A stretch of DNA of 64,000 bases from SAR202 cluster bacterium bin22 (GTDB taxonomy: Bacteria; Chloroflexota; Dehalococcoidia; Lucifugimonadales; UBA3495). Made by a program: the position numbers and the translations under genes. Where the stretch lies: NCBI GenBank assembly GCA_002238505.1, contig MPMM01000001.1:310001-374000 (forward strand). Direction: 5' to 3'. The notes below the pieces were generated by a model. That model did not search any database. It was not told the origin of the DNA and saw nothing but the letters and a program-made list of their open reading frames with translations. This document shows, one piece after another, positions 1-64,000 of the stretch; position 1 is the first letter of the stretch, and every line of letters begins with the position of its first letter.

Positions 1-101
1 GACTATACGCGGGAATCAAGGACCGGGTAGGAGAGGGAAAGGCTGCCTGAAGATGGAAACTCATCGGAGACCAACTATGCTCCGTTTGGCCTCTTGCCTG
101 G

Positions 102-1058
102 TCAGGAAACGGGAGCCAACAGGGATTCCACGAACTGGCTGGCATCAAAGGGAGCGATGTCTTCCAGAGATTCCCCGGTGCCGATGAAAAGGATTGGCAC
201 ATTCAGTTCCTGTTTAATTGCCAGCACGATTCCGCCACGAGCGGTGCCGTCCAGCTTGGCGAGAAAAATACCGGTGCAGCCTACGGCTTCCGTAAAGGCC
301 TTGGCCTGGGTCAACCCGTTCAGGCCTGTGGTGGCATCCAGGGTCAGCAAAACTTGCTGGGGTGCCTGTGAATCCAACCGATTAATTACCCGGTGGACCT
401 TTTTCAACTCCTCCATCAGGTTGGAGCGGGTGTGAAGTCTCCCGGCGGTGTCCACAATAAGGACATCGGCGCCTCTTGCCTTGCTGGCCTGCCACGCATC
501 GTAGGCCACCGCTCCCGGGTCTGCCCCGGGTTGGTGGCTGATAACTTCTACGCCTGCCCGGTCTCCAAGGATTTCCAGTTGCTCCTCGGCGGCGGCCCGG
601 AAGGTGTCGGCGGCTCCCAGTACGACCTTCTTGCCTTCACGGGTGAAGTGGTGGGCCAGTTTGGCGATGCTGGTGGTCTTGCCAACGCCATTTACCCCCA
701 CCATCAAGATTACGTAGGGCACACCACTGGAAGGATGTTCTTCCCAGGTTTCCGCGACGACGCCGGAGGCCAGATTGCCGGCCAGGGTTTCTTTCAGAAG
801 AGCGAATGCGGTTTCAGCGTCGGTTATGCCTTCATTGCGAATCTTGTCCTTAAGTTCGTCCAGGATTTGCAGGGAAGTTTCCACGCCGACGTCGGCGGAA
901 ATCAGGATTTCTTCAAGTTCTTCCCAAACCGTTTCATCCAGATCAGAGGAGCGGAGAACGTCAAGAATGCGCCCGAACCAGCGCTCCCTGGTCCGTTTGA
1001 CGCCGTCGTCGGTTTTTTCCCGGTTATTTTCCCTGTTTCGTTGAAAGAATGAGAGCAT
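102..1058 (-). CDS. ftsY: Signal recognition particle receptor FtsY
   Basis: FtsY is the SRP receptor GTPase that docks ribosome-SRP complexes at the membrane for co-translational insertion. The 318-residue protein has a helical N domain (about 20-100) and a G domain: G1 GVNGVGKT at 121-128, DTFRA at 151-155, DTAGR at 203-207 and AKLDG at 267-271. The N-terminus (MLSFFQRN, then a charged stretch) is the short form without a long acidic A domain, which supports this ATG as the start. It is the last gene of a minus-strand operon after a DsbA-like gene and rnc. Its first 157 bases lie inside the 3' end of the rnc frame. Confidence 0.97.
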
Positions 1059-1867
1059 TGAGTATCGCTTATGTAGCTTCCTTGTTGATTTAGATGGGCT
1101 TGCGCCCGGGCCATTTCAGCACCGTTGGCTTTGCTTCTGTCGCCTTTTGACTGGCTGGATCGAGGCTGACGTGTATCGAGCATCGATTGCCGGTCAAGGG
1201 CAATCTGGGCTGCGGCCCGTTCGGCGTCCGCTTTCTTGTTTCCGGTACCCTGACCCAGTATCTCATCATCGACCAGTACCTGGACGGTGAAAACGGGTTG
1301 ATTATCGGGACCTTCGGTGGAGACCAACTCGTAACGAGGAGTCGTGCGGCCTATGCCCTGAATCAGTTCCTGCAAGCGGGACTTGGGATTGTCAACGGGA
1401 CGTCCCCGGCGAAAAATGTCGGCCAGATCTGGCTCCAGACTGCGCAGAACAAGATCGCGGGCAGCTTCGTAACCCTGGTCCAGGTAAATGGCGGCAACAA
1501 TCGACTCGAAGGCTTCTTCCAGGATGGACTCGCGGTCATGGCCGCCGGACTCGACCTCTCCCTTGCCAAGGGCCAGATGCTTGCCGATGGACAGTCTTCG
1601 GGCAGCCCTGGCCAGGCTGGGACGGCAAACCAGCGAAGAACGCCCCTTGGTCAATTCCCCTTCGGTTATATGGGGGAGGTTGGCGTAGAGTTCCGTTGAG
1701 ACGATTAATTCCAGAACCGCATCTCCCAGGAACTCCATTCTTTCATAGGAGTCCAGAGATGATCCGCCGTGTTCGTTGAGATAAGAACGATGAACCAGGG
1801 CCTGTCGCAACAGGCCCTGGTTGTTAAAGGTCAAACCAAGGCTGGTTTCCAGGTCTTCGATGGCCAA
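902..1867 (-). CDS. rnc: Ribonuclease III with long C-terminal tail
   Basis: RNase III cleaves double-stranded RNA in rRNA and mRNA processing. The 321-residue frame holds the signature ERMEFLGDAVLE at about 42-53, catalytic acidic residues in EEAFES (about 117-122), and a dsRNA-binding domain at about 160-226. The family usually ends near residue 220-250. Here a polar, low-complexity tail of roughly 90 residues follows, and its last 51 codons overlap ftsY out of frame. The start is TTG at 1867, 21 bases after the stop of the upstream DsbA-like gene. The tail may be real or may result from an indel near the original stop. Confidence 0.95.
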   Translation of the reverse strand: MAIEDLETSLGLTFNNQGLLRQALVHRSYLNEHGGSSLDSYERMEFLGDAVLELIVSTELYANLPHITEGELTKGRSSLVCRPSLARAARRLSIGKHLALGKGEVESGGHDRESILEEAFESIVAAIYLDQGYEAARDLVLRSLEPDLADIFRRGRPVDNPKSRLQELIQGIGRTTPRYELVSTEGPDNQPVFTVQVLVDDEILGQGTGNKKADAERAAAQIALDRQSMLDTRQPRSSQSKGDRSKANGAEMARAQAHLNQQGSYISDTQCSHSFNETGKITGKKPTTASNGPGSAGSGAFLTFSAPLIWMKRFGKNLKKS

Positions 1868-1888
1868 ATCAATACCTGGAATGTGGCC

Positions 1889-2521
1889 TTAAATGATGCC
1901 GTGAGGCCACGGCGGGGACGGGCGTTTCACCTCGCCCACATGCTGTGCGTCGGTAATTACCCGAGTCAGGGACTCGTAGATTTCGCCAGACTGTTCGGCC
2001 GGGGGAATATGCATCTTTACGAAGGCCGAACTGCCGTTGGGGAAGACATAAGTCGGGACGCCAAAAGCGCCGTAGGTCTCGACTGCCTCGGTGTGACTTT
2101 CGGCAATTTCCCTGAGCAGATCAGGGTCTGCCAGGTCTTCCCGGAAGCGGGCCACATCGATGCCGGAGTTGGCGACCGCTTCTTCCATCACTTCCATCTC
2201 GGTCAGGCTGCGCCGCTCTTCGTGGCGCAGTTTGAGGAGGGCGATGAAGAAAGATTCAAAAGCTTCCTTACCCTGACGCTTGGCGGCAAGCCCGCAGCGA
2301 TGGGCCAGCAGAGTGTTATCCGAGCCATCCAGTGCGCCCGGTTGTTCCCAGAACTTGAAATCTTCGCCCTTGTCGCTGTTTACCTGCTCAAGGGAGAAAG
2401 GTTGCCAGTCAACATTGACCTCGTGATCGGTGGTCTCACGTACCTGCGCCAGCCACATGGCAGCGTTATATACGTAGGGTCAACGAAAGTCGTAATAGGT
2501 TTTGAAATCGGTCTCGGACAT
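1889..2521 (-). CDS. DsbA/FrnE-family thiol oxidoreductase, candidate selenoprotein (UGA at codon 14)
   Basis: This is a DsbA-fold (2-hydroxychromene isomerase/FrnE-like) protein. The conserved part runs from the ATG at 2458, but that start has no Shine-Dalgarno and lacks the active site. Reading upstream in frame gives ATG at 2521 preceded by AGGAGGTG (2527-2534), then MSETDFKTYYDFR, a TGA at 2482-2480, and PYVYNAAMWLAQ. The family motif at this place is DF-x-CPYV, so the TGA replaces the redox Cys. Full length is 210 residues, normal for the family. The cis-Pro loop GVPTY is at 154-158. There is no second Cys, so it would be a single selenol/thiol type. TGA is an ordinary stop elsewhere in the window. 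The alternatives are a nonsense mutation or a sequence error. Selenocysteine insertion is inferred, not shown. Confidence 0.75.
2438..2476 (-). promoter_or_regulatory. Candidate bacterial SECIS hairpin downstream of the UGA
   Basis: The mRNA right after the UGA folds into two stacked stems. The outer stem pairs ACGUA (2475-2471) with UACGU (2442-2438). The upper stem pairs CGC (2465-2463) with GCG (2449-2447) and GCC (2461-2459) with GGC (2454-2452), with U2462 facing U2451/G2450. The apical loop is AUGU (2458-2455). The loop lies 22-25 bases after the UGA. The E. coli fdhF SECIS has the same plan: a bulged U a few pairs below a loop that contains GU. SelB binding is inferred. Confidence 0.55.
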
Positions 2522-2548
2522 GTCGACACCTCCTGTTCGATTGTCCCG

Positions 2549-2577
2549 ATTCTAGCACATACTCCCTTGCCCGCCAA
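2549..2577 (-). promoter_or_regulatory. Sigma70-type promoter for the DsbA-like/rnc/ftsY operon
   Basis: Read on the minus strand, TTGGCG (2577-2572), a 17-base spacer and TAGAAT (2554-2549) form a good promoter, with TGC just before the -10 box (extended -10). It sits upstream of the ATG at 2521, which supports that start over the internal ATG at 2458. Confidence 0.6.
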
Positions 2578-2634
2578 CACTCAAGAACTCAATGCTCGCT
2601 GCTCTCAGTAGAAGGGGCAGAACCCGCCTTATGC

Positions 2635-2640
2635 TATAAT
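2635..2640 (+). promoter_or_regulatory. -10 box (TATAAT), near-leaderless start of the CCA enzyme gene
   Basis: A perfect TATAAT ends 10 bases before the ATG at 2651. Transcription would then start within a few bases of the start codon, giving a leaderless or near-leaderless mRNA. No clear -35 box or Shine-Dalgarno is present. Confidence 0.5.
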
Positions 2641-2650
2641 TTCACCCGAA

Positions 2651-3952
2651 ATGAACCCTCTTTCGGACGGCCCTCCACCTGCTGCCTTTTCCCACTATCC
2701 TATCGAAAGTCTGGTCGATAGAGACAACCTTCCCCTGTACCTGGCGTTAAAGGAACTGGCTTCTGAACGTGATCTTACCGTCTATCTGGTGGGAGGTCCG
2801 GTAAGGGACTGGTTGCTGGGCGTTGCCTGCCGAGACCTGGACTTCGTTGTGGAGGGCGACGCCACGGCACTGGGTAGAACCCTGGCCAACCGGGTGGGCG
2901 GGCGTGCCATACTGCATAACAGATTCGGTACTGCAACGGTGGAACTGGGAGCAGGGCACATTGACCTGGTAACCGCCAGGAGCGAGGCTTACCCCGTTCC
3001 GGGCTCGCTCCCCGACGTGGTACCTTCAACCATAAACGATGACTTGGCGCGGCGGGATTTTACTATCAATGCTATGGCCTTGCCTCTGCGAGGCGGCGAC
3101 CTGACGCCGGTCGATCAGGCGGGAGGTCAGGAAGACCTGAAACTTGGCCGCATCAGGACAATTCACCCCCAGAGCTTCTCGGATGACCCAACCCGTCTTT
3201 TTCGAGCTTTGAGGTACGAGCAGAGGTTGGGGTTCGGGCTGGAGGAGGGGACGGGAGAGCAGTTTCGTGCCGCGGTGGCTGGCAGGTACTGTGACACCGT
3301 AAGCGGAGACAGGATCCGTCGGGAACTGGAGAAGTTCCTGGAAGAGATTGACCCCGCCAAGCCGATATTGCGGGCCGTGGAAACGGGGCTGTTGCCCTCG
3401 GTTTTTCCGGCTCTGGTACAAAGCGATTATGTTGGCAGGCTGGCGGCGTCATCGATTGACAATCAATTGATGATTTGCTACCCCCTTTCCTGGATTGTGG
3501 CCCTGGTTTATCCGCTTTCGTCAGAAGAAGCCGAAGGTTTGATTGGCCGGCTGAACATGCCGGGCGCCTGGGCCAGGGCTGTGCGTGAATCGGTCAAGCT
3601 GCACCAACTTGAGACGGCGCTGAGCGGTACGGGGATGGCAGCTTCGGAACTTCACCGATTCCTGGAAGATTTCGAGATTTGGACCATAGGCGCAGTTGCC
3701 CGAATTACCGATAGAGCCGTGGTGGCAGGAAATCTGGAACGCTACATTGAGGAGTACCAGGACCTGTCGCCGGCCCTGAACGGAAATGACCTGCTGGCTA
3801 TGGGAGTACCGCCCGGCCCCGCCGTTGGAAAGGCGCTGGCATCCCTTCGTGACCTGCGAATTGACCGGAAGGTCCTCTCCGAAGAAGAGGAGAGGGAATG
3901 GGTCCGGGAACTGTTGGCCGTGGAGAAGTACGGGACCTCCCAGGGGACCTAG
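2651..3952 (+). CDS. cca: CCA-adding tRNA nucleotidyltransferase / poly(A) polymerase family protein
   Basis: This is a class II nucleotidyltransferase that adds or repairs the tRNA CCA end (or polyadenylates RNA). The head domain has GGPVRDWLL at about 48-56 and the metal-binding DLDF at about 62-65. RRDFTINAMA follows near 134-143, then the RNA-binding motif DDPTRLFRALRY. A helical C-terminal region completes 433 residues, the usual length of the family. Sequence alone cannot separate CCA-adding from poly(A) activity. It is transcribed divergently from the DsbA-like operon. Confidence 0.92.
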   Translation: MNPLSDGPPPAAFSHYPIESLVDRDNLPLYLALKELASERDLTVYLVGGPVRDWLLGVACRDLDFVVEGDATALGRTLANRVGGRAILHNRFGTATVELGAGHIDLVTARSEAYPVPGSLPDVVPSTINDDLARRDFTINAMALPLRGGDLTPVDQAGGQEDLKLGRIRTIHPQSFSDDPTRLFRALRYEQRLGFGLEEGTGEQFRAAVAGRYCDTVSGDRIRRELEKFLEEIDPAKPILRAVETGLLPSVFPALVQSDYVGRLAASSIDNQLMICYPLSWIVALVYPLSSEEAEGLIGRLNMPGAWARAVRESVKLHQLETALSGTGMAASELHRFLEDFEIWTIGAVARITDRAVVAGNLERYIEEYQDLSPALNGNDLLAMGVPPGPAVGKALASLRDLRIDRKVLSEEEEREWVRELLAVEKYGTSQGT

Positions 3953-3993
3953 AGTGCATGGTCGCCTGGTGGTTTGATGGAGGTAACCTTCAG

Positions 3994-4206
3994 ATGTTGG
4001 AAGACCTGGAGAAAGAGTCCTGCGTAATTTGTGAGGATGCCCTTGATGGCATTCACCAGACCTCGTGCCAGATGTGCGGGGGCAAGTTTCATCAACCCTG
4101 GAGCCAGGACAGCGATATACCCAGGTGTGGCCGAATCTCCAGTCATGAAGAAGCCCTGGCGATAGTTTACCTTTGCAACGACTGTTACGAAGGCCGCCGA
4201 CCCTGA
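3994..4206 (+). CDS. Small zinc-ribbon/RING-like cysteine-rich protein
   Basis: This 70-residue protein starts at ATG 3994 behind GGAGG (3979-3983). A longer in-frame extension to 3898 would overlap the preceding gene and has no ribosome site. It has CVIC, then CQMC followed by a His (GGKFH), a further Cys, and CNDC near the end. The CxxC...CxxC...H...CxxC arrangement suggests two bound zinc ions in a RING- or ribbon-like fold. I do not recognise a named family. The gene lies between the CCA enzyme and an MDR reductase, all on the plus strand. Confidence 0.65.
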   Translation: MLEDLEKESCVICEDALDGIHQTSCQMCGGKFHQPWSQDSDIPRCGRISSHEEALAIVYLCNDCYEGRRP

Positions 4207-4276
4207 AGAGGACTGGTACAGGCTCGGATGCTTAGTTCCAAAGACATATGATGTACCAACTGGGAGACGACACCAG

Positions 4277-5314
4277 ATGAAGGCAGTTTACATAGAAGAG
4301 CACGGCGGGACCGAGGCATTGACCTACGGGGAAAGGCCAGAACCTGTTCCCGGCGCAGGGGAAGTGAAGATACGGGTAGGTGCGACGGCGTTGAACCGGC
4401 TGGACCTCTACACCCGGGAGGGTGGCCGGGGGCTGCGCCGTGAATTTCCACCGCCGTTGATCCTGGGCGGAGACTGTGCCGGCGACGTGGTGGAAGTTGG
4501 CGAGAGTGTCAGAAGTCTCCAGGCTGGCGACCGGGTGGTAGTAAACCCCCGAATCAGTTGCAATCAGTGTTCAGCCTGCATGTCGGGTCGGGATGACCTG
4601 TGTCCCAGGTCCAGGTTTATGGGAAGCGCCTCCGACGGCAGCTATGCTGAGTTTGTTACCGTTCCGGCGGTTAACGCCCACAAGATTGCCGACTCGGTTA
4701 CCTACGAGGCGGCGGCGGCAGTACCCACTACCTTCTTGCCGGTGTGGAACATGATGGTGCGCCGGGCGCAATTGCAGCCATGGGAAACGGTTCTGGTGCT
4801 GTCGGCTTCGGCTGGCGTGGGTACGGCGGCGATCCAGGTAGCAAAGAACGTGGTAGGAGCAAGGGTAATCGCTACCACGAGCACGGAGGAGAAGTCAGCC
4901 AAGGCCAGGGAACTGGGAGCCGATGAGGTTATCAATTACAGGGACGAAGACGTTACGGAACGGGTAAAGGCGTTGACTGACGGCGCCGGCGCCGATGTAC
5001 TGGTGGACCATGTAGGAGCCGAATTTTTCTCCAGCGCATTCAACTCCCTGCGCCCCGGAGGCCGCTATACGATTTGTGGCGCCACTACCGGATTAAGGGC
5101 AGAACTGCACCTGGGCTTGCTGTTCACCCGACAGATTGAGATTTATGGCACTTTTATGGGCAGCAAGGAAGACATGCGGCAAATTGTCGAGATGCTGAAC
5201 AAGGGCGTGATCCAGCCGGCCATCCACCAGGTGTTCCCCCTGTCCGATGCCGCCACAGCCCACGCGACGATGGAGGAGACCAATTTCTTTGGCAAGCTGT
5301 TGCTGAGGCCGTAG
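4277..5314 (+). CDS. MDR-superfamily zinc-containing alcohol dehydrogenase / quinone oxidoreductase-like protein
   Basis: This is a medium-chain NAD(P)-dependent reductase of 345 residues. The structural zinc site is intact: Cys 95, 98, 101 and 109 in RISCNQCSACMSGRDDLC. The nucleotide-binding segment SASAGVGTAAIQVAK is near 170-184. The usual catalytic zinc ligands look absent: the GHE motif is GGDCAG (65-70), and there is no Cys in NRLDLY near 40. It is therefore probably closer to quinone oxidoreductases or enoyl reductases than to zinc-dependent alcohol dehydrogenases. The substrate cannot be predicted. Confidence 0.85.
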   Translation: MKAVYIEEHGGTEALTYGERPEPVPGAGEVKIRVGATALNRLDLYTREGGRGLRREFPPPLILGGDCAGDVVEVGESVRSLQAGDRVVVNPRISCNQCSACMSGRDDLCPRSRFMGSASDGSYAEFVTVPAVNAHKIADSVTYEAAAAVPTTFLPVWNMMVRRAQLQPWETVLVLSASAGVGTAAIQVAKNVVGARVIATTSTEEKSAKARELGADEVINYRDEDVTERVKALTDGAGADVLVDHVGAEFFSSAFNSLRPGGRYTICGATTGLRAELHLGLLFTRQIEIYGTFMGSKEDMRQIVEMLNKGVIQPAIHQVFPLSDAATAHATMEETNFFGKLLLRP

Positions 5315-5361
5315 AGGCCTTTACAGCTTCATTCTGCGGGGAATGACGCGTCGGGGTGTGT

Positions 5362-6267
5362 TCACTTTGAACCTTCGGCAGCCTCAGACTTGTCCTCGCC
5401 CTTCCTGCTGCGCTTTTGAAGCCTTCTCCCGTGGAAGAGGTACTGCTGGGCGTAGCCGGCGTACTGGCCAAAGTAGCCTTGTGCCCAGGCCAGCATTTCC
5501 CGGTCCGGCGGCGGTTTTTCTCCCGGGAAGTACCATTCGCCCAGAGCGCGGCGAACCCAAACGTCTATGGGGAAGGCCTCCAGTTTTTCCAGCGAAAAAA
5601 CGGCGATGCAGTCGGCTATCTTGGTACCGATGCCGTAGCACTCCATCAGACGTTCCTTGGCGGGGGGGTAGGGCATTCGGACCAGGGCGTTGAGGTCCAG
5701 GGATCCCTCTACAACTTCCCGTGTGGCGCGGTCAACATAGGGCGCTCGAAAGCCCAGCCCCAGTCGGCGCAATTCCATTTCACCCGCTTCCACTAGCTGA
5801 ACCGGTGTCGGAAATGTGTGCCGGACCTGGCCGTCAAGCTCCACGGGGTTTCCGAAGGCCTTCGCGATGTTTTCCAGTACCTGGTGGATGCGCTGGATGT
5901 TTGAGTTGGCCGAACAGATATAGGCCACCATGCATTCCCAGGGTTCCTGTCTTAATACCCTCAACCCTGGGTACTTTTCCACCATTTCCCGAACACGCCA
6001 GTCGTGGCTTATGTCCTTCTGGATGGACGGCAGGTCATCGTCAAGCCGGAAATAATGCTGGAGGACGGGGATGACCGAGGACTCGGGCCAGGGAGAAGCG
6101 TGGAACTCGACCCGGTTCGTGTCAACCTGCCGCAGGCGGATGAAGTTCCCTCGGACTACTCCTGAGAACCAGGGTTCAGCTTCGGTTCCTTCCAGGCGCC
6201 ACCTGTGAGCTTGCCCTCCAAGAAGACTGGCATCCATGTCAAGGGAATGGTCAACGAGCAGTTCCAC
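5362..6267 (-). CDS. ogg: 8-oxoguanine DNA glycosylase/AP lyase, OGG1 type
   Basis: This enzyme excises oxidised guanine from DNA. The 301-residue protein has the OGG1 N-terminal sheet motif ASLLGGQAHRW (13-23), the PWECMVAYICSANSNI helix (109-124) and the helix-hairpin-helix-GPD motif. Catalytic Lys is at 216 (GIGTKIAD) and Asp at 235 (FPIDVW). The start is GTG at 6267, overlapping the end of the dinG-like gene by 17 bases, so the two are probably translationally coupled. Pairing a base-excision glycosylase with a repair helicase makes functional sense. The C-terminus is Lys/Arg/Glu rich. Confidence 0.93.
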   Translation of the reverse strand: MELLVDHSLDMDASLLGGQAHRWRLEGTEAEPWFSGVVRGNFIRLRQVDTNRVEFHASPWPESSVIPVLQHYFRLDDDLPSIQKDISHDWRVREMVEKYPGLRVLRQEPWECMVAYICSANSNIQRIHQVLENIAKAFGNPVELDGQVRHTFPTPVQLVEAGEMELRRLGLGFRAPYVDRATREVVEGSLDLNALVRMPYPPAKERLMECYGIGTKIADCIAVFSLEKLEAFPIDVWVRRALGEWYFPGEKPPPDREMLAWAQGYFGQYAGYAQQYLFHGRRLQKRSRKGEDKSEAAEGSK

Positions 6268-9133
6268 GATCCGCCTCTTCTATCCATTCGGCCGCCTGAA
6301 TTCCCAGGTTGGAAAGGCTGCTGGGCTTCAGGGTGCAAGGTGGAATGGAGTGCAGGAAGGCCTGCCCATAGTTTCGCCCGGTAATGCGCTTGTCCAGCAC
6401 CACAATGGCGCCGCTGTCGCCCTTGTTTCTTATCAGGCGTCCCATGCCTTGCCGGAATCGCAGCACCGCCTGGGGTATGGAAAACTCATTGAAGGCATTC
6501 TCGTACTGGTCTGACCGGGCCTTAACTACCGGGTCAGTCGGCACCTGGAATGGGAGGCGGGTGATGATTAGGGCCCGCAGTACGCCGCCAGGGAAATCCA
6601 CGCCTTCCCAGAAGCTGCTGGTCCCCAGGAGGACTGATTTGGGATTCTCAATGAAGCGCCTGCTGACCTGGGTGGGGCCGCCGTCCACGCCCTGGGCCAG
6701 CACTTCGATGCCCTGCTGCTCCAGGCGATTGCGTATGCGGTTGGCAACATTGCGCAGCGCCGAATGGGAAGTAAACAAGGCCATGGTACGGCCGGATAAA
6801 TGCGTGGAAATGTCCACTATCGCCCTGCTTACACCCTCGATGTAGCCCTCTGTTTGCGGCTGGGGCATGTCTTCGGGAACCATGAGCAGGGCAGCCTTTC
6901 GATAGTCAAATGGTGAACCCACCAATAGTTCCTGGCTGTCTTCGGGGAGGTCCAGGCGGCGGCGGGAGTAGTCAAAAGTTCCCTGGGCGCTGAGGGTGGC
7001 GCTGGTCAGGATTACGCTTTCCTTCTCATCGAACAACTGCTGGCGCAGGGTGGGACCAACTTCCAGTGGCGCAGAGTTCAGGCTGACTTCATCCTTGGAC
7101 TGGTCCAGTTTCAACCAGTGAATTTGTAGGGGGTCGTCCTTGCTGATAACGGAAGAAAGCTGTTCGCGGACCTTGTCCAGGTTGCCCTGAATGGCGCTGC
7201 ACTCCGATAGCAAGGAAGTTTGATTGCCTGTGGTTGAAGCACCGGAACCCTCGTCTCCAGAGCCCGGAAATTCGGTCTCGTAGATAAAAGACTGGAGCTT
7301 GCCCAGGGCCTGAGAGAGGTTGCTCAATCCCACGTCCACGTTTTCCCAGGAGGTGTTAACCTCGGCCCAGCTTCGCTGGCTGCGTGACCTGGGGGATATC
7401 AGGAAGTCCTCGTTATTGCCGTCCTGAGCCCTGAAGAATCGTAGGGTTGCCGCCCACATTTCGCTCCAGTTCTGGCGCAGGCGGGGAACCATTTCATCTG
7501 CCTGGGAGACAAGAGCCTCGCCGTTTTGCCTGATGGCATCTTTGAACTCCAGGGAGTTCAGCGTCAGCCTGGTCTCGCGGGCAAGGCGGGAAAGCAGGTC
7601 GTTAACCTCGCCAAGTATATCCGGGGTCAATTGAAAGCCGAACTGGCGGGTGGCCTCTTCCTCAAGGTTGTGGGCCTCGTCAATAATAAGGTGCTGGTAG
7701 TCGGGAATGATGCTGCCGCCGTAGGCCACGTCAGACAAAAGCAACGCGTGGTTAACCACTACGATGTGGGCTTGCTCCGCGCGCTCCCGGGCGCTGCGCA
7801 GGAAGCAGGCCGAACTGTTGCTTCTGAGGCCCGGACATCCGCCCCGTTCCCCGGCGGAAACCTTGTTCCAGGTAAAGTAATCCCTGCCGGACAGGTTGAT
7901 TTCTGCCCGGTCTCCCTCCACGGTGTCTTGAAGCCAGACCGCCGTCTTGCCAAGCAAGCGGGTATCATCCACCGAGGGCCCATCATTGTTGGCGAGGTAG
8001 TTCCAGCGTCGCAGGCAAAGGTAGTTGGAGCGTCCTTTGAGCTGGGTAGCCTTGATGAGGCCCTGCTCCACCAGGCCAGACTCTTCCAGGACCTTTATCA
8101 CAGCTGGAATGTCCTTGCGCATCAACTGTTCCTGCAGGTTGATGGTGTTGGTGGAGATAACTACCCGCAAGCCCCGGGAAGCGGCGAACAGCGCGGCCGG
8201 CAACAGGTAAGCCATGGACTTGCCTACACCGGTGCCTCCTTCCACAATCAGTTTCTCTCCCCCGTACATGGCTCGGGTGACCGAACCCAGCATTTCAACC
8301 TGCTGCTCACGGATCTCGAATCCTTCGAAGGTCTTGTCGAAGGGACCTCCGGGACTTAGCAGGCCGGAGACCTTGTCTTCAGTAAGATGGTTCAAGTTTT
8401 CGTCGAATCGACGACGCTCCGGACGCCCCAGGCGGGCCGACAGGCGGTTGTAATCAAGCCCGGTCAGACCGAATAGAGGAGGACTCTCGCTGTCCTTGCC
8501 GTTAGTTGCAGCATCCGATTCCAGTCCGCCAAGCAGGTTGGCTACGGTCCAGTTGCTGCGATTGGCGAGGTAGAGAAGGTACTTTAGCAGCGCCGGGTCG
8601 AGTTTTTGAGCCTCGCGCAGCAGGGTGACAAATAGCTGCCTGGTGGCATCGGCATCATCAATGGCCTGATGTGCGCGTTCGTGTTCCAAACCGAACCGGC
8701 GGGCCAAAGACCCGAGGGAATATTCGCTGGTTCGCGGTAAAAGGATGGAAGCCAGGTCCCATGTGTCGTAGCGGGTGTTGTCGAGTTTGAGACCGTGAGT
8801 TTCCAGGAAGCGCAGGTCGAAATTCACGTTGTGGCCAATAACGGGGTGGTCGGCCACAAATTCTTCAATTCCCTGGCTTACCGATGAGAAGTGGGGTGCG
8901 CGGCTAACCTGTTCGGGGCGAATTCCGGTAAGGCGCTGAATAAAATCCGGTATGGCCCGGCCAGGATTAACGAAGGTTTCAAAGTGTTGGAGAACCGCAT
9001 CTCCCTGGAACTTGACCGCGCCTACCTGGATGATGCGCTCCCGGTCGGCGTCCAGGCCCGTTGTTTCCAGATCCAGGGCGACAAAGGTCTGGCTCATCAC
9101 CGGGACGGTTGTGGAAGATTGTTCCAGGGCCAT
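6251..9133 (-). CDS. dinG: DinG-family helicase with N-terminal DnaQ-like 3'-5' exonuclease
   Basis: This 960-residue protein joins a DEDD exonuclease domain (about 15-175) to an XPD/DinG superfamily 2 helicase. The exonuclease has DLETTG at 21-26, NFDLRF at about 104-109 and a HQAIDDAD motif at 155-162. The helicase has Walker A GGTGVGKS at 299-306 and DEAH at 485-488. Three cysteines (373, 433, 443) lie where XPD-like enzymes bind an Fe-S cluster, but I do not see a clear fourth, so the cluster is uncertain. Role: unwinding of repair or replication intermediates. The start is ATG at 9133. Confidence 0.93.
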   Translation of the reverse strand: MALEQSSTTVPVMSQTFVALDLETTGLDADRERIIQVGAVKFQGDAVLQHFETFVNPGRAIPDFIQRLTGIRPEQVSRAPHFSSVSQGIEEFVADHPVIGHNVNFDLRFLETHGLKLDNTRYDTWDLASILLPRTSEYSLGSLARRFGLEHERAHQAIDDADATRQLFVTLLREAQKLDPALLKYLLYLANRSNWTVANLLGGLESDAATNGKDSESPPLFGLTGLDYNRLSARLGRPERRRFDENLNHLTEDKVSGLLSPGGPFDKTFEGFEIREQQVEMLGSVTRAMYGGEKLIVEGGTGVGKSMAYLLPAALFAASRGLRVVISTNTINLQEQLMRKDIPAVIKVLEESGLVEQGLIKATQLKGRSNYLCLRRWNYLANNDGPSVDDTRLLGKTAVWLQDTVEGDRAEINLSGRDYFTWNKVSAGERGGCPGLRSNSSACFLRSARERAEQAHIVVVNHALLLSDVAYGGSIIPDYQHLIIDEAHNLEEEATRQFGFQLTPDILGEVNDLLSRLARETRLTLNSLEFKDAIRQNGEALVSQADEMVPRLRQNWSEMWAATLRFFRAQDGNNEDFLISPRSRSQRSWAEVNTSWENVDVGLSNLSQALGKLQSFIYETEFPGSGDEGSGASTTGNQTSLLSECSAIQGNLDKVREQLSSVISKDDPLQIHWLKLDQSKDEVSLNSAPLEVGPTLRQQLFDEKESVILTSATLSAQGTFDYSRRRLDLPEDSQELLVGSPFDYRKAALLMVPEDMPQPQTEGYIEGVSRAIVDISTHLSGRTMALFTSHSALRNVANRIRNRLEQQGIEVLAQGVDGGPTQVSRRFIENPKSVLLGTSSFWEGVDFPGGVLRALIITRLPFQVPTDPVVKARSDQYENAFNEFSIPQAVLRFRQGMGRLIRNKGDSGAIVVLDKRITGRNYGQAFLHSIPPCTLKPSSLSNLGIQAAEWIEEADRGTAR

Positions 9134-9258
9134 TTAGTCCGACTCGCTATGCGCTGTATATGTTAGTTCGCAAGATTGTAACTTCAGGGGAGCGCCAACC
9201 GGGCGAAACTATGGTGGGCCGCCGGGTTGGATGCGAAGAAAAGGATGCGGACAATGAC

Positions 9259-9957
9259 TTAGCCGGTGTATGGACGCAACTGGCCTGCCCTCAGTCCAAC
9301 TGCGGGGAAATAGTTACCAGAACGGAGGGCGGTCAGGAATTCGGCTTCCGTGCTGATTTCATCGGCGAAGGCAGTAACGTAACGTCCCAGTCCGTGAACG
9401 GAATGGGCGTCGCTGCCCCCCGTTACCGGCATCTTCAGCAGGCTGGCCACCTCCATGGCAAAACCGTTCTCCTCGTCCGCCGTACCGCCGTTCACCACCT
9501 CAATGGCATTTGCCAGTTTGAAGACCGGGTGGTCCAGCGCTTCCTCCGGGATAACTGGGAGCGGCTCGCCGGGTAAAGACCGGTAGAGGTATGGCCGCTC
9601 GCGCATGTGCTTTCCGAGTACCCCCCGGAATGGGTGGGCGCTGACAACAAACCCACCTTCAGCCCGGGCGGCGCGGCAGAGGATATCGGCTTTGTGAAAT
9701 CCTGATTGGTAGCTGTCCATGCCGAAGGCCAGCATGTGGCCCATGTCGGTGTCCGCTTCCATTGCCCTTACCAGGACTACGTTGTGAAGGCTGGCAAAGC
9801 GTTCAAACTCGTGACGGTCCCAGGGACCGCTGTGTTCAGTAATGCAGAGTCCCCGAAGCCCTAGCCGTTCCGCCTCCAGAATGAGGTCCTCGGGGGAAAG
9901 GTTACTGTCGGCGCTGCCTTTGGTTGTATGAATGTGGAGGTCAAAAATGCGAGCCAT
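9259..9957 (-). CDS. PHP-domain metal-dependent phosphoesterase
   Basis: This 232-residue PHP-fold hydrolase has all the metal-binding motifs in order: DLHIHTT at the N-terminus, ITEHSG near 40, a central SAHPF, and GGSDAH near the C-terminus. PHP proteins of this length hydrolyse phosphoesters such as histidinol phosphate or nucleotides; the substrate here is not predictable. It is followed, 125 bases on, by the dinG-like gene on the same strand and may be cotranscribed with it. Confidence 0.88.
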   Translation of the reverse strand: MARIFDLHIHTTKGSADSNLSPEDLILEAERLGLRGLCITEHSGPWDRHEFERFASLHNVVLVRAMEADTDMGHMLAFGMDSYQSGFHKADILCRAARAEGGFVVSAHPFRGVLGKHMRERPYLYRSLPGEPLPVIPEEALDHPVFKLANAIEVVNGGTADEENGFAMEVASLLKMPVTGGSDAHSVHGLGRYVTAFADEISTEAEFLTALRSGNYFPAVGLRAGQLRPYTG

Positions 9958-10251
9958 GTTGCCCGATTTTATCGGCGCAGGCTGAAACAGTCAATGACAT
10001 AATGTCACCGGCTCAGGATTCGTCTGAGAATGAGAGGTGCCTCAGGCAAATGGCCTCCCCGGATTGGAACTGTCAGTTCGACTCACTCGCACGGAGCTAC
10101 TGAGTAAGGGCAAACCACATCGTGTTTTCCGGCCAATTCCACAATTGATGAGGGCAAGGTATTGATTGCGAGAGGAAATAAATATAAAATCTACATTCGT
10201 TTCCCGCTATTCAGGGGATGACTCCCCGGTAATGAAGAGGAGGGCAGGTGA
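9958..10251. other. Divergent intergenic region between the PHP gene and speD
   Basis: This 294-base gap contains a perfect palindrome TGACAT-A-ATGTCA (9995-10007), a possible operator for either flanking gene. It also holds the speD promoter described separately and a small hairpin GGGGA-TGAC-TCCCC (10214-10227) just before the speD ribosome site. No coding sequence is recognisable. Confidence 0.5.
10162..10190 (+). promoter_or_regulatory. Promoter of speD-speE
   Basis: TTGATT (10162-10167), a 17-base spacer and TAAAAT (10185-10190) match the sigma70 consensus in an otherwise featureless leader. The predicted transcript start is about 60 bases before the TTG start of speD, leaving room for the small hairpin at 10214-10227. 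Confidence 0.55.
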
Positions 10252-10617
10252 TTGAATGTACTAGGTCTGCACCTTTTGTTGGAACTCAAGGAGTGTAACC
10301 CTCAACTCCTTGATAACCTGGACCACGTCCGAAATGCACTGTATGGAGCTGCCGAAGGCGTTGGGGCGCATGTAATCGGCGAATCGTTCCATCAGTTCAG
10401 TCCACAAGGGGTCACCGGCATATTATCTATCGCCGAATCCCACATATCCATCCACACATGGCCGGAGTATAACTACGCCGCCGCCGATATTTTCACTTGC
10501 GGTTCCTCTTTCGAACCCCGAGATGCCGCCAAAGTCCTCATTGAACTGTTTGAGTCCAGTGCGCCTGAGATAAAGGAAATTCGAAGGGGCCTTCTTTCCT
10601 TGCCGGTGGGCATTTAA
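10252..10617 (+). CDS. speD: S-adenosylmethionine decarboxylase proenzyme
   Basis: SpeD makes decarboxylated SAM, the aminopropyl donor for polyamine synthesis. This is the short class 1B form of 121 residues. Self-cleavage would occur between Glu62 and Ser63 in AESHISIHTWPE, producing the pyruvoyl group on Ser63. The acid/base residues His68 and Cys83 are present. The start is TTG at 10252, placed behind AGGAGG. speE follows 24 bases later, so the pair form an operon. Confidence 0.96.
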   Translation: MNVLGLHLLLELKECNPQLLDNLDHVRNALYGAAEGVGAHVIGESFHQFSPQGVTGILSIAESHISIHTWPEYNYAAADIFTCGSSFEPRDAAKVLIELFESSAPEIKEIRRGLLSLPVGI

Positions 10618-10641
10618 GGAATGAGGTCTTCTTCGGCATAA

Positions 10642-11556
10642 ATGGAAGAACTTACCGGAAAATGGCTGGTCGAAACAGTCTATACCGACCTGGCGGTCAT
10701 GTTGAGGGTTCAGCAGGTCCTGTTTTCCGGCCGTACTGAATATCAGCACGTTGAAGTCATTGAGTCGGACCTTTTCGGTCGCAGTCTTGTCCTGGATGGG
10801 AAAACCCAGTCCACCGAAAGGGACGAGCACGTTTACCACCAGGGTCTGGTCCATCCTGCCATGCTGCTCCACCCCAATCCCGTCAGTGTTTTCATCGGTG
10901 GCGGAGGAGAGGGCGGTACGCTGCGTGAGGTCCTTTCTCACAGGTCCGTGGAGCGGGCGGTCATGATTGACCTGGACCAGCAGGTTGTTTCCCTGTGCCG
11001 CGAGCATCTGCCGAATCATCACCAGGGCGCTTTTGACGATCCCAGGGTTCAGTTGTTGCACGAGGACGCCCGGGGATACCTGGCGCAGCCTGGCGAAGGT
11101 TTTGATGTAATGGTGATGGACCTGGTGGACCCGATGGAAGGCGGGCCAGCCTATTTGCTGTATACCAAAGAGTACTATGAGATTGCCAGGGCGAGGCTAA
11201 ACCCCGGAGGAATTCTGGTTACCCAGTCGGGGCCCGCTGGTCTGCTAAGCCACCAGGAATGCTTTACCACAATTCACCGGACGTTGTCCGAGACCTTCAA
11301 GCACTGCGTGGGATGCCAGTTGCATGTGCCAGCCTTCCAGACCCTGTGGGGGTTCAACATAGCTTCGGATTCGCCCCTGCCATCGCTGGGTGTGAATGAG
11401 GTCAACCAGTTGCTGGCGGAGCGGACAGGCCGGGAGCTTGACTTCTACGACGGCGAAACCCACCAGAGCATGTTTAATCTGCCCAAATTCCTCCGTACCG
11501 GCATCGCCCAGGAGACCCGAATTAACCTGGACGAATCCCCGGTCTTCATGATCTAG
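10642..11556 (+). CDS. speE: Aminopropyltransferase, thermospermine synthase (ACL5)-like
   Basis: This 304-residue enzyme transfers an aminopropyl group from decarboxylated SAM to a polyamine. Motifs are the nucleotide loop GGGGEGGTLREV (87-97), the acidic MIDLDQ (108-113) and DLVDPMEGGPAYLLYT (160-175). The last motif, and the later VTQSGPAGLLSH, closely follow the plant thermospermine synthase ACL5 (DLADP..GGPCY.LYT), not typical SpeE. The product could therefore be thermospermine or another longer polyamine. It is coupled to speD upstream and converges on the thioesterase gene with an 11-base gap. Confidence 0.92.
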   Translation: MEELTGKWLVETVYTDLAVMLRVQQVLFSGRTEYQHVEVIESDLFGRSLVLDGKTQSTERDEHVYHQGLVHPAMLLHPNPVSVFIGGGGEGGTLREVLSHRSVERAVMIDLDQQVVSLCREHLPNHHQGAFDDPRVQLLHEDARGYLAQPGEGFDVMVMDLVDPMEGGPAYLLYTKEYYEIARARLNPGGILVTQSGPAGLLSHQECFTTIHRTLSETFKHCVGCQLHVPAFQTLWGFNIASDSPLPSLGVNEVNQLLAERTGRELDFYDGETHQSMFNLPKFLRTGIAQETRINLDESPVFMI

Positions 11557-11567
11557 TCAACCTCAGG

Positions 11568-12053
11568 TCAGGATTGCCTGGCCGCCTTCTCCAGTTCTGG
11601 AAATCCGGAAAGCTCAAGAACTTCCCCCGTTGCTTCAAAATGGTCCACCAGGGATCGTATGGCGTCGGGCACCCTCCGGGTGGCTCCGGTATCGGCGTGA
11701 AACCCGACATAGACAGCCTCGATGGTAGTGAGGTGGCGGTTCTCGCCCTCCGGGTAGATTTCGACCCTCAGAGTAAGGCTGGTGTTGCCAATGCGTTCTA
11801 CCCGAGCGTGAAGTTCGAGGACATCGTCCACCCGTGCCGGCGCCTTGAACTCCAGGTCGGCCTTGACCACCGCGCTGTCGAAGTAACCATTCTGGGCAAT
11901 ACGGTAGATGGAGAATCCCAGGTTGCGAAAGTATTCGGACTGGGCAACTTCCAGGTAACCGAGGTAAGCGCCATTAAAGACGATGCCCTGAGCGTCGCAC
12001 TCCATCCAGCGGACACGGATACTGGTGCTAAACCTGAAATCTGATTTGGGCAT
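11568..12053 (-). CDS. Acyl-CoA thioesterase, 4HBT (YbgC/FadM-like) family
   Basis: This 161-residue hot-dog-fold protein has the 4-hydroxybenzoyl-CoA thioesterase signature RWMECDAQGIVFNGAYLGYLE. Asp20 is the probable catalytic residue. Such enzymes hydrolyse acyl-CoAs; the acyl group is not predictable. It follows trmD by 24 bases on the same strand and is probably cotranscribed with it. Confidence 0.87.
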   Translation of the reverse strand: MPKSDFRFSTSIRVRWMECDAQGIVFNGAYLGYLEVAQSEYFRNLGFSIYRIAQNGYFDSAVVKADLEFKAPARVDDVLELHARVERIGNTSLTLRVEIYPEGENRHLTTIEAVYVGFHADTGATRRVPDAIRSLVDHFEATGEVLELSGFPELEKAARQS

Positions 12054-12077
12054 TCGCCGTATTCAGTCCATTTGAGG

Positions 12078-12866
12078 TTAGCCGGCGGACTCGCAGTCGG
12101 TTGTGGGCAGGTCGATTATTGATGGATCGTAACCTAACTCAGCGAGGTACTGACGGTCGGCCGTGGAAAGTTCCGCAGTCTCCAGCAGGTCTGGGCGTAG
12201 CTTCAGGGTACGCCGCAGTGACTCCCGTCGGCGCCAGCGATCGATTTCGCCGTGGTGCCCGGATCTCAATATTTCGGGCACCGCCATGCCGCGAAATTCG
12301 GCGGGACGGGTGTAAAGGGGATGCTGCAGAAACCCGGAGGTAATGGAATCCTCCTGCACATTGTCAGCCGAACCTACCACGTCAGGGACAAATCTGGAAA
12401 CAGCATCAATCACTACCATTGCGGCCAGTTCCCCGCCGGTAAGGACGTAGTCACCGATGCTGATGTCGTGGGTAGCCAGGCAGGTTCGTACCCGCTCATC
12501 AACCCCCGCATAATGGCCGCATATCAGCGCAATACCGGGCGCATCTGCCAGCTCCAATACCAGCTGCTGGTCCAGTTTGCGGCCTTGGGGAGAAAGCAGG
12601 ACTATGGGCATGGCGGCCCTGGCTTCAGGCGAGTAGGGGGCCAGTGTATCTTCGACGGCATCAAAGACCGGTTCGGGCTTTAGCACCATTCCGGGGCCTC
12701 CGCCGAACTGGTAGTCGTCAGCCGTCCCATGAGCATCGTGGGTGTACGACCGGATATCGGTAATCTTCACTGAAATAAGGCCGCGCTGAATGGCCCGTCC
12801 CAGCATGCTGTGCCGGACCGGCCCTTCAAAGGCTTCAGGGAATAAGGTCAAAACGTGAAAATTCAT
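12078..12866 (-). CDS. trmD: tRNA (guanine37-N1)-methyltransferase
   Basis: TrmD methylates G37 next to the anticodon and prevents frameshifting. The 262-residue SPOUT protein has FHVLTLFPEAF at the N-terminus, CGHYAGVDERV near the middle, and the knot motif SIGDYVLTGGELAAMVVIDAV. The C-terminal domain is complete. The usual neighbours rpsP, rimM and rplS are not beside it; instead it lies between an amidohydrolase and a thioesterase. Confidence 0.96.
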   Translation of the reverse strand: MNFHVLTLFPEAFEGPVRHSMLGRAIQRGLISVKITDIRSYTHDAHGTADDYQFGGGPGMVLKPEPVFDAVEDTLAPYSPEARAAMPIVLLSPQGRKLDQQLVLELADAPGIALICGHYAGVDERVRTCLATHDISIGDYVLTGGELAAMVVIDAVSRFVPDVVGSADNVQEDSITSGFLQHPLYTRPAEFRGMAVPEILRSGHHGEIDRWRRRESLRRTLKLRPDLLETAELSTADRQYLAELGYDPSIIDLPTTDCESAG

Positions 12867-12880
12867 GGCCCCGCAAACAT

Positions 12881-12914
12881 ACCGGGCCGGCCCGTTAAAG
12901 GAGGCCGGCCCGGT
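12881..12914 (-). terminator. Strong GC-rich hairpin after the amidohydrolase gene
   Basis: A perfect 12-base-pair stem (ACCGGGCCGGCC with GGCCGGCCCGGT) encloses a 10-base loop at 12893-12902. It lies between the amidohydrolase stop and the trmD start. Only a weak U-rich stretch follows on the minus strand, so it may attenuate rather than fully terminate. Confidence 0.55.
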
Positions 12915-12936
12915 TCTAAACGACTTCCGGTTATTG

Positions 12937-14187
12937 CTACCCGACCGTTTGTACTTCCCGGACCGGAAGGCGGTCCACCGCAGCCTGACCGCCCTTCATC
13001 ACCATTCTAATGTTCTCAGGGCGGCGAAGCACCTCAATGTCCTTCAGGGGGTCGCCGTCCAGAATCAAGAGGTCGGCGTACTTGCCCTTTGCTACGGTCC
13101 CGATATCCTTGCCCATGTCCACGCACTCGGCAGCCCATCCCGTGCATGCCTGAATGGCCTGCATGTTGGACATTCCCTTTTCCACCAAAATCTGGACTTC
13201 TCGCGCGTTGTCTCCGTGCACGTAACCTCCGGCGTCGGTGCCGGCAACAACCTTAACACCGGCCGCCAGCGCCTTGTGCATGGTCTCCTTGTGAATATCC
13301 AGCAGGGCGCGGGAGCGAGCCTGCATGTGGGGCGCGCTCAAGGTGCCGTGGAATTCATAGATTTCAAAGGTCGGTACCAGGAATATACCCTTGTCGGCCA
13401 TCATCTTCAGCAGGTCCGGGTCCTCGGCCAAATAGCATCCGTGTTCCACCGAGTGGGCGCCGGCCTCGATGCACATCCTGAGGCCCGGGCCGCCTACAGC
13501 GTGGCACATGGTGCGCCTTCCCAGCGCTTTTGATTCATCAATCAACGCTTTTACTTCGTTGGGACCGAAGGCAATGTCCAGGGGGCCGTGTCCGGGGCGG
13601 GAACTGGCGCCGCCGGTGGTGGCGAACTTGATGACATCGGCGCCAACCCGGCACATTTCGCGAACCTTCGCCCGCACTGGGTCGTCCCCATCGGCAACTC
13701 CGGAGGGGATCATGGGGTCATCGTGAGGAAAGCACTGGCCGGAGGGTGTAACCTTGTCGGCCAGTCCGCCGGTGGGTGAAATTATCGCCACTGAGATTAC
13801 CAGCCGCGGGCCCGGGTAAAGGCCCTGCTCAACCGCTTGTTTGAAACCAGCATCAAGCCCGCCTCCGTCGCGAACGCAGGTATAGCCTGCTTCCAGAGTC
13901 TGCTCCAGGACTTTCGCGGTGCGCAGGTGCTGGAGGGACAAGGGGGCGTCAAAGCCCATACGGCTGGCCAGGCCATAGTCCTTGGAGGCCAGGTGGTCGT
14001 GGCAGTCGATCATGCCCGGCATGAGGGTCATGCCGGAAACATCAATGACTTCAGTGTTTTGTGGGAGGGCAACCGTCTGCCGGGGGCCCGATTCAACCAC
14101 GCGTTCGCCGTCGATCAGCACCGCAGCATCGTTGACTACCGGTCCGCCAGTACCGTCAATCAGATTTGCTCCAACCAGGGCTTTCAT
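12937..14187 (-). CDS. Amidohydrolase / imidazolonepropionase-like metal-dependent hydrolase
   Basis: This amidohydrolase-superfamily enzyme is about 416 residues long. An N-terminal beta-sandwich strand (ALVGANLIDGTGG) precedes the TIM barrel. The metal motif is CHDHL (HxH type). A later His is in CHAVGG, and ATTGG and AGTDAGG (Asp ligand) follow. The GDPLKDI-type C-terminal motif is typical of the Xaa-Pro dipeptidase/imidazolonepropionase-like group. Two ATGs are six bases apart. The one at 14187 has GGAGGT six bases upstream, whereas at 14193 the Shine-Dalgarno would touch the start codon, so 14187 is preferred. The substrate is unknown. Confidence 0.86.
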   Translation of the reverse strand: MKALVGANLIDGTGGPVVNDAAVLIDGERVVESGPRQTVALPQNTEVIDVSGMTLMPGMIDCHDHLASKDYGLASRMGFDAPLSLQHLRTAKVLEQTLEAGYTCVRDGGGLDAGFKQAVEQGLYPGPRLVISVAIISPTGGLADKVTPSGQCFPHDDPMIPSGVADGDDPVRAKVREMCRVGADVIKFATTGGASSRPGHGPLDIAFGPNEVKALIDESKALGRRTMCHAVGGPGLRMCIEAGAHSVEHGCYLAEDPDLLKMMADKGIFLVPTFEIYEFHGTLSAPHMQARSRALLDIHKETMHKALAAGVKVVAGTDAGGYVHGDNAREVQILVEKGMSNMQAIQACTGWAAECVDMGKDIGTVAKGKYADLLILDGDPLKDIEVLRRPENIRMVMKGGQAAVDRLPVREVQTVG

Positions 14188-14573
14188 TTGCATACCTCCC
14201 GTGCCGGATTTGGCTGACGGCGAATCTCTCTACCATAGTGGCTTCTGGAGGTTGAGGAAGTCGGCAGCCCTTTGGATGGGTGTAAAGGTAATGAAGCCCA
14301 AATACCTTGTCAAGGATGTAAGTTTGCATCGGAACACTCCCTGATTGATGTTGCAGCCGGGGGTAGGGTCCACAAGATCAAGGGCCTGAGTACAACAAAT
14401 CAACCCGACTGGAGGGTCTGGGGTGTCGCCGGTGGAAGGCGCAAGCAAAAATGGCAGGAAAGTGTACATAACGCTTAGGGCGGGTTGGGAGCTATTTATC
14501 GTAACCTTTAGGCAGCAATATCGAGACTGGCAAGGGGCTTGTAGGAATGGGTTCCATTGGGAGGTGGTGCGGA
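14188..14573. other. Divergent intergenic region, nothing recognised
   Basis: This gap separates the minus-strand amidohydrolase from the plus-strand TolB-like gene. Open frames exist on both strands but show no family resemblance or convincing ribosome site. I saw no convincing promoter, tRNA or riboswitch. Confidence 0.4.
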
Positions 14574-15629
14574 ATGACGACGAGGTTGGGAAATTATTCA
14601 GCAGCAATTCGGCCCGTGCAGTTGGCAATTGTGGCACTCGTTCTCGGCCTGCTGGCAGGTTGCGCCTTCCCGTCCTCCGGCAGCAACCAGATTGTGTTCG
14701 TTTCTGACACGGATGGCGACCGGGAGATTTACGTGGTCGATGCCGAGTCTGGGGAGTCCTCGCGCCTGACCAATAACAGCGGACCCGACGAGGAACCCCG
14801 CTGGTCACCCGACGGCAACCAGATTGCCTACGTTTCCCGGGAATCGGGGGACAAAGAGATCAATGTAATCTCCAGGGAAGGGCAGGACTTGAGACGCCTG
14901 ACCAACAATCCGGGCCTGGACAGTTCGCCCCGCTGGGCTCCGGACGAACCAATCCTGGCCTATGTTTCGGAATCGGAGGAGGATGGCGGCAGCGGTTCCG
15001 AAATATACTCCATAGCTGTGGAGAGCAGAGAGGTCGACCAGGTCACCTTCGACGGCCCCGCCGAGGAACTCGGGGACTGGTCGCCCGACGGCGAGTGGCT
15101 AATTTTCTACAATATGGATCCAGCGGAAGAGAGGGGTCTGTGGCTCAGGAATCCCGCTGGGGTAAACCTGGTCCGCTTGACGGAAGAACAGGATTTCCAC
15201 CCGGTCTGGTCACCCGACGGAAAGTACATTGCCTTTGTGCGCCAGCAGGAGGATGCCAGGGTAATCTACCTGGCCCAGCCATCAGAAGACAACAGTTGGG
15301 ACCAGGGTGTGGATGAGACTCGCTTGACCCACGGCGGTTTCGACGATTACGCGCCGGCCTGGCATCCCAACAGCAAGACCCTGGCTTTTGTTTCTCACCG
15401 GGACGGCAACCCGGAGATCTATACCATGCAGGCCGACGGGGCTAACCAGAGGAGGCTGACCAGCAACAACGCCGATGATGTATCCCCGGTATGGTCTCCC
15501 AACGGTAAGCGCCTGGCATTTGTTACCCATCTGTACGGCTCTGCCGATATCCTGGTAATGAATGCCGACGGTTCGGAACAGCGTCGCCTCACCAAGAATG
15601 GCGGGGAAGACATCATGCCCGACTGGTAA
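14574..15629 (+). CDS. TolB-like beta-propeller lipoprotein (PD40 repeats)
   Basis: This secreted lipoprotein of 351 residues has a signal peptide ending in the lipobox LLAGC, then repeated PD40/WD40-like blades: WSPDGNQIAYVS, WAPDEPILAYVS, WSPDGEWLIFY, WSPDGKYIAFV, WHPNSKTLAFVS and WSPNGKRLAFVT. These alternate with DGDREIYVVDA-type strands, giving a six-bladed propeller like TolB. The start is ATG 14574, nine bases after GGAGG; an ATG nine codons earlier lacks a ribosome site. No tol-pal partners are nearby, so a general ligand-binding surface role is more likely than a Tol system. A strong terminator follows. Confidence 0.88.
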   Translation: MTTRLGNYSAAIRPVQLAIVALVLGLLAGCAFPSSGSNQIVFVSDTDGDREIYVVDAESGESSRLTNNSGPDEEPRWSPDGNQIAYVSRESGDKEINVISREGQDLRRLTNNPGLDSSPRWAPDEPILAYVSESEEDGGSGSEIYSIAVESREVDQVTFDGPAEELGDWSPDGEWLIFYNMDPAEERGLWLRNPAGVNLVRLTEEQDFHPVWSPDGKYIAFVRQQEDARVIYLAQPSEDNSWDQGVDETRLTHGGFDDYAPAWHPNSKTLAFVSHRDGNPEIYTMQADGANQRRLTSNNADDVSPVWSPNGKRLAFVTHLYGSADILVMNADGSEQRRLTKNGGEDIMPDW

Positions 15630-15697
15630 GGCTTGCCTTAGCCTCTGTAGTTTTCCTGTGCCGAAGGGGAATGGCAAAAAGAGGACCGGAAGTCTTG

Positions 15698-15730
15698 ACA
15701 GGGAGTGAGCCCATCGCCACTCCCTGTTTT
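15698..15730 (+). terminator. Rho-independent terminator after the TolB-like gene
   Basis: A perfect 10-base-pair stem (ACAGGGAGTG at 15698-15707 with CACTCCCTGT at 15718-15727) has a 10-base loop and is followed by a run of T. Confidence 0.85.
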
Positions 15731-15870
15731 CCGTTTAGTCGTGCCTCGCTTGCGAGCGAAAAAGCTTTCTACCTCTTTCGACAACCCGTTTGCCCGGTGC
15801 TAAACTCCACTTAGGTTCAGGCTAATCTCCTTGCGACACTGGATATGTATTTTCCCACCGGAAGGCTCTG

Positions 15871-16458
15871 ATGGAATATGGGGATATTGCGCCGATCATG
15901 GGCCGACTCTGGTCACCCCTGGCTGCTGTAACCAGCCAGTGGGGAGGAAAGGTCAACGCCCAGATTGCCGTGGCCATTTCTGCCGCATCGATAGTTCCCG
16001 AGCGACCGAGGGTGCTGGTCCAGATATACAAGGGCAATTACAGCCACCGGCTTATTGCCAGGAGCGGGGCGTTTGCCCTCAACTTTATAACCAGCGAGCA
16101 GCTTCACCTTATCAGGGACTTTGGCCTGGTTTCCGGAATTGACCGGGATAAGATGGTCGGGGTTGAGCATTCAATCGGAATTACCGGGACCCCTCTGCTT
16201 GCAGGGTGCGCCGGATTTCTTGAGTGCCAGGTGATTAATGCCATGGACGGCGGCGACATGACCTGCTTCCTGGCGGATGTAGTAAACGGCTATTCCGACC
16301 GGGAAATCCTGCCGATTTCCTGGCGAGATGCCCGCCGCTTGATTCCGCAAGAGTGGAACGACGCCTGGAATTCCAAAATTGCAAGAGAGATCGATATCTC
16401 CCTTGACCAGATGGACCGCATAGATTTTTCACCGTGGACGCCTTTCGCAGGAAAATGA
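15871..16458 (+). CDS. Flavin reductase-like FMN-binding split-barrel protein
   Basis: This 195-residue protein belongs to the flavin reductase family (FMN-binding split barrel). The N-terminal region carries the sheet pattern of the family, WSPLAAVTSQWGGKVNAQIAVAISAASIVPERPRVL interrupted as usual by the Ala/Ser-rich flavin-contact segment, followed by SGAFALNFIT. The partner oxygenase is unknown. The PncC/nucleotidyltransferase gene begins 19 bases later, so the two are probably cotranscribed, suggesting a flavin/pyridine nucleotide theme. Confidence 0.82.
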   Translation: MEYGDIAPIMGRLWSPLAAVTSQWGGKVNAQIAVAISAASIVPERPRVLVQIYKGNYSHRLIARSGAFALNFITSEQLHLIRDFGLVSGIDRDKMVGVEHSIGITGTPLLAGCAGFLECQVINAMDGGDMTCFLADVVNGYSDREILPISWRDARRLIPQEWNDAWNSKIAREIDISLDQMDRIDFSPWTPFAGK

Positions 16459-16477
16459 AGCGTCCAAGGGGGCACAA

Positions 16478-17623
16478 TTGGACAGCGAGATAGAAGAGGT
16501 TATTGTCAGGCTACACGGAACACCCCATAAATCGGTGCTTGCGGTGGCTGGAGCCGGCAGCGGGGCCATGTCTTGGCTGCTGGGTGTTTCCGGCGCGTCG
16601 AGGACTCTGCTGGAAACTTTGGTTCCCTACGGACGCCTGTCCATGATTGATCTGGTGGGGCAAGAGCCAACCCAGTACGTTTCACCGGAGAACGCAGTGA
16701 ACATGGCCAGGGCCACCTACCGGCGAGGGATAACGCTGCTCGAGGATGACTCGCCAGTAGTTGGGGTGGCCTGTACCGCTACCATTGCTACCGACCGGCC
16801 CAAGCGTGGGGACCACCGGGCCTGCATAGCCACCTGGGATGAATCCGGAACTACCAGCTACAACCTGAAGCTGGACAAGGGGAAACGGGACCGGATCGGT
16901 GAAGAAGAGGTGGTGAGCAGGCTGTTGATTCAGGTCATGGCCCAGGCTTACGGCGTCGAGGCAGACATCGATATTGGGTTCACTGACGCAGAGAATCCAG
17001 TCGTGGAGTCCTTCGCCCACCCCAACCCCATCCAGCAACTGCTTTCGGGCGACACTGACATGGTAATGATTGACAACACGGGCGGCATAGCAGCTGCAGA
17101 TGGCAAGAGTGACGGCCCCATTGCAGTTTTGCCAGGTTCCTTTAATCCGCTCCACGAAGGTCACATTCGGATGGCTGAGGTCGCCAGGCAATTGACCGGT
17201 CTGGAAGTGGTGTACGAGTTGGCGGTGCTGAACGTGGACAAGCCGCCCCTGGAGGAATCCGAGATTCGGCGGCGCCTGGAGGGTGTAAGGGGTTTGGGGA
17301 AAGTGGCATTGACCCGAACGCCCACCTTCTGGCGCAAGTCAGAGATCTTTCCGGGGAGTGTTTTTGTCATCGGCTGGGACACGATGATTCGCCTGATTGA
17401 CCCCAGGTACTACGGCGATTCTGAAACGACAATGTTGACTGCGCTAGCGGAAATATGGGCCAGGGGCTGCCGGTTCCTGGTGGCGGGCCGGCAGGTGGAT
17501 GGTTCATTCCGAACCCTGGACCAGATTCCCGTTCCTCAAGGGTTCCAGCCGCTGTTCCAGGCAATTCCAGAGGCTCAATTTCGAGCCGACATTTCCTCGA
17601 CGGAACTGAGGGAAAGGGGTTAG
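16478..17623 (+). CDS. Bifunctional CinA-C/PncC-like domain fused to a NMN adenylyltransferase-like nucleotidyltransferase
   Basis: This 381-residue fusion has a CinA C-terminal-like (nucleotide amidase) domain over about 1-170: SVLAVAGAGSGAMSWLLGVSG, then GVACTATIATDRPKRGDHRA. Residues about 213-381 form a HxGH nucleotidyltransferase: LPGSFNPLHEGH with H226 and H229, and the C-terminal ISSTELR motif. The pairing implies pyridine-nucleotide recycling, NMN deamidation followed by adenylylation to the NAD precursor; this is inference. Similar two-domain proteins occur in plants. The start is TTG 16478 behind AAGGGGG. The real substrate of the second domain could instead be another nucleotide. 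Confidence 0.83.
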   Translation: MDSEIEEVIVRLHGTPHKSVLAVAGAGSGAMSWLLGVSGASRTLLETLVPYGRLSMIDLVGQEPTQYVSPENAVNMARATYRRGITLLEDDSPVVGVACTATIATDRPKRGDHRACIATWDESGTTSYNLKLDKGKRDRIGEEEVVSRLLIQVMAQAYGVEADIDIGFTDAENPVVESFAHPNPIQQLLSGDTDMVMIDNTGGIAAADGKSDGPIAVLPGSFNPLHEGHIRMAEVARQLTGLEVVYELAVLNVDKPPLEESEIRRRLEGVRGLGKVALTRTPTFWRKSEIFPGSVFVIGWDTMIRLIDPRYYGDSETTMLTALAEIWARGCRFLVAGRQVDGSFRTLDQIPVPQGFQPLFQAIPEAQFRADISSTELRERG

Positions 17624-17761
17624 GAAAGTTCCGTATCGCATTGGAAGAACTGGCAGACGCTCAGCCAGGAGTGGTCTTTAGGCGAGAGTTTATTTGTTCT
17701 CCATGTGCGGATTAGCCTTTACGGGCAGATACCCCAGGCAGGTTTTATTGGTAGCTCCAAA

Positions 17762-17790
17762 TTGACACCCCCAAAGCCGGGTGATATTAT
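17762..17790 (+). promoter_or_regulatory. Promoter of the nuo operon
   Basis: TTGACA (17762-17767), a 17-base spacer and TATTAT (17785-17790) form an almost perfect sigma70 promoter. The predicted start site is near 17797, only about 12 bases before the GTG at 17809 but about 39 bases before the alternative GTG at 17836. Confidence 0.75.
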
Positions 17791-17808
17791 CTTTTCGGCT
17801 TTGAATCG

Positions 17809-18228
17809 GTGAATTCGTTACCTGGCGGTAGGGAAGTGCCTTTCGACCCCAACATTTATGCCAGCAACTGGACGATGGTTGCCCTTTCGGGCATCGTGGC
17901 ATTGGCAGCCATCGGTGGCATGTTCTTCGCCAGTCGTGTCCTCTCCTCTCGGCGACCTTCCGCAGCCAAGCTGAGTACTTATGAGTGCGGTATTGAACCG
18001 GCCCGTTTTAGCTGGTCCAATATCAACCTTCGTTTCTACATCTTCGCAATCCTTTTCCTTATTTTTGATGTAGAAGCGGTGTTCCTGTTCCCTTGGGCGG
18101 TTGTCTTTTTGGAACAGCGGGACCTTGGCAACTCCATTCCCTTCTATGCCATGGTGCTGTTCCTGGGCGTGTTGTTCTTTGCCATAATCTACGGCTGGAA
18201 GAAAGGGGTCCTTGAATGGCAGAAATAA
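17809..18228 (+). CDS. nuoA: NADH-quinone oxidoreductase subunit A
   Basis: NuoA is a small membrane subunit of complex I at the junction with the peripheral arm. The 139-residue protein has three transmembrane segments, the conserved loop [11 protein letters not shown], and [23 protein letters not shown]. The GTG at 17809 has no clear Shine-Dalgarno; a second in-frame GTG at 17836 has GGTAGGGA just upstream and may be the true start. The stop overlaps nuoB by 13 bases. Confidence 0.95.
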
Positions 18229-18746
18229 TCCTGGGACCCGGAAATCAGCCTGCCCCCAGCCTGTTGACACAGGCAACGGCGGGGAAGGTACCGGGCGTGG
18301 TTACTACCACCAGTGAGCAGCTTTTCGGCATGGCCCGCAAATCATCCCTATGGATGTTGAGTTTTGGGCTGGCCTGCTGCGCCATCGAGATGATTTCCAC
18401 CTACATGGCCCACCACGACTTTGACCGTTTTGGCGTAGTCACCTGGCCATCACCCCGCCAATCGGACGTGATGATTGTGGCGGGTACTGTGGTCAAGAAG
18501 ATGGCTGAGCCTATCAAGCTGCTTTACGAACAGATGCCCGACCCCAAGTGGGTTATCGCCATGGGCAGTTGTGCCACCAATGGCGGACCCTACTACCGGT
18601 CGTATTCGGTGGTAATGGGAGTTGACCACATAATCCCCGTGGACGTTTATGTGCCAGGTTGTCCGCCCCGTCCGGAGGCCCTCTTGTTTGGTATCCTGAA
18701 GCTTCAGGAAAAAATCATGCAGGACGCCAAGAACAGTGGCCGCTAA
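18216..18746 (+). CDS. nuoB: NADH-quinone oxidoreductase subunit B
   Basis: NuoB carries the terminal [4Fe-4S] cluster N2, which passes electrons to quinone. The cysteine ligands are visible: the pair Cys54-Cys55 (GLACCAIEM), Cys119 (GSCATNGG) and Cys149 ([10 protein letters not shown]). Length is 176 residues, as usual. It overlaps nuoA and nuoC at both ends, indicating translational coupling. Confidence 0.97.
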
Positions 18747-19266
18747 CCGCCACGCCGCCCACGACGCTGAGGCCGAACCCGAACAGCCGGACTATTCGGT
18801 TCTCACGGACACCGGTTTGAAGACCCTGGAAGACGCTGAAAACCTCTTCAGCGATTTCAGCCCTGAACGGGGTCTTCTTTTCGACCTTCCCCAGATTACT
18901 GTTGATGCCTCCGGTATCGAGCAAGTATGCCGGCTGGCCAAGACCGAACCTTCCCTTGACCTTAAGATGCTCCACTGCCTCTCTTGCGTTGATTACGAGG
19001 AGCATTTCCAGTTGGTTTACTTCCTGCACTCTCTGGACCGGGAGCAAATGCTGGTAATCAAGACCAACGTACCTTACGAGAATCCGGTACTGCCTTCGGT
19101 TGCGGGAGTGTGGGCTGCCGCCGAGTGGTACGAGCGGGAGGCCAGCGACCTGTTTGGCGTGACCTTTGAAGGCAATCCGGACTCTTCGCCCTTGCTGCTG
19201 TATGAAGGATTTGGCGGTCACCCGGGCCGAAAGAGCTACCCCTTCTACGAGTACCGGGAGTTTTAG
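18736..19266 (+). CDS. nuoC: NADH-quinone oxidoreductase subunit C
   Basis: NuoC is the 30 kDa-type peripheral arm subunit with no cofactor. Its signature [19 protein letters not shown] lies near 134-152, followed by RKSYPFYEY. The 176-residue protein starts at GTG 18736, overlapping nuoB by 11 bases. It is not fused to NuoD. Confidence 0.93.
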
Positions 19267-19270
19267 GTAG

Positions 19271-19516
19271 ATGGAACCTACCGTCCTGACAGCGAAGGTA
19301 GTGTGGCAGGACGGCAGGTATTTGGCTGCGATAGAGGCCCTGGGGCTGGAAGGGGAAGGAGAAACCATCGAGGCCGCGCAAGACGAACTGATTAACCAGG
19401 TGCGGTACTGGATTGAAGTGCAGGATGCAAAAAGCATTCTTGAGGAATCTCTGGCCAGCGCCGGTTTTCCTGGGGTTGAAGAGGACACCGAACTTCAACT
19501 GGAATTCGTTGAATAG
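19271..19516 (+). CDS. HicB-like small protein inside the nuo operon (copy 1)
   Basis: This 81-residue protein has a HicB-like fold: an RYLAAIEALGLEGEG strand pair, then an EAAQDELINQVRYWIE helix. It begins four bases after the nuoC stop and so belongs to the operon. HicB antitoxins normally pair with HicA, but no HicA-like gene is visible, and no DNA-binding domain is fused to it. The next gene is a related protein. Function is unknown; a structural or regulatory role linked to complex I is possible. Confidence 0.7.
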   Translation: MEPTVLTAKVVWQDGRYLAAIEALGLEGEGETIEAAQDELINQVRYWIEVQDAKSILEESLASAGFPGVEEDTELQLEFVE

Positions 19517-19571
19517 AACAGGACATTATGCCGGAGTCTTTCCTTAGCAGAATGTTCCCCGGCGTGACCTA

Positions 19572-19841
19572 GTGGATAAGATCGTTTACCAAATCGAAGA
19601 GACTAGGGAAGGCAGTCACTATATGGCCTATTGTCCCGAATTGGTGATAACCGGTTTCGGTGACACGGCAGACGAAGCCCGCGACTCCCTTAGGAGCGAG
19701 ATTGCTTCGTACCTGGAAGATTGCGAGGAACTGGGAATCCTGGACGACGTGCTGATTGATGCTGGCTTCTATGACAACGATGAAGTTTGGATGAGCAGCC
19801 TGGTCACTCCACCCAACGAACCCAGGATCGAGTTTCTCTAG
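19572..19841 (+). CDS. HicB-like small protein inside the nuo operon (copy 2)
   Basis: This 89-residue protein has a clearer HicB-like pattern than its neighbour: HYMAYCPELVITGFGDTADE followed by a helix EARDSLRSEIASYLE. The canonical family motif is YxAxxPELPGxxxxGxTxEEA. It shares the later segment (E-x-L-x-x-AGF) with copy 1, suggesting tandem duplication. The start is GTG 19572. No toxin partner is present. nuoD follows 25 bases downstream. Confidence 0.72.
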   Translation: MDKIVYQIEETREGSHYMAYCPELVITGFGDTADEARDSLRSEIASYLEDCEELGILDDVLIDAGFYDNDEVWMSSLVTPPNEPRIEFL

Positions 19842-19866
19842 TCAGAAGTTCACAGCTGAAAGGAAG

Positions 19867-21009
19867 ATGGCAGAAAACCAGACAAGTTTAGCAGCCCAGG
19901 CTCCAATGAATGCCGAACCCGTTGAGATGCTTCTCAACATGGGGCCGCAGCATCCGTCGACCCACGGCGTGTTCCGCATGGTGCTTTGGGTTGATGGTGA
20001 AAAGATAGTCGACGTGGAGCCCCACATTGGCTACTTGCACCGTGGTTCGGAGAAACTGTGCGAAGGTGAACAGTATCATCAGATCATCACCCTGTTCGAC
20101 CGGATGGACTACGTCGCCAACTTCAACAACGAACTGGTTTATTGTCAGGCCGTAGAAAAGCTGATGGGGCTGGCGGTCCCTGAGCGGGCAGAGTACGTCC
20201 GGGTCATCCTGTGCGAATTGAATCGCATCGCCAGTCACCTGCTGTACGTGGGTACCATCGGCCTGGACGCCGGCGCTATGACGCCCACCATGTTCGCATT
20301 CCGGGGTCGGGAGAGAATCCAGTCCTTGTTCGAGGCTATTTCCGGCGCCCGCATGATGCACAACTACTTCCGCATCGGGGGCGTTAAGGAAGACCTGCCA
20401 GACAATTTTGAGCAAATGATCTCTGACCTGCTTCCTCAATTGAAGGAGGATGTGGAGGAGAGCGACCGTATCCTGACATTCAACGAGATTTTCCTGATTC
20501 GCCTGAAGGATGTAGGGGGGATTTCCGCCGAAGAGGCTATTGACTTTGGGTTTACTGGTCCGTGTCTGCGGGGTTGCGGCGTTGAGTATGACGTCCGCAA
20601 AGCCCAGCCTTATTCGGTTTACGACCGTTTTGATTTTGATATTCCGGTGGGACTGGATGGTGACTGCTGGGACCGGCACTGGGTGCGAATCCAGGAAATG
20701 TACGAGTCCTTGAAGATTATCGAGCAGGCTCTGCAGCAGATCCCCGGCGGGGAAGTAGTTTCGTCCCTGGGACGGCGTCTGATTCGCCCCCCCGCTGGCG
20801 AGGTATATGTACGGGCAGAAAATCCCCGTGGAGAGTTAGGAGTTCACCTGATCAGCAACGGTACGGACCGGCCTTACCGACTGAAGGTACGGCCACCATC
20901 GTTTTGCAATTTGTCAGCTATCAAGCGACTGCTGGCGGAATCCTGGATTGCCGACTCGGTGGTAATCCTGGGGTCCCTGGATATTGTCCTGGGGGAGGTG
21001 GACCGGTGA
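19867..21009 (+). CDS. nuoD: NADH-quinone oxidoreductase subunit D
   Basis: NuoD is the 49 kDa-type subunit forming the quinone-binding cavity with NuoB. Seen are MGPQHPSTHGVFRM near the N-terminus (quinone-contact His), EPHIGYLHRGSEKL, the NRIASHLLYVG region and the C-terminal SLDIVLGEVDR. Length is 380 residues, as usual. Its TGA stop shares bases with the ATG of nuoH (TGATG), a coupling signal. Confidence 0.97.
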   Translation: MAENQTSLAAQAPMNAEPVEMLLNMGPQHPSTHGVFRMVLWVDGEKIVDVEPHIGYLHRGSEKLCEGEQYHQIITLFDRMDYVANFNNELVYCQAVEKLMGLAVPERAEYVRVILCELNRIASHLLYVGTIGLDAGAMTPTMFAFRGRERIQSLFEAISGARMMHNYFRIGGVKEDLPDNFEQMISDLLPQLKEDVEESDRILTFNEIFLIRLKDVGGISAEEAIDFGFTGPCLRGCGVEYDVRKAQPYSVYDRFDFDIPVGLDGDCWDRHWVRIQEMYESLKIIEQALQQIPGGEVVSSLGRRLIRPPAGEVYVRAENPRGELGVHLISNGTDRPYRLKVRPPSFCNLSAIKRLLAESWIADSVVILGSLDIVLGEVDR

Positions 21010-22208
21010 TGCCTGTCGCCGTGCCTTTCCTGGCCGTGACCATCCTTGAAGTGGTCTGGATGGTGGTTGCCCTTCTGGCAATGTTTACCGGATTGTCAGT
21101 GGTGGTATTGTCACTGACATGGCTGGAGCGGAAGGCCCTGGGTCGTCTTCAGCAGCGGTTGGGCCCCACGCGGACCGGCCTGTTCGGTCTGATGCAGCCC
21201 GTGGCGGACGCCGTCAAGCTCATCCTCAAAGAGGACATTATCCCCAACTCGTCGGACCGGGCAATATTCTGGGCAGCGCCCGTAATAGTTGTCCTCTCAG
21301 CATTCATGATCTGGGTCACCATTCCTGCGGCCGAAGGCCTGGTGTTGCGAAACCTGGAACTGGGACTTTTCTACATTACGGCCTTCGCTGTAGTTGGCAT
21401 ACTTGGACTGGTCCTGGCCGGGTGGGGTTCGGCAAATAAGTATGGCGTGCTCGGGGGTCTTCGCTCAGCCGCCCAGCTTATCAGTTATGAAATTCCGATA
21501 ATTATGGTTGTTGTGGCAGTGGGAATGATGGCGCAGTCCCTTGACTTGAGGGTGATAGTGGCCAGCCAGGAGCAGATACCCTACGCCGTATTGCTGCCCC
21601 TGGGCCTGGTCGTGTTCTTCATCGCCGGCCTCGCCGAAGTGGGAAGGACGCCCTTCGACATCTACCACGCTGAATCTGAGGTGGTAGGTGGGCCCTTTGT
21701 GGAATATAGCGGCGCTCACTGGTCCGTGTTTTTCCTGGCGGAGTACATTAACACTTTTGCGATAGCAGCCCTGGTTACCTTGCTCTTCCTGGGCGGCTGG
21801 TCCTGGCCCTGGGGATCGGCTGCGTTGTCCTGGTTGCCTTCGCTGCCGGATATTGCCTGGCTGGGCCCCCTGCTGCACCTGGTATGGTTCCTGTTCAAGG
21901 TTTACGCAGTAATCCTGGTGGTCTTCTGGATAAGGGGCACGTTCCCCAGATTGCGGATTGACCAGCTCATGGCATTTGCCTGGAAGGTGATGGTGCCCCT
22001 GTCATTCTTTGCCATTGTTATTACTGCGGTCTATCTCTTTTACGATTGGCCTGCCTGGACCCTTACCCTTATGTCGTTGACCGGCCTTGTGGTTGTGGGC
22101 TACATTGTCTATCGGAAGATGATGGAGCCGGCCCGAAGGATTGCGGAAGTTAAGGCGCGGCAGGCTGCCCAGGCGGCTCAGCGTCAAGCTTCCCGTCAGA
22201 CCGGCTAG
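21009..22208 (+). CDS. nuoH: NADH-quinone oxidoreductase subunit H
   Basis: NuoH is the membrane subunit that joins the quinone site to the proton-pumping arm. The start is ATG 21009, overlapping the nuoD stop; a longer frame to 20904 lies wholly in nuoD and is rejected. The 399-residue protein has LTWLERKALGRLQQRLGPTRTG, GLMQPVADAVKLILKEDI and the FAGLAEVGRTPFDIYHAESE-type loop (here FIAGLAEVGRTPFDIYHAE). It ends in an Ala/Gln/Arg-rich cytoplasmic tail of about 30 residues. Confidence 0.96.
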   Translation: MPVAVPFLAVTILEVVWMVVALLAMFTGLSVVVLSLTWLERKALGRLQQRLGPTRTGLFGLMQPVADAVKLILKEDIIPNSSDRAIFWAAPVIVVLSAFMIWVTIPAAEGLVLRNLELGLFYITAFAVVGILGLVLAGWGSANKYGVLGGLRSAAQLISYEIPIIMVVVAVGMMAQSLDLRVIVASQEQIPYAVLLPLGLVVFFIAGLAEVGRTPFDIYHAESEVVGGPFVEYSGAHWSVFFLAEYINTFAIAALVTLLFLGGWSWPWGSAALSWLPSLPDIAWLGPLLHLVWFLFKVYAVILVVFWIRGTFPRLRIDQLMAFAWKVMVPLSFFAIVITAVYLFYDWPAWTLTLMSLTGLVVVGYIVYRKMMEPARRIAEVKARQAAQAAQRQASRQTG

Positions 22209-22227
22209 CGTCGCCAGGAGTTAGGAT

Positions 22228-22791
22228 ATGCTGAACAGCGTCAAGGGAATGATGTTAACCCTGGCATCCACATTCCAGGGACTGAAAAAGCCGGTTACCC
22301 GCGAGTATCCGAAGCAGCCTACGCCGGTTCAGCCTCGATTCATGGGGTTTCCCGCGCTGACCTGGGACAGTGGCGTGGGTGAACCCTTCTGCACGGGTTG
22401 CATGGTCTGCATACGAAACTGCCCCACCCAGTGCATGTCTGCCAGCATGATGGACAACCCCCTGAATGAGGAGGGGCAGAGCCATCGCCGGAAGATAGTT
22501 GACTACTTCGAAATTAACCTTAACCGTTGTATACTTTGCGGGATTTGCGTTGAAGTCTGCAATTTCGATGCCATAGTAATGAGCCACGAGCACGAAATGA
22601 GCACCTACGAACGAAATGGAGATCGGGTTGCGCTGCCCGGCTTGCTGGATATCGGCAAGAAGTACCAGCAGGAGACGGCCTGGATTCCTCCTACCGTTCT
22701 GGCCAAGGCAAAGAAGGATGCAGAGGACGCCGCCAAGGCCGCCGCGGCGGAAGCAGCCGAACCCGCCGCTGCGACCCAGGAGGCAGACTAG
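22228..22791 (+). CDS. nuoI: NADH-quinone oxidoreductase subunit I
   Basis: NuoI carries clusters N6a and N6b in the arm leading to NuoB. Two ferredoxin motifs are complete: CTGCMVCIRNCP and CILCGICVEVCN. The 187-residue protein ends in an Ala/Glu-rich tail of about 30 residues, longer than common. It starts 19 bases after nuoH. Confidence 0.95.
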   Translation: MLNSVKGMMLTLASTFQGLKKPVTREYPKQPTPVQPRFMGFPALTWDSGVGEPFCTGCMVCIRNCPTQCMSASMMDNPLNEEGQSHRRKIVDYFEINLNRCILCGICVEVCNFDAIVMSHEHEMSTYERNGDRVALPGLLDIGKKYQQETAWIPPTVLAKAKKDAEDAAKAAAAEAAEPAAATQEAD

Positions 22792-22889
22792 CCCGGTCGA
22801 TGGGACTATCCCAATGAAGCGGCCAGGATTAGTCCGTAGCATTAGAGGTAAGGGATATTCCAAGGCGAGAGGATGAGCGCAATCTGAAA

Positions 22890-23123
22890 TTGTCAGGTAA
22901 GCACCCAGCTTACTGCACATGTAAGCAGTGTACCGACAGTTATCTGAAAAAACGCAAACTCAAGCCCTCGCGAAATGAAAGGTTGGCAGGAGAGAAGGCA
23001 AAGGCCCACCCCCGAGGTTGCAATTGCGCCACTTGTTTGCTGATAGCCTCGGTAGGAGAGTTGCCTGACCTGCCTGGAAAGAAAGAGAGTTTTCTTAAGC
23101 GTTTGCTGAGGTCGTTCCGCTGA
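22890..23123 (+). CDS. Small protein with two HPxxCxCxxC motifs inside the nuo operon
   Basis: This basic protein of 77 residues sits between nuoI and nuoJ. It has two copies of the same motif, HPAYCTCKQC and HPRGCNCATC, separated by a Lys/Arg-rich stretch, and a basic C-terminus (LKRLLRSFR). The six cysteines and two histidines suggest metal binding. The start is uncertain: TTG 22890 is the best-looking codon but its ribosome site is weak, and the frame is open back to 22833 without an ATG. I do not recognise a family. Confidence 0.6.
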   Translation: MSGKHPAYCTCKQCTDSYLKKRKLKPSRNERLAGEKAKAHPRGCNCATCLLIASVGELPDLPGKKESFLKRLLRSFR

Positions 23124-23252
23124 TTACGGAGTCGGCGACACAACAAATTGCGGTTTACCAGGGTTTCAATCGGATCTTCCAAAACAATTGATGGCTTTCA
23201 TTCTTATGAACAAATATTCTGCCCCGCGCCGTTCCAGCAGGGGCCGATAAAA

Positions 23253-23741
23253 GTGTCCTGGTTCCTCTTCATCATATTGGCCGTTTTCACGCTGGGCGGT
23301 GGCTTGGGGGTGGTAGTTACCCGCAATGTGGTTCACGCCGCTCTGTTCCTGCTGGTCTCGCTGGTTGCCGTAGCTGGCCTTTACCTCATTCTGTTTGCTG
23401 AATTCCTGGCGCTCGTGCAGGTGCTGATTTATGGCGGCGCCATCATCATAGTGTTGATATTCGCCATAATGCTCACCCGCACTGCTGAGTACCCGTATAT
23501 CTCCGACAACAGGCAGTGGCCCCTGGCTGCCGTAGCTGCCGCTGCCGTGGGTGTGGTGCTGGGCGCGGCCTTCCTGGATAACAATCATCTCCAGACTGCT
23601 CCCAACAGTCCTGCCTTCGCGGATCTGGCGAACTCCCTCTTTACTACCTGGGCCATTCCCTTTGAGGTGGCATCCCTGGTCCTGTTGGTAGCGTTGATTG
23701 GCGCGATTATTATCGCCCGTGCCGGGGAGGATAACAGTTAG
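23253..23741 (+). CDS. nuoJ: NADH-quinone oxidoreductase subunit J
   Basis: NuoJ is a membrane subunit with five helices. The GTG at 23253 follows AGGGG with suitable spacing and opens directly on VSWFLFIILAVFTLGGG, giving 162 residues. An upstream ATG at 23148 would add 35 non-membrane residues without family resemblance. The conserved FAEFLALVQVLIYGGAIIIVLIFAIML region (split by the pi-bulge Tyr-Gly-Gly) is intact. Confidence 0.93.
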   Translation: MSWFLFIILAVFTLGGGLGVVVTRNVVHAALFLLVSLVAVAGLYLILFAEFLALVQVLIYGGAIIIVLIFAIMLTRTAEYPYISDNRQWPLAAVAAAAVGVVLGAAFLDNNHLQTAPNSPAFADLANSLFTTWAIPFEVASLVLLVALIGAIIIARAGEDNS

Positions 23742-23744
23742 CTT

Positions 23745-24065
23745 ATGGTCCCCTTGGTAGCATTCCAGTTGTTGAGTGCGGCTCTGTTCGCTATAGGAAT
23801 CTATGGCGTGATGGCCAGGCGCAGCGCAGTGCTGATTGTCATGTCCATTGAGTTGATGCTTAATGCCGTCAACATCAACCTGATTGCCGCCGCATCTCAT
23901 CTGGACGGTTCCGGACGGTGGGCGAACTTTGATGGACAGATTATCGCTATCTTCATCATTACAGTGGCCGCCGCGGAAGTGGGTCTGGCAATGGCGATAA
24001 TCCTTCGAATGTACCGGAATCGGTCCACCGTCAACGTGGACGAAATCAACTTGATGAAATGGTAA
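23745..24065 (+). CDS. nuoK: NADH-quinone oxidoreductase subunit K
   Basis: NuoK is a small three-helix membrane subunit. In the 106-residue protein the conserved Glu is in MSIELMLNAVNINL and a second Glu is in VAAAEVGLAMAI, both part of the proton path. It starts three bases after the nuoJ stop. The C-terminus (VDEINLMKW) is typical. Confidence 0.96.
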   Translation: MVPLVAFQLLSAALFAIGIYGVMARRSAVLIVMSIELMLNAVNINLIAAASHLDGSGRWANFDGQIIAIFIITVAAAEVGLAMAIILRMYRNRSTVNVDEINLMKW

Positions 24066-24140
24066 GGCCAACCAATTTGCTAAACCTTGGCAAGAAATCT
24101 TGCGGAGCGATGAATTTCGACTGGGAGGTCCAACCCTGAT

Positions 24141-26069
24141 ATGGTTTGGGCTTGGCTAATACCGGTCATTAGCTTCGCAGTGGTGCCCCTGATTATCCTT
24201 TTCGGGAAACGACTCCCGGGAAAGGGTTCCCCGCTGGCTATCCTGGCAATTCTGGCCGGATTTGCAATATTCTGGGTGGTGTTTGCAGGCTTTCTGTCCG
24301 CCGGCCCGGAAACTGAAGGGTGCGACATAGGTGTCGGCACCAAGGTTCTCACCTGCAACTTCCAGATTACCTGGTTTGAGGCAGGGATACCGGGAGCAGA
24401 CACCAGTGGCTTCGACCGCATTGAAATAGCATGGGGAATAACCATTGACCCGCTGACGGTGTCCATGCTGGGTCTGGCTACATTTGTGGCATTGATGGTG
24501 CAGATTTACTCCCTGGGCTACATGCACGGCGACCCCCGTATGGACTGGTACTATGCCTTCCATGCCCTGTTTATTGCCTCGATGCTCACCCTGGTGTTGG
24601 CCGACAACTTCCTTCTGCTCTACGTGGCCTGGGAGTTGGTGGGCCTCTGCTCCTACCTGCTGATTGGATTCTGGCACGAACGGCCCGAACCTAGAGAGGC
24701 TGCCAAGAAGGCGTTCATTGTCACTCGCATCGGCGACGTGGGACTGCTGGTGGGCATCCTGCTTTTGTGGAGTCACGTCGGCAGTTTCAGTATGTCCGAG
24801 ACATTTGCGGCCGTGGCGGGCGGCGAGCTGAGCGATGGAGTTGTGACGGCATCCGCCCTGTTGCTCTTCCTCGGAGCCATGGGCAAGTCGGCCCAGTTCC
24901 CGTTCCACGTGTGGCTGCCCGACGCCATGGAGGGTCCCACTCCCGTAAGCGCGCTGATTCACGCGGCGACAATGGTGGCAGCCGGAGTTTACCTGGTGGC
25001 CCGTGCTTTTCCGATTTTCAGCGCTTCGGACACGGCCATGCTGGTGGTGGCCACCGTTGGCCTGATAACCGCCCTGGGAGCCGCAACAATAGCGCTGGTC
25101 GCTACGGATCTGAAACGCATTCTGGCCTATTCCACCATCAGCCATCTGGGCCTGATGATGCTGTCCCTGGGCGCAGCAGGGTACACGGCTGCTATTTTCC
25201 ATCTGTTGGCCCATGGGTTTGCCAAGGCCCTTTTGTTCCTGGGTGCCGGCAGCGTCATGCACAGCACCGAGGAACTGGACGTTCGGAAGATGGGTGGCCT
25301 GCGAAAGGTAATGCCGGTTACTGCCATTTTGTTCTCAATTGGCGCGCTGTCTCTGGGTGGCATTCCCATCCTTGCGGGCTTTTGGAGTAAGGACGAGATC
25401 CTGATTGCCGTCAATAATCATCTTAATCCGGTGTTCATTGTTCTGACCTTGCTGACTGCTTTCCTCAGCGCCCTGTATATGGCGCGGGCAATGTTCATCG
25501 TGTTTTATGGGAGATTTGCGGAACAATTTGAGCACGTTCACGACGCCCCGCCCACCATGTCCATCACCATGGGACTGCTGGCGGTATTTGCTGTCCTTTT
25601 CGGCCTGGTAGCCCTTAACTGGCCGGGCGCATTTGACGGCATTGGCTACTTCATCATTTATGAGAAGGGCCATGGGCTTGAGTTCGTAATCTGGCTGGCA
25701 GCCGTGTCCACAGTTTTGGCGATTGGGGCCTTCATCTACGGCTATCTTGCGTATGCCAGGAAGAGCGTAAACCTGGAAGGGGCGCGTCGGAAATTCGCCT
25801 GGCCGCTGAAGGTGGCCGAGGGCAAATACTACGTTGACGAACTGTACCAGTGGACAATAGACCGGGTAGTAATGTCGCTTTCCCGATTTGTGGCTTGGGT
25901 GGATCGCGCCCTGGTAAACGATGTGGGTATTAACGGTCCGGGGGACGTGACCAGGGGCCTGGGAGAGAAGCTGAAGTATCACGTGACCGGGTACGTCTAT
26001 AGCTATGTGCTGGTCATGGCTTTGGGGTTGGTGGGATTAGCCATCTTCTGGTGGCTGGTTTCCAGGTAA
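24141..26069 (+). CDS. nuoL: NADH-quinone oxidoreductase subunit L
   Basis: NuoL is the distal antiporter-like proton-pumping subunit. The 642-residue protein has SLGYMHGDPRMDWYYAF, the helix-5 Glu in LYVAWELVGLCSYLLIGFW, and the Lys/His residues in MGKSAQFPFHVWLPDAMEGP and ALIHAATMVAAGVYL. The C-terminal lateral-helix region is present. It starts 75 bases after nuoK. Confidence 0.96.
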   Translation: MVWAWLIPVISFAVVPLIILFGKRLPGKGSPLAILAILAGFAIFWVVFAGFLSAGPETEGCDIGVGTKVLTCNFQITWFEAGIPGADTSGFDRIEIAWGITIDPLTVSMLGLATFVALMVQIYSLGYMHGDPRMDWYYAFHALFIASMLTLVLADNFLLLYVAWELVGLCSYLLIGFWHERPEPREAAKKAFIVTRIGDVGLLVGILLLWSHVGSFSMSETFAAVAGGELSDGVVTASALLLFLGAMGKSAQFPFHVWLPDAMEGPTPVSALIHAATMVAAGVYLVARAFPIFSASDTAMLVVATVGLITALGAATIALVATDLKRILAYSTISHLGLMMLSLGAAGYTAAIFHLLAHGFAKALLFLGAGSVMHSTEELDVRKMGGLRKVMPVTAILFSIGALSLGGIPILAGFWSKDEILIAVNNHLNPVFIVLTLLTAFLSALYMARAMFIVFYGRFAEQFEHVHDAPPTMSITMGLLAVFAVLFGLVALNWPGAFDGIGYFIIYEKGHGLEFVIWLAAVSTVLAIGAFIYGYLAYARKSVNLEGARRKFAWPLKVAEGKYYVDELYQWTIDRVVMSLSRFVAWVDRALVNDVGINGPGDVTRGLGEKLKYHVTGYVYSYVLVMALGLVGLAIFWWLVSR

Positions 26070-26087
26070 TCGGGATTTTTTGCACCT

Positions 26088-27650
26088 ATGAACAGTTTTG
26101 ACCAATCGGCGTTGTTGTTGACGATATTAGTGCCGCTGGCCGGCGCTGTATTGTCCATGTTCCTGCCCAGGAACCGCCCAAATGACGCCTGGTATTTCGC
26201 CATCTTTGTATCGGCGATTACTCTGATTATTTCCGTCGTTCTGTTTGTCGGCTACGACTTTGCGGCCGGCGGCTACCAGTTCATCCGGATTTATGAGTGG
26301 CTGGACGAGCCCCTGAACATTGACCTGCACCTGGCAATGGACGGCATCGCCGCTACTCTGGTGTTGCTCAACGGCATTGTGTTGTTTGGCGCGGTCCTCA
26401 TATCCCAGACCATCAAACACAGGACACGGGACTTCTTTGTCCTCCTGCTGGCCCTGGGCTCCGGAGTGTTCGGAGTGTTCGTAGTCCAGGATCTGTTCTT
26501 CCTGTTTTTCTTCTACGAGCTGGCAGTTTTGCCCATGTACCTCCTCATCGGCGTTTGGGGGAGCAGCACGATTTTCGAGGCGGACCGGCAGCGACTGTGG
26601 GGAATTCCGCTACCGTTTGACCTTGGTTCTTATAACCGGCCCAAGGAATACGGGGCAATGAAGCTGATGCTGGTGCTGGTGGGCGGCAGCGTACTGATCT
26701 GGGTGGGCATTCTGGCCCTGTACGTTGCTTCGGACCAGGCCGGTAGTCCTACTTTCTCGATGGTTGCGTTGGGAGAACTTGCGAAGAATGGCGCATTCAG
26801 CCCAACTTTCCAGAACTGGGTCTTCCCCCTGTTCATGATCGGCTTTGGCGTTCTGGCCGGCCTTTGGCCCTTCCATACCTGGTCCCCCGATGGCCACGTG
26901 GCCGCTCCTACGGGAGTCAGCATGCTCCACGCCGGGGTGCTGATGAAGCTGGGCGCCTTCGGCATTATTCGGGTGGGAATGGTACTGCTTCCCGAGGGCG
27001 CAGAGGCTTGGATGCCGGTGCTGATCGTGCTGGGAACAGTAAATGTGGTGTATGGCGCTATCTCCGCCATGTCCCAACGTGACCTGAAGTACATTATTGG
27101 GTACTCAAGCGTGAGCCACATGGGGTATGTCATTATGGGCATTGCCACACTGCACCCGGTGGGCTTAACCGGGGCAGTGCTCCAGATGTTTTCCCACGGC
27201 ATTATGACGGCCCTTATGTTCGCCATGGTAGGAGCAATTTACGAACGGACCCACGTCCGTGACATCACCATTTTGAATGGCCTGATGAAGCGAATGGGAT
27301 TTGCCAGCTTCTTCTTCGCGATAGCCGGCTTGGCTTCCCTGGGATTGCCGGGGTTAAGTGGCTTCGTGGCCGAATTTATGGTATTCACCGGGGCGTTCAA
27401 GACTTATTTGCCGCTGGCCGTTCTCGCGGTGATTGGCGCAGCCCTGACTGCCATATACATTCTCAGGCTGCTGGCTCGAACCTTCTTTGGCGAGGCAGAC
27501 CCTCGCTGGGAGGGTCTGACCGACGCCAGTCCCGTGGAGAAGACGGTTGGCGCCGCCTTCGTGTTGATATTGTTGTTCGTCGGCATATGGCCGGCTCCTT
27601 TCACCCGCGTGATTAACGTGGGTGTAGATTCGGTAATGAGCCTGTTTTAG
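26088..27650 (+). CDS. nuoM: NADH-quinone oxidoreductase subunit M
   Basis: NuoM is the middle antiporter-like subunit. The 520-residue protein has FFYELAVLPMYLLIGVWG (helix-5 Glu), WPFHTWSPDGHVAAPTGVSMLHAGVLMKLGAFG-type residues around the channel Lys, and GYSSVSHMGYV. An extra loop of about 20 residues precedes EYGAMKLMLV. It lies between nuoL and nuoN with short gaps. Confidence 0.96.
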   Translation: MNSFDQSALLLTILVPLAGAVLSMFLPRNRPNDAWYFAIFVSAITLIISVVLFVGYDFAAGGYQFIRIYEWLDEPLNIDLHLAMDGIAATLVLLNGIVLFGAVLISQTIKHRTRDFFVLLLALGSGVFGVFVVQDLFFLFFFYELAVLPMYLLIGVWGSSTIFEADRQRLWGIPLPFDLGSYNRPKEYGAMKLMLVLVGGSVLIWVGILALYVASDQAGSPTFSMVALGELAKNGAFSPTFQNWVFPLFMIGFGVLAGLWPFHTWSPDGHVAAPTGVSMLHAGVLMKLGAFGIIRVGMVLLPEGAEAWMPVLIVLGTVNVVYGAISAMSQRDLKYIIGYSSVSHMGYVIMGIATLHPVGLTGAVLQMFSHGIMTALMFAMVGAIYERTHVRDITILNGLMKRMGFASFFFAIAGLASLGLPGLSGFVAEFMVFTGAFKTYLPLAVLAVIGAALTAIYILRLLARTFFGEADPRWEGLTDASPVEKTVGAAFVLILLFVGIWPAPFTRVINVGVDSVMSLF

Positions 27651-27669
27651 GTGTTTTCCTTAGTTCGTT

Positions 27670-29268
27670 TTGAGTACTGAAAACCTGACTGCCAACCTTT
27701 ACCTGCTTACGCCAGAGTTTGTTCTGGCGGGGTTTGCGTTGCTGGTGTTTGTCCTGGACCTGTTTATGCCGGACGAACGCAAAGACCTGCTGGGCTGGCT
27801 GTCGGTATTGGGATTAATCGGGATTGCAATCCTCTCCATCGCAATGCTGGTTGGAGTGGACGAATCGCTCTACAACGGCCTGCTGGCGGTGGACGAATAC
27901 GCCCTTTTCTTTAAGGTATTTTTCATCGGTATCGGGGTCTTCATAATCCTGAGCTCCATTGACTATGTAAGGCAGCATCTGAACCATCCCGGTGAGTTCT
28001 ACGGTCTGTTGCTGTTTTCCATTCTGGGCATGAATCTGATGGCCATGTCCAGGGAGTTGCTTACCGCCTATATTTCCCTGGAATTGCTGAGCTTCAGCCT
28101 CTATGTGATGGTGGCCTACGCCCTGGGCAGCCCCAGGTCGAACGAGGCCAGCCTGAAGTACATCATTGTCGGCTCAGTATCGTCAGCGATCCTGCTCTAC
28201 GGCATTAGTATGGTGTACAGCACTCTGGGCGTTACCAGGTTTGGCGACATCAGCGAGGAGTTGAAGGCTGCTACCGACGTGAGCCCAGCGCTGTGGGCAG
28301 GTCTGGCATTGATCGTCGCCGGGCTGGGCTTCAAGCTGGCGGCGGTGCCCTTCCACATGTGGGCCCCCGACGTTTACGAGGGTGCGCCTCTGCCCGTTAC
28401 CGCTTACCTGGCCATTGCGTCCAAGGCGGCAGCATTCGCCCTCGTCATTAGGCTGCTGGCCGAGGCTTTTGTTCCAGTCGCGGATCGTTGGGACCAGTGG
28501 CAGATAATTCTGGTGGTGCTGGCGGCCTTGTCGATGCTGGTGGGCAACCTGGTGGCCCTGGCCCAGCGTAATCTGAAGCGGCTGATGGCGTACTCCAGCG
28601 TTGGCCACGTTGGTTACATTCTTGCCGGCGTTGCTGTTCTTTCTACCGACTCGCTGCTCGGAGCTAACGGGGTTATTTTCTACCTGGTGGGTTACTCGGT
28701 AACGAGCATGGTGGTATTCGCCGCCTTGATTGCCTTCTTCAACGCCACCGGACAGGAGGAGATTGCGGACCTGGCCGGCCTGGCGGACCGGCAGCCCTTC
28801 CTGGCCATGGCGATTGCAATTGGCCTGTTTTCGCTGAGCGGCCTGCCCATATTTGTCGGCTTTACCATGAAGTTCTACCTGTTTACGGCCGTTGCTAATG
28901 AAGGGTTCCTCTGGGTGGCTGGCCTTGCTATTCTGACCAGCCTGATTTCCCTCTATTACTATCTGCAAGTGATCAGGCAAATGTACATCCAGCCGGCGTT
29001 GGCTGCTTCTAATGAAGGCGACGATCACGGTTCCCATGTGGATGCGGAAGACGAGGCCGGAGGAAGCGGCGATAACGAGGACGACCACACCCACACGCCG
29101 GCCCACCACGACCCTGCCTCCGATTACGTGGCCCTGCCCAGGCCTTCAGCGGCCTTGATTGCGGTGGTATTTCTTGGCCTGGTAGCCACTGTTGGCCTGG
29201 GGGTGTACCCCGCCCCCTTGCTGGAACTGGTCGAAAGCGCCAGCGCCGCCGTTATGCAGGGCGGCTAG
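27670..29268 (+). CDS. nuoN: NADH-quinone oxidoreductase subunit N with His/acid-rich loop
   Basis: NuoN is the antiporter-like subunit next to NuoK. The 532-residue protein has ELLSFSLYVMVAYALGS, KLAAVPFHMWAPDVYEGAPLPVTA and AYSSVGHVGYILAG. The start is TTG 27670. Between the last two membrane segments (about residues 452-490) there is an insertion rich in Asp, Glu and His (for example DDHGSHVDAEDEAGG and DDHTHTPAHHDP) not typical of NuoN, possibly a metal-binding loop. This is the last nuo gene; nuoE, nuoF and nuoG are absent from the operon. Confidence 0.95.
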   Translation: MSTENLTANLYLLTPEFVLAGFALLVFVLDLFMPDERKDLLGWLSVLGLIGIAILSIAMLVGVDESLYNGLLAVDEYALFFKVFFIGIGVFIILSSIDYVRQHLNHPGEFYGLLLFSILGMNLMAMSRELLTAYISLELLSFSLYVMVAYALGSPRSNEASLKYIIVGSVSSAILLYGISMVYSTLGVTRFGDISEELKAATDVSPALWAGLALIVAGLGFKLAAVPFHMWAPDVYEGAPLPVTAYLAIASKAAAFALVIRLLAEAFVPVADRWDQWQIILVVLAALSMLVGNLVALAQRNLKRLMAYSSVGHVGYILAGVAVLSTDSLLGANGVIFYLVGYSVTSMVVFAALIAFFNATGQEEIADLAGLADRQPFLAMAIAIGLFSLSGLPIFVGFTMKFYLFTAVANEGFLWVAGLAILTSLISLYYYLQVIRQMYIQPALAASNEGDDHGSHVDAEDEAGGSGDNEDDHTHTPAHHDPASDYVALPRPSAALIAVVFLGLVATVGLGVYPAPLLELVESASAAVMQGG

Positions 29269-29282
29269 TCTGGCCGAGCTTG

Positions 29283-29771
29283 ATGATGACGTCGCCCTCT
29301 CGCGATAAGAAGCTTGAGGTCTATCGGGATGCGGCACAGGTTCTGGCGGCTGCCCTGGAAGATTTTCCACGAGACATGTGGCAGTTCAGGGACGAGCACG
29401 GTTGCTGGAGTATCCACGAGCACATAGTCCATATAGCTGACAGCGAGGCCAACAGTTATATTCGGTGCCGGCGCCTGGTAGCCGAGCCGGGCTTGGAGTT
29501 GATGGCGTACGACGAGAATCAGTGGGCCTCAGCTCTCGACTATCATTCTGTCGACACCGAAGGGGCTCTGGAACTTTTCCGGGTACTGCGCCGGCGGACT
29601 TATGAGTTAATCAGGAATATACCGGAATCAGTCTGGTCCAACACCTGTTACCATCCGGAAAATGGTGACATGACCCTTGCGGACTGGTTGGATGTTTACG
29701 AGCGACACGTGGCCGAACACGTAGATTACATGCGGCAGAACCACGCCGAGTGGCTCAAGGCCCAGGCGTAA
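29283..29771 (+). CDS. DinB-family four-helix metal-binding protein
   Basis: This 162-residue protein is of the DinB/YfiT group. Three histidines of the metal site are seen in WSIHEHIVHIADSE and ERHVAEHVDYM. Such proteins include thiol-dependent transferases, but many are uncharacterised. A TTG at 29280 and two ATGs (29283, 29286) are adjacent; none has a strong ribosome site, and 29283 is chosen. It starts directly after nuoN and may be read through from that operon. Confidence 0.83.
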   Translation: MMTSPSRDKKLEVYRDAAQVLAAALEDFPRDMWQFRDEHGCWSIHEHIVHIADSEANSYIRCRRLVAEPGLELMAYDENQWASALDYHSVDTEGALELFRVLRRRTYELIRNIPESVWSNTCYHPENGDMTLADWLDVYERHVAEHVDYMRQNHAEWLKAQA

Positions 29772-29808
29772 TCCTGGCCAGTGACGCAGGACAAGGAACA
29801 GAGTACTG

Positions 29809-30300
29809 ATGATTATTTCAGTGATAGGCAGCAGCACTGCGAAGCCTGAACATGCCGTCCTGGCAGAAGAAGTGGGGCGGGAGTTGGCCCGCAGGGGCAT
29901 AATGGTGGCGTGCGGGGGAATGACCGGTGTCATGGAGGCTGCCTGCCGGGGCGCAAAGGCGGAAGGCGGCACTACCATTGGTATCCTTCCCGGTCGCCGG
30001 GGATCGCCCTTCAACTCCTACGTGGATATTCCCATTTTCACAACCCTGGGCTACGCCCGAAATATCATAGTTGTCCACTCCGGCGAGGCTTGCATCGCCA
30101 TCGGTGGTGCCTTTGGAACACTTTCAGAAATCGCTTATGCGCTGGATGCCAAGATTCCGGTGATAGGTCTGAACAGTTGGCCCCTCACCATCAAGGGTGA
30201 CGGTGACCCCATAGTGGACGGGGTACTGCCAGCGGGTGACCCGAAAGACGCCGTGGACAAGGCTATAGCCGCCGCGACTGGCGCCGGCAACACCGTCTAG
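29809..30300 (+). CDS. TIGR00725/LOG-like Rossmann-fold nucleotide-binding protein
   Basis: This 163-residue Rossmann-fold protein is related to the lysine decarboxylase-like/LOG family. Seen are ISVIGSS at the N-terminus, ACGGMTGVMEAACRGAKAEGG, GILPGR, NIIVVHSGEACIAIGGAFGTLSEIAYAL (the GG-x-GT-x-x-E type motif) and IPVIGLNSW. Members bind nucleotides; the reaction is unclear here. It lies between the DinB-like gene and enolase. Confidence 0.84.
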   Translation: MIISVIGSSTAKPEHAVLAEEVGRELARRGIMVACGGMTGVMEAACRGAKAEGGTTIGILPGRRGSPFNSYVDIPIFTTLGYARNIIVVHSGEACIAIGGAFGTLSEIAYALDAKIPVIGLNSWPLTIKGDGDPIVDGVLPAGDPKDAVDKAIAAATGAGNTV

Positions 30301-30410
30301 ACCGGGGCGGTAACACGACCGAATTTGGTCAATAACCGCCAGTTTGTGGACTGGCGACCTCTTCTCTCTTTGCGCCGGCCCAAACCATTTTGCGGGAGTA
30401 AGCGCGACCT

Positions 30411-31733
30411 ATGACAACTTCCGATACCAATGCCGTAATCTCTGATATTCGTGGCCGGGAAGTCCTGGACTCCCGGGGCAATCCTACGGTTGAAGCCGAA
30501 GTCCGGCTCTCCAATGGGGCCAAGGCCCACGCCGCAGTTCCGTCCGGAGCCAGCACCGGCAGCTATGAGGCGCTGGAAATGCGAGACGGCGATGCCCACA
30601 GATTTGGCGGCGCTGGAGTTCGCAATGCCGTCGCCAATATTGATGGCGCGATCAGCCCCGCCTTGAAGGGCCGATCACCCTTTAACCAGGCTGCGATCGA
30701 CCAGGCCATGCTGGACCTGGATGGGACTCCTTCCAAGAGTAACCTGGGGGCCAATGCAGTTCTTGCCGTCTCAATGGCTACGGCGCGGGCGGCTTCCCGG
30801 GCCCATCCTGAGTCAGGAGCCGAACTCTGGCGCTATCTGGCACAAGGGAGGCCGGTCAGCCTGCCGGCGCCCATGTTTAACATTCTCAATGGAGGCCGGC
30901 ACGCATCAAATTCGGCAGACATCCAGGAGTTCATGGTCTCTCCTGCCGGACTGCCCACTTTTTCCGATGCCCTCAGGGCGGGCGCAGAAATTTACCAGGC
31001 CCTGAAGAGTATCCTCAGGTCTGGAGGCCACAATTTGAACGTTGGCGATGAAGGTGGCTTTGCCCCTTCTTTACCGTCCAATCGGGATGCCATTGAAGTG
31101 GTATTGCGTGCCATCGAAGCTGCCGGCTACCTGCCTGGCAAGGACGTGTTGCTGACCCTGGACGTGGCCGCCTCCGAACTGTATGACCGGGACACCCGCC
31201 GGTACGTCCTTGAACGCGAGGGTACGACGCTGGATGCGGGGCAATTGGTGGACCTGTACGAGGATTGGCGGGGTTCTTATCCCATAGTCAGTATTGAAGA
31301 CGGCTTGGACGAGGATGACTGGGAGGGATGGACGGAATTGACCAGCCGCCTGGGCGGGGCGGCCCAGTTGGTAGGGGACGACCTGTTTGTAACTAACATT
31401 TCACGCATACAAAGGGGCATTGACGATGGTGCCGGCAACTCGGTATTGCTAAAACCCAACCAGATTGGTACGCTTACTGAGACTCTCCAGGCTTTGCGGA
31501 TGACGCGAAATGCCAGTTGGGGCGCCGTGATGAGCCACCGTTCTGGCGAGACCGAGGACACCACCATTGCCGATCTGGCGGTGGGGTGGAATGTTGGACA
31601 GATAAAGACCGGCGCACCCGCAAGGTCTGAACGTGTAGCCAAGTACAATCGACTTCTGCGCATAGAATCGGAACTCGGGACGGAGGCCGTTTATGCCGGA
31701 AACAGGGCCTACGCAGGTTACGGAACTAACTAA
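30411..31733 (+). CDS. eno: Enolase
   Basis: Enolase converts 2-phosphoglycerate to phosphoenolpyruvate. The 440-residue protein has [28 protein letters not shown], the magnesium site ([12 protein letters not shown] and [10 protein letters not shown]), the catalytic Lys in [13 protein letters not shown] and the signature [23 protein letters not shown] follows 300 bases downstream, so lower-glycolysis genes are grouped. Confidence 0.97.
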
Positions 31734-31929
31734 GTCCTATTTGGCTTGGCGGATATCCAGATATCTCGCAATTCAGGGTCTGAAACGCCTGATTCGCTTG
31801 ACCTGGTGGCTGGCTGTGCTGCTGGTCAGGATAGTTGTCGGATTCGGGCGACTGCTGTCAACGCCTACACCCAGCTATGTCAATCGCGCCAGACTGAGCG
31901 TTTACGGATGGTTCATATGGCGCCGGTGA
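31693..31929 (+). CDS. Possible small basic membrane protein overlapping the end of enolase
   Basis: This 78-residue frame begins at ATG 31693 inside the last 41 bases of eno, in another frame, with GGAGG six bases upstream (31682-31686). It encodes an amphipathic basic stretch followed by a single hydrophobic segment ([20 protein letters not shown]). No family is recognised. The ribosome site and membrane segment favour a real gene; the lack of homology argues caution. A competing frame at 31746-32012 looks less likely. Confidence 0.35.
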
Positions 31930-32033
31930 AACGCCAGGGGAAAAGGGTCGCTTTAGTTGCCGGAGTTGTGGAATCAATGAAGTCGGACGGTCAAGTTCGG
32001 CTATCCAGATAAGGAAGATTGGAGAATTTAGAA

Positions 32034-33047
32034 ATGACTACTCGCATTGGAGTTAACGGTTTTGGCAGGATTGGTCGGCTCGTAACCCGCGCCACCATGG
32101 AGCGCTACCAGGACAAGCTGGAAGTGGCGGCGGTGAACGACCTTACCGACGACAAGACCAATGCTCACCTGTTCAAGTACGACACCAGCTACGGTGTTTA
32201 CGAGGGACAGGTGGAAGCCAATAATGGCGACCTGATCATTGATGGCCGAAACATCAAGGTTTTCTCCGAGCGCGACCCCGCCAGGATTCCCTGGTCGGAA
32301 ATGGGTGTTGACCTGGTGGTTGAATCCACCGGTATCTTCACTGATGGAGAGACCGCGGGGGGCCACCTTCAGGGGGGCGCCAGCAAGGTGGTAATTTCCG
32401 CGCCGGCCAGTAACGTTGACCTGACCATGGTGATGGGGGTCAACGACGACCAGTATGACAAGGACAAGCATAACATCGTATCCAACGCTTCCTGCACCAC
32501 CAACTGCTTTGCGCCCATGGTCAAGGTGCTGCACGAGGCCTTTGGTATCGAACACGGCCTGATGTCCACCATTCATTCATATACCAACGACCAGGCCATT
32601 CTGGACCAGCGGCATTCGGACCTGCGGCGGGCCAGGGCTGCTGCCATGAACATTATTCCCACCAGCACCGGGGCAGCACGGGCGGTTGGACTGGTATTGC
32701 CTGAACTTAACGGAAAACTCCATGGCATCGCTTTCCGGGTGCCCACTGCCACCGGTTCGGTTACCGACTTTGTGGTTGACCTGGGTCGCGGAGTGACAGT
32801 GGACGAGGTAAACGAGGCTTTCAAGGCGGCTGCCGAAGGATCGCTGAAGGGTATACTCCAGTACACCGAAGACCCCATAGTCAGTTCTGACGTCCGTGGC
32901 AACTCCCACAGTTGCGTCTTTGACGCTCTTTCCACGATCGTGATGCAGGACAACATGGTCAAGATTATGGGTTGGTACGACAACGAGTGGGGATATTCCT
33001 GCCGTACCGCCGATCTCTGCTCTTTCATGAGCGATCAGGGTATCTAA
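32034..33047 (+). CDS. gap: Glyceraldehyde-3-phosphate dehydrogenase, type I
   Basis: GAPDH oxidises glyceraldehyde 3-phosphate to 1,3-bisphosphoglycerate with NAD(P). The ATG at 32034 follows TTGGAG with good spacing and opens on [14 protein letters not shown]; an upstream in-frame TTG (32019) coincides with that ribosome site and is rejected. The 337-residue protein has the catalytic Cys in [12 protein letters not shown] and the C-terminal [11 protein letters not shown] motif. Confidence 0.97.
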
Positions 33048-33091
33048 TTTCAGATAAACACCACACAGCAAGAATCTGGGAAATAAACGGG

Positions 33092-33132
33092 GAGGAACCT
33101 TGCCGCATGGGAATTGTTCCTCTTCGTTTTTT
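33092..33132 (+). terminator. Rho-independent terminator after gap
   Basis: The stem GAGGAAC (33092-33098) pairs with GTTCCTC (33116-33122) and is followed by TTCGTTTTTTG. The loop is 17 bases. It separates the glycolysis genes from the large membrane protein gene. Confidence 0.7.
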
Positions 33133-33210
33133 GTTTCCCTCATTGCTCCCGAACTTGACTTGCTCCTGTTACGGCGCGTTACTGTCCCGTTTGTTGGTGG
33201 ACGGTGAATT

Positions 33211-36200
33211 ATGCGCCGGCTGAATCATTTCCGGTTGCCACAGCCATCAACAGAGCACCTCCTACTCCTGCTGATAGTGGTGGTGGCCGTCGCGCTGCGC
33301 ATCAATGGATTGAACTGGGACTCGGGTTACGGCTTCCACCCGGACGAGCGGTCTCTGTACATGCGGGCTGGATGCATGTACGACCTCCTCACGGAGCGGC
33401 CCGGTTACGAAGACTGCCTGAAAGACCATCCCCAAATTGAACCTGGTCTGCCTGGCCTTCGAACCCTCCTGGAATTTGATCGCAGCCCCCTGAATCCCCA
33501 CTGGTTCCCGCTGGGGAGCGTCCTTATTTATACCCTCGTTTTCTTCCGTTCGGTGATTGAACTCTTTACCGACGTTAACGCCCTGGACATGAGGTATGTG
33601 GGCAGGCTGCTCTCTGCCCTGGCGGACGTGGGTACAGTGACCATGGTTTATTTGTTGGGAAGGCGCATTTACGGTCCGCTTTACGGGCCGTGGGTGGGGC
33701 TGCTGGGGGCAGCTTTGACAGCCCTCGCGGTCATCCATGTGCAGCACAGCCACTTCTACAGGCCTGAGACCTTTACCGCCTTTTGGGTGTTGACGGTCTT
33801 CTGGGCAATGTTCCAGGTAATGGAGAGGGCGAGGCTACGGGATTCGCTGATCCTGGGGATATTGGTTGGGCTGGCATTCGCTCCCAAGGTGAGCATACTC
33901 CCCATCGCCTTGCCCCTGGCCATCTGCTATTGGTATCGGCTGCTGAACTCAGGCAACGGCCGCCGGAGCGGGATAACGCGCCCTGCCCTGGAGCAAACGT
34001 TTTTTCATGCGTTGACGGCCTTTGCTGCGGCGCTGGCGGTCTTCTTCCTGGTTACGCCTTATGCGCTGTTGTACCTTTCCAACTTCCTGGGTGAGCAGGC
34101 TGCCCAGACCAACATGGCCCAAAATGCGGGCCTGTGGCCTTTCACGATTCAATACGTCGGGACCCCCACTTTTCTCTACCAGTTCAAACAAACAGCAGTG
34201 TGGGGGCTGGGTCCGCCACTGGGCCTGGTAGCTTGGGGCTCGATAATCTTTTCAGCATTTCTGGTGTGGCAGGGCAGCTTTGCCCGCCGGGCAGACATTT
34301 TGATTCTCGCCTGGCTCGTACCGAGCATCCTGTTCCTGGAGAGCTTTGAAGTTCGCTTTCAACGCTATTACTTCGCTCTGATTCCATTCATGATCCTGCT
34401 GGGCAGCCGAATGCTCTTGTGGGCGCCCTTCTACCTGCGCGGCACAGCTGAAGGGGCGTCGCGGAGGCGGAGCTTTGGCCGGCCCCAGCAGGCATTGACC
34501 GTACCGGCTGACAGAATCAATCGGATATGGTCCTATTTGCGCAACAATCCCAGCGGGCAGCGGGTACTTGTCGGTGCATGCTGGGGGCTGGTTGCGATAG
34601 TAGTGGTCTCCACGCTGTTTTATTCATTGGCATTTCAGCGGGTCTATCTGAACCCCCATCCTGCGGTAAGCGCTTCCCAGTGGATCAACGAGGAAGTACC
34701 GGCTGGCGCTGCTATTGTCAACGATAACCACTGGGACGATTCCATTCCCGAATTGGTGGGCAAATATCGGGTGTGGCAGTTTCCCGCTTACGAGCCCGAC
34801 GGCATAGGGAAAATGGCGGAGCTGGCCGGTCAACTGGCGAATGCCGATTACCTCGTGTTTTACAGTCAACGGCCCTACGTCAGTGTTGTCAGCGACCCGG
34901 AACGATTCCCCCTGTCCATTGAATACTATCGTCAGCTTTTCGCTGGCGAACTGGGTTACCGGCTGGAAAAAACATTTTCCTCGGACCCGGGATTCCTGGG
35001 AATTAACATCACAGACAACCCGTTTGGACGCACCGATCTGCCCCGTCCCGAGCCGCTGGCGGCCGATCATACTGCCGGGATAACCCTGGATTGGGGCTAC
35101 GCCGATGACAATGTGGTTGGCTACGACCATCCAACGGTCTTTGTATTCAGGAACGTAGAGAAAATCCCGGCCGAGTCGTTGGTTGGAAAATTGGCAGGGG
35201 GACAGGCAGGGCCCATCACCGCCCTTAAATTCTCAGAAGCTGAATGGGTTACCCAGCAGGAAAGCGGGACCTGGTCCGAGATATTTGACCGGGGCAGCCT
35301 CGCTAACCAGGTTCCTCTTCTGGTTTGGGTGCTGGTGATAGAGGTAGTCTACCTGATTTCCCTCCCCTTGTGCCTTTTCCTGTTCCGTCCACTGGCGGAT
35401 CGTGGCATTGTTCTGGCTCGGATCATTGGTCTGCTGGGCGTGGCTTACATCACGTGGCTGATAGTAAGTCTGGGATTGGTGGAGCTATCGAGAGGGGCGA
35501 TTCTGTTCGCGATAATGGCCATGGCCGGGTTGTCCGGATGGACGTTGCTGGCGTACCGCCACGAGATGTGGGAATTTATTCGGGCGAGATGGCGGATTCT
35601 TGCCACTACCGAGGGTCTTTTCCTGGCAGCCTTTTTGGTATTTGCGATCATCCGCTCCCTGAACCCAGACCTCTGGCATCCTTACCGGGGCGGGGAAAAG
35701 CCGATGGAATTTGCCTACTTCAATGCGGTGCTGAAGTCAGGCCTGCTTCCGCCGTATGATCCCTGGTTTGCCGGTGGATACCTTAACTACTACTACTGGG
35801 GGTATTTCATCCTGGCCATTCCTACCAGGTTGACGGGCATCGTGCCAGCCGTTGCCTTTAACCTGGCAGTTCCTTTGCTCTTCGCCCTAACCGTCACCGG
35901 CGCTTACTCGGTGGTTTACAACCTGGCTGAAGGATTCAGGCGGTCACGACGTCCAGCGACTTCTTCGCTGGCCTCTGTTGCTGAGGTAGAAGCTGATTCC
36001 GAGTATGCCGGGGACTATTCAGCCAATCCGGCAGAGAAATACTCAGGGCTGGAACGCGCCCTCAGGAGTCCCATTACCGCCGGGTTTACCGCTGCCCTGT
36101 TTGTGGCGGTAATTGGAAACCTGGACGGTCTCCTGCAAATACTCCAGGGAGTTGGCAGAAGACTCGGCGAGGCAGGCGCATCCGTATTCGCCTTTGATTT

Positions 36201-37833
36201 TTGGCGGAGCAGCAGGATGCTGCCCAATCTGGAGAGCATTGAACCAAACTTTCTGACCTTCTGGTTGTGGAATACCAGCGATAAGCCTTTGGAAATCTCG
36301 TGGCATATTACCGAATTTCCCTTTTTCAGCTTCCTGTTTGCCGACCTGCATGCCCATATGATGGCCATTCCCTTTACTATCCTGGTAATTGGATTGAGCC
36401 TTAGCCTGGTGGCAGGCTACCGGAAACTCGGCTGGACCTGGGATCTGGCGGTGTTGCTGACCCTGGGCATTGCCGTGGGTTCTCTGTGGCTGATCAACAG
36501 TTGGGATTATCCGAGCTTTCTATTGCTGGCATTGGCGGCAGCCGGAATTGCGGCATATCGGGGCTGGGCTTTTGCAAAGGGTAGAGCGACGGCTTTCGCC
36601 ATAATGACGGCGATTATTGTCGTTGTGGGGGTGCTGGCGTTCCTGCCCTTCCATCAGGCAGTCGAGACCTTCGGGACAGGAGTGGAAGTCTCGCGCTGGA
36701 AAACGCCGTTGGTCAACTTCCTGGGAATTCATGGCCTGTTTCTGACCATTATCGTGGTATTTCTTGCCTGGCAGGCCCGCCGGCCACTGTACGTGGTATT
36801 CGGGAGGAGTTACGGTCTCGCGTACCTCGACAAGGCGGTAGAAACGGACGCCTACCGGCGAAGTTTCCAGCGGTGGCTGAGAATTTTTGCGCTGGCAGGA
36901 GCGCTGCTGGTCGTCTTCTTTGCGCTGGCCGGTTACTTCACTGTTGCAGCCATGACGGGGATGCTGGTACTGACCGGACTGGCTGCCTGGGACGCAGCAA
37001 CCTCCCGCGATCGCGGCCAGGTTTACGGGGTTTTCCCACTGGTACTCACTGGTTTGGCCTTGGGCCTCATCATTGGCGTGGATCTGGTCAGGGTGGAAGA
37101 TGATATTGGTCGGATGAATACCCTTTTCAAGTATTACCTTGAAGCATGGGTCCTCTTGGCCCTCGCGTCCGCTTTCTTTCTTTGGAGGCTGTGGTACGAC
37201 TCGAGATTTCGTCCGTTCCCCTTCGACCTTACGAGGGTAGCGTGGTTTGCGTTTGTGGCTTTGCTGATTCTGGTCAGCCTGATTTATCCTCTGTTGGGAA
37301 CCCCGGCTCGGGTGGCAGACCGATTTAATCCCCTTTCTCCCACACTGGACGGCATGGCATACATGGAAGAGGCGGTCCACTGGGAAAAGGACCAGTCCCT
37401 GGATCTGAAGCAGGACCGGGAGGCGATCGTCTGGCTCCAGGACAACGTTGTGGGATCCCCTGTAATTCTGGAGGCCCATACTGAGCAGTACCGGTGGGGA
37501 GGGCGCATATCCAAATATACCGGTCTGCCCACCGTACTTGGCTGGCCCTGGCACCAGATTCAGCAGCGCGGGCCATACGGGTCTGAGGTACACGAAAGGG
37601 CCAGGGACGTAGAAGAGATCTATGCCAGTGAAGACCTGGCGCTGGCCCATAAATTACTGGCCAAGTATCAGGTAAGTTACGTGGTTGTGGGGGACCTGGA
37701 GCGAATCTTCTATCCTGGGGCCGGACTGGGCAAGTTTGATATAATGGCGCAGCTAGGCACCATGGTCAAGGTTTACGACGACGGGCTCACCTCCATTTAC
37801 CGACTGGCCCAGAATTCCCCTACCACTCCTTAG
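33211..37833 (+). CDS. Giant membrane protein: GT39/ArnT-like glycosyltransferase fused to DUF2298 (YYY) domain
   Basis: This 1540-residue polytopic protein has two halves. The first (about 1-720) resembles PMT/ArnT-type GT-C glycosyltransferases, with an early membrane helix followed by GFHPDERSLY (the Asp45-Glu46 motif of the first external loop), many helices and a soluble segment. The second (about 800-1540) is DUF2298 (Chlor_Arch_YYY), with EKPMEFAYFNAVL, PPYDPWFAGGYLNYYYWGYF and LHAHMMAIPF. Both parts suggest transfer of sugars from lipid carriers at the membrane; the substrate is unknown. It is followed by a small membrane protein gene 24 bases later. Confidence 0.85.
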   Translation: MRRLNHFRLPQPSTEHLLLLLIVVVAVALRINGLNWDSGYGFHPDERSLYMRAGCMYDLLTERPGYEDCLKDHPQIEPGLPGLRTLLEFDRSPLNPHWFPLGSVLIYTLVFFRSVIELFTDVNALDMRYVGRLLSALADVGTVTMVYLLGRRIYGPLYGPWVGLLGAALTALAVIHVQHSHFYRPETFTAFWVLTVFWAMFQVMERARLRDSLILGILVGLAFAPKVSILPIALPLAICYWYRLLNSGNGRRSGITRPALEQTFFHALTAFAAALAVFFLVTPYALLYLSNFLGEQAAQTNMAQNAGLWPFTIQYVGTPTFLYQFKQTAVWGLGPPLGLVAWGSIIFSAFLVWQGSFARRADILILAWLVPSILFLESFEVRFQRYYFALIPFMILLGSRMLLWAPFYLRGTAEGASRRRSFGRPQQALTVPADRINRIWSYLRNNPSGQRVLVGACWGLVAIVVVSTLFYSLAFQRVYLNPHPAVSASQWINEEVPAGAAIVNDNHWDDSIPELVGKYRVWQFPAYEPDGIGKMAELAGQLANADYLVFYSQRPYVSVVSDPERFPLSIEYYRQLFAGELGYRLEKTFSSDPGFLGINITDNPFGRTDLPRPEPLAADHTAGITLDWGYADDNVVGYDHPTVFVFRNVEKIPAESLVGKLAGGQAGPITALKFSEAEWVTQQESGTWSEIFDRGSLANQVPLLVWVLVIEVVYLISLPLCLFLFRPLADRGIVLARIIGLLGVAYITWLIVSLGLVELSRGAILFAIMAMAGLSGWTLLAYRHEMWEFIRARWRILATTEGLFLAAFLVFAIIRSLNPDLWHPYRGGEKPMEFAYFNAVLKSGLLPPYDPWFAGGYLNYYYWGYFILAIPTRLTGIVPAVAFNLAVPLLFALTVTGAYSVVYNLAEGFRRSRRPATSSLASVAEVEADSEYAGDYSANPAEKYSGLERALRSPITAGFTAALFVAVIGNLDGLLQILQGVGRRLGEAGASVFAFDFWRSSRMLPNLESIEPNFLTFWLWNTSDKPLEISWHITEFPFFSFLFADLHAHMMAIPFTILVIGLSLSLVAGYRKLGWTWDLAVLLTLGIAVGSLWLINSWDYPSFLLLALAAAGIAAYRGWAFAKGRATAFAIMTAIIVVVGVLAFLPFHQAVETFGTGVEVSRWKTPLVNFLGIHGLFLTIIVVFLAWQARRPLYVVFGRSYGLAYLDKAVETDAYRRSFQRWLRIFALAGALLVVFFALAGYFTVAAMTGMLVLTGLAAWDAATSRDRGQVYGVFPLVLTGLALGLIIGVDLVRVEDDIGRMNTLFKYYLEAWVLLALASAFFLWRLWYDSRFRPFPFDLTRVAWFAFVALLILVSLIYPLLGTPARVADRFNPLSPTLDGMAYMEEAVHWEKDQSLDLKQDREAIVWLQDNVVGSPVILEAHTEQYRWGGRISKYTGLPTVLGWPWHQIQQRGPYGSEVHERARDVEEIYASEDLALAHKLLAKYQVSYVVVGDLERIFYPGAGLGKFDIMAQLGTMVKVYDDGLTSIYRLAQNSPTTP

Positions 37834-37857
37834 ACCACCGGAGCGCAAGGAGCATGC

Positions 37858-38142
37858 ATGGACGAGACTACCCTGTTGAGCGTGGCCCTGGTCAGAGATC
37901 TGATGATTATTGTTTCTCTGTCAATCTGGATTCTGGTTCTGATCACCGTGGCGTTTATAGCTTTAAAGCTGATTGGTCCGATTAAATCGCTTACCCGGAC
38001 TGCTCACAACCTGGAGGAAACGTCCGTCGTCCTGCGCGACACCACCAGGGATGTGTCCAAGACCTTCAGCATGTTTGGGAACATTAACCGAGTGATGGAG
38101 CGGGTGCGCGAGAGACTTCAGCGCGGAAATGGGCAGGAATAG
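37858..38142 (+). CDS. Small single-pass membrane protein with coiled-coil tail (DUF948-like)
   Basis: This 94-residue protein has one N-terminal transmembrane helix (about 13-40) and then a polar helix (LTRTAHNLEETSVVLRDTT) likely to form a coiled coil, ending in a basic stretch. The pattern resembles DUF948/YtxG-like proteins, but the match is weak. The start is ATG 37858 behind AAGGAG. It is cotranscribed with the DUF2298 gene. Confidence 0.65.
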   Translation: MDETTLLSVALVRDLMIIVSLSIWILVLITVAFIALKLIGPIKSLTRTAHNLEETSVVLRDTTRDVSKTFSMFGNINRVMERVRERLQRGNGQE

Positions 38143-38180
38143 CCGGCCATAGCCAGCGTGCTAGGAAACTGTCATGTAGA

Positions 38181-38204
38181 TGTGGGCACGGTCCCTTGCC
38201 CACA
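38181..38204. terminator. Hairpin between convergent genes
   Basis: A perfect 8-base-pair stem (TGTGGGCA/TGCCCACA) with an 8-base loop lies in the 82-base gap between the convergent small membrane protein gene and pheA. There is no T-run on either side, so it may act as a weak bidirectional terminator. Confidence 0.45.
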
Positions 38205-38224
38205 ATGGGAATGGGCGATCGGTT

Positions 38225-39055
38225 CTAGGCCATTTTCCAGCGCGGATAGGAACCAAACACCTTCAAGTCGCTGACCTGTTCTTGAAGGGCTGATAGAGCC
38301 TCCTTTAGCAGGTCACTCTCACGGTGCCCCTCGCAGTCTACCAGGAAGTTATATCTGCCCAGTGACTCTTTGGTGGGACGCGACTCAATCTTCACCAGGT
38401 TGATGTTGCGGGTGGCAAAGACGCCCAGCGCACTGTAAAGCGAACCAGGCGCGTCCTCAGCAAAGGTGAAACAGACGGACGTCTTGTCGCTTCCCGTGGG
38501 CTCGTGATCCTGCCATCCCAGGAGAACAAATCTGGTGGCGTTGTTGGTAACGTCCTGGATGCCTCGCCCGATTATTTCTGCCCCGTAAAGTTCCGCCGCC
38601 CGCTGGGGGGCTATGGCCGCGGCAGTTTCAGGGCTTTCCATCATGTGGGCAACGGCAGCGGAATTGCTCAGCGAAGCCATTGGTTCTGCCCCGGGAAAGT
38701 TGTCCTCGAGGAAGTGGCGGCACTGGGCCAGGGACTGGGGATGGGAATAGATTACCCGCACATCCTGTTGGTTGGAGCCTGGCTTGACCATAAGGCAGTG
38801 GTCTATGGGGAGGACTACTTCATTGAAAATGGCCAGGTCGGTCTCGCTGATGAGGTAATCCAGCGTGTAAACAACCGAACCTTCAATGCTGTTTTCTATG
38901 GGAACTATGCCTTCGTCGGTAACGCCATCTGTCACCGCGCGGCAAACTGCGGGAATAGTTGGGAATGGTACCAGTTCGGCCCGGGAATCGTAAAGAAAGG
39001 CCGCCTGTTCGCTGTAGGTACCGGCAGGCCCCAGGTATGACAAACGTTTGACCAT
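38225..39055 (-). CDS. pheA: Prephenate dehydratase
   Basis: This enzyme makes phenylpyruvate for phenylalanine synthesis. The catalytic domain has YLGPAGTYSEQAAF, VPIENSIEGSV and NNATRFVLL (Thr-Arg-Phe active-site motif). The ACT regulatory domain has KIESRPTKESLGRYNF, consistent with phenylalanine feedback. The ATG at 39055 overlaps the upstream stop as TGATG and gives 276 residues; an in-frame TTG at 39061 is less likely. It ends a potassium-uptake operon, an unusual partner. Confidence 0.95.
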   Translation of the reverse strand: MVKRLSYLGPAGTYSEQAAFLYDSRAELVPFPTIPAVCRAVTDGVTDEGIVPIENSIEGSVVYTLDYLISETDLAIFNEVVLPIDHCLMVKPGSNQQDVRVIYSHPQSLAQCRHFLEDNFPGAEPMASLSNSAAVAHMMESPETAAAIAPQRAAELYGAEIIGRGIQDVTNNATRFVLLGWQDHEPTGSDKTSVCFTFAEDAPGSLYSALGVFATRNINLVKIESRPTKESLGRYNFLVDCEGHRESDLLKEALSALQEQVSDLKVFGSYPRWKMA

Positions 39056-39765
39056 CACCAAGTCCCGGTCAGCTTCTGGTAGAGGTGGGCTTCTTCGGTG
39101 GAGGTCGTTACCGCGTAAACCTCGTCGTTGGCTTCAAGTACCAGGTCATCTGAAGGTTGCATAGCTGTATCGCCTCTCACCACAACAGTAACGAAGCTTC
39201 CCTTTAAAGGGCCCTCTTCTTCATCGTCACTGCCATTTTCGCCGGGTTCTTCCGGAATGTAAACATCGGACAACTTCTTTCCTATAATTGTTGCGTCCTC
39301 CGGAATGGCGATGCTCACCAGTACCGTATTGGGCCCTCGAAGGTAAGCCAGGTGATTGAAGCTGCTTTCCACCACCGTACGTTCCAGGGTATCAAGAACC
39401 AGATCTCCGACATTTACCACTGAGTCCACGCCCAGCACACGAAATATGGTCTGGTTTCTGGGATCACCAATGGTGGCAACAGTGCGCTGAACCGAAAAGG
39501 CCTGTTTGGCCATCTGGCAGATTACCAGATTAGTGGCGTCCCTGTTTGTGACCGCCACCAGAATATCCGCCCGGGTTACTCCTGCCCTGCGCAGGTCAAC
39601 AAGATCAGTACCGTCTCCCTGCAAGACTACGCTGCCAAGCTCATCCCACATGAGTTGGCAGCGTGCCAGGTTCTTCTCCAGGACCACAACTTCGTGCTGC
39701 GCTACCAGAAGTAACTTGGCAAGGTGGTATCCCTTGGCGCTGCAACCGACAATTACGACGAACAT
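39055..39765 (-). CDS. TrkA/KtrA-like RCK-domain protein with acidic insertion
   Basis: This 236-residue protein has an N-terminal RCK/TrkA_N Rossmann domain (VVIVGCSAKGYHLAKLL, then LQGDGTDLVDLRRAGV and VAVTNRDATNLVICQMA) and a TrkA_C-like domain. The glycine loop GCSAKG is a little unusual. The C-terminal domain is split by an acidic insert (EEPGENGSDDEEEG). It would gate the TrkH channel encoded upstream. Confidence 0.83.
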   Translation of the reverse strand: MFVVIVGCSAKGYHLAKLLLVAQHEVVVLEKNLARCQLMWDELGSVVLQGDGTDLVDLRRAGVTRADILVAVTNRDATNLVICQMAKQAFSVQRTVATIGDPRNQTIFRVLGVDSVVNVGDLVLDTLERTVVESSFNHLAYLRGPNTVLVSIAIPEDATIIGKKLSDVYIPEEPGENGSDDEEEGPLKGSFVTVVVRGDTAMQPSDDLVLEANDEVYAVTTSTEEAHLYQKLTGTW

Positions 39766-39776
39766 GGCAACGGCCC

Positions 39777-40178
39777 CTATTGCTCCAGGAAGTCCCGAGC
39801 GGCGCTCAGAGAATCGGGGCCCCCATTCAGAACACTAATGCCTAAAGGCTGGTAGAAGTCCTGCAACTGGGGGTCAGAGAGGTGGCACATAACCTTGGGA
39901 ACATTGAAAATGTGGGATGCCATCTGACTTAGCAAAATGTTTTCGTGGTCGTTGTTTGCCAGGGAAAAGAATGCTTCCGAACCTGCCAGGTCGCCCTGCA
40001 TCAGGTAATCCTGCATCAATGGCTCGGCAACCCACACCGTTGACAGAGTGGTCTGTTTTTCAAGAATAGCCAGCCTGTCGGCATCGGAATCAATCACAGT
40101 TACCTGGTGGCCGTCCTGAACCAAAATTGGGGCAAGGGCATCAGTAAGGCGGGTACAGCCGTAAATGAGGATCTGCAT
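39777..40178 (-). CDS. Short RCK/TrkA_N-like protein lacking TrkA_C
   Basis: This 133-residue protein matches only the Rossmann half of TrkA (QILIYGCTRLTDALAPILVQDGHQVTVIDSD-type start, then FFSLANNDHENILLSQMA). The usual GxGxxG loop is degenerate (YGCTRLTDA), so nucleotide binding may be lost. It lies 11 bases before the longer RCK gene, and the two products may assemble together. Confidence 0.72.
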   Translation of the reverse strand: MQILIYGCTRLTDALAPILVQDGHQVTVIDSDADRLAILEKQTTLSTVWVAEPLMQDYLMQGDLAGSEAFFSLANNDHENILLSQMASHIFNVPKVMCHLSDPQLQDFYQPLGISVLNGGPDSLSAARDFLEQ

Positions 40179-40182
40179 AGGA

Positions 40183-40644
40183 TCAGTCCTGCGTTCCGGC
40201 GCTGGGGAGGGCCGGTTCCCTGGAAACTATTACCTGGCAGGGGGCGTTCTTGAGGATAAAGTCCGCGGTGCTCCCAACCGAGATTGGAACCACGCCTTCC
40301 CGATAGGGCAACCCGACGACTAGCAAGTCCACCGACCGGCGCTGAGCCTCCAGAACCAGGGCTGGGCCGGCGTTCCTGGCGGCAATCATGCTGGCGTCAA
40401 CCTTGCAATGCTCACTGCCAGCAATCTTTTCCACCTGGCGTAGAATTTCCTCTCCTTCCATCAGGTTGCTGCGGCCCCGAATGGACTCAACTGCATACTC
40501 CATGGGAACTTCCGAAACATAAACGGCAATCAAGTCGGCGTGGCTGTGTTTGGCCAACTGGCAAGACCAGCGGAAAGCGTGCTTGCTGGCTGGTGTCCCA
40601 TTGACAGGAGTCAATATCCGGGCCCTGTTCTTTCGCCAAATCAC
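40183..40644 (-). CDS. Universal stress protein (UspA family)
   Basis: This 153-residue single Usp domain has RILTPVNGTPASKHAFRW at the N-terminus and the late segment LLVVGLPYREGVVPISVGSTADFILKNAPCQVIV (split here by a shortened G-x2-G-x9-G[ST] ATP motif). Usp domains often accompany ion transporters and bind ATP or cyclic nucleotides. The start is GTG 40644. It sits in the middle of the potassium-uptake operon. Confidence 0.85.
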   Translation of the reverse strand: MIWRKNRARILTPVNGTPASKHAFRWSCQLAKHSHADLIAVYVSEVPMEYAVESIRGRSNLMEGEEILRQVEKIAGSEHCKVDASMIAARNAGPALVLEAQRRSVDLLVVGLPYREGVVPISVGSTADFILKNAPCQVIVSREPALPSAGTQD

Positions 40645-40662
40645 CCAACCACCCCAGGGTCC

Positions 40663-41358
40663 CTATTCCGCGACTGCAAGCTGACTATTAACCTGTTCTG
40701 AGGTGAACACCTTGGCTACCCTTTCACTGGGACCAGCTACCAGCAAGACATCGCCAGGCATTATTGGCTCGTCCCTTGAAGGATTCAAGAGCAGTCGTCG
40801 TCCCCGGCGCAGGGCAATAACTGTCAGGGAGTCGTCTCCGCTGTCGCCGGTAAGTCCTGCTTCTTCCAGCGTTTTTCGCACCATATCGGCCATGGGTCGG
40901 ACCTTGCTGATGCCTACGTTGGACAATAGTTCCATGTAGTCCAGAATGCCGGCGTTGAAGTCAACGTGGGCCAGACGTTGCGCGCTTTCCTCTTCCGGAT
41001 AAACTACTTTGCCGACGCCAATCCTTTGCAGGGCCTCCCCGTGCAACTCGTTGGCGGCGCGGGCCACGATATAGGGGACTTCCATACTCCTGAGAACCAT
41101 GGCGATCAAAATGCTGGACTGTACGTTGTCGTCGCCCAGGGCCAGGATGGCCACATCGTATTCGGCAACGCCAAGCTGGCGGAGCGCCTCTTCATTGGTA
41201 GCGTCGGTTCGGACTGCGTAGGTAGCGGCGCCCAGCATGCTCTGGACTTTTTCTTCATCTGTGTCCAGGATCAGCACGTCGTGCCCAGCCTGGTACAGTT
41301 CCCTGGCGGCGCCTATTCCGAACCTGCCCATGCCTATTACGCAGATGCGTTTTTTCAT
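40663..41358 (-). CDS. ktrA: Potassium uptake regulatory subunit KtrA/TrkA
   Basis: This cytoplasmic gating subunit is 231 residues long. The RCK domain is intact: ICVIGMGRFGIGAARELYQAGHDVLILDTDEEKV and TDATNEEALRQLGV with the GxGxxG loop, followed by a TrkA_C domain ending near PGDVLLVAGPSERV. It follows the trkH gene by 12 bases and is the most canonical of the three RCK-type proteins here. Confidence 0.9.
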   Translation of the reverse strand: MKKRICVIGMGRFGIGAARELYQAGHDVLILDTDEEKVQSMLGAATYAVRTDATNEEALRQLGVAEYDVAILALGDDNVQSSILIAMVLRSMEVPYIVARAANELHGEALQRIGVGKVVYPEEESAQRLAHVDFNAGILDYMELLSNVGISKVRPMADMVRKTLEEAGLTGDSGDDSLTVIALRRGRRLLLNPSRDEPIMPGDVLLVAGPSERVAKVFTSEQVNSQLAVAE

Positions 41359-41370
41359 CCCCTTCCTCCG

Positions 41371-42834
41371 TCACCCTATTCTAACCCGTTCCTGGGCAAA
41401 ACGGTACAGAAATTTCTCCTGCGGGGCCAAAGCCAGGGCAAGCGTGAGCGGGCCTATGCGGCCAAGGAGCATGGCTCCTATAAAGATAAGCTGACCGGAG
41501 GTGCCAAGTTGAGGGACGATGCCAGTGGATGAACCATTGGTGGCGAAGGCCGAAACGGTGTCGAAGAACAAATCGAGAAAGTGCATCTCACCGGACCGAA
41601 GGGATGCCGCTTCAGTGATTGTGAGGACGGGCACGGTTATCATTATGAAGGCCAGCGCCAGCGCGCCAATGGCCAGCGCCCTGAACACCTGGGTCTGCGG
41701 AATTTCTCGCCCGAAGGCTTCAGTCTGTGGCCTGGCGCGAATGGAAGAGACAACAGCCGCCACAACCACCATTAGGGTGTTGACCTTGATTCCGCCGGCA
41801 ACGGAGCCCGACCCACCTCCTATGAGCATCAGAAAAGTGAAAACCAGCTTGGTAAAGTCCTCTGCTGCACCAAAGTCTGCAATTATGAATCCAGCGGTGC
41901 GGCCGCTGATGGAGTGAAACATTGCCTCCCCTGACCGGCTCAACAGGGAAAGATCGTTCTCATTGCCTACGCTCAGGAAACTGGCCAGCAAGTACACTCC
42001 AAATCCCAAAACCCAAAGGGCAACGCTGCCGATGAGTACCAGCTTGGTGTCTAACGAGAGGCGGGAAAAACGCTTGCGCTGGTTAATGTCTACAAGAACA
42101 GTCCACCCGATGCACCCAACGATAATCAAGACTGCCATTGCGCTTTGAATTACCCACTGATTGTCAAGAATAGCCAGAGAGCGGGCGTCCGAGATCTCAG
42201 GCAAAATGGAAAAGCCTGCATTGTTGAACGATGACACGGACAAGAACAGCGACTGCCACATCGATTCCATCATGCCGAAGCCGGTGATTTCCTGAATGCT
42301 GGGGAAAAGAATTACGGCTCCCAATACGTAGATTATGAACACCACAGTCACTATTCGTACTGCTATTTTCCGCAAGTCGCCAAGCTGGTCTCCTCCTATA
42401 GTTTCTCGCAATACCAGTTGATGGGATATGCTGGTTGCCTTCTGACCAATCAGGAGAAGCACAAAGGTGGCGGCGGCCATAAAGCCCAGGCCGCCAACCA
42501 GCATCAAAACGAAGATTACAGCCTGCCCAAAATAACTCCAGTGCTGGGCAGTGCTAACGGCAGTGTGTCCGGTGACAGTAACTGCTGAAGTGGCAGTAAA
42601 TAGCGCTACCACGGGCGACGTGTCGCGTCCCGCCGCGTCGGATATGGGCAGGTATAGGAGGACCGAGCCAACGGCGATCAGTCCGATGAACCCATAAAGG
42701 AGAATAAATTGGGGTGTAAAGAGTTGCCTGGGCCGGCGTTCTGCCGGTTCGCCCAATTCCCTGGGCCGGAGTTCTTCCGCCCTGGGCAGCCGGACTATAG
42801 TGTCGTGAAGTCTTCGACGAGGGTCTGGATTCAC
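41371..42834 (-). CDS. trkH: Potassium transporter TrkH/KtrB family
   Basis: This 487-residue potassium channel-like membrane subunit has four M1-P-M2 repeats with pore-loop glycines, for example TATSAVTVTGHT, SSFNNAGFSI, ISGRTAGF and ATNGSSTGIV. The family signature LMLIGGGSGSVAGGIKVNT is present. The first 40 residues are a polar, charged cytoplasmic extension. The start is GTG 42834. It heads the operon trkH-ktrA-usp-RCK-RCK-pheA. Confidence 0.93.
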   Translation of the reverse strand: MNPDPRRRLHDTIVRLPRAEELRPRELGEPAERRPRQLFTPQFILLYGFIGLIAVGSVLLYLPISDAAGRDTSPVVALFTATSAVTVTGHTAVSTAQHWSYFGQAVIFVLMLVGGLGFMAAATFVLLLIGQKATSISHQLVLRETIGGDQLGDLRKIAVRIVTVVFIIYVLGAVILFPSIQEITGFGMMESMWQSLFLSVSSFNNAGFSILPEISDARSLAILDNQWVIQSAMAVLIIVGCIGWTVLVDINQRKRFSRLSLDTKLVLIGSVALWVLGFGVYLLASFLSVGNENDLSLLSRSGEAMFHSISGRTAGFIIADFGAAEDFTKLVFTFLMLIGGGSGSVAGGIKVNTLMVVVAAVVSSIRARPQTEAFGREIPQTQVFRALAIGALALAFIMITVPVLTITEAASLRSGEMHFLDLFFDTVSAFATNGSSTGIVPQLGTSGQLIFIGAMLLGRIGPLTLALALAPQEKFLYRFAQERVRIG

Positions 42835-43103
42835 CTGAAGTCACGTTGTGGCAATTAACCAGCCATGCTGAATCTGTTCAGAAGGTAATCCAATACGGAC
42901 TGTATGAGGCAAAGAGGCCATATCGATTCTAGTTTCTGCATTTCCGGGTGTCAATTGAAGCGTCTGATGAAGGCCGCAAGGGGGCCGATCTTGAATGACG
43001 ACCACCGCTATGTTCCGCCCATACTCCGTACCTCGTTCTTCCGGCGGGGCACCCGTTTCTGTGCTAATATATGTGGCAGCCGCTCACATAGAGGTGACAA
43101 GAC

Positions 43104-45581
43104 ATGACATCCGCGCCCCGACAGGTTGAACTTCGCTACAATCCGGTCGAAATAGACCGGAAGTGGCAGGAACGGTGGGCAAAGGACAACCTGTACCGTG
43201 TGGACGACGACGATACCCGACCAAAGTGGTACGACTTGACCATGTACCCATATCCGTCGGGTGACCTCCATATTGGCCATTGGTACGCCATGGCTCCTTC
43301 CGATTGCCACGCGCGCTTCCGTCGCATGCAAGGCTACAACGTGCTTCACCCCATCGGATTTGATGCCTTTGGCCTTCCTGCCGAAAATGCTGCTATCAGC
43401 CGTGGCATCCACCCATATGGCTGGACAATGAGCAACATCGAGAATATGCGGGAACAGCTCAGGTCCATTGGCGCAATTTACGATTGGGACAGGGAGGTAA
43501 TTTGTTGCCAACCTGAGTACTACCGTTGGAATCAGTGGTTCTTCCTCAAGTTCCTGGAACACGGGCTGGCCTACAGGACCAACGCCCCCGTTGTCTGGTG
43601 CCCCTCGTGCCAGACCGTGCTGGCCAATGAACAGGTGCTCAACGGAAGTTGCGAACGTTGCAGCGCGGTAGTTACACGCAGGGACCTGGAACAATGGTTC
43701 TTGAAGATTACTGACTATGCCGACGAACTGCTGGACTTTGGCGGCCTCGTTGAGTGGCCGGAAAAAATTCTGACGATGCAGCGGAACTGGGTTGGCCGAA
43801 GCGAGGGTGTCGAAATCAGCTTTGACATTTCCCTCAATGGACTGGATGAGAAGGAAATCCGAACCTTCACAACCCGCATTGACACTATATTCGGCGTTAC
43901 GTTCCTGGTGCTGGCGCCCGAACATCCCCTGGTGCCTAAGTTGACCACTGATGAACAAAGGGAGCAGGTGGAGGCTTACGTAACCCAGGCCAGGCAGACG
44001 TCGGAAATTGAACGGCTCTCCACCGATAAGGAAAAGACAGGCGTGCCGCTGGGCAGTTTCGCTGTTAATCGGCTTAACGGCGAGCGAATTCCCATCTACA
44101 CCGCCGATTACGTTCTGACCACCTACGGTACTGGCGCAGTGATGGGCGTACCCGCTCACGATGAACGGGACTATGATTTTGCCCGCAAGTACGGTTTACC
44201 GGTTCGGGTCGTAATTGCCCCAATAGACTGGGATGGTTCGGAGCCCACGGAAGCACACATTGGGCCCGGATTTATGACTAATTCGGGCAAGTACGAGGGC
44301 ATGACCGACGAGGAAGGCAAGGCCGCCATTGCCGTAAATGTGGAATCCAACGGGTGGGGCCACCGTACTACCTCCTACAGGTTGAGGGACTGGCTGATTT
44401 CCCGCCAGAGGTACTGGGGCACGCCCATCCCCATCGTTTATTGCGATACCTGCGGAATAGTGCCGGTGCCGGAAGATGAACTGCCCGTATTGCTGCCGGA
44501 GGACGCCGAGTTCAAGCCTACGGGGGAATCCCCGCTGGCGGAACACGAAGCCTTTCGAAATACGACCTGCCCCCGCTGCCAGGGTCCCGGACGTCGGGAA
44601 ACTGACACCATGGACACCTTCGTGGATTCGTCCTGGTATATGCTCCGGTACACTTGTCCCAAATTTGAGGGCGGCCCGTATGTGCCGGATATTTTGAAGC
44701 AGTGGCTTCCGGTGGACCAGTACACGGGCGGGGCCGAACATGCGGTGATGCACCTGCTCTATGCGCGGTTTTTCATCAAGGCGATGCGGGACATAGGATT
44801 GCTTGACTTTGATGAACCTTTCCTGCGTCTATTCAACCAGGGAGTGATCCTCGGCAACGATCATGAGAAGATGAGCAAGAGCCGGGGCAACGTGGTAAAC
44901 CCGGATGAGGTAGTTGGCGTTATGGGCGCCGATGCAGTCCGCTGCTTCCTGATGTTCATTGGCCCCTGGGACCAGGGTGGGCCCTGGAGCGACGTCGGCA
45001 TCAACGGTGTGGCCCGCTGGCTGAATCGCGTCTGGGCCTTGGTGGAACGCAACCCCGACGACCTGGCAACCGGCACGCCGGACTCCCAGGCAGTTAGAGA
45101 TACGCTGCGCATATTGCATCAGACTATGCGCAAGTGCCACGCTGACCTGGACCGGTTCAAGTTCAACACCGCCATCGCGGCGCTGATGGAACTGGTAAAT
45201 CACCTGAGCAAGGTTTGGGCTGAAGCCAGCGTGGACCCGGACACCTGGCGGGAGTGTATTGAGAAGTTCCTGTTGATGCTGGCGCCAATAGCCCCTCATA
45301 TTTCCGAGGAGATGTGGGAGAGGACGGGCCATGCTTACAGCATCCACCAGCAGAATTTCCCTGAATGGGATGAGTCTTTGGCGGCCGATGAAACCATTAC
45401 TCTTGTGGTGCAGGTCAATGGCAAGGTGAGAGACCGGATCGAGGTTCCTGCCAATATTGACGAGTCCACCGCCAATGAACTTGCCTTGTCCAGTTCGAAA
45501 GTGCAGCCCTATACCGAGGGCAAAGTGGTGGACAAGGCCATCTATGTTCCGGGGCGCCTGGTGAACGTGGTAGTAGTCTAG
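43104..45581 (+). CDS. leuS: Leucyl-tRNA synthetase
   Basis: This class I synthetase charges tRNA-Leu. The 825-residue protein has the HIGH motif in PSGDLHIGHWYAM, KMSKS in NDHEKMSKSRGNVVNPDE, a zinc-type insert (CPSC...CERC) and the editing domain (TYGTGAVMGVPAHDERDYDFA). Length is standard. The 269-base region upstream, divergent from trkH, has a TAATAT element at 43064-43069 but no T-box motif. Confidence 0.97.
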   Translation: MTSAPRQVELRYNPVEIDRKWQERWAKDNLYRVDDDDTRPKWYDLTMYPYPSGDLHIGHWYAMAPSDCHARFRRMQGYNVLHPIGFDAFGLPAENAAISRGIHPYGWTMSNIENMREQLRSIGAIYDWDREVICCQPEYYRWNQWFFLKFLEHGLAYRTNAPVVWCPSCQTVLANEQVLNGSCERCSAVVTRRDLEQWFLKITDYADELLDFGGLVEWPEKILTMQRNWVGRSEGVEISFDISLNGLDEKEIRTFTTRIDTIFGVTFLVLAPEHPLVPKLTTDEQREQVEAYVTQARQTSEIERLSTDKEKTGVPLGSFAVNRLNGERIPIYTADYVLTTYGTGAVMGVPAHDERDYDFARKYGLPVRVVIAPIDWDGSEPTEAHIGPGFMTNSGKYEGMTDEEGKAAIAVNVESNGWGHRTTSYRLRDWLISRQRYWGTPIPIVYCDTCGIVPVPEDELPVLLPEDAEFKPTGESPLAEHEAFRNTTCPRCQGPGRRETDTMDTFVDSSWYMLRYTCPKFEGGPYVPDILKQWLPVDQYTGGAEHAVMHLLYARFFIKAMRDIGLLDFDEPFLRLFNQGVILGNDHEKMSKSRGNVVNPDEVVGVMGADAVRCFLMFIGPWDQGGPWSDVGINGVARWLNRVWALVERNPDDLATGTPDSQAVRDTLRILHQTMRKCHADLDRFKFNTAIAALMELVNHLSKVWAEASVDPDTWRECIEKFLLMLAPIAPHISEEMWERTGHAYSIHQQNFPEWDESLAADETITLVVQVNGKVRDRIEVPANIDESTANELALSSSKVQPYTEGKVVDKAIYVPGRLVNVVVV

Positions 45582-45629
45582 GGTGGACAGTTTTGATGCC
45601 TGTTTTGGTTAGCAAGAACTAAGGGATAG

Positions 45630-46283
45630 TTGATGACGCTGGTCCAGAAGTATGCGCTCCTGCCCGAGGAGATTGACCGCCAGAGCCTGGAGATGGTCCA
45701 GTTGGACTTGCCAGCAGGCTTGCAACTGGGAAATGATGAGCATTATGTACTTTGCCGGATAGTGCGGGCCGAGGGTGACCCTGCCATCGCGGAAATGGTC
45801 CGCTTCAGTGATGGCGCAGTTGAACGGGGGTTGGAAGCCATAAGGGCGGGCAGGGAAGTCGTTACCGATGTTCGCATGGTGGAGATGGGGATATCCAAGG
45901 CTCTACTGCGGCGAAGGTCAGTGTCAACCCGATGCCTGATTGACGCGCCGGAAGTGGCAACCCGGGCCGAACGGGAAGGAACTACACGGTCGGTGGCGGC
46001 CGTCAGGGAACTGGCCCCTCACGTTGGGGGTGCCGTCGTCGCAGTTGGCAACGCGCCCACTGCTCTGCTGGCCCTTTTGGATATGGTGGATTCGGGGGAG
46101 GTTACCCCGGCTCTGGTCATTGGAATGCCAGTGGGATTTGTGGCTTGCCCTGAGTCCAAGGAAGAACTGGTAAAGCGGGACATTCCTTACATAACAATCC
46201 TGGGACGCCGGGGCGGGAGTTCTGCCGCCGCGGCCACGGTCAATGCGCTCCTGGAGCTGGCCGGTTCGCAGGCAGCAGGGTAG
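45630..46283 (+). CDS. cbiC: Cobalt-precorrin-8 methylmutase
   Basis: CbiC/CobH moves the C11 methyl group to C12 to form cobyrinate. The 217-residue protein has VVTDVRMVEMGISK, AVVAVGNAPTALLALL and LVIGMPVGFVACPESKEEL, all family motifs. The usual catalytic His in the R-x-x-H-x-x-x-D segment is Arg here (Arg46 in CRIVRAEGDP, codon CGG). It opens an eight-gene anaerobic-type cobalamin operon. Confidence 0.93.
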   Translation: MMTLVQKYALLPEEIDRQSLEMVQLDLPAGLQLGNDEHYVLCRIVRAEGDPAIAEMVRFSDGAVERGLEAIRAGREVVTDVRMVEMGISKALLRRRSVSTRCLIDAPEVATRAEREGTTRSVAAVRELAPHVGGAVVAVGNAPTALLALLDMVDSGEVTPALVIGMPVGFVACPESKEELVKRDIPYITILGRRGGSSAAAATVNALLELAGSQAAG

Positions 46284-46305
46284 TTCGACATAAGGAGATT
46301 GTCGA

Positions 46306-47259
46306 TTGAATCGGCAGATGGCCGTTGGGCAAGGAGAACACTTGAACGAAACCAAAGCATCGTGGGGCGTGATTCTCCTGGGGCATGGCAGCCAGCGTGG
46401 CGCCAGTCCCCGGGAATGTTCCTGTGCCTGGCAACAGCCTGCCCAAGACGAAGGCAATAACGGTAGTGGGAGTGGCTCTGTCGCCGACTTGCCTGGGTGG
46501 CCGGTCTGGTGCCGCCGCTGCCCCAACACGCCCCAGGGTCTGGGCGAAGTGGCCCAGCGTTTGCAGGACAGGCTGGGAGTGGAGCGCGCGAATGTCATGC
46601 TTTCCTGCCTGGAATTTATCGAACCATTCCCAGACGAAGCGGTAAGGTTACTGTCCCAGCAGGGCATGAATCGGGTGGTGATGTTGCCCTATCTTTTAGG
46701 ACACGGTAAACACGCCACGGTGGAAATGGACGAAATGCTGGAAGAAGTACGGGCCCAGTCGCCCCAGGTTGAGCTTCTGCTTGCCGATGGCCTGGGGGCG
46801 GACCCCCGACTGGCGGAGTTAATTGTTGACCGCATCAACAGCATGGGCGAAGCCGCGCCTGTGCCGCAGGATGGGGTGCCCGTTGGCATTCTGCTGGTAA
46901 AGGCTGGCACCCGAACTCAATACGACGATTGCCTGTGGCTGGCCGAACTGGGAAGAATGGTAGAGTCCCGTATGGGGGAAGGATATGCCGTAGATGTGGC
47001 CCAGTCCCACTATGGCGACCCTACGATGGAGTTTGCTGCAGCCCGACTGGTGGACGAACGCGGAGTCAAGAGCATTATCTGCGCGCCCTACATCTTTTTC
47101 CCCGGACTCATCCTTACCCGAAACGTTCTTGGAACCCTGGACCAATTGCGGGAAGTGTATCCAGCGGTTTCCATGGTGGTTGCGCCTCCCTTGGGCGTAG
47201 ATGACAGGTTGATTGACGTCGCCGCCGACCGGGTACGCGAGGTTTGGGGCGAGGACTGA
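46306..47259 (+). CDS. cbiX: Sirohydrochlorin cobaltochelatase, CbiX type with Cys-rich insert
   Basis: CbiX inserts cobalt into sirohydrochlorin. The 317-residue protein has two chelatase-like halves. The first keeps the metal-site His residues (LLGHGSQR and YLLGHGKHA). The second is degenerate (LLVKAGTR replaces the GHGSR motif, and FFPGLIL the second His). An insertion near 36-75 carries four cysteines (ECSCAW and WCRRCP) that could bind a metal or Fe-S cluster. The TTG at 46306 behind AAGGAG is chosen; a second TTG at 46342 also has a ribosome-like site. Confidence 0.88.
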   Translation: MNRQMAVGQGEHLNETKASWGVILLGHGSQRGASPRECSCAWQQPAQDEGNNGSGSGSVADLPGWPVWCRRCPNTPQGLGEVAQRLQDRLGVERANVMLSCLEFIEPFPDEAVRLLSQQGMNRVVMLPYLLGHGKHATVEMDEMLEEVRAQSPQVELLLADGLGADPRLAELIVDRINSMGEAAPVPQDGVPVGILLVKAGTRTQYDDCLWLAELGRMVESRMGEGYAVDVAQSHYGDPTMEFAAARLVDERGVKSIICAPYIFFPGLILTRNVLGTLDQLREVYPAVSMVVAPPLGVDDRLIDVAADRVREVWGED

Positions 47260-47283
47260 ATACTTCAGGCTTTTGATTAAGTA

Positions 47284-48517
47284 ATGACCGACGATCCAGA
47301 AATACAGGAAAGGCCGGAAAGCGACTACAGTCGTCAAACTGTACGTCGCCGGCAATTGCGCACCGGTTACACCACCGGTTCTTGCGCGTCGGCCGCTGCC
47401 AAGGCGGCAGTTCAGAGCTTATTGTCCGGAGAACCGGTAACGCAGGTTACGATTCACCTGCCAGTGGGCGAGGACGTTACGTTTCAGGTTCATCGCTGCC
47501 AAAGGGAACCGGAGGGTGACAGCGTCACTTGTTCGGTGATCAAGGACGGCGGCGACGATCCGGACGTGACCCACGGCGCCGAGATTTGCGCCACTGTCCG
47601 GCGCGATGCCACTCTGGACGGCGAAGGCGTTCGCATTGTCGGTGGCCCCGGGGTCGGCACAGTGACCCGCCCGGGCACAGGGATAGAGGTCGGGGAACCG
47701 GCTGTAACCAGGGTGCCGCGGCGTATGATAGCAGAATCCGTAGGCCAGGCATCAGTTGACCAGGGTCTCGAATCCGATGCGGGATTTGTTGTCCAAATAT
47801 CGGTGCCCGGTGGCGAAGAAATTGCCAAGAAGACCACTAACTCCAGGCTGGGCGTCCTCAACGGGATTTCCATCCTGGGAAGCACCGGCGTGGTCCAGCC
47901 CTTTTCTACGGCGGGCTGGCGGGGCGCGGCGCCCCCCTCCGTCGCCGTGGCGGCGCCCCGTCCCCCTTGCAATCGACGTGGCCGCCACAAACGATGTGCC
48001 TTACCTGGTATTGTCCACCGGCACCCGCAGTGAGGAATACGCCAGAAATCACCTTGATTTGCCCGACATGGCTTACGTCGAGGCTGGGATTTTCAGCGGG
48101 CCGGCAATGAAGCGCTGTGTAATGCGGAACGTGGGGAGGGCCGCCCACGTAGGTATGGTAGGCAAGCTGTCCAAGATGGCCATGGGTTACTTCGTGACCC
48201 ACGTGGCGGGAAACCAGGTGGATACCGGATTCCTGGCAGAGCTGGCGGCTCAGTGCGGCGCCTCCGAAGATATCCAGGAAGAGATCCGTGGGGCCAGCAG
48301 TGCCCGTCACTTCCAGGAAATTGCCCAGGCTAATGGATTGCTCTCCGTCTTTCCGCTGATGTGCCGGATGGTCTGCGACGAAAGCCGTAAACAGCTGGGC
48401 GATGATGCCGATGCCCTGGTTGTCGATGTTCTGTGCTTTGATTTTGAGGGAAATCTGCTGGGTCACGCCTCTACTTCCGAGGAAGGGGTGCCCCTGGTAG
48501 CTGGCGCCGGAGCCTGA
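47284..48517 (+). CDS. cbiD: Cobalt-precorrin-5B C1-methyltransferase, frameshifted
   Basis: CbiD methylates C1 in the anaerobic corrin pathway. The N-terminal part (LRTGYTTGSCASAAAKAA, then GISILGSTGVVQPFST) is in one frame from ATG 47284. The C-terminal part (AIDVAATNDVPYLVLSTG, AGIFSGPAMKRCV, GMVGKLSKMAMG) continues in the +1 frame to the stop at 48517. The switch lies in a nearly pure G/C stretch at about 47920-47967. That stretch contains two copies of GCGGCGCCCC (47926-47935 and 47950-47959) and C-runs of six and five, and seems to add about ten residues not in the family. Removing one C restores a single frame. It may be a sequence error, slippage or a true disruption. Confidence 0.85.
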
Positions 48518-48580
48518 GCTGTACAAATCCTCCGGATTTTCGTCTGGGAATACTGTAGGAATTGCGCAGATAAGAAGGTA

Positions 48581-49219
48581 ATGTCGGGATTGAAACGTAC
48601 CTTGGGCCTGAGGGACGAGGAGTTTGAGCAACGTCGGCCCCTCCGTGGCCAGATTACTAAGCGAGAGGTTCGGGCGGTCAGTCTCTATTGCCTGGGTTTG
48701 CGGCCGGATAGCGTTGTTTGGGACATCGGGGCGGGAACCGGGTCCGTCTCTGTGGAGGCCGCAACTATTGCTTATCAAGGCAGGGTTTTTGCTATAGAGC
48801 GGGATTCAGAGAGCTTGCCGCTTTTGTCGGCGAATATTGGTCGCTACAGCGCCGGCAACGTGAAAATTGTAGAGGGCAAAGCTCCCGAATCTATGGCTGA
48901 CCTGCCGGATCCCGATTCCGTATTTATTGGAGGAAGCGGAGGCGAACTGTTTTCCATATTGCAGGAATGCGCGACCCGGCTCAGAGCCGATGGCCGAATC
49001 GTAGCTAATTTCGCCACGCTGGAAAGGACTAACGATACATACCAATGGTTCCGGAAGAGAGAATTTCAGGCCGAAATCAGCATGATAAACGCGGCTCGGA
49101 GCAAACCAATGCCCGATGGGTCGGTGCGGTTGGAAGCTCTGAACCCCGTTTTCGTAGTATGCGCGTGGAGGGATTGTCCGTCTTTAGAGGACGAGGCAGA
49201 TGAGCACCGAAGAAATTAA
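48581..49219 (+). CDS. cbiT: Cobalt-precorrin-6B C15-methyltransferase (decarboxylating)
   Basis: CbiT methylates C15 and decarboxylates the C12 acetate side chain. The 212-residue Rossmann methyltransferase has GQITKREVRAVSL, the SAM loop VWDIGAGTGSVSVEAA, and FIGGSGGEL. It is not fused to CbiE, and no cbiE is visible in this operon. Its end overlaps the next gene by 20 bases. Confidence 0.92.
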   Translation: MSGLKRTLGLRDEEFEQRRPLRGQITKREVRAVSLYCLGLRPDSVVWDIGAGTGSVSVEAATIAYQGRVFAIERDSESLPLLSANIGRYSAGNVKIVEGKAPESMADLPDPDSVFIGGSGGELFSILQECATRLRADGRIVANFATLERTNDTYQWFRKREFQAEISMINAARSKPMPDGSVRLEALNPVFVVCAWRDCPSLEDEADEHRRN

Positions 49220-49925
49220 TCCTAACTATGGCTGCCTGTATGGCATAGGCGTCGGTCCCGGTGACCCGGAACTGGTTACGATAAAGGCACAGCGGGTTTT
49301 GGCCAGCGTACCCATAATTTGCGCGCCTCATGCCGACACCAGCCGGGACAGTTATGCCCTGTCCATCGCACGCCGCTTCATTGATACCGAACGGCAGGAA
49401 TTGCTGCGCTTTGGATTCCCTACTGATGATGCCGAAGCCGCTTCCCGGGTATGGGAGACGGCGGCCGACTCGCTGGCAGAGCGCCTGAAGGAAGGTCAGG
49501 ACGTCGCGTTCATAACCGAAGGTGACCCTATGCTCTTCAGCACGTTCTCTTACGTGCTGGAAAGCATACGCACCAACCACCCCGACATCGCCGTTGAGAT
49601 CATTCCCGGCGTTTCTTCGGTGATGGCCGCTGCGGCGCGAGCCAGCCTTCCCCTGGTAACCCACGGCCAGCGCCTGGCCATTCTGCCGGCGGTCTATGGC
49701 ATTGATGATCTGCGCGAAGCCATAGCCAACTACGATACGATTGTCTTGATGAAGGTCAACCGGGTGCTCCTGGACGCCCTGGCCAACCTGGAAAGCCTGG
49801 GGCTGGCCGGCAAGGGCATTTACGTGCGGCGGGCTACAACTGAGAGTGAGCAGGTGGTACAGGACCTGCATCAACTGACTGAAGAGGACCTGGACTATTT
49901 CTCCCTACTGATTATCAAAAGGTGA
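49200..49925 (+). CDS. cbiL: Cobalt-precorrin-2 C20-methyltransferase
   Basis: This 241-residue tetrapyrrole methylase has YGIGVGPGDPELVTIKA at the N-terminus, EGDPMLFSTFSYVLE and IIPGVSSVMAAAA, which match CbiL/CobI and not the later methylases. It overlaps cbiT and is followed four bases later by cbiF. Confidence 0.9.
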   Translation: MSTEEINPNYGCLYGIGVGPGDPELVTIKAQRVLASVPIICAPHADTSRDSYALSIARRFIDTERQELLRFGFPTDDAEAASRVWETAADSLAERLKEGQDVAFITEGDPMLFSTFSYVLESIRTNHPDIAVEIIPGVSSVMAAAARASLPLVTHGQRLAILPAVYGIDDLREAIANYDTIVLMKVNRVLLDALANLESLGLAGKGIYVRRATTESEQVVQDLHQLTEEDLDYFSLLIIKR

Positions 49926-49929
49926 AACT

Positions 49930-50796
49930 ATGGCAGCAGGCAAGGTTTACTTCATAGGCGGGGGCCCCGGCGACCCCGAGTTGCTTACCCTTAAGGCAAA
50001 GAGGCTCATCGAGATCGCGGACGTGGTGATTTACGCCGATTCCCTGGTTCATCCCTCTATAGTCGCTTTCGCCCGGGAAGGCGCCGAGGTTTACGGCAGC
50101 AAGGACATGAACCTGGACGAAATTATGGAGGTCACCCTGGATGCCGCCGCCGATGGCAAGTCGGTGGCCCGCATCCAAAGCGGTGATCCTTCAGTGTACG
50201 GGGCCATGCTGGAGCAGATGCGGGTCCTGGAAGGCGCCGGAGTGGACTACGAAATTATCCCCGGCGTCAGCGCCGCCTTTGCCGCCGCTGCCAAATTGAA
50301 GGCCGAGCTGACTGTTCCAGATGTAACCCAGACCATCATCATGACCCGGGCGCAGGGTCGTATTGCCATGCCTCCAAAGGAGCAGCTTCGGGATCTGGCT
50401 GCCCACGGCTGCAGCCTGATTATTTTCCTGGGAATTACCCGGATGCCTCGCATAGTTCGCGACCTCGAGGCCGCCGGTTACGCCAAGGATACCCCTGTCG
50501 CTATTGCTTACCGGGTAGGCTGGGAGGACGAACAGTTCATCCGTGGCACTCTGGAAGACATTTCGGCCAAGGTGCGGGAGGCCAAGATAACCCGTCAGGC
50601 CCTGATTTTTGTCGGGAAGGCTGTGGACCCCGACCTGCGTGACCCGTCCCTTGTCTCGGACGAGGAATTCGCTACTTCGCACCTCTATTCAGGCAGCTAT
50701 ACTCACCTCTTCCGCCGGTCCCGCAACCGCGACGCTGCAGGTGAAGGCGCTGACTTGTCGCCGGCCGGCGCTGGCAGCCAGGTGGACGGGGACTGA
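49930..50796 (+). CDS. cbiF: Cobalt-precorrin-4 C11-methyltransferase
   Basis: This 288-residue tetrapyrrole methylase has VYFIGGGPGDPELLTLKA, VIYADSLVHPSI, RIQSGDPSVYGAMLEQ and IIPGVSAAFAAAA, the CbiF/CobM pattern. About 30 C-terminal residues beyond the methylase domain are polar and variable. The cbiG gene follows after 48 bases and hydrolyses the product step's lactone. Confidence 0.92.
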   Translation: MAAGKVYFIGGGPGDPELLTLKAKRLIEIADVVIYADSLVHPSIVAFAREGAEVYGSKDMNLDEIMEVTLDAAADGKSVARIQSGDPSVYGAMLEQMRVLEGAGVDYEIIPGVSAAFAAAAKLKAELTVPDVTQTIIMTRAQGRIAMPPKEQLRDLAAHGCSLIIFLGITRMPRIVRDLEAAGYAKDTPVAIAYRVGWEDEQFIRGTLEDISAKVREAKITRQALIFVGKAVDPDLRDPSLVSDEEFATSHLYSGSYTHLFRRSRNRDAAGEGADLSPAGAGSQVDGD

Positions 50797-50844
50797 TTCA
50801 GACCTCGGGACTCTCTCGAGTTTCAGCCAGCACGTGAATTTTCG

Positions 50845-52035
50845 ATGGACAGTGTTACTGCAGATGCGCCGAAGACTGCGCTGGTGGCCGTGTCCAGAGA
50901 TGGCGTGACCCTGGCCTCTCTACTGGCATCCCAGTTGCCTGGTGCGGTTTCTTTGCACGTCGTGGACAGGTATGCCCAACAGGTTCCCCCCGAGCAAAGC
51001 GACAGGGTGGAAACCTTTCCTCTCCCTTTGAGACCGGTAGTAAGCCGCCTGTTTGAACACTCTCATCGTCTTGTCTTGTTCCTGCCTGTGGGGGCGGCGG
51101 TCCGCCTGATTTCACACCTTATGCAACACAAGCATCATGATCCAGCCGTTGTTTGTGTAGATGATGCCGGTCGCTTTGCGGTCAGCCTGCTGTCAGGTCA
51201 CGTAGGCGGCGCAGATGCTTTGGCGCAGAAAGTTGCCTCGATACTGGGCGCTACCGCCGTCATTACTTCCGCTTCACACGTAAAGAACACTCTCGCAGTT
51301 GACCTGTTGGGAGCGGAATTCGGGTGGCAGTTGGAGTCAGACCCGACCACAATTACCCGGGTGAGCGCTGCAGTGGTAAACGGTGATCTGGTCGGGGTTT
51401 ACCAGGATGCGGGTCAACGCAGTTGGCTGAATTCGGAAACTTCAGGCGCAGCGAATTTAAGCTCGTTCCCGGCTATTTCAGAATTGATCAGTGCGGGGTG
51501 TTCGGCCGCGTTGTTGATCAGCGACCGGGAGAGTGTTCAAGAAGAGGCTCGCGGTTTGAATTTGCAGGGAATTCCTTCCGTAGTCTATAGGCCCAGGAGC
51601 CTGGTGGTTGGAATGGGATGCCGCCGGGGCGTGGCTGCCCAGCACCTGGAAGATCTGTTTGTCACCTCCTTGCAGGCCGCCGATTTGTCGGTAAAGAGTG
51701 TCAAATGCATTGCAACCGCTGACATAAAACGAGACGAGGAAGGTCTTATCGAACTGGCAGGGACGTACGGCATTCCCCTGGTATGTTACGGCGCCGACGA
51801 CCTCAACGGCGTCTTTGAGAGGAATGTATTTGCTGAAAGCACCGCAGATGCCGAGGAGCGGGATAATCTTATGGATGGCATGCCCACTCCTTCGGCAGTA
51901 GCCCACGGATTGCTGGGAGTATGGGGTGTTTCAGAGCCGGCGGCGCTGCTGGCTTCCGGCGCGGACCGCCTCCTCTTGACTCGCCAGAAAACAGACCGGG
52001 CCACTCTTTCCGTGGCTCGAATACCTTTCGATTAA
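50845..52035 (+). CDS. cbiG: Cobalt-precorrin-5A hydrolase
   Basis: CbiG opens the delta-lactone ring and releases acetaldehyde. The 396-residue protein has the N-terminal/mid motif LFLPVGAAVRLI, VVCVDDAGRFAVSLLSGHVGGA, and the C-terminal domain beginning SLVVGMGCRRGV, with IPLVCYGADDLN. Both domains are complete. Confidence 0.91.
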   Translation: MDSVTADAPKTALVAVSRDGVTLASLLASQLPGAVSLHVVDRYAQQVPPEQSDRVETFPLPLRPVVSRLFEHSHRLVLFLPVGAAVRLISHLMQHKHHDPAVVCVDDAGRFAVSLLSGHVGGADALAQKVASILGATAVITSASHVKNTLAVDLLGAEFGWQLESDPTTITRVSAAVVNGDLVGVYQDAGQRSWLNSETSGAANLSSFPAISELISAGCSAALLISDRESVQEEARGLNLQGIPSVVYRPRSLVVGMGCRRGVAAQHLEDLFVTSLQAADLSVKSVKCIATADIKRDEEGLIELAGTYGIPLVCYGADDLNGVFERNVFAESTADAEERDNLMDGMPTPSAVAHGLLGVWGVSEPAALLASGADRLLLTRQKTDRATLSVARIPFD

Positions 52036-52068
52036 CCTGACTCAAGCAAATTTATTGGGAATATATCT

Positions 52069-52857
52069 GTGGAAAAGCAAACACAAGCCAAGAAAAATGG
52101 GACCCTGTACCTGGTAGGCCTTGGCCCCGGAGCTCCTTCGCTCCTGGCGCCCGGGGCGGTCGCTGCGCTGCAGGAAGCCGAGGTTGTGGTTGGCTTCCGG
52201 GGCTACATGGACCAGATCGCCTCACTTACGGCCAACAAGGAAGTAGTTTCCATGGAACTCGGCCAGGAACTGGAAAGGGCCAGTCGTGCAGTTGACCTGG
52301 CATACGGTGGCGCCAGCGTAGCCGTAGTGTCTTCCGGAGATGCCGGAGTTTATGGGATGGCTGGTCCGGTGTTCCGTGTCCTGACAGACCGGGATTGGGA
52401 CGGGGAACGGCCGGAGGTGGTCACCATCCCCGGCGTGTCAGCTTTGCAATCGGCCGCGTCATTATTGGGGTCTCCCCTCATGCAGGACTTTTGCGCCATA
52501 AGTCTCAGCAACCTATTGACCCCCTGGGAGACGATCCAACGGAGACTGGAGGCCGCGTCCCTGGGTGACTTTGTTGTGGCCCTCTATAATCCGCGCAGCC
52601 GTCGCCGGGACTGGCAATTGCTGGAAGCCCGCCGGATCCTGCTGGAACACAGGGAACGAGAAACACCAGTTGGTCTGGTTCGGGAAGCCTATCGAGATGA
52701 CCAGCGGATTGTACTGACTGACTTGGGTAGCCTTGAAGAAAAAGCTGCAGAAGTTGACATGTTTACTACCGTAATAATTGGAAACTCCACCAGCTATGTG
52801 TTGAACGGCAAGATGGTGACACCGCGCGGATACGAGGAAAAAGTCAGACCGGAATAA
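52069..52857 (+). CDS. cbiH: Cobalt-precorrin-3 C17-methyltransferase
   Basis: This 262-residue methylase forms the contracted corrin ring. Motifs are YLVGLGPGAPSLLAPGAV, VVGFRGYMDQI, VVSSGDAGVYGMAG, IPGVSALQSAA and LYNPRSRRRDWQL, typical of CbiH/CobJ. The start is GTG 52069. It is the last recognisable cobalamin gene of the operon; cbiE, cbiJ and cbiA are not in the window. Confidence 0.92.
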   Translation: MEKQTQAKKNGTLYLVGLGPGAPSLLAPGAVAALQEAEVVVGFRGYMDQIASLTANKEVVSMELGQELERASRAVDLAYGGASVAVVSSGDAGVYGMAGPVFRVLTDRDWDGERPEVVTIPGVSALQSAASLLGSPLMQDFCAISLSNLLTPWETIQRRLEAASLGDFVVALYNPRSRRRDWQLLEARRILLEHRERETPVGLVREAYRDDQRIVLTDLGSLEEKAAEVDMFTTVIIGNSTSYVLNGKMVTPRGYEEKVRPE

Positions 52858-52894
52858 CGGGGCAAAGGGGCCCTTTTGAGAGTAGAGGAACAAG

Positions 52895-53653
52895 ATGCCA
52901 CCAATCAGGAAGAATAATCTCAAGGAAAAACTGGCAGACGGCCAGGTTACGGTGACCATTTCAGGGGTCTTAAGCTCGGAAATGGTGGATTTCCTGGGGC
53001 CGCTGGGGTTTGACGGAATATGGCTGGAGTGCGAGCACGGAGGGGTTACCTGGGAACAGTTGGGCGATATGACCCGAGCCTGTGACCTGTGGGGAGTCAC
53101 CCCCATAACGAGGGTGAATGCCAACGAACCCTGGCTGATTACCCGTACCCTGGACCGGGGTTCCATGGGAATTGTAACGCCGCATATCAACAACAGGACC
53201 GAGGCCGAAAAGGCAGCCCAGTCGTCGAAATATGCTCCCCTGGGCTATCGGGGAATGTTTGGTGGCCGCCAGTCCTATGGTGTTACGGACTATTTCCATG
53301 GGGCTAATGACCAGAGTATGGTGATTGTCCTGTTGGAGGAAGTTGAGGCGCTGCAAAATCTGGACGAGATTCTCAAGGTGGACGACATTGACGTGTTCTT
53401 TGTCGCGCCGACCGACCTGGCGCAGACTATGGGCCACCTGGGAAATCCCGGGCATCCTGAGGTGCAGGCAGCCATTGACGAAGCTCTCGCCCGCATAGTC
53501 GGGTCGGGAAGGACGGCCGGAACTCTGGTGAACGATGCCAACGTCGAGGACTACATTGGCAAAGGGGTCCAGTTCCTGATGACCTCCTTCAACGCCTGGA
53601 TTGTTCGCGGCTCCAGCGAATTTCTTGGAAAGGTTTCGGCAACAGGCAGATAG
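52895..53653 (+). CDS. HpcH/HpaI-family aldolase
   Basis: This 252-residue class II pyruvate aldolase-like TIM barrel has FDGIWLECEHGGV (metal-binding Glu and base His), RVNANEPWLITRTLDRGSMGIVTPHI, RGMFGGRQSYG and FVAPTDLAQTMG. The reaction would be a retro-aldol cleavage of a hydroxy-oxo-acid; the substrate is unknown. It starts 37 bases after cbiH and may be in the same transcript, though its link to cobalamin synthesis is not obvious. Confidence 0.88.
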   Translation: MPPIRKNNLKEKLADGQVTVTISGVLSSEMVDFLGPLGFDGIWLECEHGGVTWEQLGDMTRACDLWGVTPITRVNANEPWLITRTLDRGSMGIVTPHINNRTEAEKAAQSSKYAPLGYRGMFGGRQSYGVTDYFHGANDQSMVIVLLEEVEALQNLDEILKVDDIDVFFVAPTDLAQTMGHLGNPGHPEVQAAIDEALARIVGSGRTAGTLVNDANVEDYIGKGVQFLMTSFNAWIVRGSSEFLGKVSATGR

Positions 53654-53713
53654 ATTTATTTCCGAATGATTTTCTGGACCAGCCCAAAGAGATCACCGGC
53701 AGTACGAAAGCGT

Positions 53714-55048
53714 CTAACCGGCCTCTTCCAGGGCGTGTTCCTCTTCCCAGACCGCCAGTTCGTGGTCCTGGTTGAGGGGAATCAACAGGATGCTGCCAAG
53801 AATGAAAAGGAAGGCGCAGACAAACAGGAGGCCGGCATAACCTGAATCCGTTGATACGAACCTGTTGGACAAGTCCACCAGCGGGCCAAGGGTTTTGGAA
53901 AATGCCGCTCCGGCGATGGTTGCCAGGTTAACAATCGCTATGTGCTGGCCTTCCCGACCCGGCACCGCCATTTCATTGGCCAGCGCCCAGCTGGCGCTCA
54001 ACACTGGCCCTATGCACAAACCAATCACGCTGGCAATGGCAACTACCTGAACGGTGTTGGTAGCCCAGAAAATCAGGATTGACCCTGCGGCTGCTCCCAC
54101 CGCTCCGCCGATGATGACCGGCTTGCGCCCAATCCTGTCGGATATCCAGCCTGCGGGATAGACGCTTAACGCAAACGCTCCGCCAATTGCTATGACCGCG
54201 GTACCAAGGGTTTGGGCGGGATTATTTACCATCACCACATCCCGCAGGAAGAACAGGCCGTAGGTCGGAAACACGAATGTGGCGGTAATCAGCAGGAACC
54301 TGGAAAGCAGGAACCACACCAGGTGAGGGTGCAGCCCGCGGGTTGGATGCCTGAGTGTTGTCGCTCCGCGATGCAGGGCTCGCGTAGCCCTTTCCCTGGT
54401 CGCCGCAATAGATGAACTTACCAGTACGGTGACGATAAGTGTTCCGCCCAGCACACCGAAGGTAATGCGTAGCCATTCAATTGATTCTGGCCCTTTGTAA
54501 TAGCTGATCAGGCTGCCGCAAACGGCAACCAGGACCACTGCCCCGATGGCATCGGCAAGTATCTTGAGAGAGGAAGCCACCCCGATGCGACTCGACGGCA
54601 CAAGGTCGCCAATGAGCGCCAGGTAGGGGGCGTTGCTGATACCCGCGTTGGCCTGGATGAATACCCAAATTATCAGGAAGGAAATCAGCGTTAGCGTGAA
54701 GGACAGTCCGGTCAACCCGATGCAAACGCAAAGCACGCCCCCCAGCATGTAAGGAACTCGCCGCCCCAGTGGAGACCTGGTTCGGTCGCTGTACGACCCA
54801 ACGATGGGCTGTACCAGGGCTGCGGCAATTAGACCGCTAAACCCCAGGGCTCCCAGCAAGGAGTTCTTGGCCCCCTCAGGCGCGATGTCCAGGACCAGCG
54901 TCGGCAATACGATGGTTTCCATGGTCAAAAAGAAACCGGTGATGCCAAAGCTGAAGGCGCCCAAGCGCAGGAAGGCCAGGGTGTTCCAGGTTAAGTGGGG
55001 TTGTGTTTGAGCTTGGTCCATCTGGTAGAATCCGGGCAAGGGGCCCAT
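53714..55048 (-). CDS. MFS transporter
   Basis: This 444-residue protein has twelve predicted membrane helices. The loop after helix 2 reads GSYSDRTRSPLGRRVPY, close to sugar/glycoside-pentoside-hexuronide (GPH/SUT-like) carriers, and ISDRIGRKPVIIGG is in the second half. The substrate is unknown. Two possible starts (55048, or the Met at 55021) lack strong ribosome sites. It converges with the aldolase gene and diverges from the BtuF-like gene. Confidence 0.85.
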   Translation of the reverse strand: MGPLPGFYQMDQAQTQPHLTWNTLAFLRLGAFSFGITGFFLTMETIVLPTLVLDIAPEGAKNSLLGALGFSGLIAAALVQPIVGSYSDRTRSPLGRRVPYMLGGVLCVCIGLTGLSFTLTLISFLIIWVFIQANAGISNAPYLALIGDLVPSSRIGVASSLKILADAIGAVVLVAVCGSLISYYKGPESIEWLRITFGVLGGTLIVTVLVSSSIAATRERATRALHRGATTLRHPTRGLHPHLVWFLLSRFLLITATFVFPTYGLFFLRDVVMVNNPAQTLGTAVIAIGGAFALSVYPAGWISDRIGRKPVIIGGAVGAAAGSILIFWATNTVQVVAIASVIGLCIGPVLSASWALANEMAVPGREGQHIAIVNLATIAGAAFSKTLGPLVDLSNRFVSTDSGYAGLLFVCAFLFILGSILLIPLNQDHELAVWEEEHALEEAG

Positions 55049-55130
55049 GAATCAATTGCGGACAGATCTGCTTGCGGCGCACGAACGGAGTCGGGAAATG
55101 CGGCCTTCCTAATATTCTACAGTATGTATT

Positions 55131-55160
55131 TTGCAATTTACCATAAGCATGATGTTATAT
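55131..55160 (+). promoter_or_regulatory. Possible promoter of the BtuF-like gene
   Basis: TTGCAA (55131-55136), an 18-base spacer and TTATAT (55155-55160) lie in an A/T-rich stretch upstream of the ATG at 55206. The ribosome site GGAGGAGAGAGGGAG follows. Confidence 0.4.
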
Positions 55161-55205
55161 TCGGCCAGGATAAAGTCGGCGTCCTGAGCGGAGGAGAGAG
55201 GGAGT

Positions 55206-56180
55206 ATGGAGATTTGCTCTCTGTTGCCCAGCGGCACTGAAATACTTTATGCGTTGGGCCTGGGTGACCAGATTGTAGGAGTTACCGATCTCTGCGAATA
55301 TCCTGCAGAAGTCAGCGAGAAGCCCATTGTGTGCCGAAGTCGGATTGACGTCGATAACCTGTCCAGCCAGGAAGTGGAAGCAATGATGCGCCGCATTCTG
55401 GAAGCGGGGGAGAGCCCGTATGAGTTGGATGGGGAGTGGATTTCCAGCAATTCCCCGGACGTGGTATTGACTCAGGACCTTTGCTATTTCTGTGAGGTCG
55501 ATGCGAAGACAGTGGGCCGAACAGTGGAGCAAATGCCCATGCCCCCGGAAGTTGTCGTCCTCAATCCCAGAACGTTAAAGGAGATTTTCGATTCCATAGT
55601 CCAGATAGGGGAGATTTGCGGCGCACGCCAGCAAGCTATTGACCTGGTGGCAGACCTTGAAGGAAGGGTGAAGCGGCTGGAGGCCACTCTGGCCATCGCC
55701 GAGGAAAAACCAAGGGTTTTCTCTTTGGAAGGGGTCAATCCACTGGTCATCGGCGGACACTGGATACCTGACATGTTGCTGCGCGCGGGGGGCGACCTTG
55801 ACATGTTTCAGCCAGGCTGTCCCGCCACCCGATTGTCTTGGGAACAGGTAGTGAATTATGCTCCGCAAAAGCTGTTTGTGGACCTTTGCTCTTCGGGGCT
55901 GGGGAGGCAAAAGGCTGAAATTCCCTGGCTGGCTGGCCAGGAGAATTGGGTAACTCTTCCTGCCGTTCAATCAGGCGAGGTTTACCTGATTGACCACGTC
56001 TATTTCAGCGTGCCCGGACCGCGCATTGTCACCGGCCTGGAAATTCTGGCTCAACTTACACATCCGAGTTTGTTTGATGGCCTGATCCCTTCTGACACAG
56101 TATTGAAACTCGACGCTTCCGCTGCCAGGTCCGCATCTGCCGACGAGGTAGCTGAATGTTTTGTCCCTTGGCCAAATTAG
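55206..56180 (+). CDS. BtuF-like cobalamin/iron-siderophore binding protein without signal peptide
   Basis: This 324-residue protein has the periplasmic-binding fold of BtuF/FecB: ICSLLPSGTEILYALGLGDQIVGVTDLCEYP, a long central helix with ARQQAIDLVADLEGRV, and the C-terminal IDHVYFSVPGPRIVTGLEIL. It begins directly with the mature domain. An in-frame stop at 55185-55187 excludes an upstream signal sequence, so it is probably cytoplasmic, or it is secreted in an unusual way. Its place beside the cobalamin operon suggests corrinoid binding; no permease or ATPase gene is adjacent. Confidence 0.85.
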   Translation: MEICSLLPSGTEILYALGLGDQIVGVTDLCEYPAEVSEKPIVCRSRIDVDNLSSQEVEAMMRRILEAGESPYELDGEWISSNSPDVVLTQDLCYFCEVDAKTVGRTVEQMPMPPEVVVLNPRTLKEIFDSIVQIGEICGARQQAIDLVADLEGRVKRLEATLAIAEEKPRVFSLEGVNPLVIGGHWIPDMLLRAGGDLDMFQPGCPATRLSWEQVVNYAPQKLFVDLCSSGLGRQKAEIPWLAGQENWVTLPAVQSGEVYLIDHVYFSVPGPRIVTGLEILAQLTHPSLFDGLIPSDTVLKLDASAARSASADEVAECFVPWPN

Positions 56181-56398
56181 CTTTGTAAGTTTTGCAGGTT
56201 TGCATGGCCTGGGTGTCGGCTTCGTTCTAGTCGAGAGCAGCGTTCCGTCCGCTCTATGAGTAGAGATTGTCCGTGTCGGTCACAAAGAACTACTAGCGCC
56301 CCCTACGCAAAGTTTCACTGGAAACTCGAAAGATCGTAGTAGCAGGTTGCCAGTTCAAAGGTTATAATTGGGCAAATCACATAGGGAAGGTTGGGAAC

Positions 56399-56890
56399 TT
56401 GACTAGCAGAGATGATTTCAGGTCGGCAATGTCCCTATTCGCCACCGGTGTGACCGTGGTTACCTCGATAGATGATGATGGAGTGCCCCACTCCATGACC
56501 GCCAATTCTTTTACTTCAGTGTGCCTCGATCCCCCCACGGTGCTGATCTGCGTTGCCCACGGTACCCATACATATGGGTATGTTGAGCGCAGCGGCAAGT
56601 TTGGAGTTAACATCTTGGGCGAAGACCAGGAGGAACTGGGCGTTTATTTTGCCAAGCGGCCCGAGGACCGGCAGGAGGGCACCGAGTACAACTACACTAT
56701 CGCGGATGGGCAGTTGCCGATGCTGGACGACTCAATGGTGTTCTTTGGCTGCGAGGTTGTGGGGTCCCATGTTTACGGAGACCATACCGTTTATATGGGC
56801 GAGGTAAAGGAAGTCATTCGCAACGATGACGCCAACCCCTTGATGTTCTTCAAGAGCAGGTGGTATCACCCCAACGACCGCCAGGAATAG
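56399..56890 (+). CDS. Flavin reductase domain protein (HpaC/DIM6-NTAB type)
   Basis: This 163-residue FMN split-barrel protein has FRSAMSLFATGVTVVTS, MTANSFTSVCLDPPTVLICVAHGTHT (flavin contact), KFGVNILGEDQEEL, a central FFGCEVVGSHVYGDHTVYMGEV and the final PLMFFKSRWYH. It reduces flavin for an unlinked monooxygenase or is a heme/flavin-binding relative. The start is TTG 56399; a TATAAT is at 56363-56368. Confidence 0.9.
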   Translation: MTSRDDFRSAMSLFATGVTVVTSIDDDGVPHSMTANSFTSVCLDPPTVLICVAHGTHTYGYVERSGKFGVNILGEDQEELGVYFAKRPEDRQEGTEYNYTIADGQLPMLDDSMVFFGCEVVGSHVYGDHTVYMGEVKEVIRNDDANPLMFFKSRWYHPNDRQE

Positions 56891-56919
56891 CCGAGGAGAA
56901 GAGACCGCCGCTGGAAATA

Positions 56920-56958
56920 CAACAGGCCGGATGCGCTTACAGCGTACCCGGCCTGTTG
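56920..56958. terminator. Bidirectional hairpin terminator
   Basis: An 11-base-pair perfect stem (CAACAGGCCGG-type, 56920-56930 with 56948-56958) encloses a loop that can pair further. It lies between the convergent flavin reductase and alpha/beta hydrolase genes. T-tracts are weak on both sides. Confidence 0.65.
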
Positions 56959-56993
56959 CTGATCTCGCCCTTCGGTATTTTCCCAGTCGGCGT

Positions 56994-57746
56994 TTATCCT
57001 CGCTTCAAGGACGTCAGAAACTCCTCAATACTGGCATTCACCTGCTTGTACTTCTGTAGTTGCACAAAGTGGGATGCCCCCGGCACGACTACTTTCCTGG
57101 CCCCCGAAATGTTGTCAGTCAGATAGTCCGCATATTTCACAGGGGTCATGGAGTCTTCGGAACCACATAGCACCAGTGTGGGAAGTTTGATCTGCTGAAC
57201 CTCGTTCATCACATCAAACTTGTCGCAGGCCATCAGGTCGTTATATTCAACAGCAGGCCCTATCTCCATAGACCGGCGCTTCAAGGATTGCACCATGTCG
57301 GAGGCTACCCCCGGGTAGTAGGCCATCTGGTTTTCCAGCCACTGCGCGGAATCCTCAGTTGATTCCTTGCCCAGTTGAAGGTAATCGGGGTGAACCCTCA
57401 GTCTGGCGCCAGTACCCATCAGGATGATTCCTCTTACCTCTTCGGGATATCGAAGGGCATATAACATGCTGATGGCGCCACCCATGGAATGCCCGCAAAT
57501 CACCATGTCCTTGTAGCGGCGGGCGGTAGTAAATCCTCTAACCCATTCCAGGTATTGTTCTATGCTGGGGCAAGGCCTGCCGTTGGGATGTCCGGGCAAG
57601 TCAAGAGCCTTGGAATTGCGAAAGTGCTGGAGTTGGTAATAGAAAGCCAGGCTTGAACTTCCCGCTCCGTGGATAAATACCAACTTCACTTCATTTCCTC
57701 CGCAATCGGGCACCGAGGTATGGCCGGAATGCCCAACCATCAGCAT
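56994..57746 (-). CDS. Alpha/beta hydrolase
   Basis: This 250-residue serine hydrolase has the oxyanion segment KLVFIHGAGSSSLAF, the nucleophile elbow ICGHSMGGAISML, an acid near LVLCGSEDSMTPV and the final His in VPGASHFVQLQ. It resembles esterases and C-C hydrolases; the substrate is unknown. The start ATG 57746 has an A-rich leader but no clear Shine-Dalgarno. Confidence 0.87.
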   Translation of the reverse strand: MLMVGHSGHTSVPDCGGNEVKLVFIHGAGSSSLAFYYQLQHFRNSKALDLPGHPNGRPCPSIEQYLEWVRGFTTARRYKDMVICGHSMGGAISMLYALRYPEEVRGIILMGTGARLRVHPDYLQLGKESTEDSAQWLENQMAYYPGVASDMVQSLKRRSMEIGPAVEYNDLMACDKFDVMNEVQQIKLPTLVLCGSEDSMTPVKYADYLTDNISGARKVVVPGASHFVQLQKYKQVNASIEEFLTSLKRG

Positions 57747-57804
57747 TTATTTATTTCGTAATAGCAAACCCGAAAGATTATATGTGATAAATAATGGCAA
57801 ATCA

Positions 57805-57838
57805 AGGGAGCTACCAGCGCATTGGCTGATAGCTCCCT
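57805..57838 (-). terminator. Hairpin downstream of gyrA
   Basis: A 9-base-pair stem (AGGGAGCTA/TAGCTCCCT) encloses a 16-base loop with a further short stem. On the minus strand it is followed by TGATTTGCCATTATTT. It separates gyrA from the hydrolase gene. Confidence 0.6.
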
Positions 57839-57904
57839 GATCTGTGCTTGCGGCAGCGGCAGAGTGACCCGGTAGCAGGCTGTTACGGCCGATCGGATTA
57901 TCGA

Positions 57905-60544
57905 CTATTCGTCCTCACTCGGAGCGGTGTCCTCTTCCGGTTCGCCGTCCATTACTTCGCTGGTTACTTCCGCCTCGTCCGAATCTTCCATAACCGCTTC
58001 AGTCGTGGCTGTGGCTTCTGGCTGAGGGGAAGTTCCATTCTCGGCGCTGGCCCCTCCGGAGGAATAGTCGTTCTCGGTGAAGCAGGCGACGGAGGCTACA
58101 TAATCGTCGGGCTCCCGGTCGCGCCAGACGATGACACCCTGGGTGTACCGGCTGTTTGTTACCTTCACGTCTTCCAGGTTGATTCGCACCACCTGCGCCT
58201 TGGCAGATATGATGAAAACCTCTTGTCCCTCGTTATCCGTTACCACGCGGGAAGCTGCTACGGGCCCGGTCTTTTCATTTACCCGGAAAGTACGCACCCC
58301 CTGGCCGCCGCGGCCGTGTCGAGGATAGTTCTTCAAGGGCGTTGACTTGCCGTAGCCTCCTTCACTCACCACCAGCAGTTGGCCTTCAGGGGTTACCGTG
58401 GACATGCCGACTACCTTGTCGTCACTCATCAGCTTTATTCCCTTGACGCCGCCGGCCGAGCGGGAACGGGGTGTCAGGTTCTTTCGCGGGTCATCGCAAT
58501 TGCGGAATTGGAACAAAATGGCTTGGCCCTTTTCGGTAACCATCACTACTTCTTCGGAGTCACCGACCTGGGACACGCCTACAAGTTCGTCGCCATCCTC
58601 CAGGTCCATCACTATGAGGCCGGACGGACGTATATTGGTCAGTTCGCCCTCCTTCAGGGCCTTGATCTCGCCCAGCCTGGTGGCCAGGACAAGCATGGAA
58701 CTGTCCCGGGCATTCTTGACCGGCAGCATGGCCTGGACCTGTTCGTTACGAGCGATGGGAATAAGGTTGACCAACAGAGTGCCCCGGCTCGTGCGGGAAG
58801 TGTCCCCCTGGATCTGATAGGCCTTCAAGGGATACACCCGGCCACGATTGGTGAAGAACAGAAGCGTGTCATGGGTATCCACTACTACCAGGTCCATCAG
58901 GGCGTCATCTTCCCTGGTAGTCATTCCCCGGACGCCCTTGCCGCCCCGGTTCTGGGTGCGGTAGGTATCGCAGGGAACCCGCTTGATGTATCCCCGCTGG
59001 CTCAGGGTAATCATTACATCCTGGTGTGGTATGAACTGCTCGGCGCTTTGTTCGCCAACCTCCTCCGGTTCAATTCGGGTCCTACGAGCATCGCCGAAAT
59101 CCTTCTTGAGCTTGCGGGTTTCTTTCTTGATCTCGTTAAGAATCTTGCCAGGGTCTCCCAGCAGCGATTCAAGACTCGCTATGGTCTTTTGCAGCTCATC
59201 GTGCTCGTTCTGCAGGCGTTCCCGCTCCAGAGCGGCCAATCGGCGCAACTGCATGTCCAGGATGGCCTGGGCCTGGACCTGGCTAAGGTCAAATTCGGTC
59301 ATCAGGTTGGTTCGGGCGCTCTCCGCGTCGTCGGATGTGCGGATAATCTGAATCACCTGGTCCATGACGTCCAAAGCGAGCAAGAGTCCCTGGAGGATGT
59401 GGTCCCGGTCCCGGGCCCGCTGCAGGAGGAACTCGGAACGGCGACGGATGACCTCTTGGCGGTGCTCAACAAACAGTGTGAGGGCCCGCTTCAGGGGCAG
59501 CACCTGGGGCTGGCCGGCCACCAGGGCCAGCATTATGGTGTTGAAGGAACTGCGCATCGCCGTGTGCCGGTACAGGTTGTTAAGGACAATGTTGGCCTGC
59601 GCATCGCGGCGGAGTTCAATGACAACTCGCATTCCCCGCCGGTCAGACTCGTCTCGAATATCGGAGATGCCCTCTATTCGCTTGTCCCGTACCATTTGGG
59701 CGATCTTCTCTACCAGGTTGGCCTTATTGACCTGGTAGGGCAGTTCGGTGATGACTATGCCATCCCGACCCCGGCGAATCTCTTCAATTTCGGCCTTGGC
59801 CTCCATTACGATGCGGCCTCGGCCGGTGGTGTAGGCATCGATGATGCCCTGGGTGCCGCGGATAGACCCGTAGGTGGGAAAGTCCGGTCCGGGGATCAGC
59901 TTCATCAGGTCTTCGGTGACGCAGTTCGGGTGGTCAATGACATGGCAGACGGCGTCGCAGATTTCTCCCAGGTTGTGGGGAGGCAGGTTGGTAGCCATGC
60001 CCACGGCAATGCCGGTGGCACCATTGACCAGCAGGTTTGGCATCCGGCTGGGCAGGACTTGTGGCTCGTTCAGCGAGTCATCGAAATTGAGGGAGAAGTC
60101 TACGGTGTTCAGGTCAATGTCGGAAAGCAGCTCATCGGCTATGGCCGCCAACCGGGCTTCGGTGTAGCGCATGGCGGCAGGTGGGTCTCCGTCCACGCTG
60201 CCAAAGTTACCCTGGCCGTCTATCAGCGGATAGCGCATTGAGAAGGTCTGCGCCATGCGGACCAGGGCGTCATAAACTGGCGTGTCGCTGTGGGGATGGA
60301 ACTTGCCCAGCACTTCGCCCACTATGCGCGCGCTTTTCCGGTGGGCCTGGTTGGGTCGCATACCCATATCGTGCATGGCATAGAGGATGCGCCGCTGCAC
60401 CGGCTTCAGCCCGTCCCGCACGTCGGGAAGCGCCCTCGAAACTATGACGCTCATGGCGTAGCTGAGGTAAGAAGTCCGCATCTCCTCTTCGATTCGGATG
60501 GGCCTTATTCCACCAGACGGTGGTACGGGTGCTGAAGTTACCAT
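57905..60544 (-). CDS. gyrA: DNA gyrase subunit A
   Basis: GyrA breaks and rejoins DNA during negative supercoiling. The 879-residue protein has the catalytic Tyr127 in [10 protein letters not shown], the tower and coiled-coil region, the GyrA-box in [10 protein letters not shown] and a beta-pinwheel C-terminal domain. It ends in an acidic tail (about 60 residues rich in Glu/Asp/Ala/Thr). In the quinolone region the usual HPHGDSAVYD is [10 protein letters not shown] (Ser86, Thr88, Pro89). The start ATG 60544 follows AAGGAG. It is 60 bases after the amidotransferase-like gene. Confidence 0.96.
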
Positions 60545-60604
60545 AACAAATGCTCCTTGGAATTCTGGGCCAGCGAGGGAGGGACGGGGATGGGTCGATA
60601 ACTC

Positions 60605-61300
60605 CTAGCCAGCCAAATACATCTCTGCCCGCTCGTAAAAGCCGGCGAACAGGTTGGCAAAACTGCGGGGCACCTCATCCTGACGTTCGGGATGGCACTG
60701 CAGCCCGATAACCCAACTGTGGTTAGGACTCTCCAGACCTTCGATCAGGCCATCCTCAACCGAGTAGGCGCTGGACATAAGCCTGGGGGAGCGCTGCGCT
60801 TCCCTCAGTCCCTGGTGGTGCAGGCTGTTAACCCGGAAAAAGCCCGCGCTGCCAACGATGGCAGCCGTCTTGGCGCCCGGGGCCATATAGATGAGGTGCG
60901 TCTCCGGCTGCCACTTCCCGTCGTCTCTCACCGCCTTGTGCCCGGGCAGGTCCTGAATGAGTTGCCCACCAAAGGCTACGTTTAGCAACTGCATCCCCCG
61001 GCATATGGCCAGTACCGGCATGTCATGGTCCAGCGCATAGTCCAGGAGTCGCAGCTCTAATTCGTCCAGGGGGCGGCAAAGCTCCAGATCGGCCTCGACG
61101 TCCGCTTCTGCCCCATATAGATCCGGATCCACATCGGGACCGCCGGTTAACATCAGACCACCGATGTCTTCAAGAATATTGTGGACGGCCCTGTCGTCAG
61201 GAGGGATTAGAAGGGAAATATCCGCGCCCAGGGACTCCATAATCTCTACGTAGCGGCGGGAATTGCGGAGGTCAACTGAGGTAATGGCAACCTTTGTCAT
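60605..61300 (-). CDS. puuD: Gamma-glutamyl-gamma-aminobutyrate hydrolase-like class I glutamine amidotransferase (peptidase C26)
   Basis: This 231-residue class I amidotransferase-fold hydrolase has LMLTGGPDVDPDLYG, the nucleophile Cys100 in AICRGMQLLNVAFGGQLIQDL, and the His203/Glu205 pair in LQCHPERQDEV. The order and the GGPDVDP motif match PuuD and related peptidase C26 proteins. The gene symbol is by similarity only, since no other putrescine-catabolism genes are near. A TATAAT ends 11 bases before the ATG. Confidence 0.85.
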   Translation of the reverse strand: MTKVAITSVDLRNSRRYVEIMESLGADISLLIPPDDRAVHNILEDIGGLMLTGGPDVDPDLYGAEADVEADLELCRPLDELELRLLDYALDHDMPVLAICRGMQLLNVAFGGQLIQDLPGHKAVRDDGKWQPETHLIYMAPGAKTAAIVGSAGFFRVNSLHHQGLREAQRSPRLMSSAYSVEDGLIEGLESPNHSWVIGLQCHPERQDEVPRSFANLFAGFYERAEMYLAG

Positions 61301-61311
61301 ACAGTTTACAT

Positions 61312-61317
61312 ATTATA
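61312..61317 (-). promoter_or_regulatory. -10 box (TATAAT) of the PuuD-like gene
   Basis: On the minus strand a perfect TATAAT lies 11 bases before the ATG at 61300, predicting a leaderless or near-leaderless mRNA. There is no clear -35 box. Confidence 0.45.
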
Positions 61318-61707
61318 GCTGAATCCGCGTCCAATTCCTAGCTGACACGTTGCGAGTTCAGGGGGATTGCAGTAAGACCTTGGAATTGTCCGGTACCATC
61401 TGTCTGTCCCCGGGGTTGACATGCATCCCTTCCCATACTGGATGGCCCATGCCTACTGTGGAATGAATTGACTGAAGCTCTGAATTGCTTGGCCGGGTGC
61501 CTTTCATGGACGATTTCCAAGGCATTGAGATGGTGGCGGGGAAGCCCTTCACCTGTCCATTTTCCCGCCGTCAGGCCGAAGTGCTCTAATGCAAAATGAG
61601 CTCGAATGAGATGAAATGGCAAGGCAAAGCGATATTTCCCATATCCTGTGCCTTCCTTCCCATTATCTGACGCCATTGCATTGCTGAGAGTTAGGCCAGC
61701 AATTGCT
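61318..61707. other. Unassigned region between puuD-like and xdhC
   Basis: About 390 bases lie between the PuuD-like promoter and the xdhC promoter. On the minus strand one frame is open at 61358-61570. It ends in a protein-like stretch (GMGHPVWEGMHVNPGDRQ) but has no proper start beyond a GTG, and an upstream stop at 61571-61573. It could be a decayed gene remnant; no family is recognised. Confidence 0.3.
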
Positions 61708-61735
61708 TTGACCTGTTTGTTCGGAGGGGTATAAT
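61708..61735 (+). promoter_or_regulatory. Promoter of xdhC-mocA
   Basis: TTGACC (61708-61713), a 16-base spacer and TATAAT (61730-61735) match sigma70 well. The coding start is at 61820, leaving a leader of about 75 bases. Confidence 0.7.
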
Positions 61736-61819
61736 TTGTTAAGCTTGGGCAAGTAAGGCGGAAGAATTCGCCACCAATTAGCCTATGGTAAGACTCACTT
61801 CGCACTTGAGGCGGGGAAG

Positions 61820-62947
61820 ATGAAAGAGGTTATCCAGGAAACTGTAAGGCAGCTTCAAGACCAGCAGCCCTGCGTGCTTGCTACCGTTGTTCGCACCAAG
61901 GGTTCCACACCCCAGAAGGCGGGGTCCATGCTCCTGGTGAGACAGGACGGGACTGGAGTCGGCACTTTGGGTGGTGGGTGCGTGGAAGGTGACATCTGGT
62001 ACGCAGCCAGGGAAATGCTGCGCAACCACAGTGGTCCGGAGTTCAAGGACTATTTCCTTAATGAGGACATCGCCGCACGTGACGGCCTGGTTTGCGGCGG
62101 CACTATGTACTTTTACCTGGAACCGATGTGGGAGCCTGATTCCTTCCTCGATATCGGGAGTCGGTTGATCAACGCCTACGAGGGTGGCGATCCCGTCGGG
62201 TTGGCCACTGTGGTCAACGTTCCTGAAGGAAATCCCAACCTCGGCGCCAAACTTCTGCTGCTGCTTGACGGCGCAGTGGAGGGTACCCTGGGGAGCAAGG
62301 AACTGGATGACCGCGCGATTGCAGCGGCCCGCCAGGTTGCCGATGTGGGCTCAGTCGAGAGCTTTTCCACCGATGAGGGCGTGGAAGTCTTCGTTGAAGG
62401 ATTTACTACACCTCCCACACTGGCCGTTATCGGCGGCGGGCACGTGGGCAAAGCCACGGCGGACCTGGCAAACATGCTGGGCTATCGGGTGTTCATTGTG
62501 GATGACCGGCCCGAGTTTTCCAATTCCGAACGCTTCCCTTACGCCGAACAGACGGTGGTTACCCAATATGAGCGATGGTCCGAGGACCTCGCCGTAAACG
62601 TCAACACTTTCATAGTTGTTGCCACCCGGGGGCACCGGTTTGACGACATGGCCCTTGAATCGGCGTTGACGACTCGCGCCCGGTACATCGGGCTCATGGG
62701 TAGCCGGCGCAAGAACCTTATGATTTATCGACGATTGCTGGACCAGGGCGTAAGCCTAGAGCGACTGAAGGAAGTCCACGCGCCTGTCGGCCTGGATATT
62801 GGCGGTCTGCAGCCCGAGGAACTGGCGGTCAGCATAATGTCCGAGATTATCATGACCCGTCGTGGAGGCAAGGGTGGCCCCATGCAGATGGACGAGTGGT
62901 ACATTGACCGGGTGGCCCAGCGCTTCCAGGATGCAATAGAAGTATAG
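61820..62947 (+). CDS. xdhC: XdhC/CoxI-family molybdenum-hydroxylase maturation factor
   Basis: XdhC-type proteins bind and sulfurylate or deliver molybdenum cofactor to xanthine dehydrogenase or CO dehydrogenase-like enzymes. The N-terminal domain has VVRTKGSTPQKAGSMLLV and GTLGGGCVEGD. The C-terminal Rossmann domain has LAVIGGGHVGKATADLA, IVVATRGHRFDDMAL, YIGLMGSRRK and APVGLDIGG. Length is 375 residues. It is paired with a MocA-like gene; the target hydrolase is outside the window. Confidence 0.93.
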   Translation: MKEVIQETVRQLQDQQPCVLATVVRTKGSTPQKAGSMLLVRQDGTGVGTLGGGCVEGDIWYAAREMLRNHSGPEFKDYFLNEDIAARDGLVCGGTMYFYLEPMWEPDSFLDIGSRLINAYEGGDPVGLATVVNVPEGNPNLGAKLLLLLDGAVEGTLGSKELDDRAIAAARQVADVGSVESFSTDEGVEVFVEGFTTPPTLAVIGGGHVGKATADLANMLGYRVFIVDDRPEFSNSERFPYAEQTVVTQYERWSEDLAVNVNTFIVVATRGHRFDDMALESALTTRARYIGLMGSRRKNLMIYRRLLDQGVSLERLKEVHAPVGLDIGGLQPEELAVSIMSEIIMTRRGGKGGPMQMDEWYIDRVAQRFQDAIEV

Positions 62948-62983
62948 TATTCGAGGAAGGCGGGCCCAGGCGGCCATACAATT

Positions 62984-63583
62984 ATGCCCGAGACCACAGC
63001 CATTCTCCTGGCGGCAGGAGAATCCCGAAGAATGGGTGAACTAAAGGCCCTGCTGCCGTGGCAGGGCCAATCCCTTATTTCCCACCAGGTTTCCGCCCTG
63101 GCCGCTGGCGGTGTGGACCGTATTATTGTGGTCCTGGGGTACCGCCAGGAAGAGTTGCTGCCGGAAATTGAAGGAAAGCCCGGCGTAGAATGGGCCCTGA
63201 ACCCGGATTACCTGCAGGGAAAGACTACGTCCATAAAGGCAGGACTCGCCGCCCTGGGAGGACGGCTGCCGGAGGCCTTGTTGCTATTGAACGTGGACCA
63301 GCCCCGCGGAGCCGAAACGGTGGCTTACCTGCTTCGGCAGCATCGCAGCAACGGCCCCCTTATTACGATTCCCACCTTTGAAGGTAAGGGTGGGCACCCG
63401 GTGGTCTTCGACGGCGCGCTGGTAGCGGAGCTTGGCGCCATTACGGAGGAAACCCAGGGAATAAGGGAAGTGGTGAGGCGCCACCAGGAAGGAACTCTGA
63501 GGGTGGAGATGGAGTCTGCGGAAGTGTTGTGGGATCTCAATACCCCCGAGCAGTATCGAGCTGCACTGAATGAGACCGGGTAG
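62984..63583 (+). CDS. mocA: Molybdenum cofactor cytidylyltransferase-like nucleotidyltransferase (MocA)
   Basis: This 199-residue NTP-transferase has the nucleotide-binding signature LLAAGESRRMGELKALLPW, VVLGYRQEEL, the metal-site region LLLNVDQPR and GKGGHPVVFDG. It probably adds CMP (or another nucleotide) to molybdopterin for the hydroxylase served by XdhC. It starts 36 bases after xdhC. A strong terminator follows. Confidence 0.9.
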   Translation: MPETTAILLAAGESRRMGELKALLPWQGQSLISHQVSALAAGGVDRIIVVLGYRQEELLPEIEGKPGVEWALNPDYLQGKTTSIKAGLAALGGRLPEALLLLNVDQPRGAETVAYLLRQHRSNGPLITIPTFEGKGGHPVVFDGALVAELGAITEETQGIREVVRRHQEGTLRVEMESAEVLWDLNTPEQYRAALNETG

Positions 63584-63623
63584 CCTGCGGTCTCTACTAA
63601 TTCGGAACAACTAACCAAAACAG

Positions 63624-63660
63624 TCGGGGCCCGGTACGCCTACCGGGCCCCGATTTGCTT
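63624..63660. terminator. Strong rho-independent terminator after mocA
   Basis: A perfect 13-base-pair stem (63624-63636 with 63641-63653) encloses a four-base loop CGCC, followed by TTTGCTTT. On the minus strand it is followed by CTGTTTTGG, so it can also end the transcript predicted to enter from the right. Confidence 0.85.
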
Positions 63661-63730
63661 TCGCTTCGCATTCCCGCCATTCCGGTCTTATTACCGGATG
63701 TACCGTTCCTGAGGTAACTCACAAAGGAAG

Positions 63731-63811
63731 TCAGCTCGATTGGTATTTTCGCGGGACTTGCTTTTCGTTCTGTTTCCCTGCCGTTTCTGAAGCATCCCTT
63801 CTACGGGTCAT
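63731..63811 (-). CDS. Possible 26-residue basic peptide, coupled to the upstream mini-ORF
   Basis: ATG 63811 overlaps the preceding stop (ATGA) and has GAGAGGAG upstream. It encodes a basic 26-residue peptide beginning MTRRRDASETAGKQ. No family is recognised. It is listed because of the coupling arrangement; it may be chance. Confidence 0.2.
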   Translation of the reverse strand: MTRRRDASETAGKQNEKQVPRKYQSS

Positions 63812-63885
63812 CCACTCCTCTCTGAACCGGCAGGGACGCTACAAGGGAAGATCCATTTATGGCAAAGTTCGAATACCTTAACCAT
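63808..63885 (-). CDS. Possible 25-residue peptide with a perfect Shine-Dalgarno
   Basis: On the minus strand AAGGAGGTGA (63898-63889), the full anti-Shine-Dalgarno complement, sits six bases before ATG 63885. The frame MVKVFELCHKWIFPCS... ends at TGA 63808. A promoter-like TTGACA lies upstream and a strong hairpin downstream. It may be a short protein gene, a leader, or chance. Confidence 0.3.
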   Translation of the reverse strand: MVKVFELCHKWIFPCSVPAGSERSG

Positions 63886-63948
63886 ATATCACCTCCTTAC
63901 CGGATTTCGGAACATTCTGGGCATTCATGCCCTTCTTGCTCTGTATTC

Positions 63949-63977
63949 AGGCTAACATGTGCCGATTATCTTGTCAA
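63949..63977 (-). promoter_or_regulatory. Possible promoter of a short minus-strand transcript
   Basis: TTGACA (63977-63972), a 17-base spacer and TAGCCT (63954-63949) form a promoter with a perfect -35 but poor -10 box. The transcript would run through the mini-ORFs to the hairpin at 63624-63653, about 320 bases. Confidence 0.35.
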
Positions 63978-64000
63978 CACTTTTTAGCAATATTGGTCTG

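Follow-up and report, generated by a model that had tools for sequence, protein, structure and literature searches.

The window analysed here, a stretch of 64,000 nucleotides from SAR202 cluster bacterium bin22, carries on its minus strand (1889..2521) a gene for a DsbA-fold protein of 210 residues in which selenocysteine (Sec) is very likely inserted at an in-frame UGA (2482-2480, codon 14); this confidence concerns the insertion and excludes catalytic details. The first-pass annotation had placed Sec at the position of the active-site cysteine, and this assignment is supported by the Sec machinery of the genome, the alternation of TGA and Cys codons, constraint on both sides of the codon, and a covarying hairpin that is mostly lost in the Cys forms. 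The product is probably a cytoplasmic oxidoreductase, predicted to use Sec14 as its single catalytic chalcogen.

Reading frame and translation start

The frame extends from an ATG at 2521-2519 to a TAA at 1891-1889 and contains TGA only once (2480..2482, minus strand). Re-reading the window reproduced the coordinates reported initially, together with the length of 210 residues when TGA is counted as an amino acid, and also located the proposed Shine-Dalgarno sequence, an AGGAGG at 2529..2534 (minus strand), 7 nt before the ATG. By sequence reading, a candidate extended -10-like element, TGCTAGAAT, lies further upstream at 2549..2557 on the same strand, and its trace (C*NR in translation) also appears in the closest relatives, L047-L051.

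As the first-pass annotation had anticipated, the longest table-11 open reading frame starts at ATG 2458 and leaves out the active site. Translation from that codon, with TGA as an ordinary upstream stop, would also fit the finding that most members of that clade to which the window belongs retain Met21. Such a start is nevertheless highly improbable. Among nine close relatives, pN/pS is 0.94 over the 13 codons upstream of ATG 2521 and falls to 0.17 over codons 1-13, with 0.25 over codons 15-40; the stretches before and after the TGA are therefore translated in one frame. Moreover, codon 21 is not a start codon in several relatives (e.g., GTT in L020 and L035), and the structural model indicates that the short form would lose strand 1 along with the active site.

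Codon 14 across Chloroflexota

The gene is present in 32 genomes of the class set, which comprises 294. Codon 14 is TGA in 24 of them and TGC in seven, with one not read. The same in-frame TGA, which the first-pass annotation had proposed to look for in related genomes, occurs in 9 further GTDB contigs (65-97% identity) and in 6 genomes or loci of other Chloroflexota classes, where the remaining family loci read carry TGC or TGT. Over all 63 loci read, the codon is TGA in 39 and Cys in 24, and no third alternative appears; every relative read that lacks TGA has the Cys expected at position 14. The recurring TGA can be traced through dozens of independent genomes, down to approximately 35% protein identity, and, as judged from these sequences, its recurrence at one codon is far beyond chance.

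One lone stop within a frame usually points to a pseudogene or to a sequencing error, in this case TGC read as TGA. Here, both explanations can be virtually dismissed: the same TGA is found in dozens of genomes, no other stop occurs at this codon, and purifying selection acts on both sides of it. One apparent case of UAG recoding, a TAG counted in G058, proved to be the ordinary end of the frame, and the active-site codon of that gene is TGC.

On a tree of 61 rows, which is unrooted, the Sec/Cys label requires 7 changes, compared with 18.8 when labels are shuffled. The relatives form a natural series of Sec/Cys replacements in which the hairpin is lost alongside.

Selenocysteine machinery and the genetic code

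The host genome, which belongs to Chloroflexota (Dehalococcoidia) (4.39 Mb, 97% complete; the window corresponds to G000:C16:310001-374000), encodes the components of Sec synthesis and insertion. A search for selA, selB, selC, and selD, suggested at the outset, recovered all four: a tRNA-Sec (67.5 bits; anticodon tca in ARAGORN), a full-length selB (348 bits, positions 2-580 of 581), selA (542 bits), and selD (386 bits). The selD gene (G000:C57:40142-41065) has a single in-frame TGA, which falls on the Sec position known for this gene (LSHCAG-U-AAK), and is itself predicted from its sequence to encode a selenoprotein. Read by eye, the sequence after this TGA could fold into a hairpin whose loop is GGUAC.

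In the class set, selB accompanies the TGA form in 23 of 24 genomes, the single genome without it being 63% complete, and is present in 3 of 7 genomes with the Cys form (Fisher p ~0.005, computed by hand and ignoring relatedness). Over the whole class set, 203 of 294 genomes have selB, and Sec use is therefore common in these Dehalococcoidia.

The frame would be equally open if TGA stood for Trp or some other standard amino acid, through a code change or SelB-independent readthrough. This reading is extremely improbable. TGA ends 13 of 44 long non-overlapping open reading frames of the window and hence serves as a stop codon there, in agreement with the earlier statement that it is a normal stop elsewhere and that the code has not changed. 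In addition, the residue replacing it in relatives is always Cys, and the genome encodes the tRNA-Sec, selA, selB, and selD described above. Comparative data argue strongly instead that SelB and Sec-tRNA-Sec would decode the UGA at 2482-2480, aided by a hairpin at ~2465-2447.

A putative SECIS hairpin

The core stem-loop of this putative bacterial SECIS (CGCUGCC-AUGU-GGC[U]GGCG; 2447..2465, minus strand) lies within the open frame and spans approximately 14-33 nt past the UGA. The bSECIS model specifies a stem of at least 4 bp and a loop of 3-9 nt located 16-37 nt from the UGA (PMC13188914). The window hairpin fits this geometry, with a 7-bp stem, one bulge, and a 4-nt apical loop that starts 21 nt past the UGA. 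The model also asks for a G at loop position 1, position 2, or both (PMC13188914). Most Sec relatives have it (GUGU, AGUUUG, GGUCU), whereas the apical loop of the window hairpin (2455-2458) is AUGU, a form shared by 8 of 9 clade members, with no G in either position; L037 and L038 have AUUU, likewise without an early G. This non-canonical loop sits beside a full-length SelB in the window genome.

Support for the stem comes from comparison among rows. The fixed stem of 7 pairs, scored over 22 diverse Sec rows, gives a covariation of 0.244 versus 0.144 +/- 0.023 after shuffling (0 of 500 shuffles), and the true register exceeds slid registers in both paired cells and covariation score. Six Cys rows give no covariation signal at the hairpin. 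The window clade is 100% paired in the bulged-U register, and in four species one of the pairs has changed on both sides, from C-G to U-A. Relatives with TGA but no hairpin and with decayed downstream frames had been named in the first-pass annotation as a pattern that would speak against Sec. Instead, at least four of five core pairs are kept in 36 of 38 Sec rows versus 3 of 23 Cys rows (the rows are related, and the p-value of 6e-11 therefore implies more independent events than there were), and the frame after the TGA is constrained; the weak spot of the hairpin is its loop, which lacks the early G in the window clade.

Mean energy z-scores against synonymous recoding are -2.0 in the window clade, -1.7 in other Sec rows, and -1.1 in Cys rows. 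For the window sequence by itself, this energy is not significant (fraction 0.067), and single-sequence folding is not unusual relative to shuffles (z ~ -1). The hairpin claim rests on fixed-structure counts because RNAalifold returned no consensus.

Protein family, fold, and active site

The protein matches Pfam DSBA (PF01323; 64.2 bits versus a cut-off of 25.6, E 1.7e-17) and the Rv2466c-like family (PF22234; 36.3 bits versus 27, E 8.3e-9). Invariant columns in an alignment of 36 rows include D11, Sec/Cys14, P15, and F153-G154-x-P156-T157. The window motif, D11-F-R-U14-P-Y-V17, belongs to a family motif U-P-[YFWH]-[VA], in which residues 16-17 are [YFWH][VA] throughout the 36 rows. No second Cys is conserved in this alignment, and none of the relatives read has Cys as the fourth motif residue. 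In an AlphaFold2 model with a mean pLDDT of 91, Sec14 stands just ahead of helix 1. The FGVPT segment (2051..2065, minus strand), which contains the invariant residues 153, 154, 156, and 157, forms the cis-proline loop and would, in a thioredoxin fold, be expected to lie opposite Sec14.

The best match among solved structures is DR2335 of Deinococcus radiodurans (7dk9; Z 24.5, rmsd 2.1 Å over 196 residues), followed by Rv2466c (Z 17.9), GST kappa (15.6), and FrnE (14-15). DR2335 is described as conserving one Cys only, and no function has been reported for it (PMC8945050). Its structures (PDB 7dk9/7dka) share with the window protein the fold over 196 residues, one Cys at the Sec position (CPYA), and an RRPxP-type C-terminus; it differs in having Cys for Sec, and identity is 26%. 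FrnE (DR_0659; PDB 5xwh, 5cnw) has the same DsbA-type thioredoxin fold but carries a CXXC motif, often with an additional C-terminal CXXXXC (PMC8945050), and is clearly the more distant of the two in structure. The original motif assignment (DF-x-CPYV in the family, DFR-U-PYV here) holds for Sec at the Cys position; the motif contains no second Cys, and the FrnE label does not hold. FrnE membership is rejected for two reasons: the active site of FrnE and DsbA is CXXC, whereas the relatives read have neither CXXC nor UXXC but one lone Sec/Cys ahead of P-[YFWH]-[VA], and DR2335 is the nearer structure. TsoY, a UxxV selenoprotein (NF047643, PMC13188914), was discarded as an identity, given that the window protein has no NCBIfam match even at E 10.

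Membership in the DsbA family would be compatible with a selenoprotein acting as a two-chalcogen DsbA/FrnE-type oxidase or isomerase, and the window protein does contain one further Cys, residue 76, that could act as the resolving residue. This mechanism is very unlikely, given that position 76 is Ala, Ser, or another residue in relatives, even in L047 at 97% identity, and that the alignment conserves no second Cys. A one-chalcogen mechanism is the most likely because there is no resolving Cys; with resolution of the selenenylsulfide by an external thiol or the thioredoxin system, it has roughly an even chance of being correct. In this single-chalcogen scheme, the selenolate of Sec14, placed at the N-terminal end of helix 1, would be the nucleophile, and its target would be a disulfide, a mixed disulfide of low molecular weight, or some other electrophile. 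The resulting selenenylsulfide would then be freed by the external thiol or thioredoxin system. In some lineages, Cys stands in for Sec.

Rv2466c, a mycothiol-dependent nitroreductase, resembles the window protein in fold and Pfam match. It differs in its two active-site Cys (CPWC), a motif absent here; for mycothiol ligase, no match in the window genome scores above cut-off. Genes for mycothiol, bacillithiol, and ergothioneine (EgtD), which could hint at the reductant, were sought in this genome (~97% complete), and none was clear, with no equivalog above cut-off. Two MshC-like matches were rejected as mycothiol ligase, as they score higher as cysteinyl-tRNA synthetase (cysS). The genome has two cysteinyl-tRNA synthetase-like genes, at G000:C53:434151-435350 and G000:C16:927112-928245.

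Gene neighbourhood

The gene is followed on the minus strand by rnc, encoding RNase III (1062..1867; TIGR02191, 234 bits), and by ftsY (102..1058), identified by its open reading frame and synteny as the third gene of the conserved row. Upstream, a divergent cca-type nucleotidyltransferase gene lies on the plus strand (2651..3952; Pfam PolyA_pol). The order cca (divergent)-dsbA-rnc-ftsY is found in most members of the same order, with both Sec and Cys forms. Part of the class shows it as well; no instance was seen in other Chloroflexota classes. The table-11 rnc frame extends approximately 150 bases into ftsY in another frame (window 902-1058), so that the two genes overlap or ftsY starts further downstream. 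In G264 and G282, frames of 670-685 aa suggested fusion to a large protein; these are GC-rich frames open through the start, with rnc next, and are not conserved.

Relation to known selenoproteins and outlook

DsbA-like selenoproteins with a UxxC motif have been known since 2005 (PMC1088965). The GOS survey of Zhang and Gladyshev (2008) listed 'DsbA 3' (pfam01323, UxxV) with 5 sequences and 72 Cys homologues (PMC2398784), and a 2026 review has an entry 'DsbA-like protein form 2' (PF01323, DxxUP, MDP6049977.1), with reference to Peng et al. 2016 (PMC13188914). By motif and domain description, the window protein shares pfam01323 and UxxV with the former, and PF01323 and DxxUP (here DFRUP) with the latter. 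'DsbA 3' comes from a marine metagenome, for which the main text names no taxon such as Chloroflexi or SAR202 (PMC2398784), and 'DsbA-like form 2' carries a crotonase/enoyl-CoA hydratase annotation that is absent from the window protein. Because both entries fit the motif, the gene is probably not new at the family level, and the first-pass designation as a candidate new selenoprotein was too strong in that respect (PMC2398784; PMC13188914). On these descriptions, earlier marine surveys have very probably already predicted selenoproteins of this family, which limits the surprise.

What the present analysis adds is the Chloroflexota-wide distribution of Sec and Cys forms, the conserved cca/dsbA/rnc/ftsY order, a confident fold, and the odd AUGU SECIS loop of the window's clade. 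A broader proposal is tentative and rather unlikely as a whole: that these proteins constitute a Chloroflexota-wide class of single-chalcogen DsbA-fold selenoenzymes with a one-selenol mechanism, and that Sec is inserted in the window clade through a SECIS loop without the canonical G. If true, use of the AUGU loop would imply altered or relaxed SelB recognition. Standard annotation would shorten the gene in these Chloroflexota genomes, with loss of the active site. DR2335 offers a structural template, and the data raise the testable question of what a DsbA fold can do with a lone selenol when a resolving Cys is lacking.
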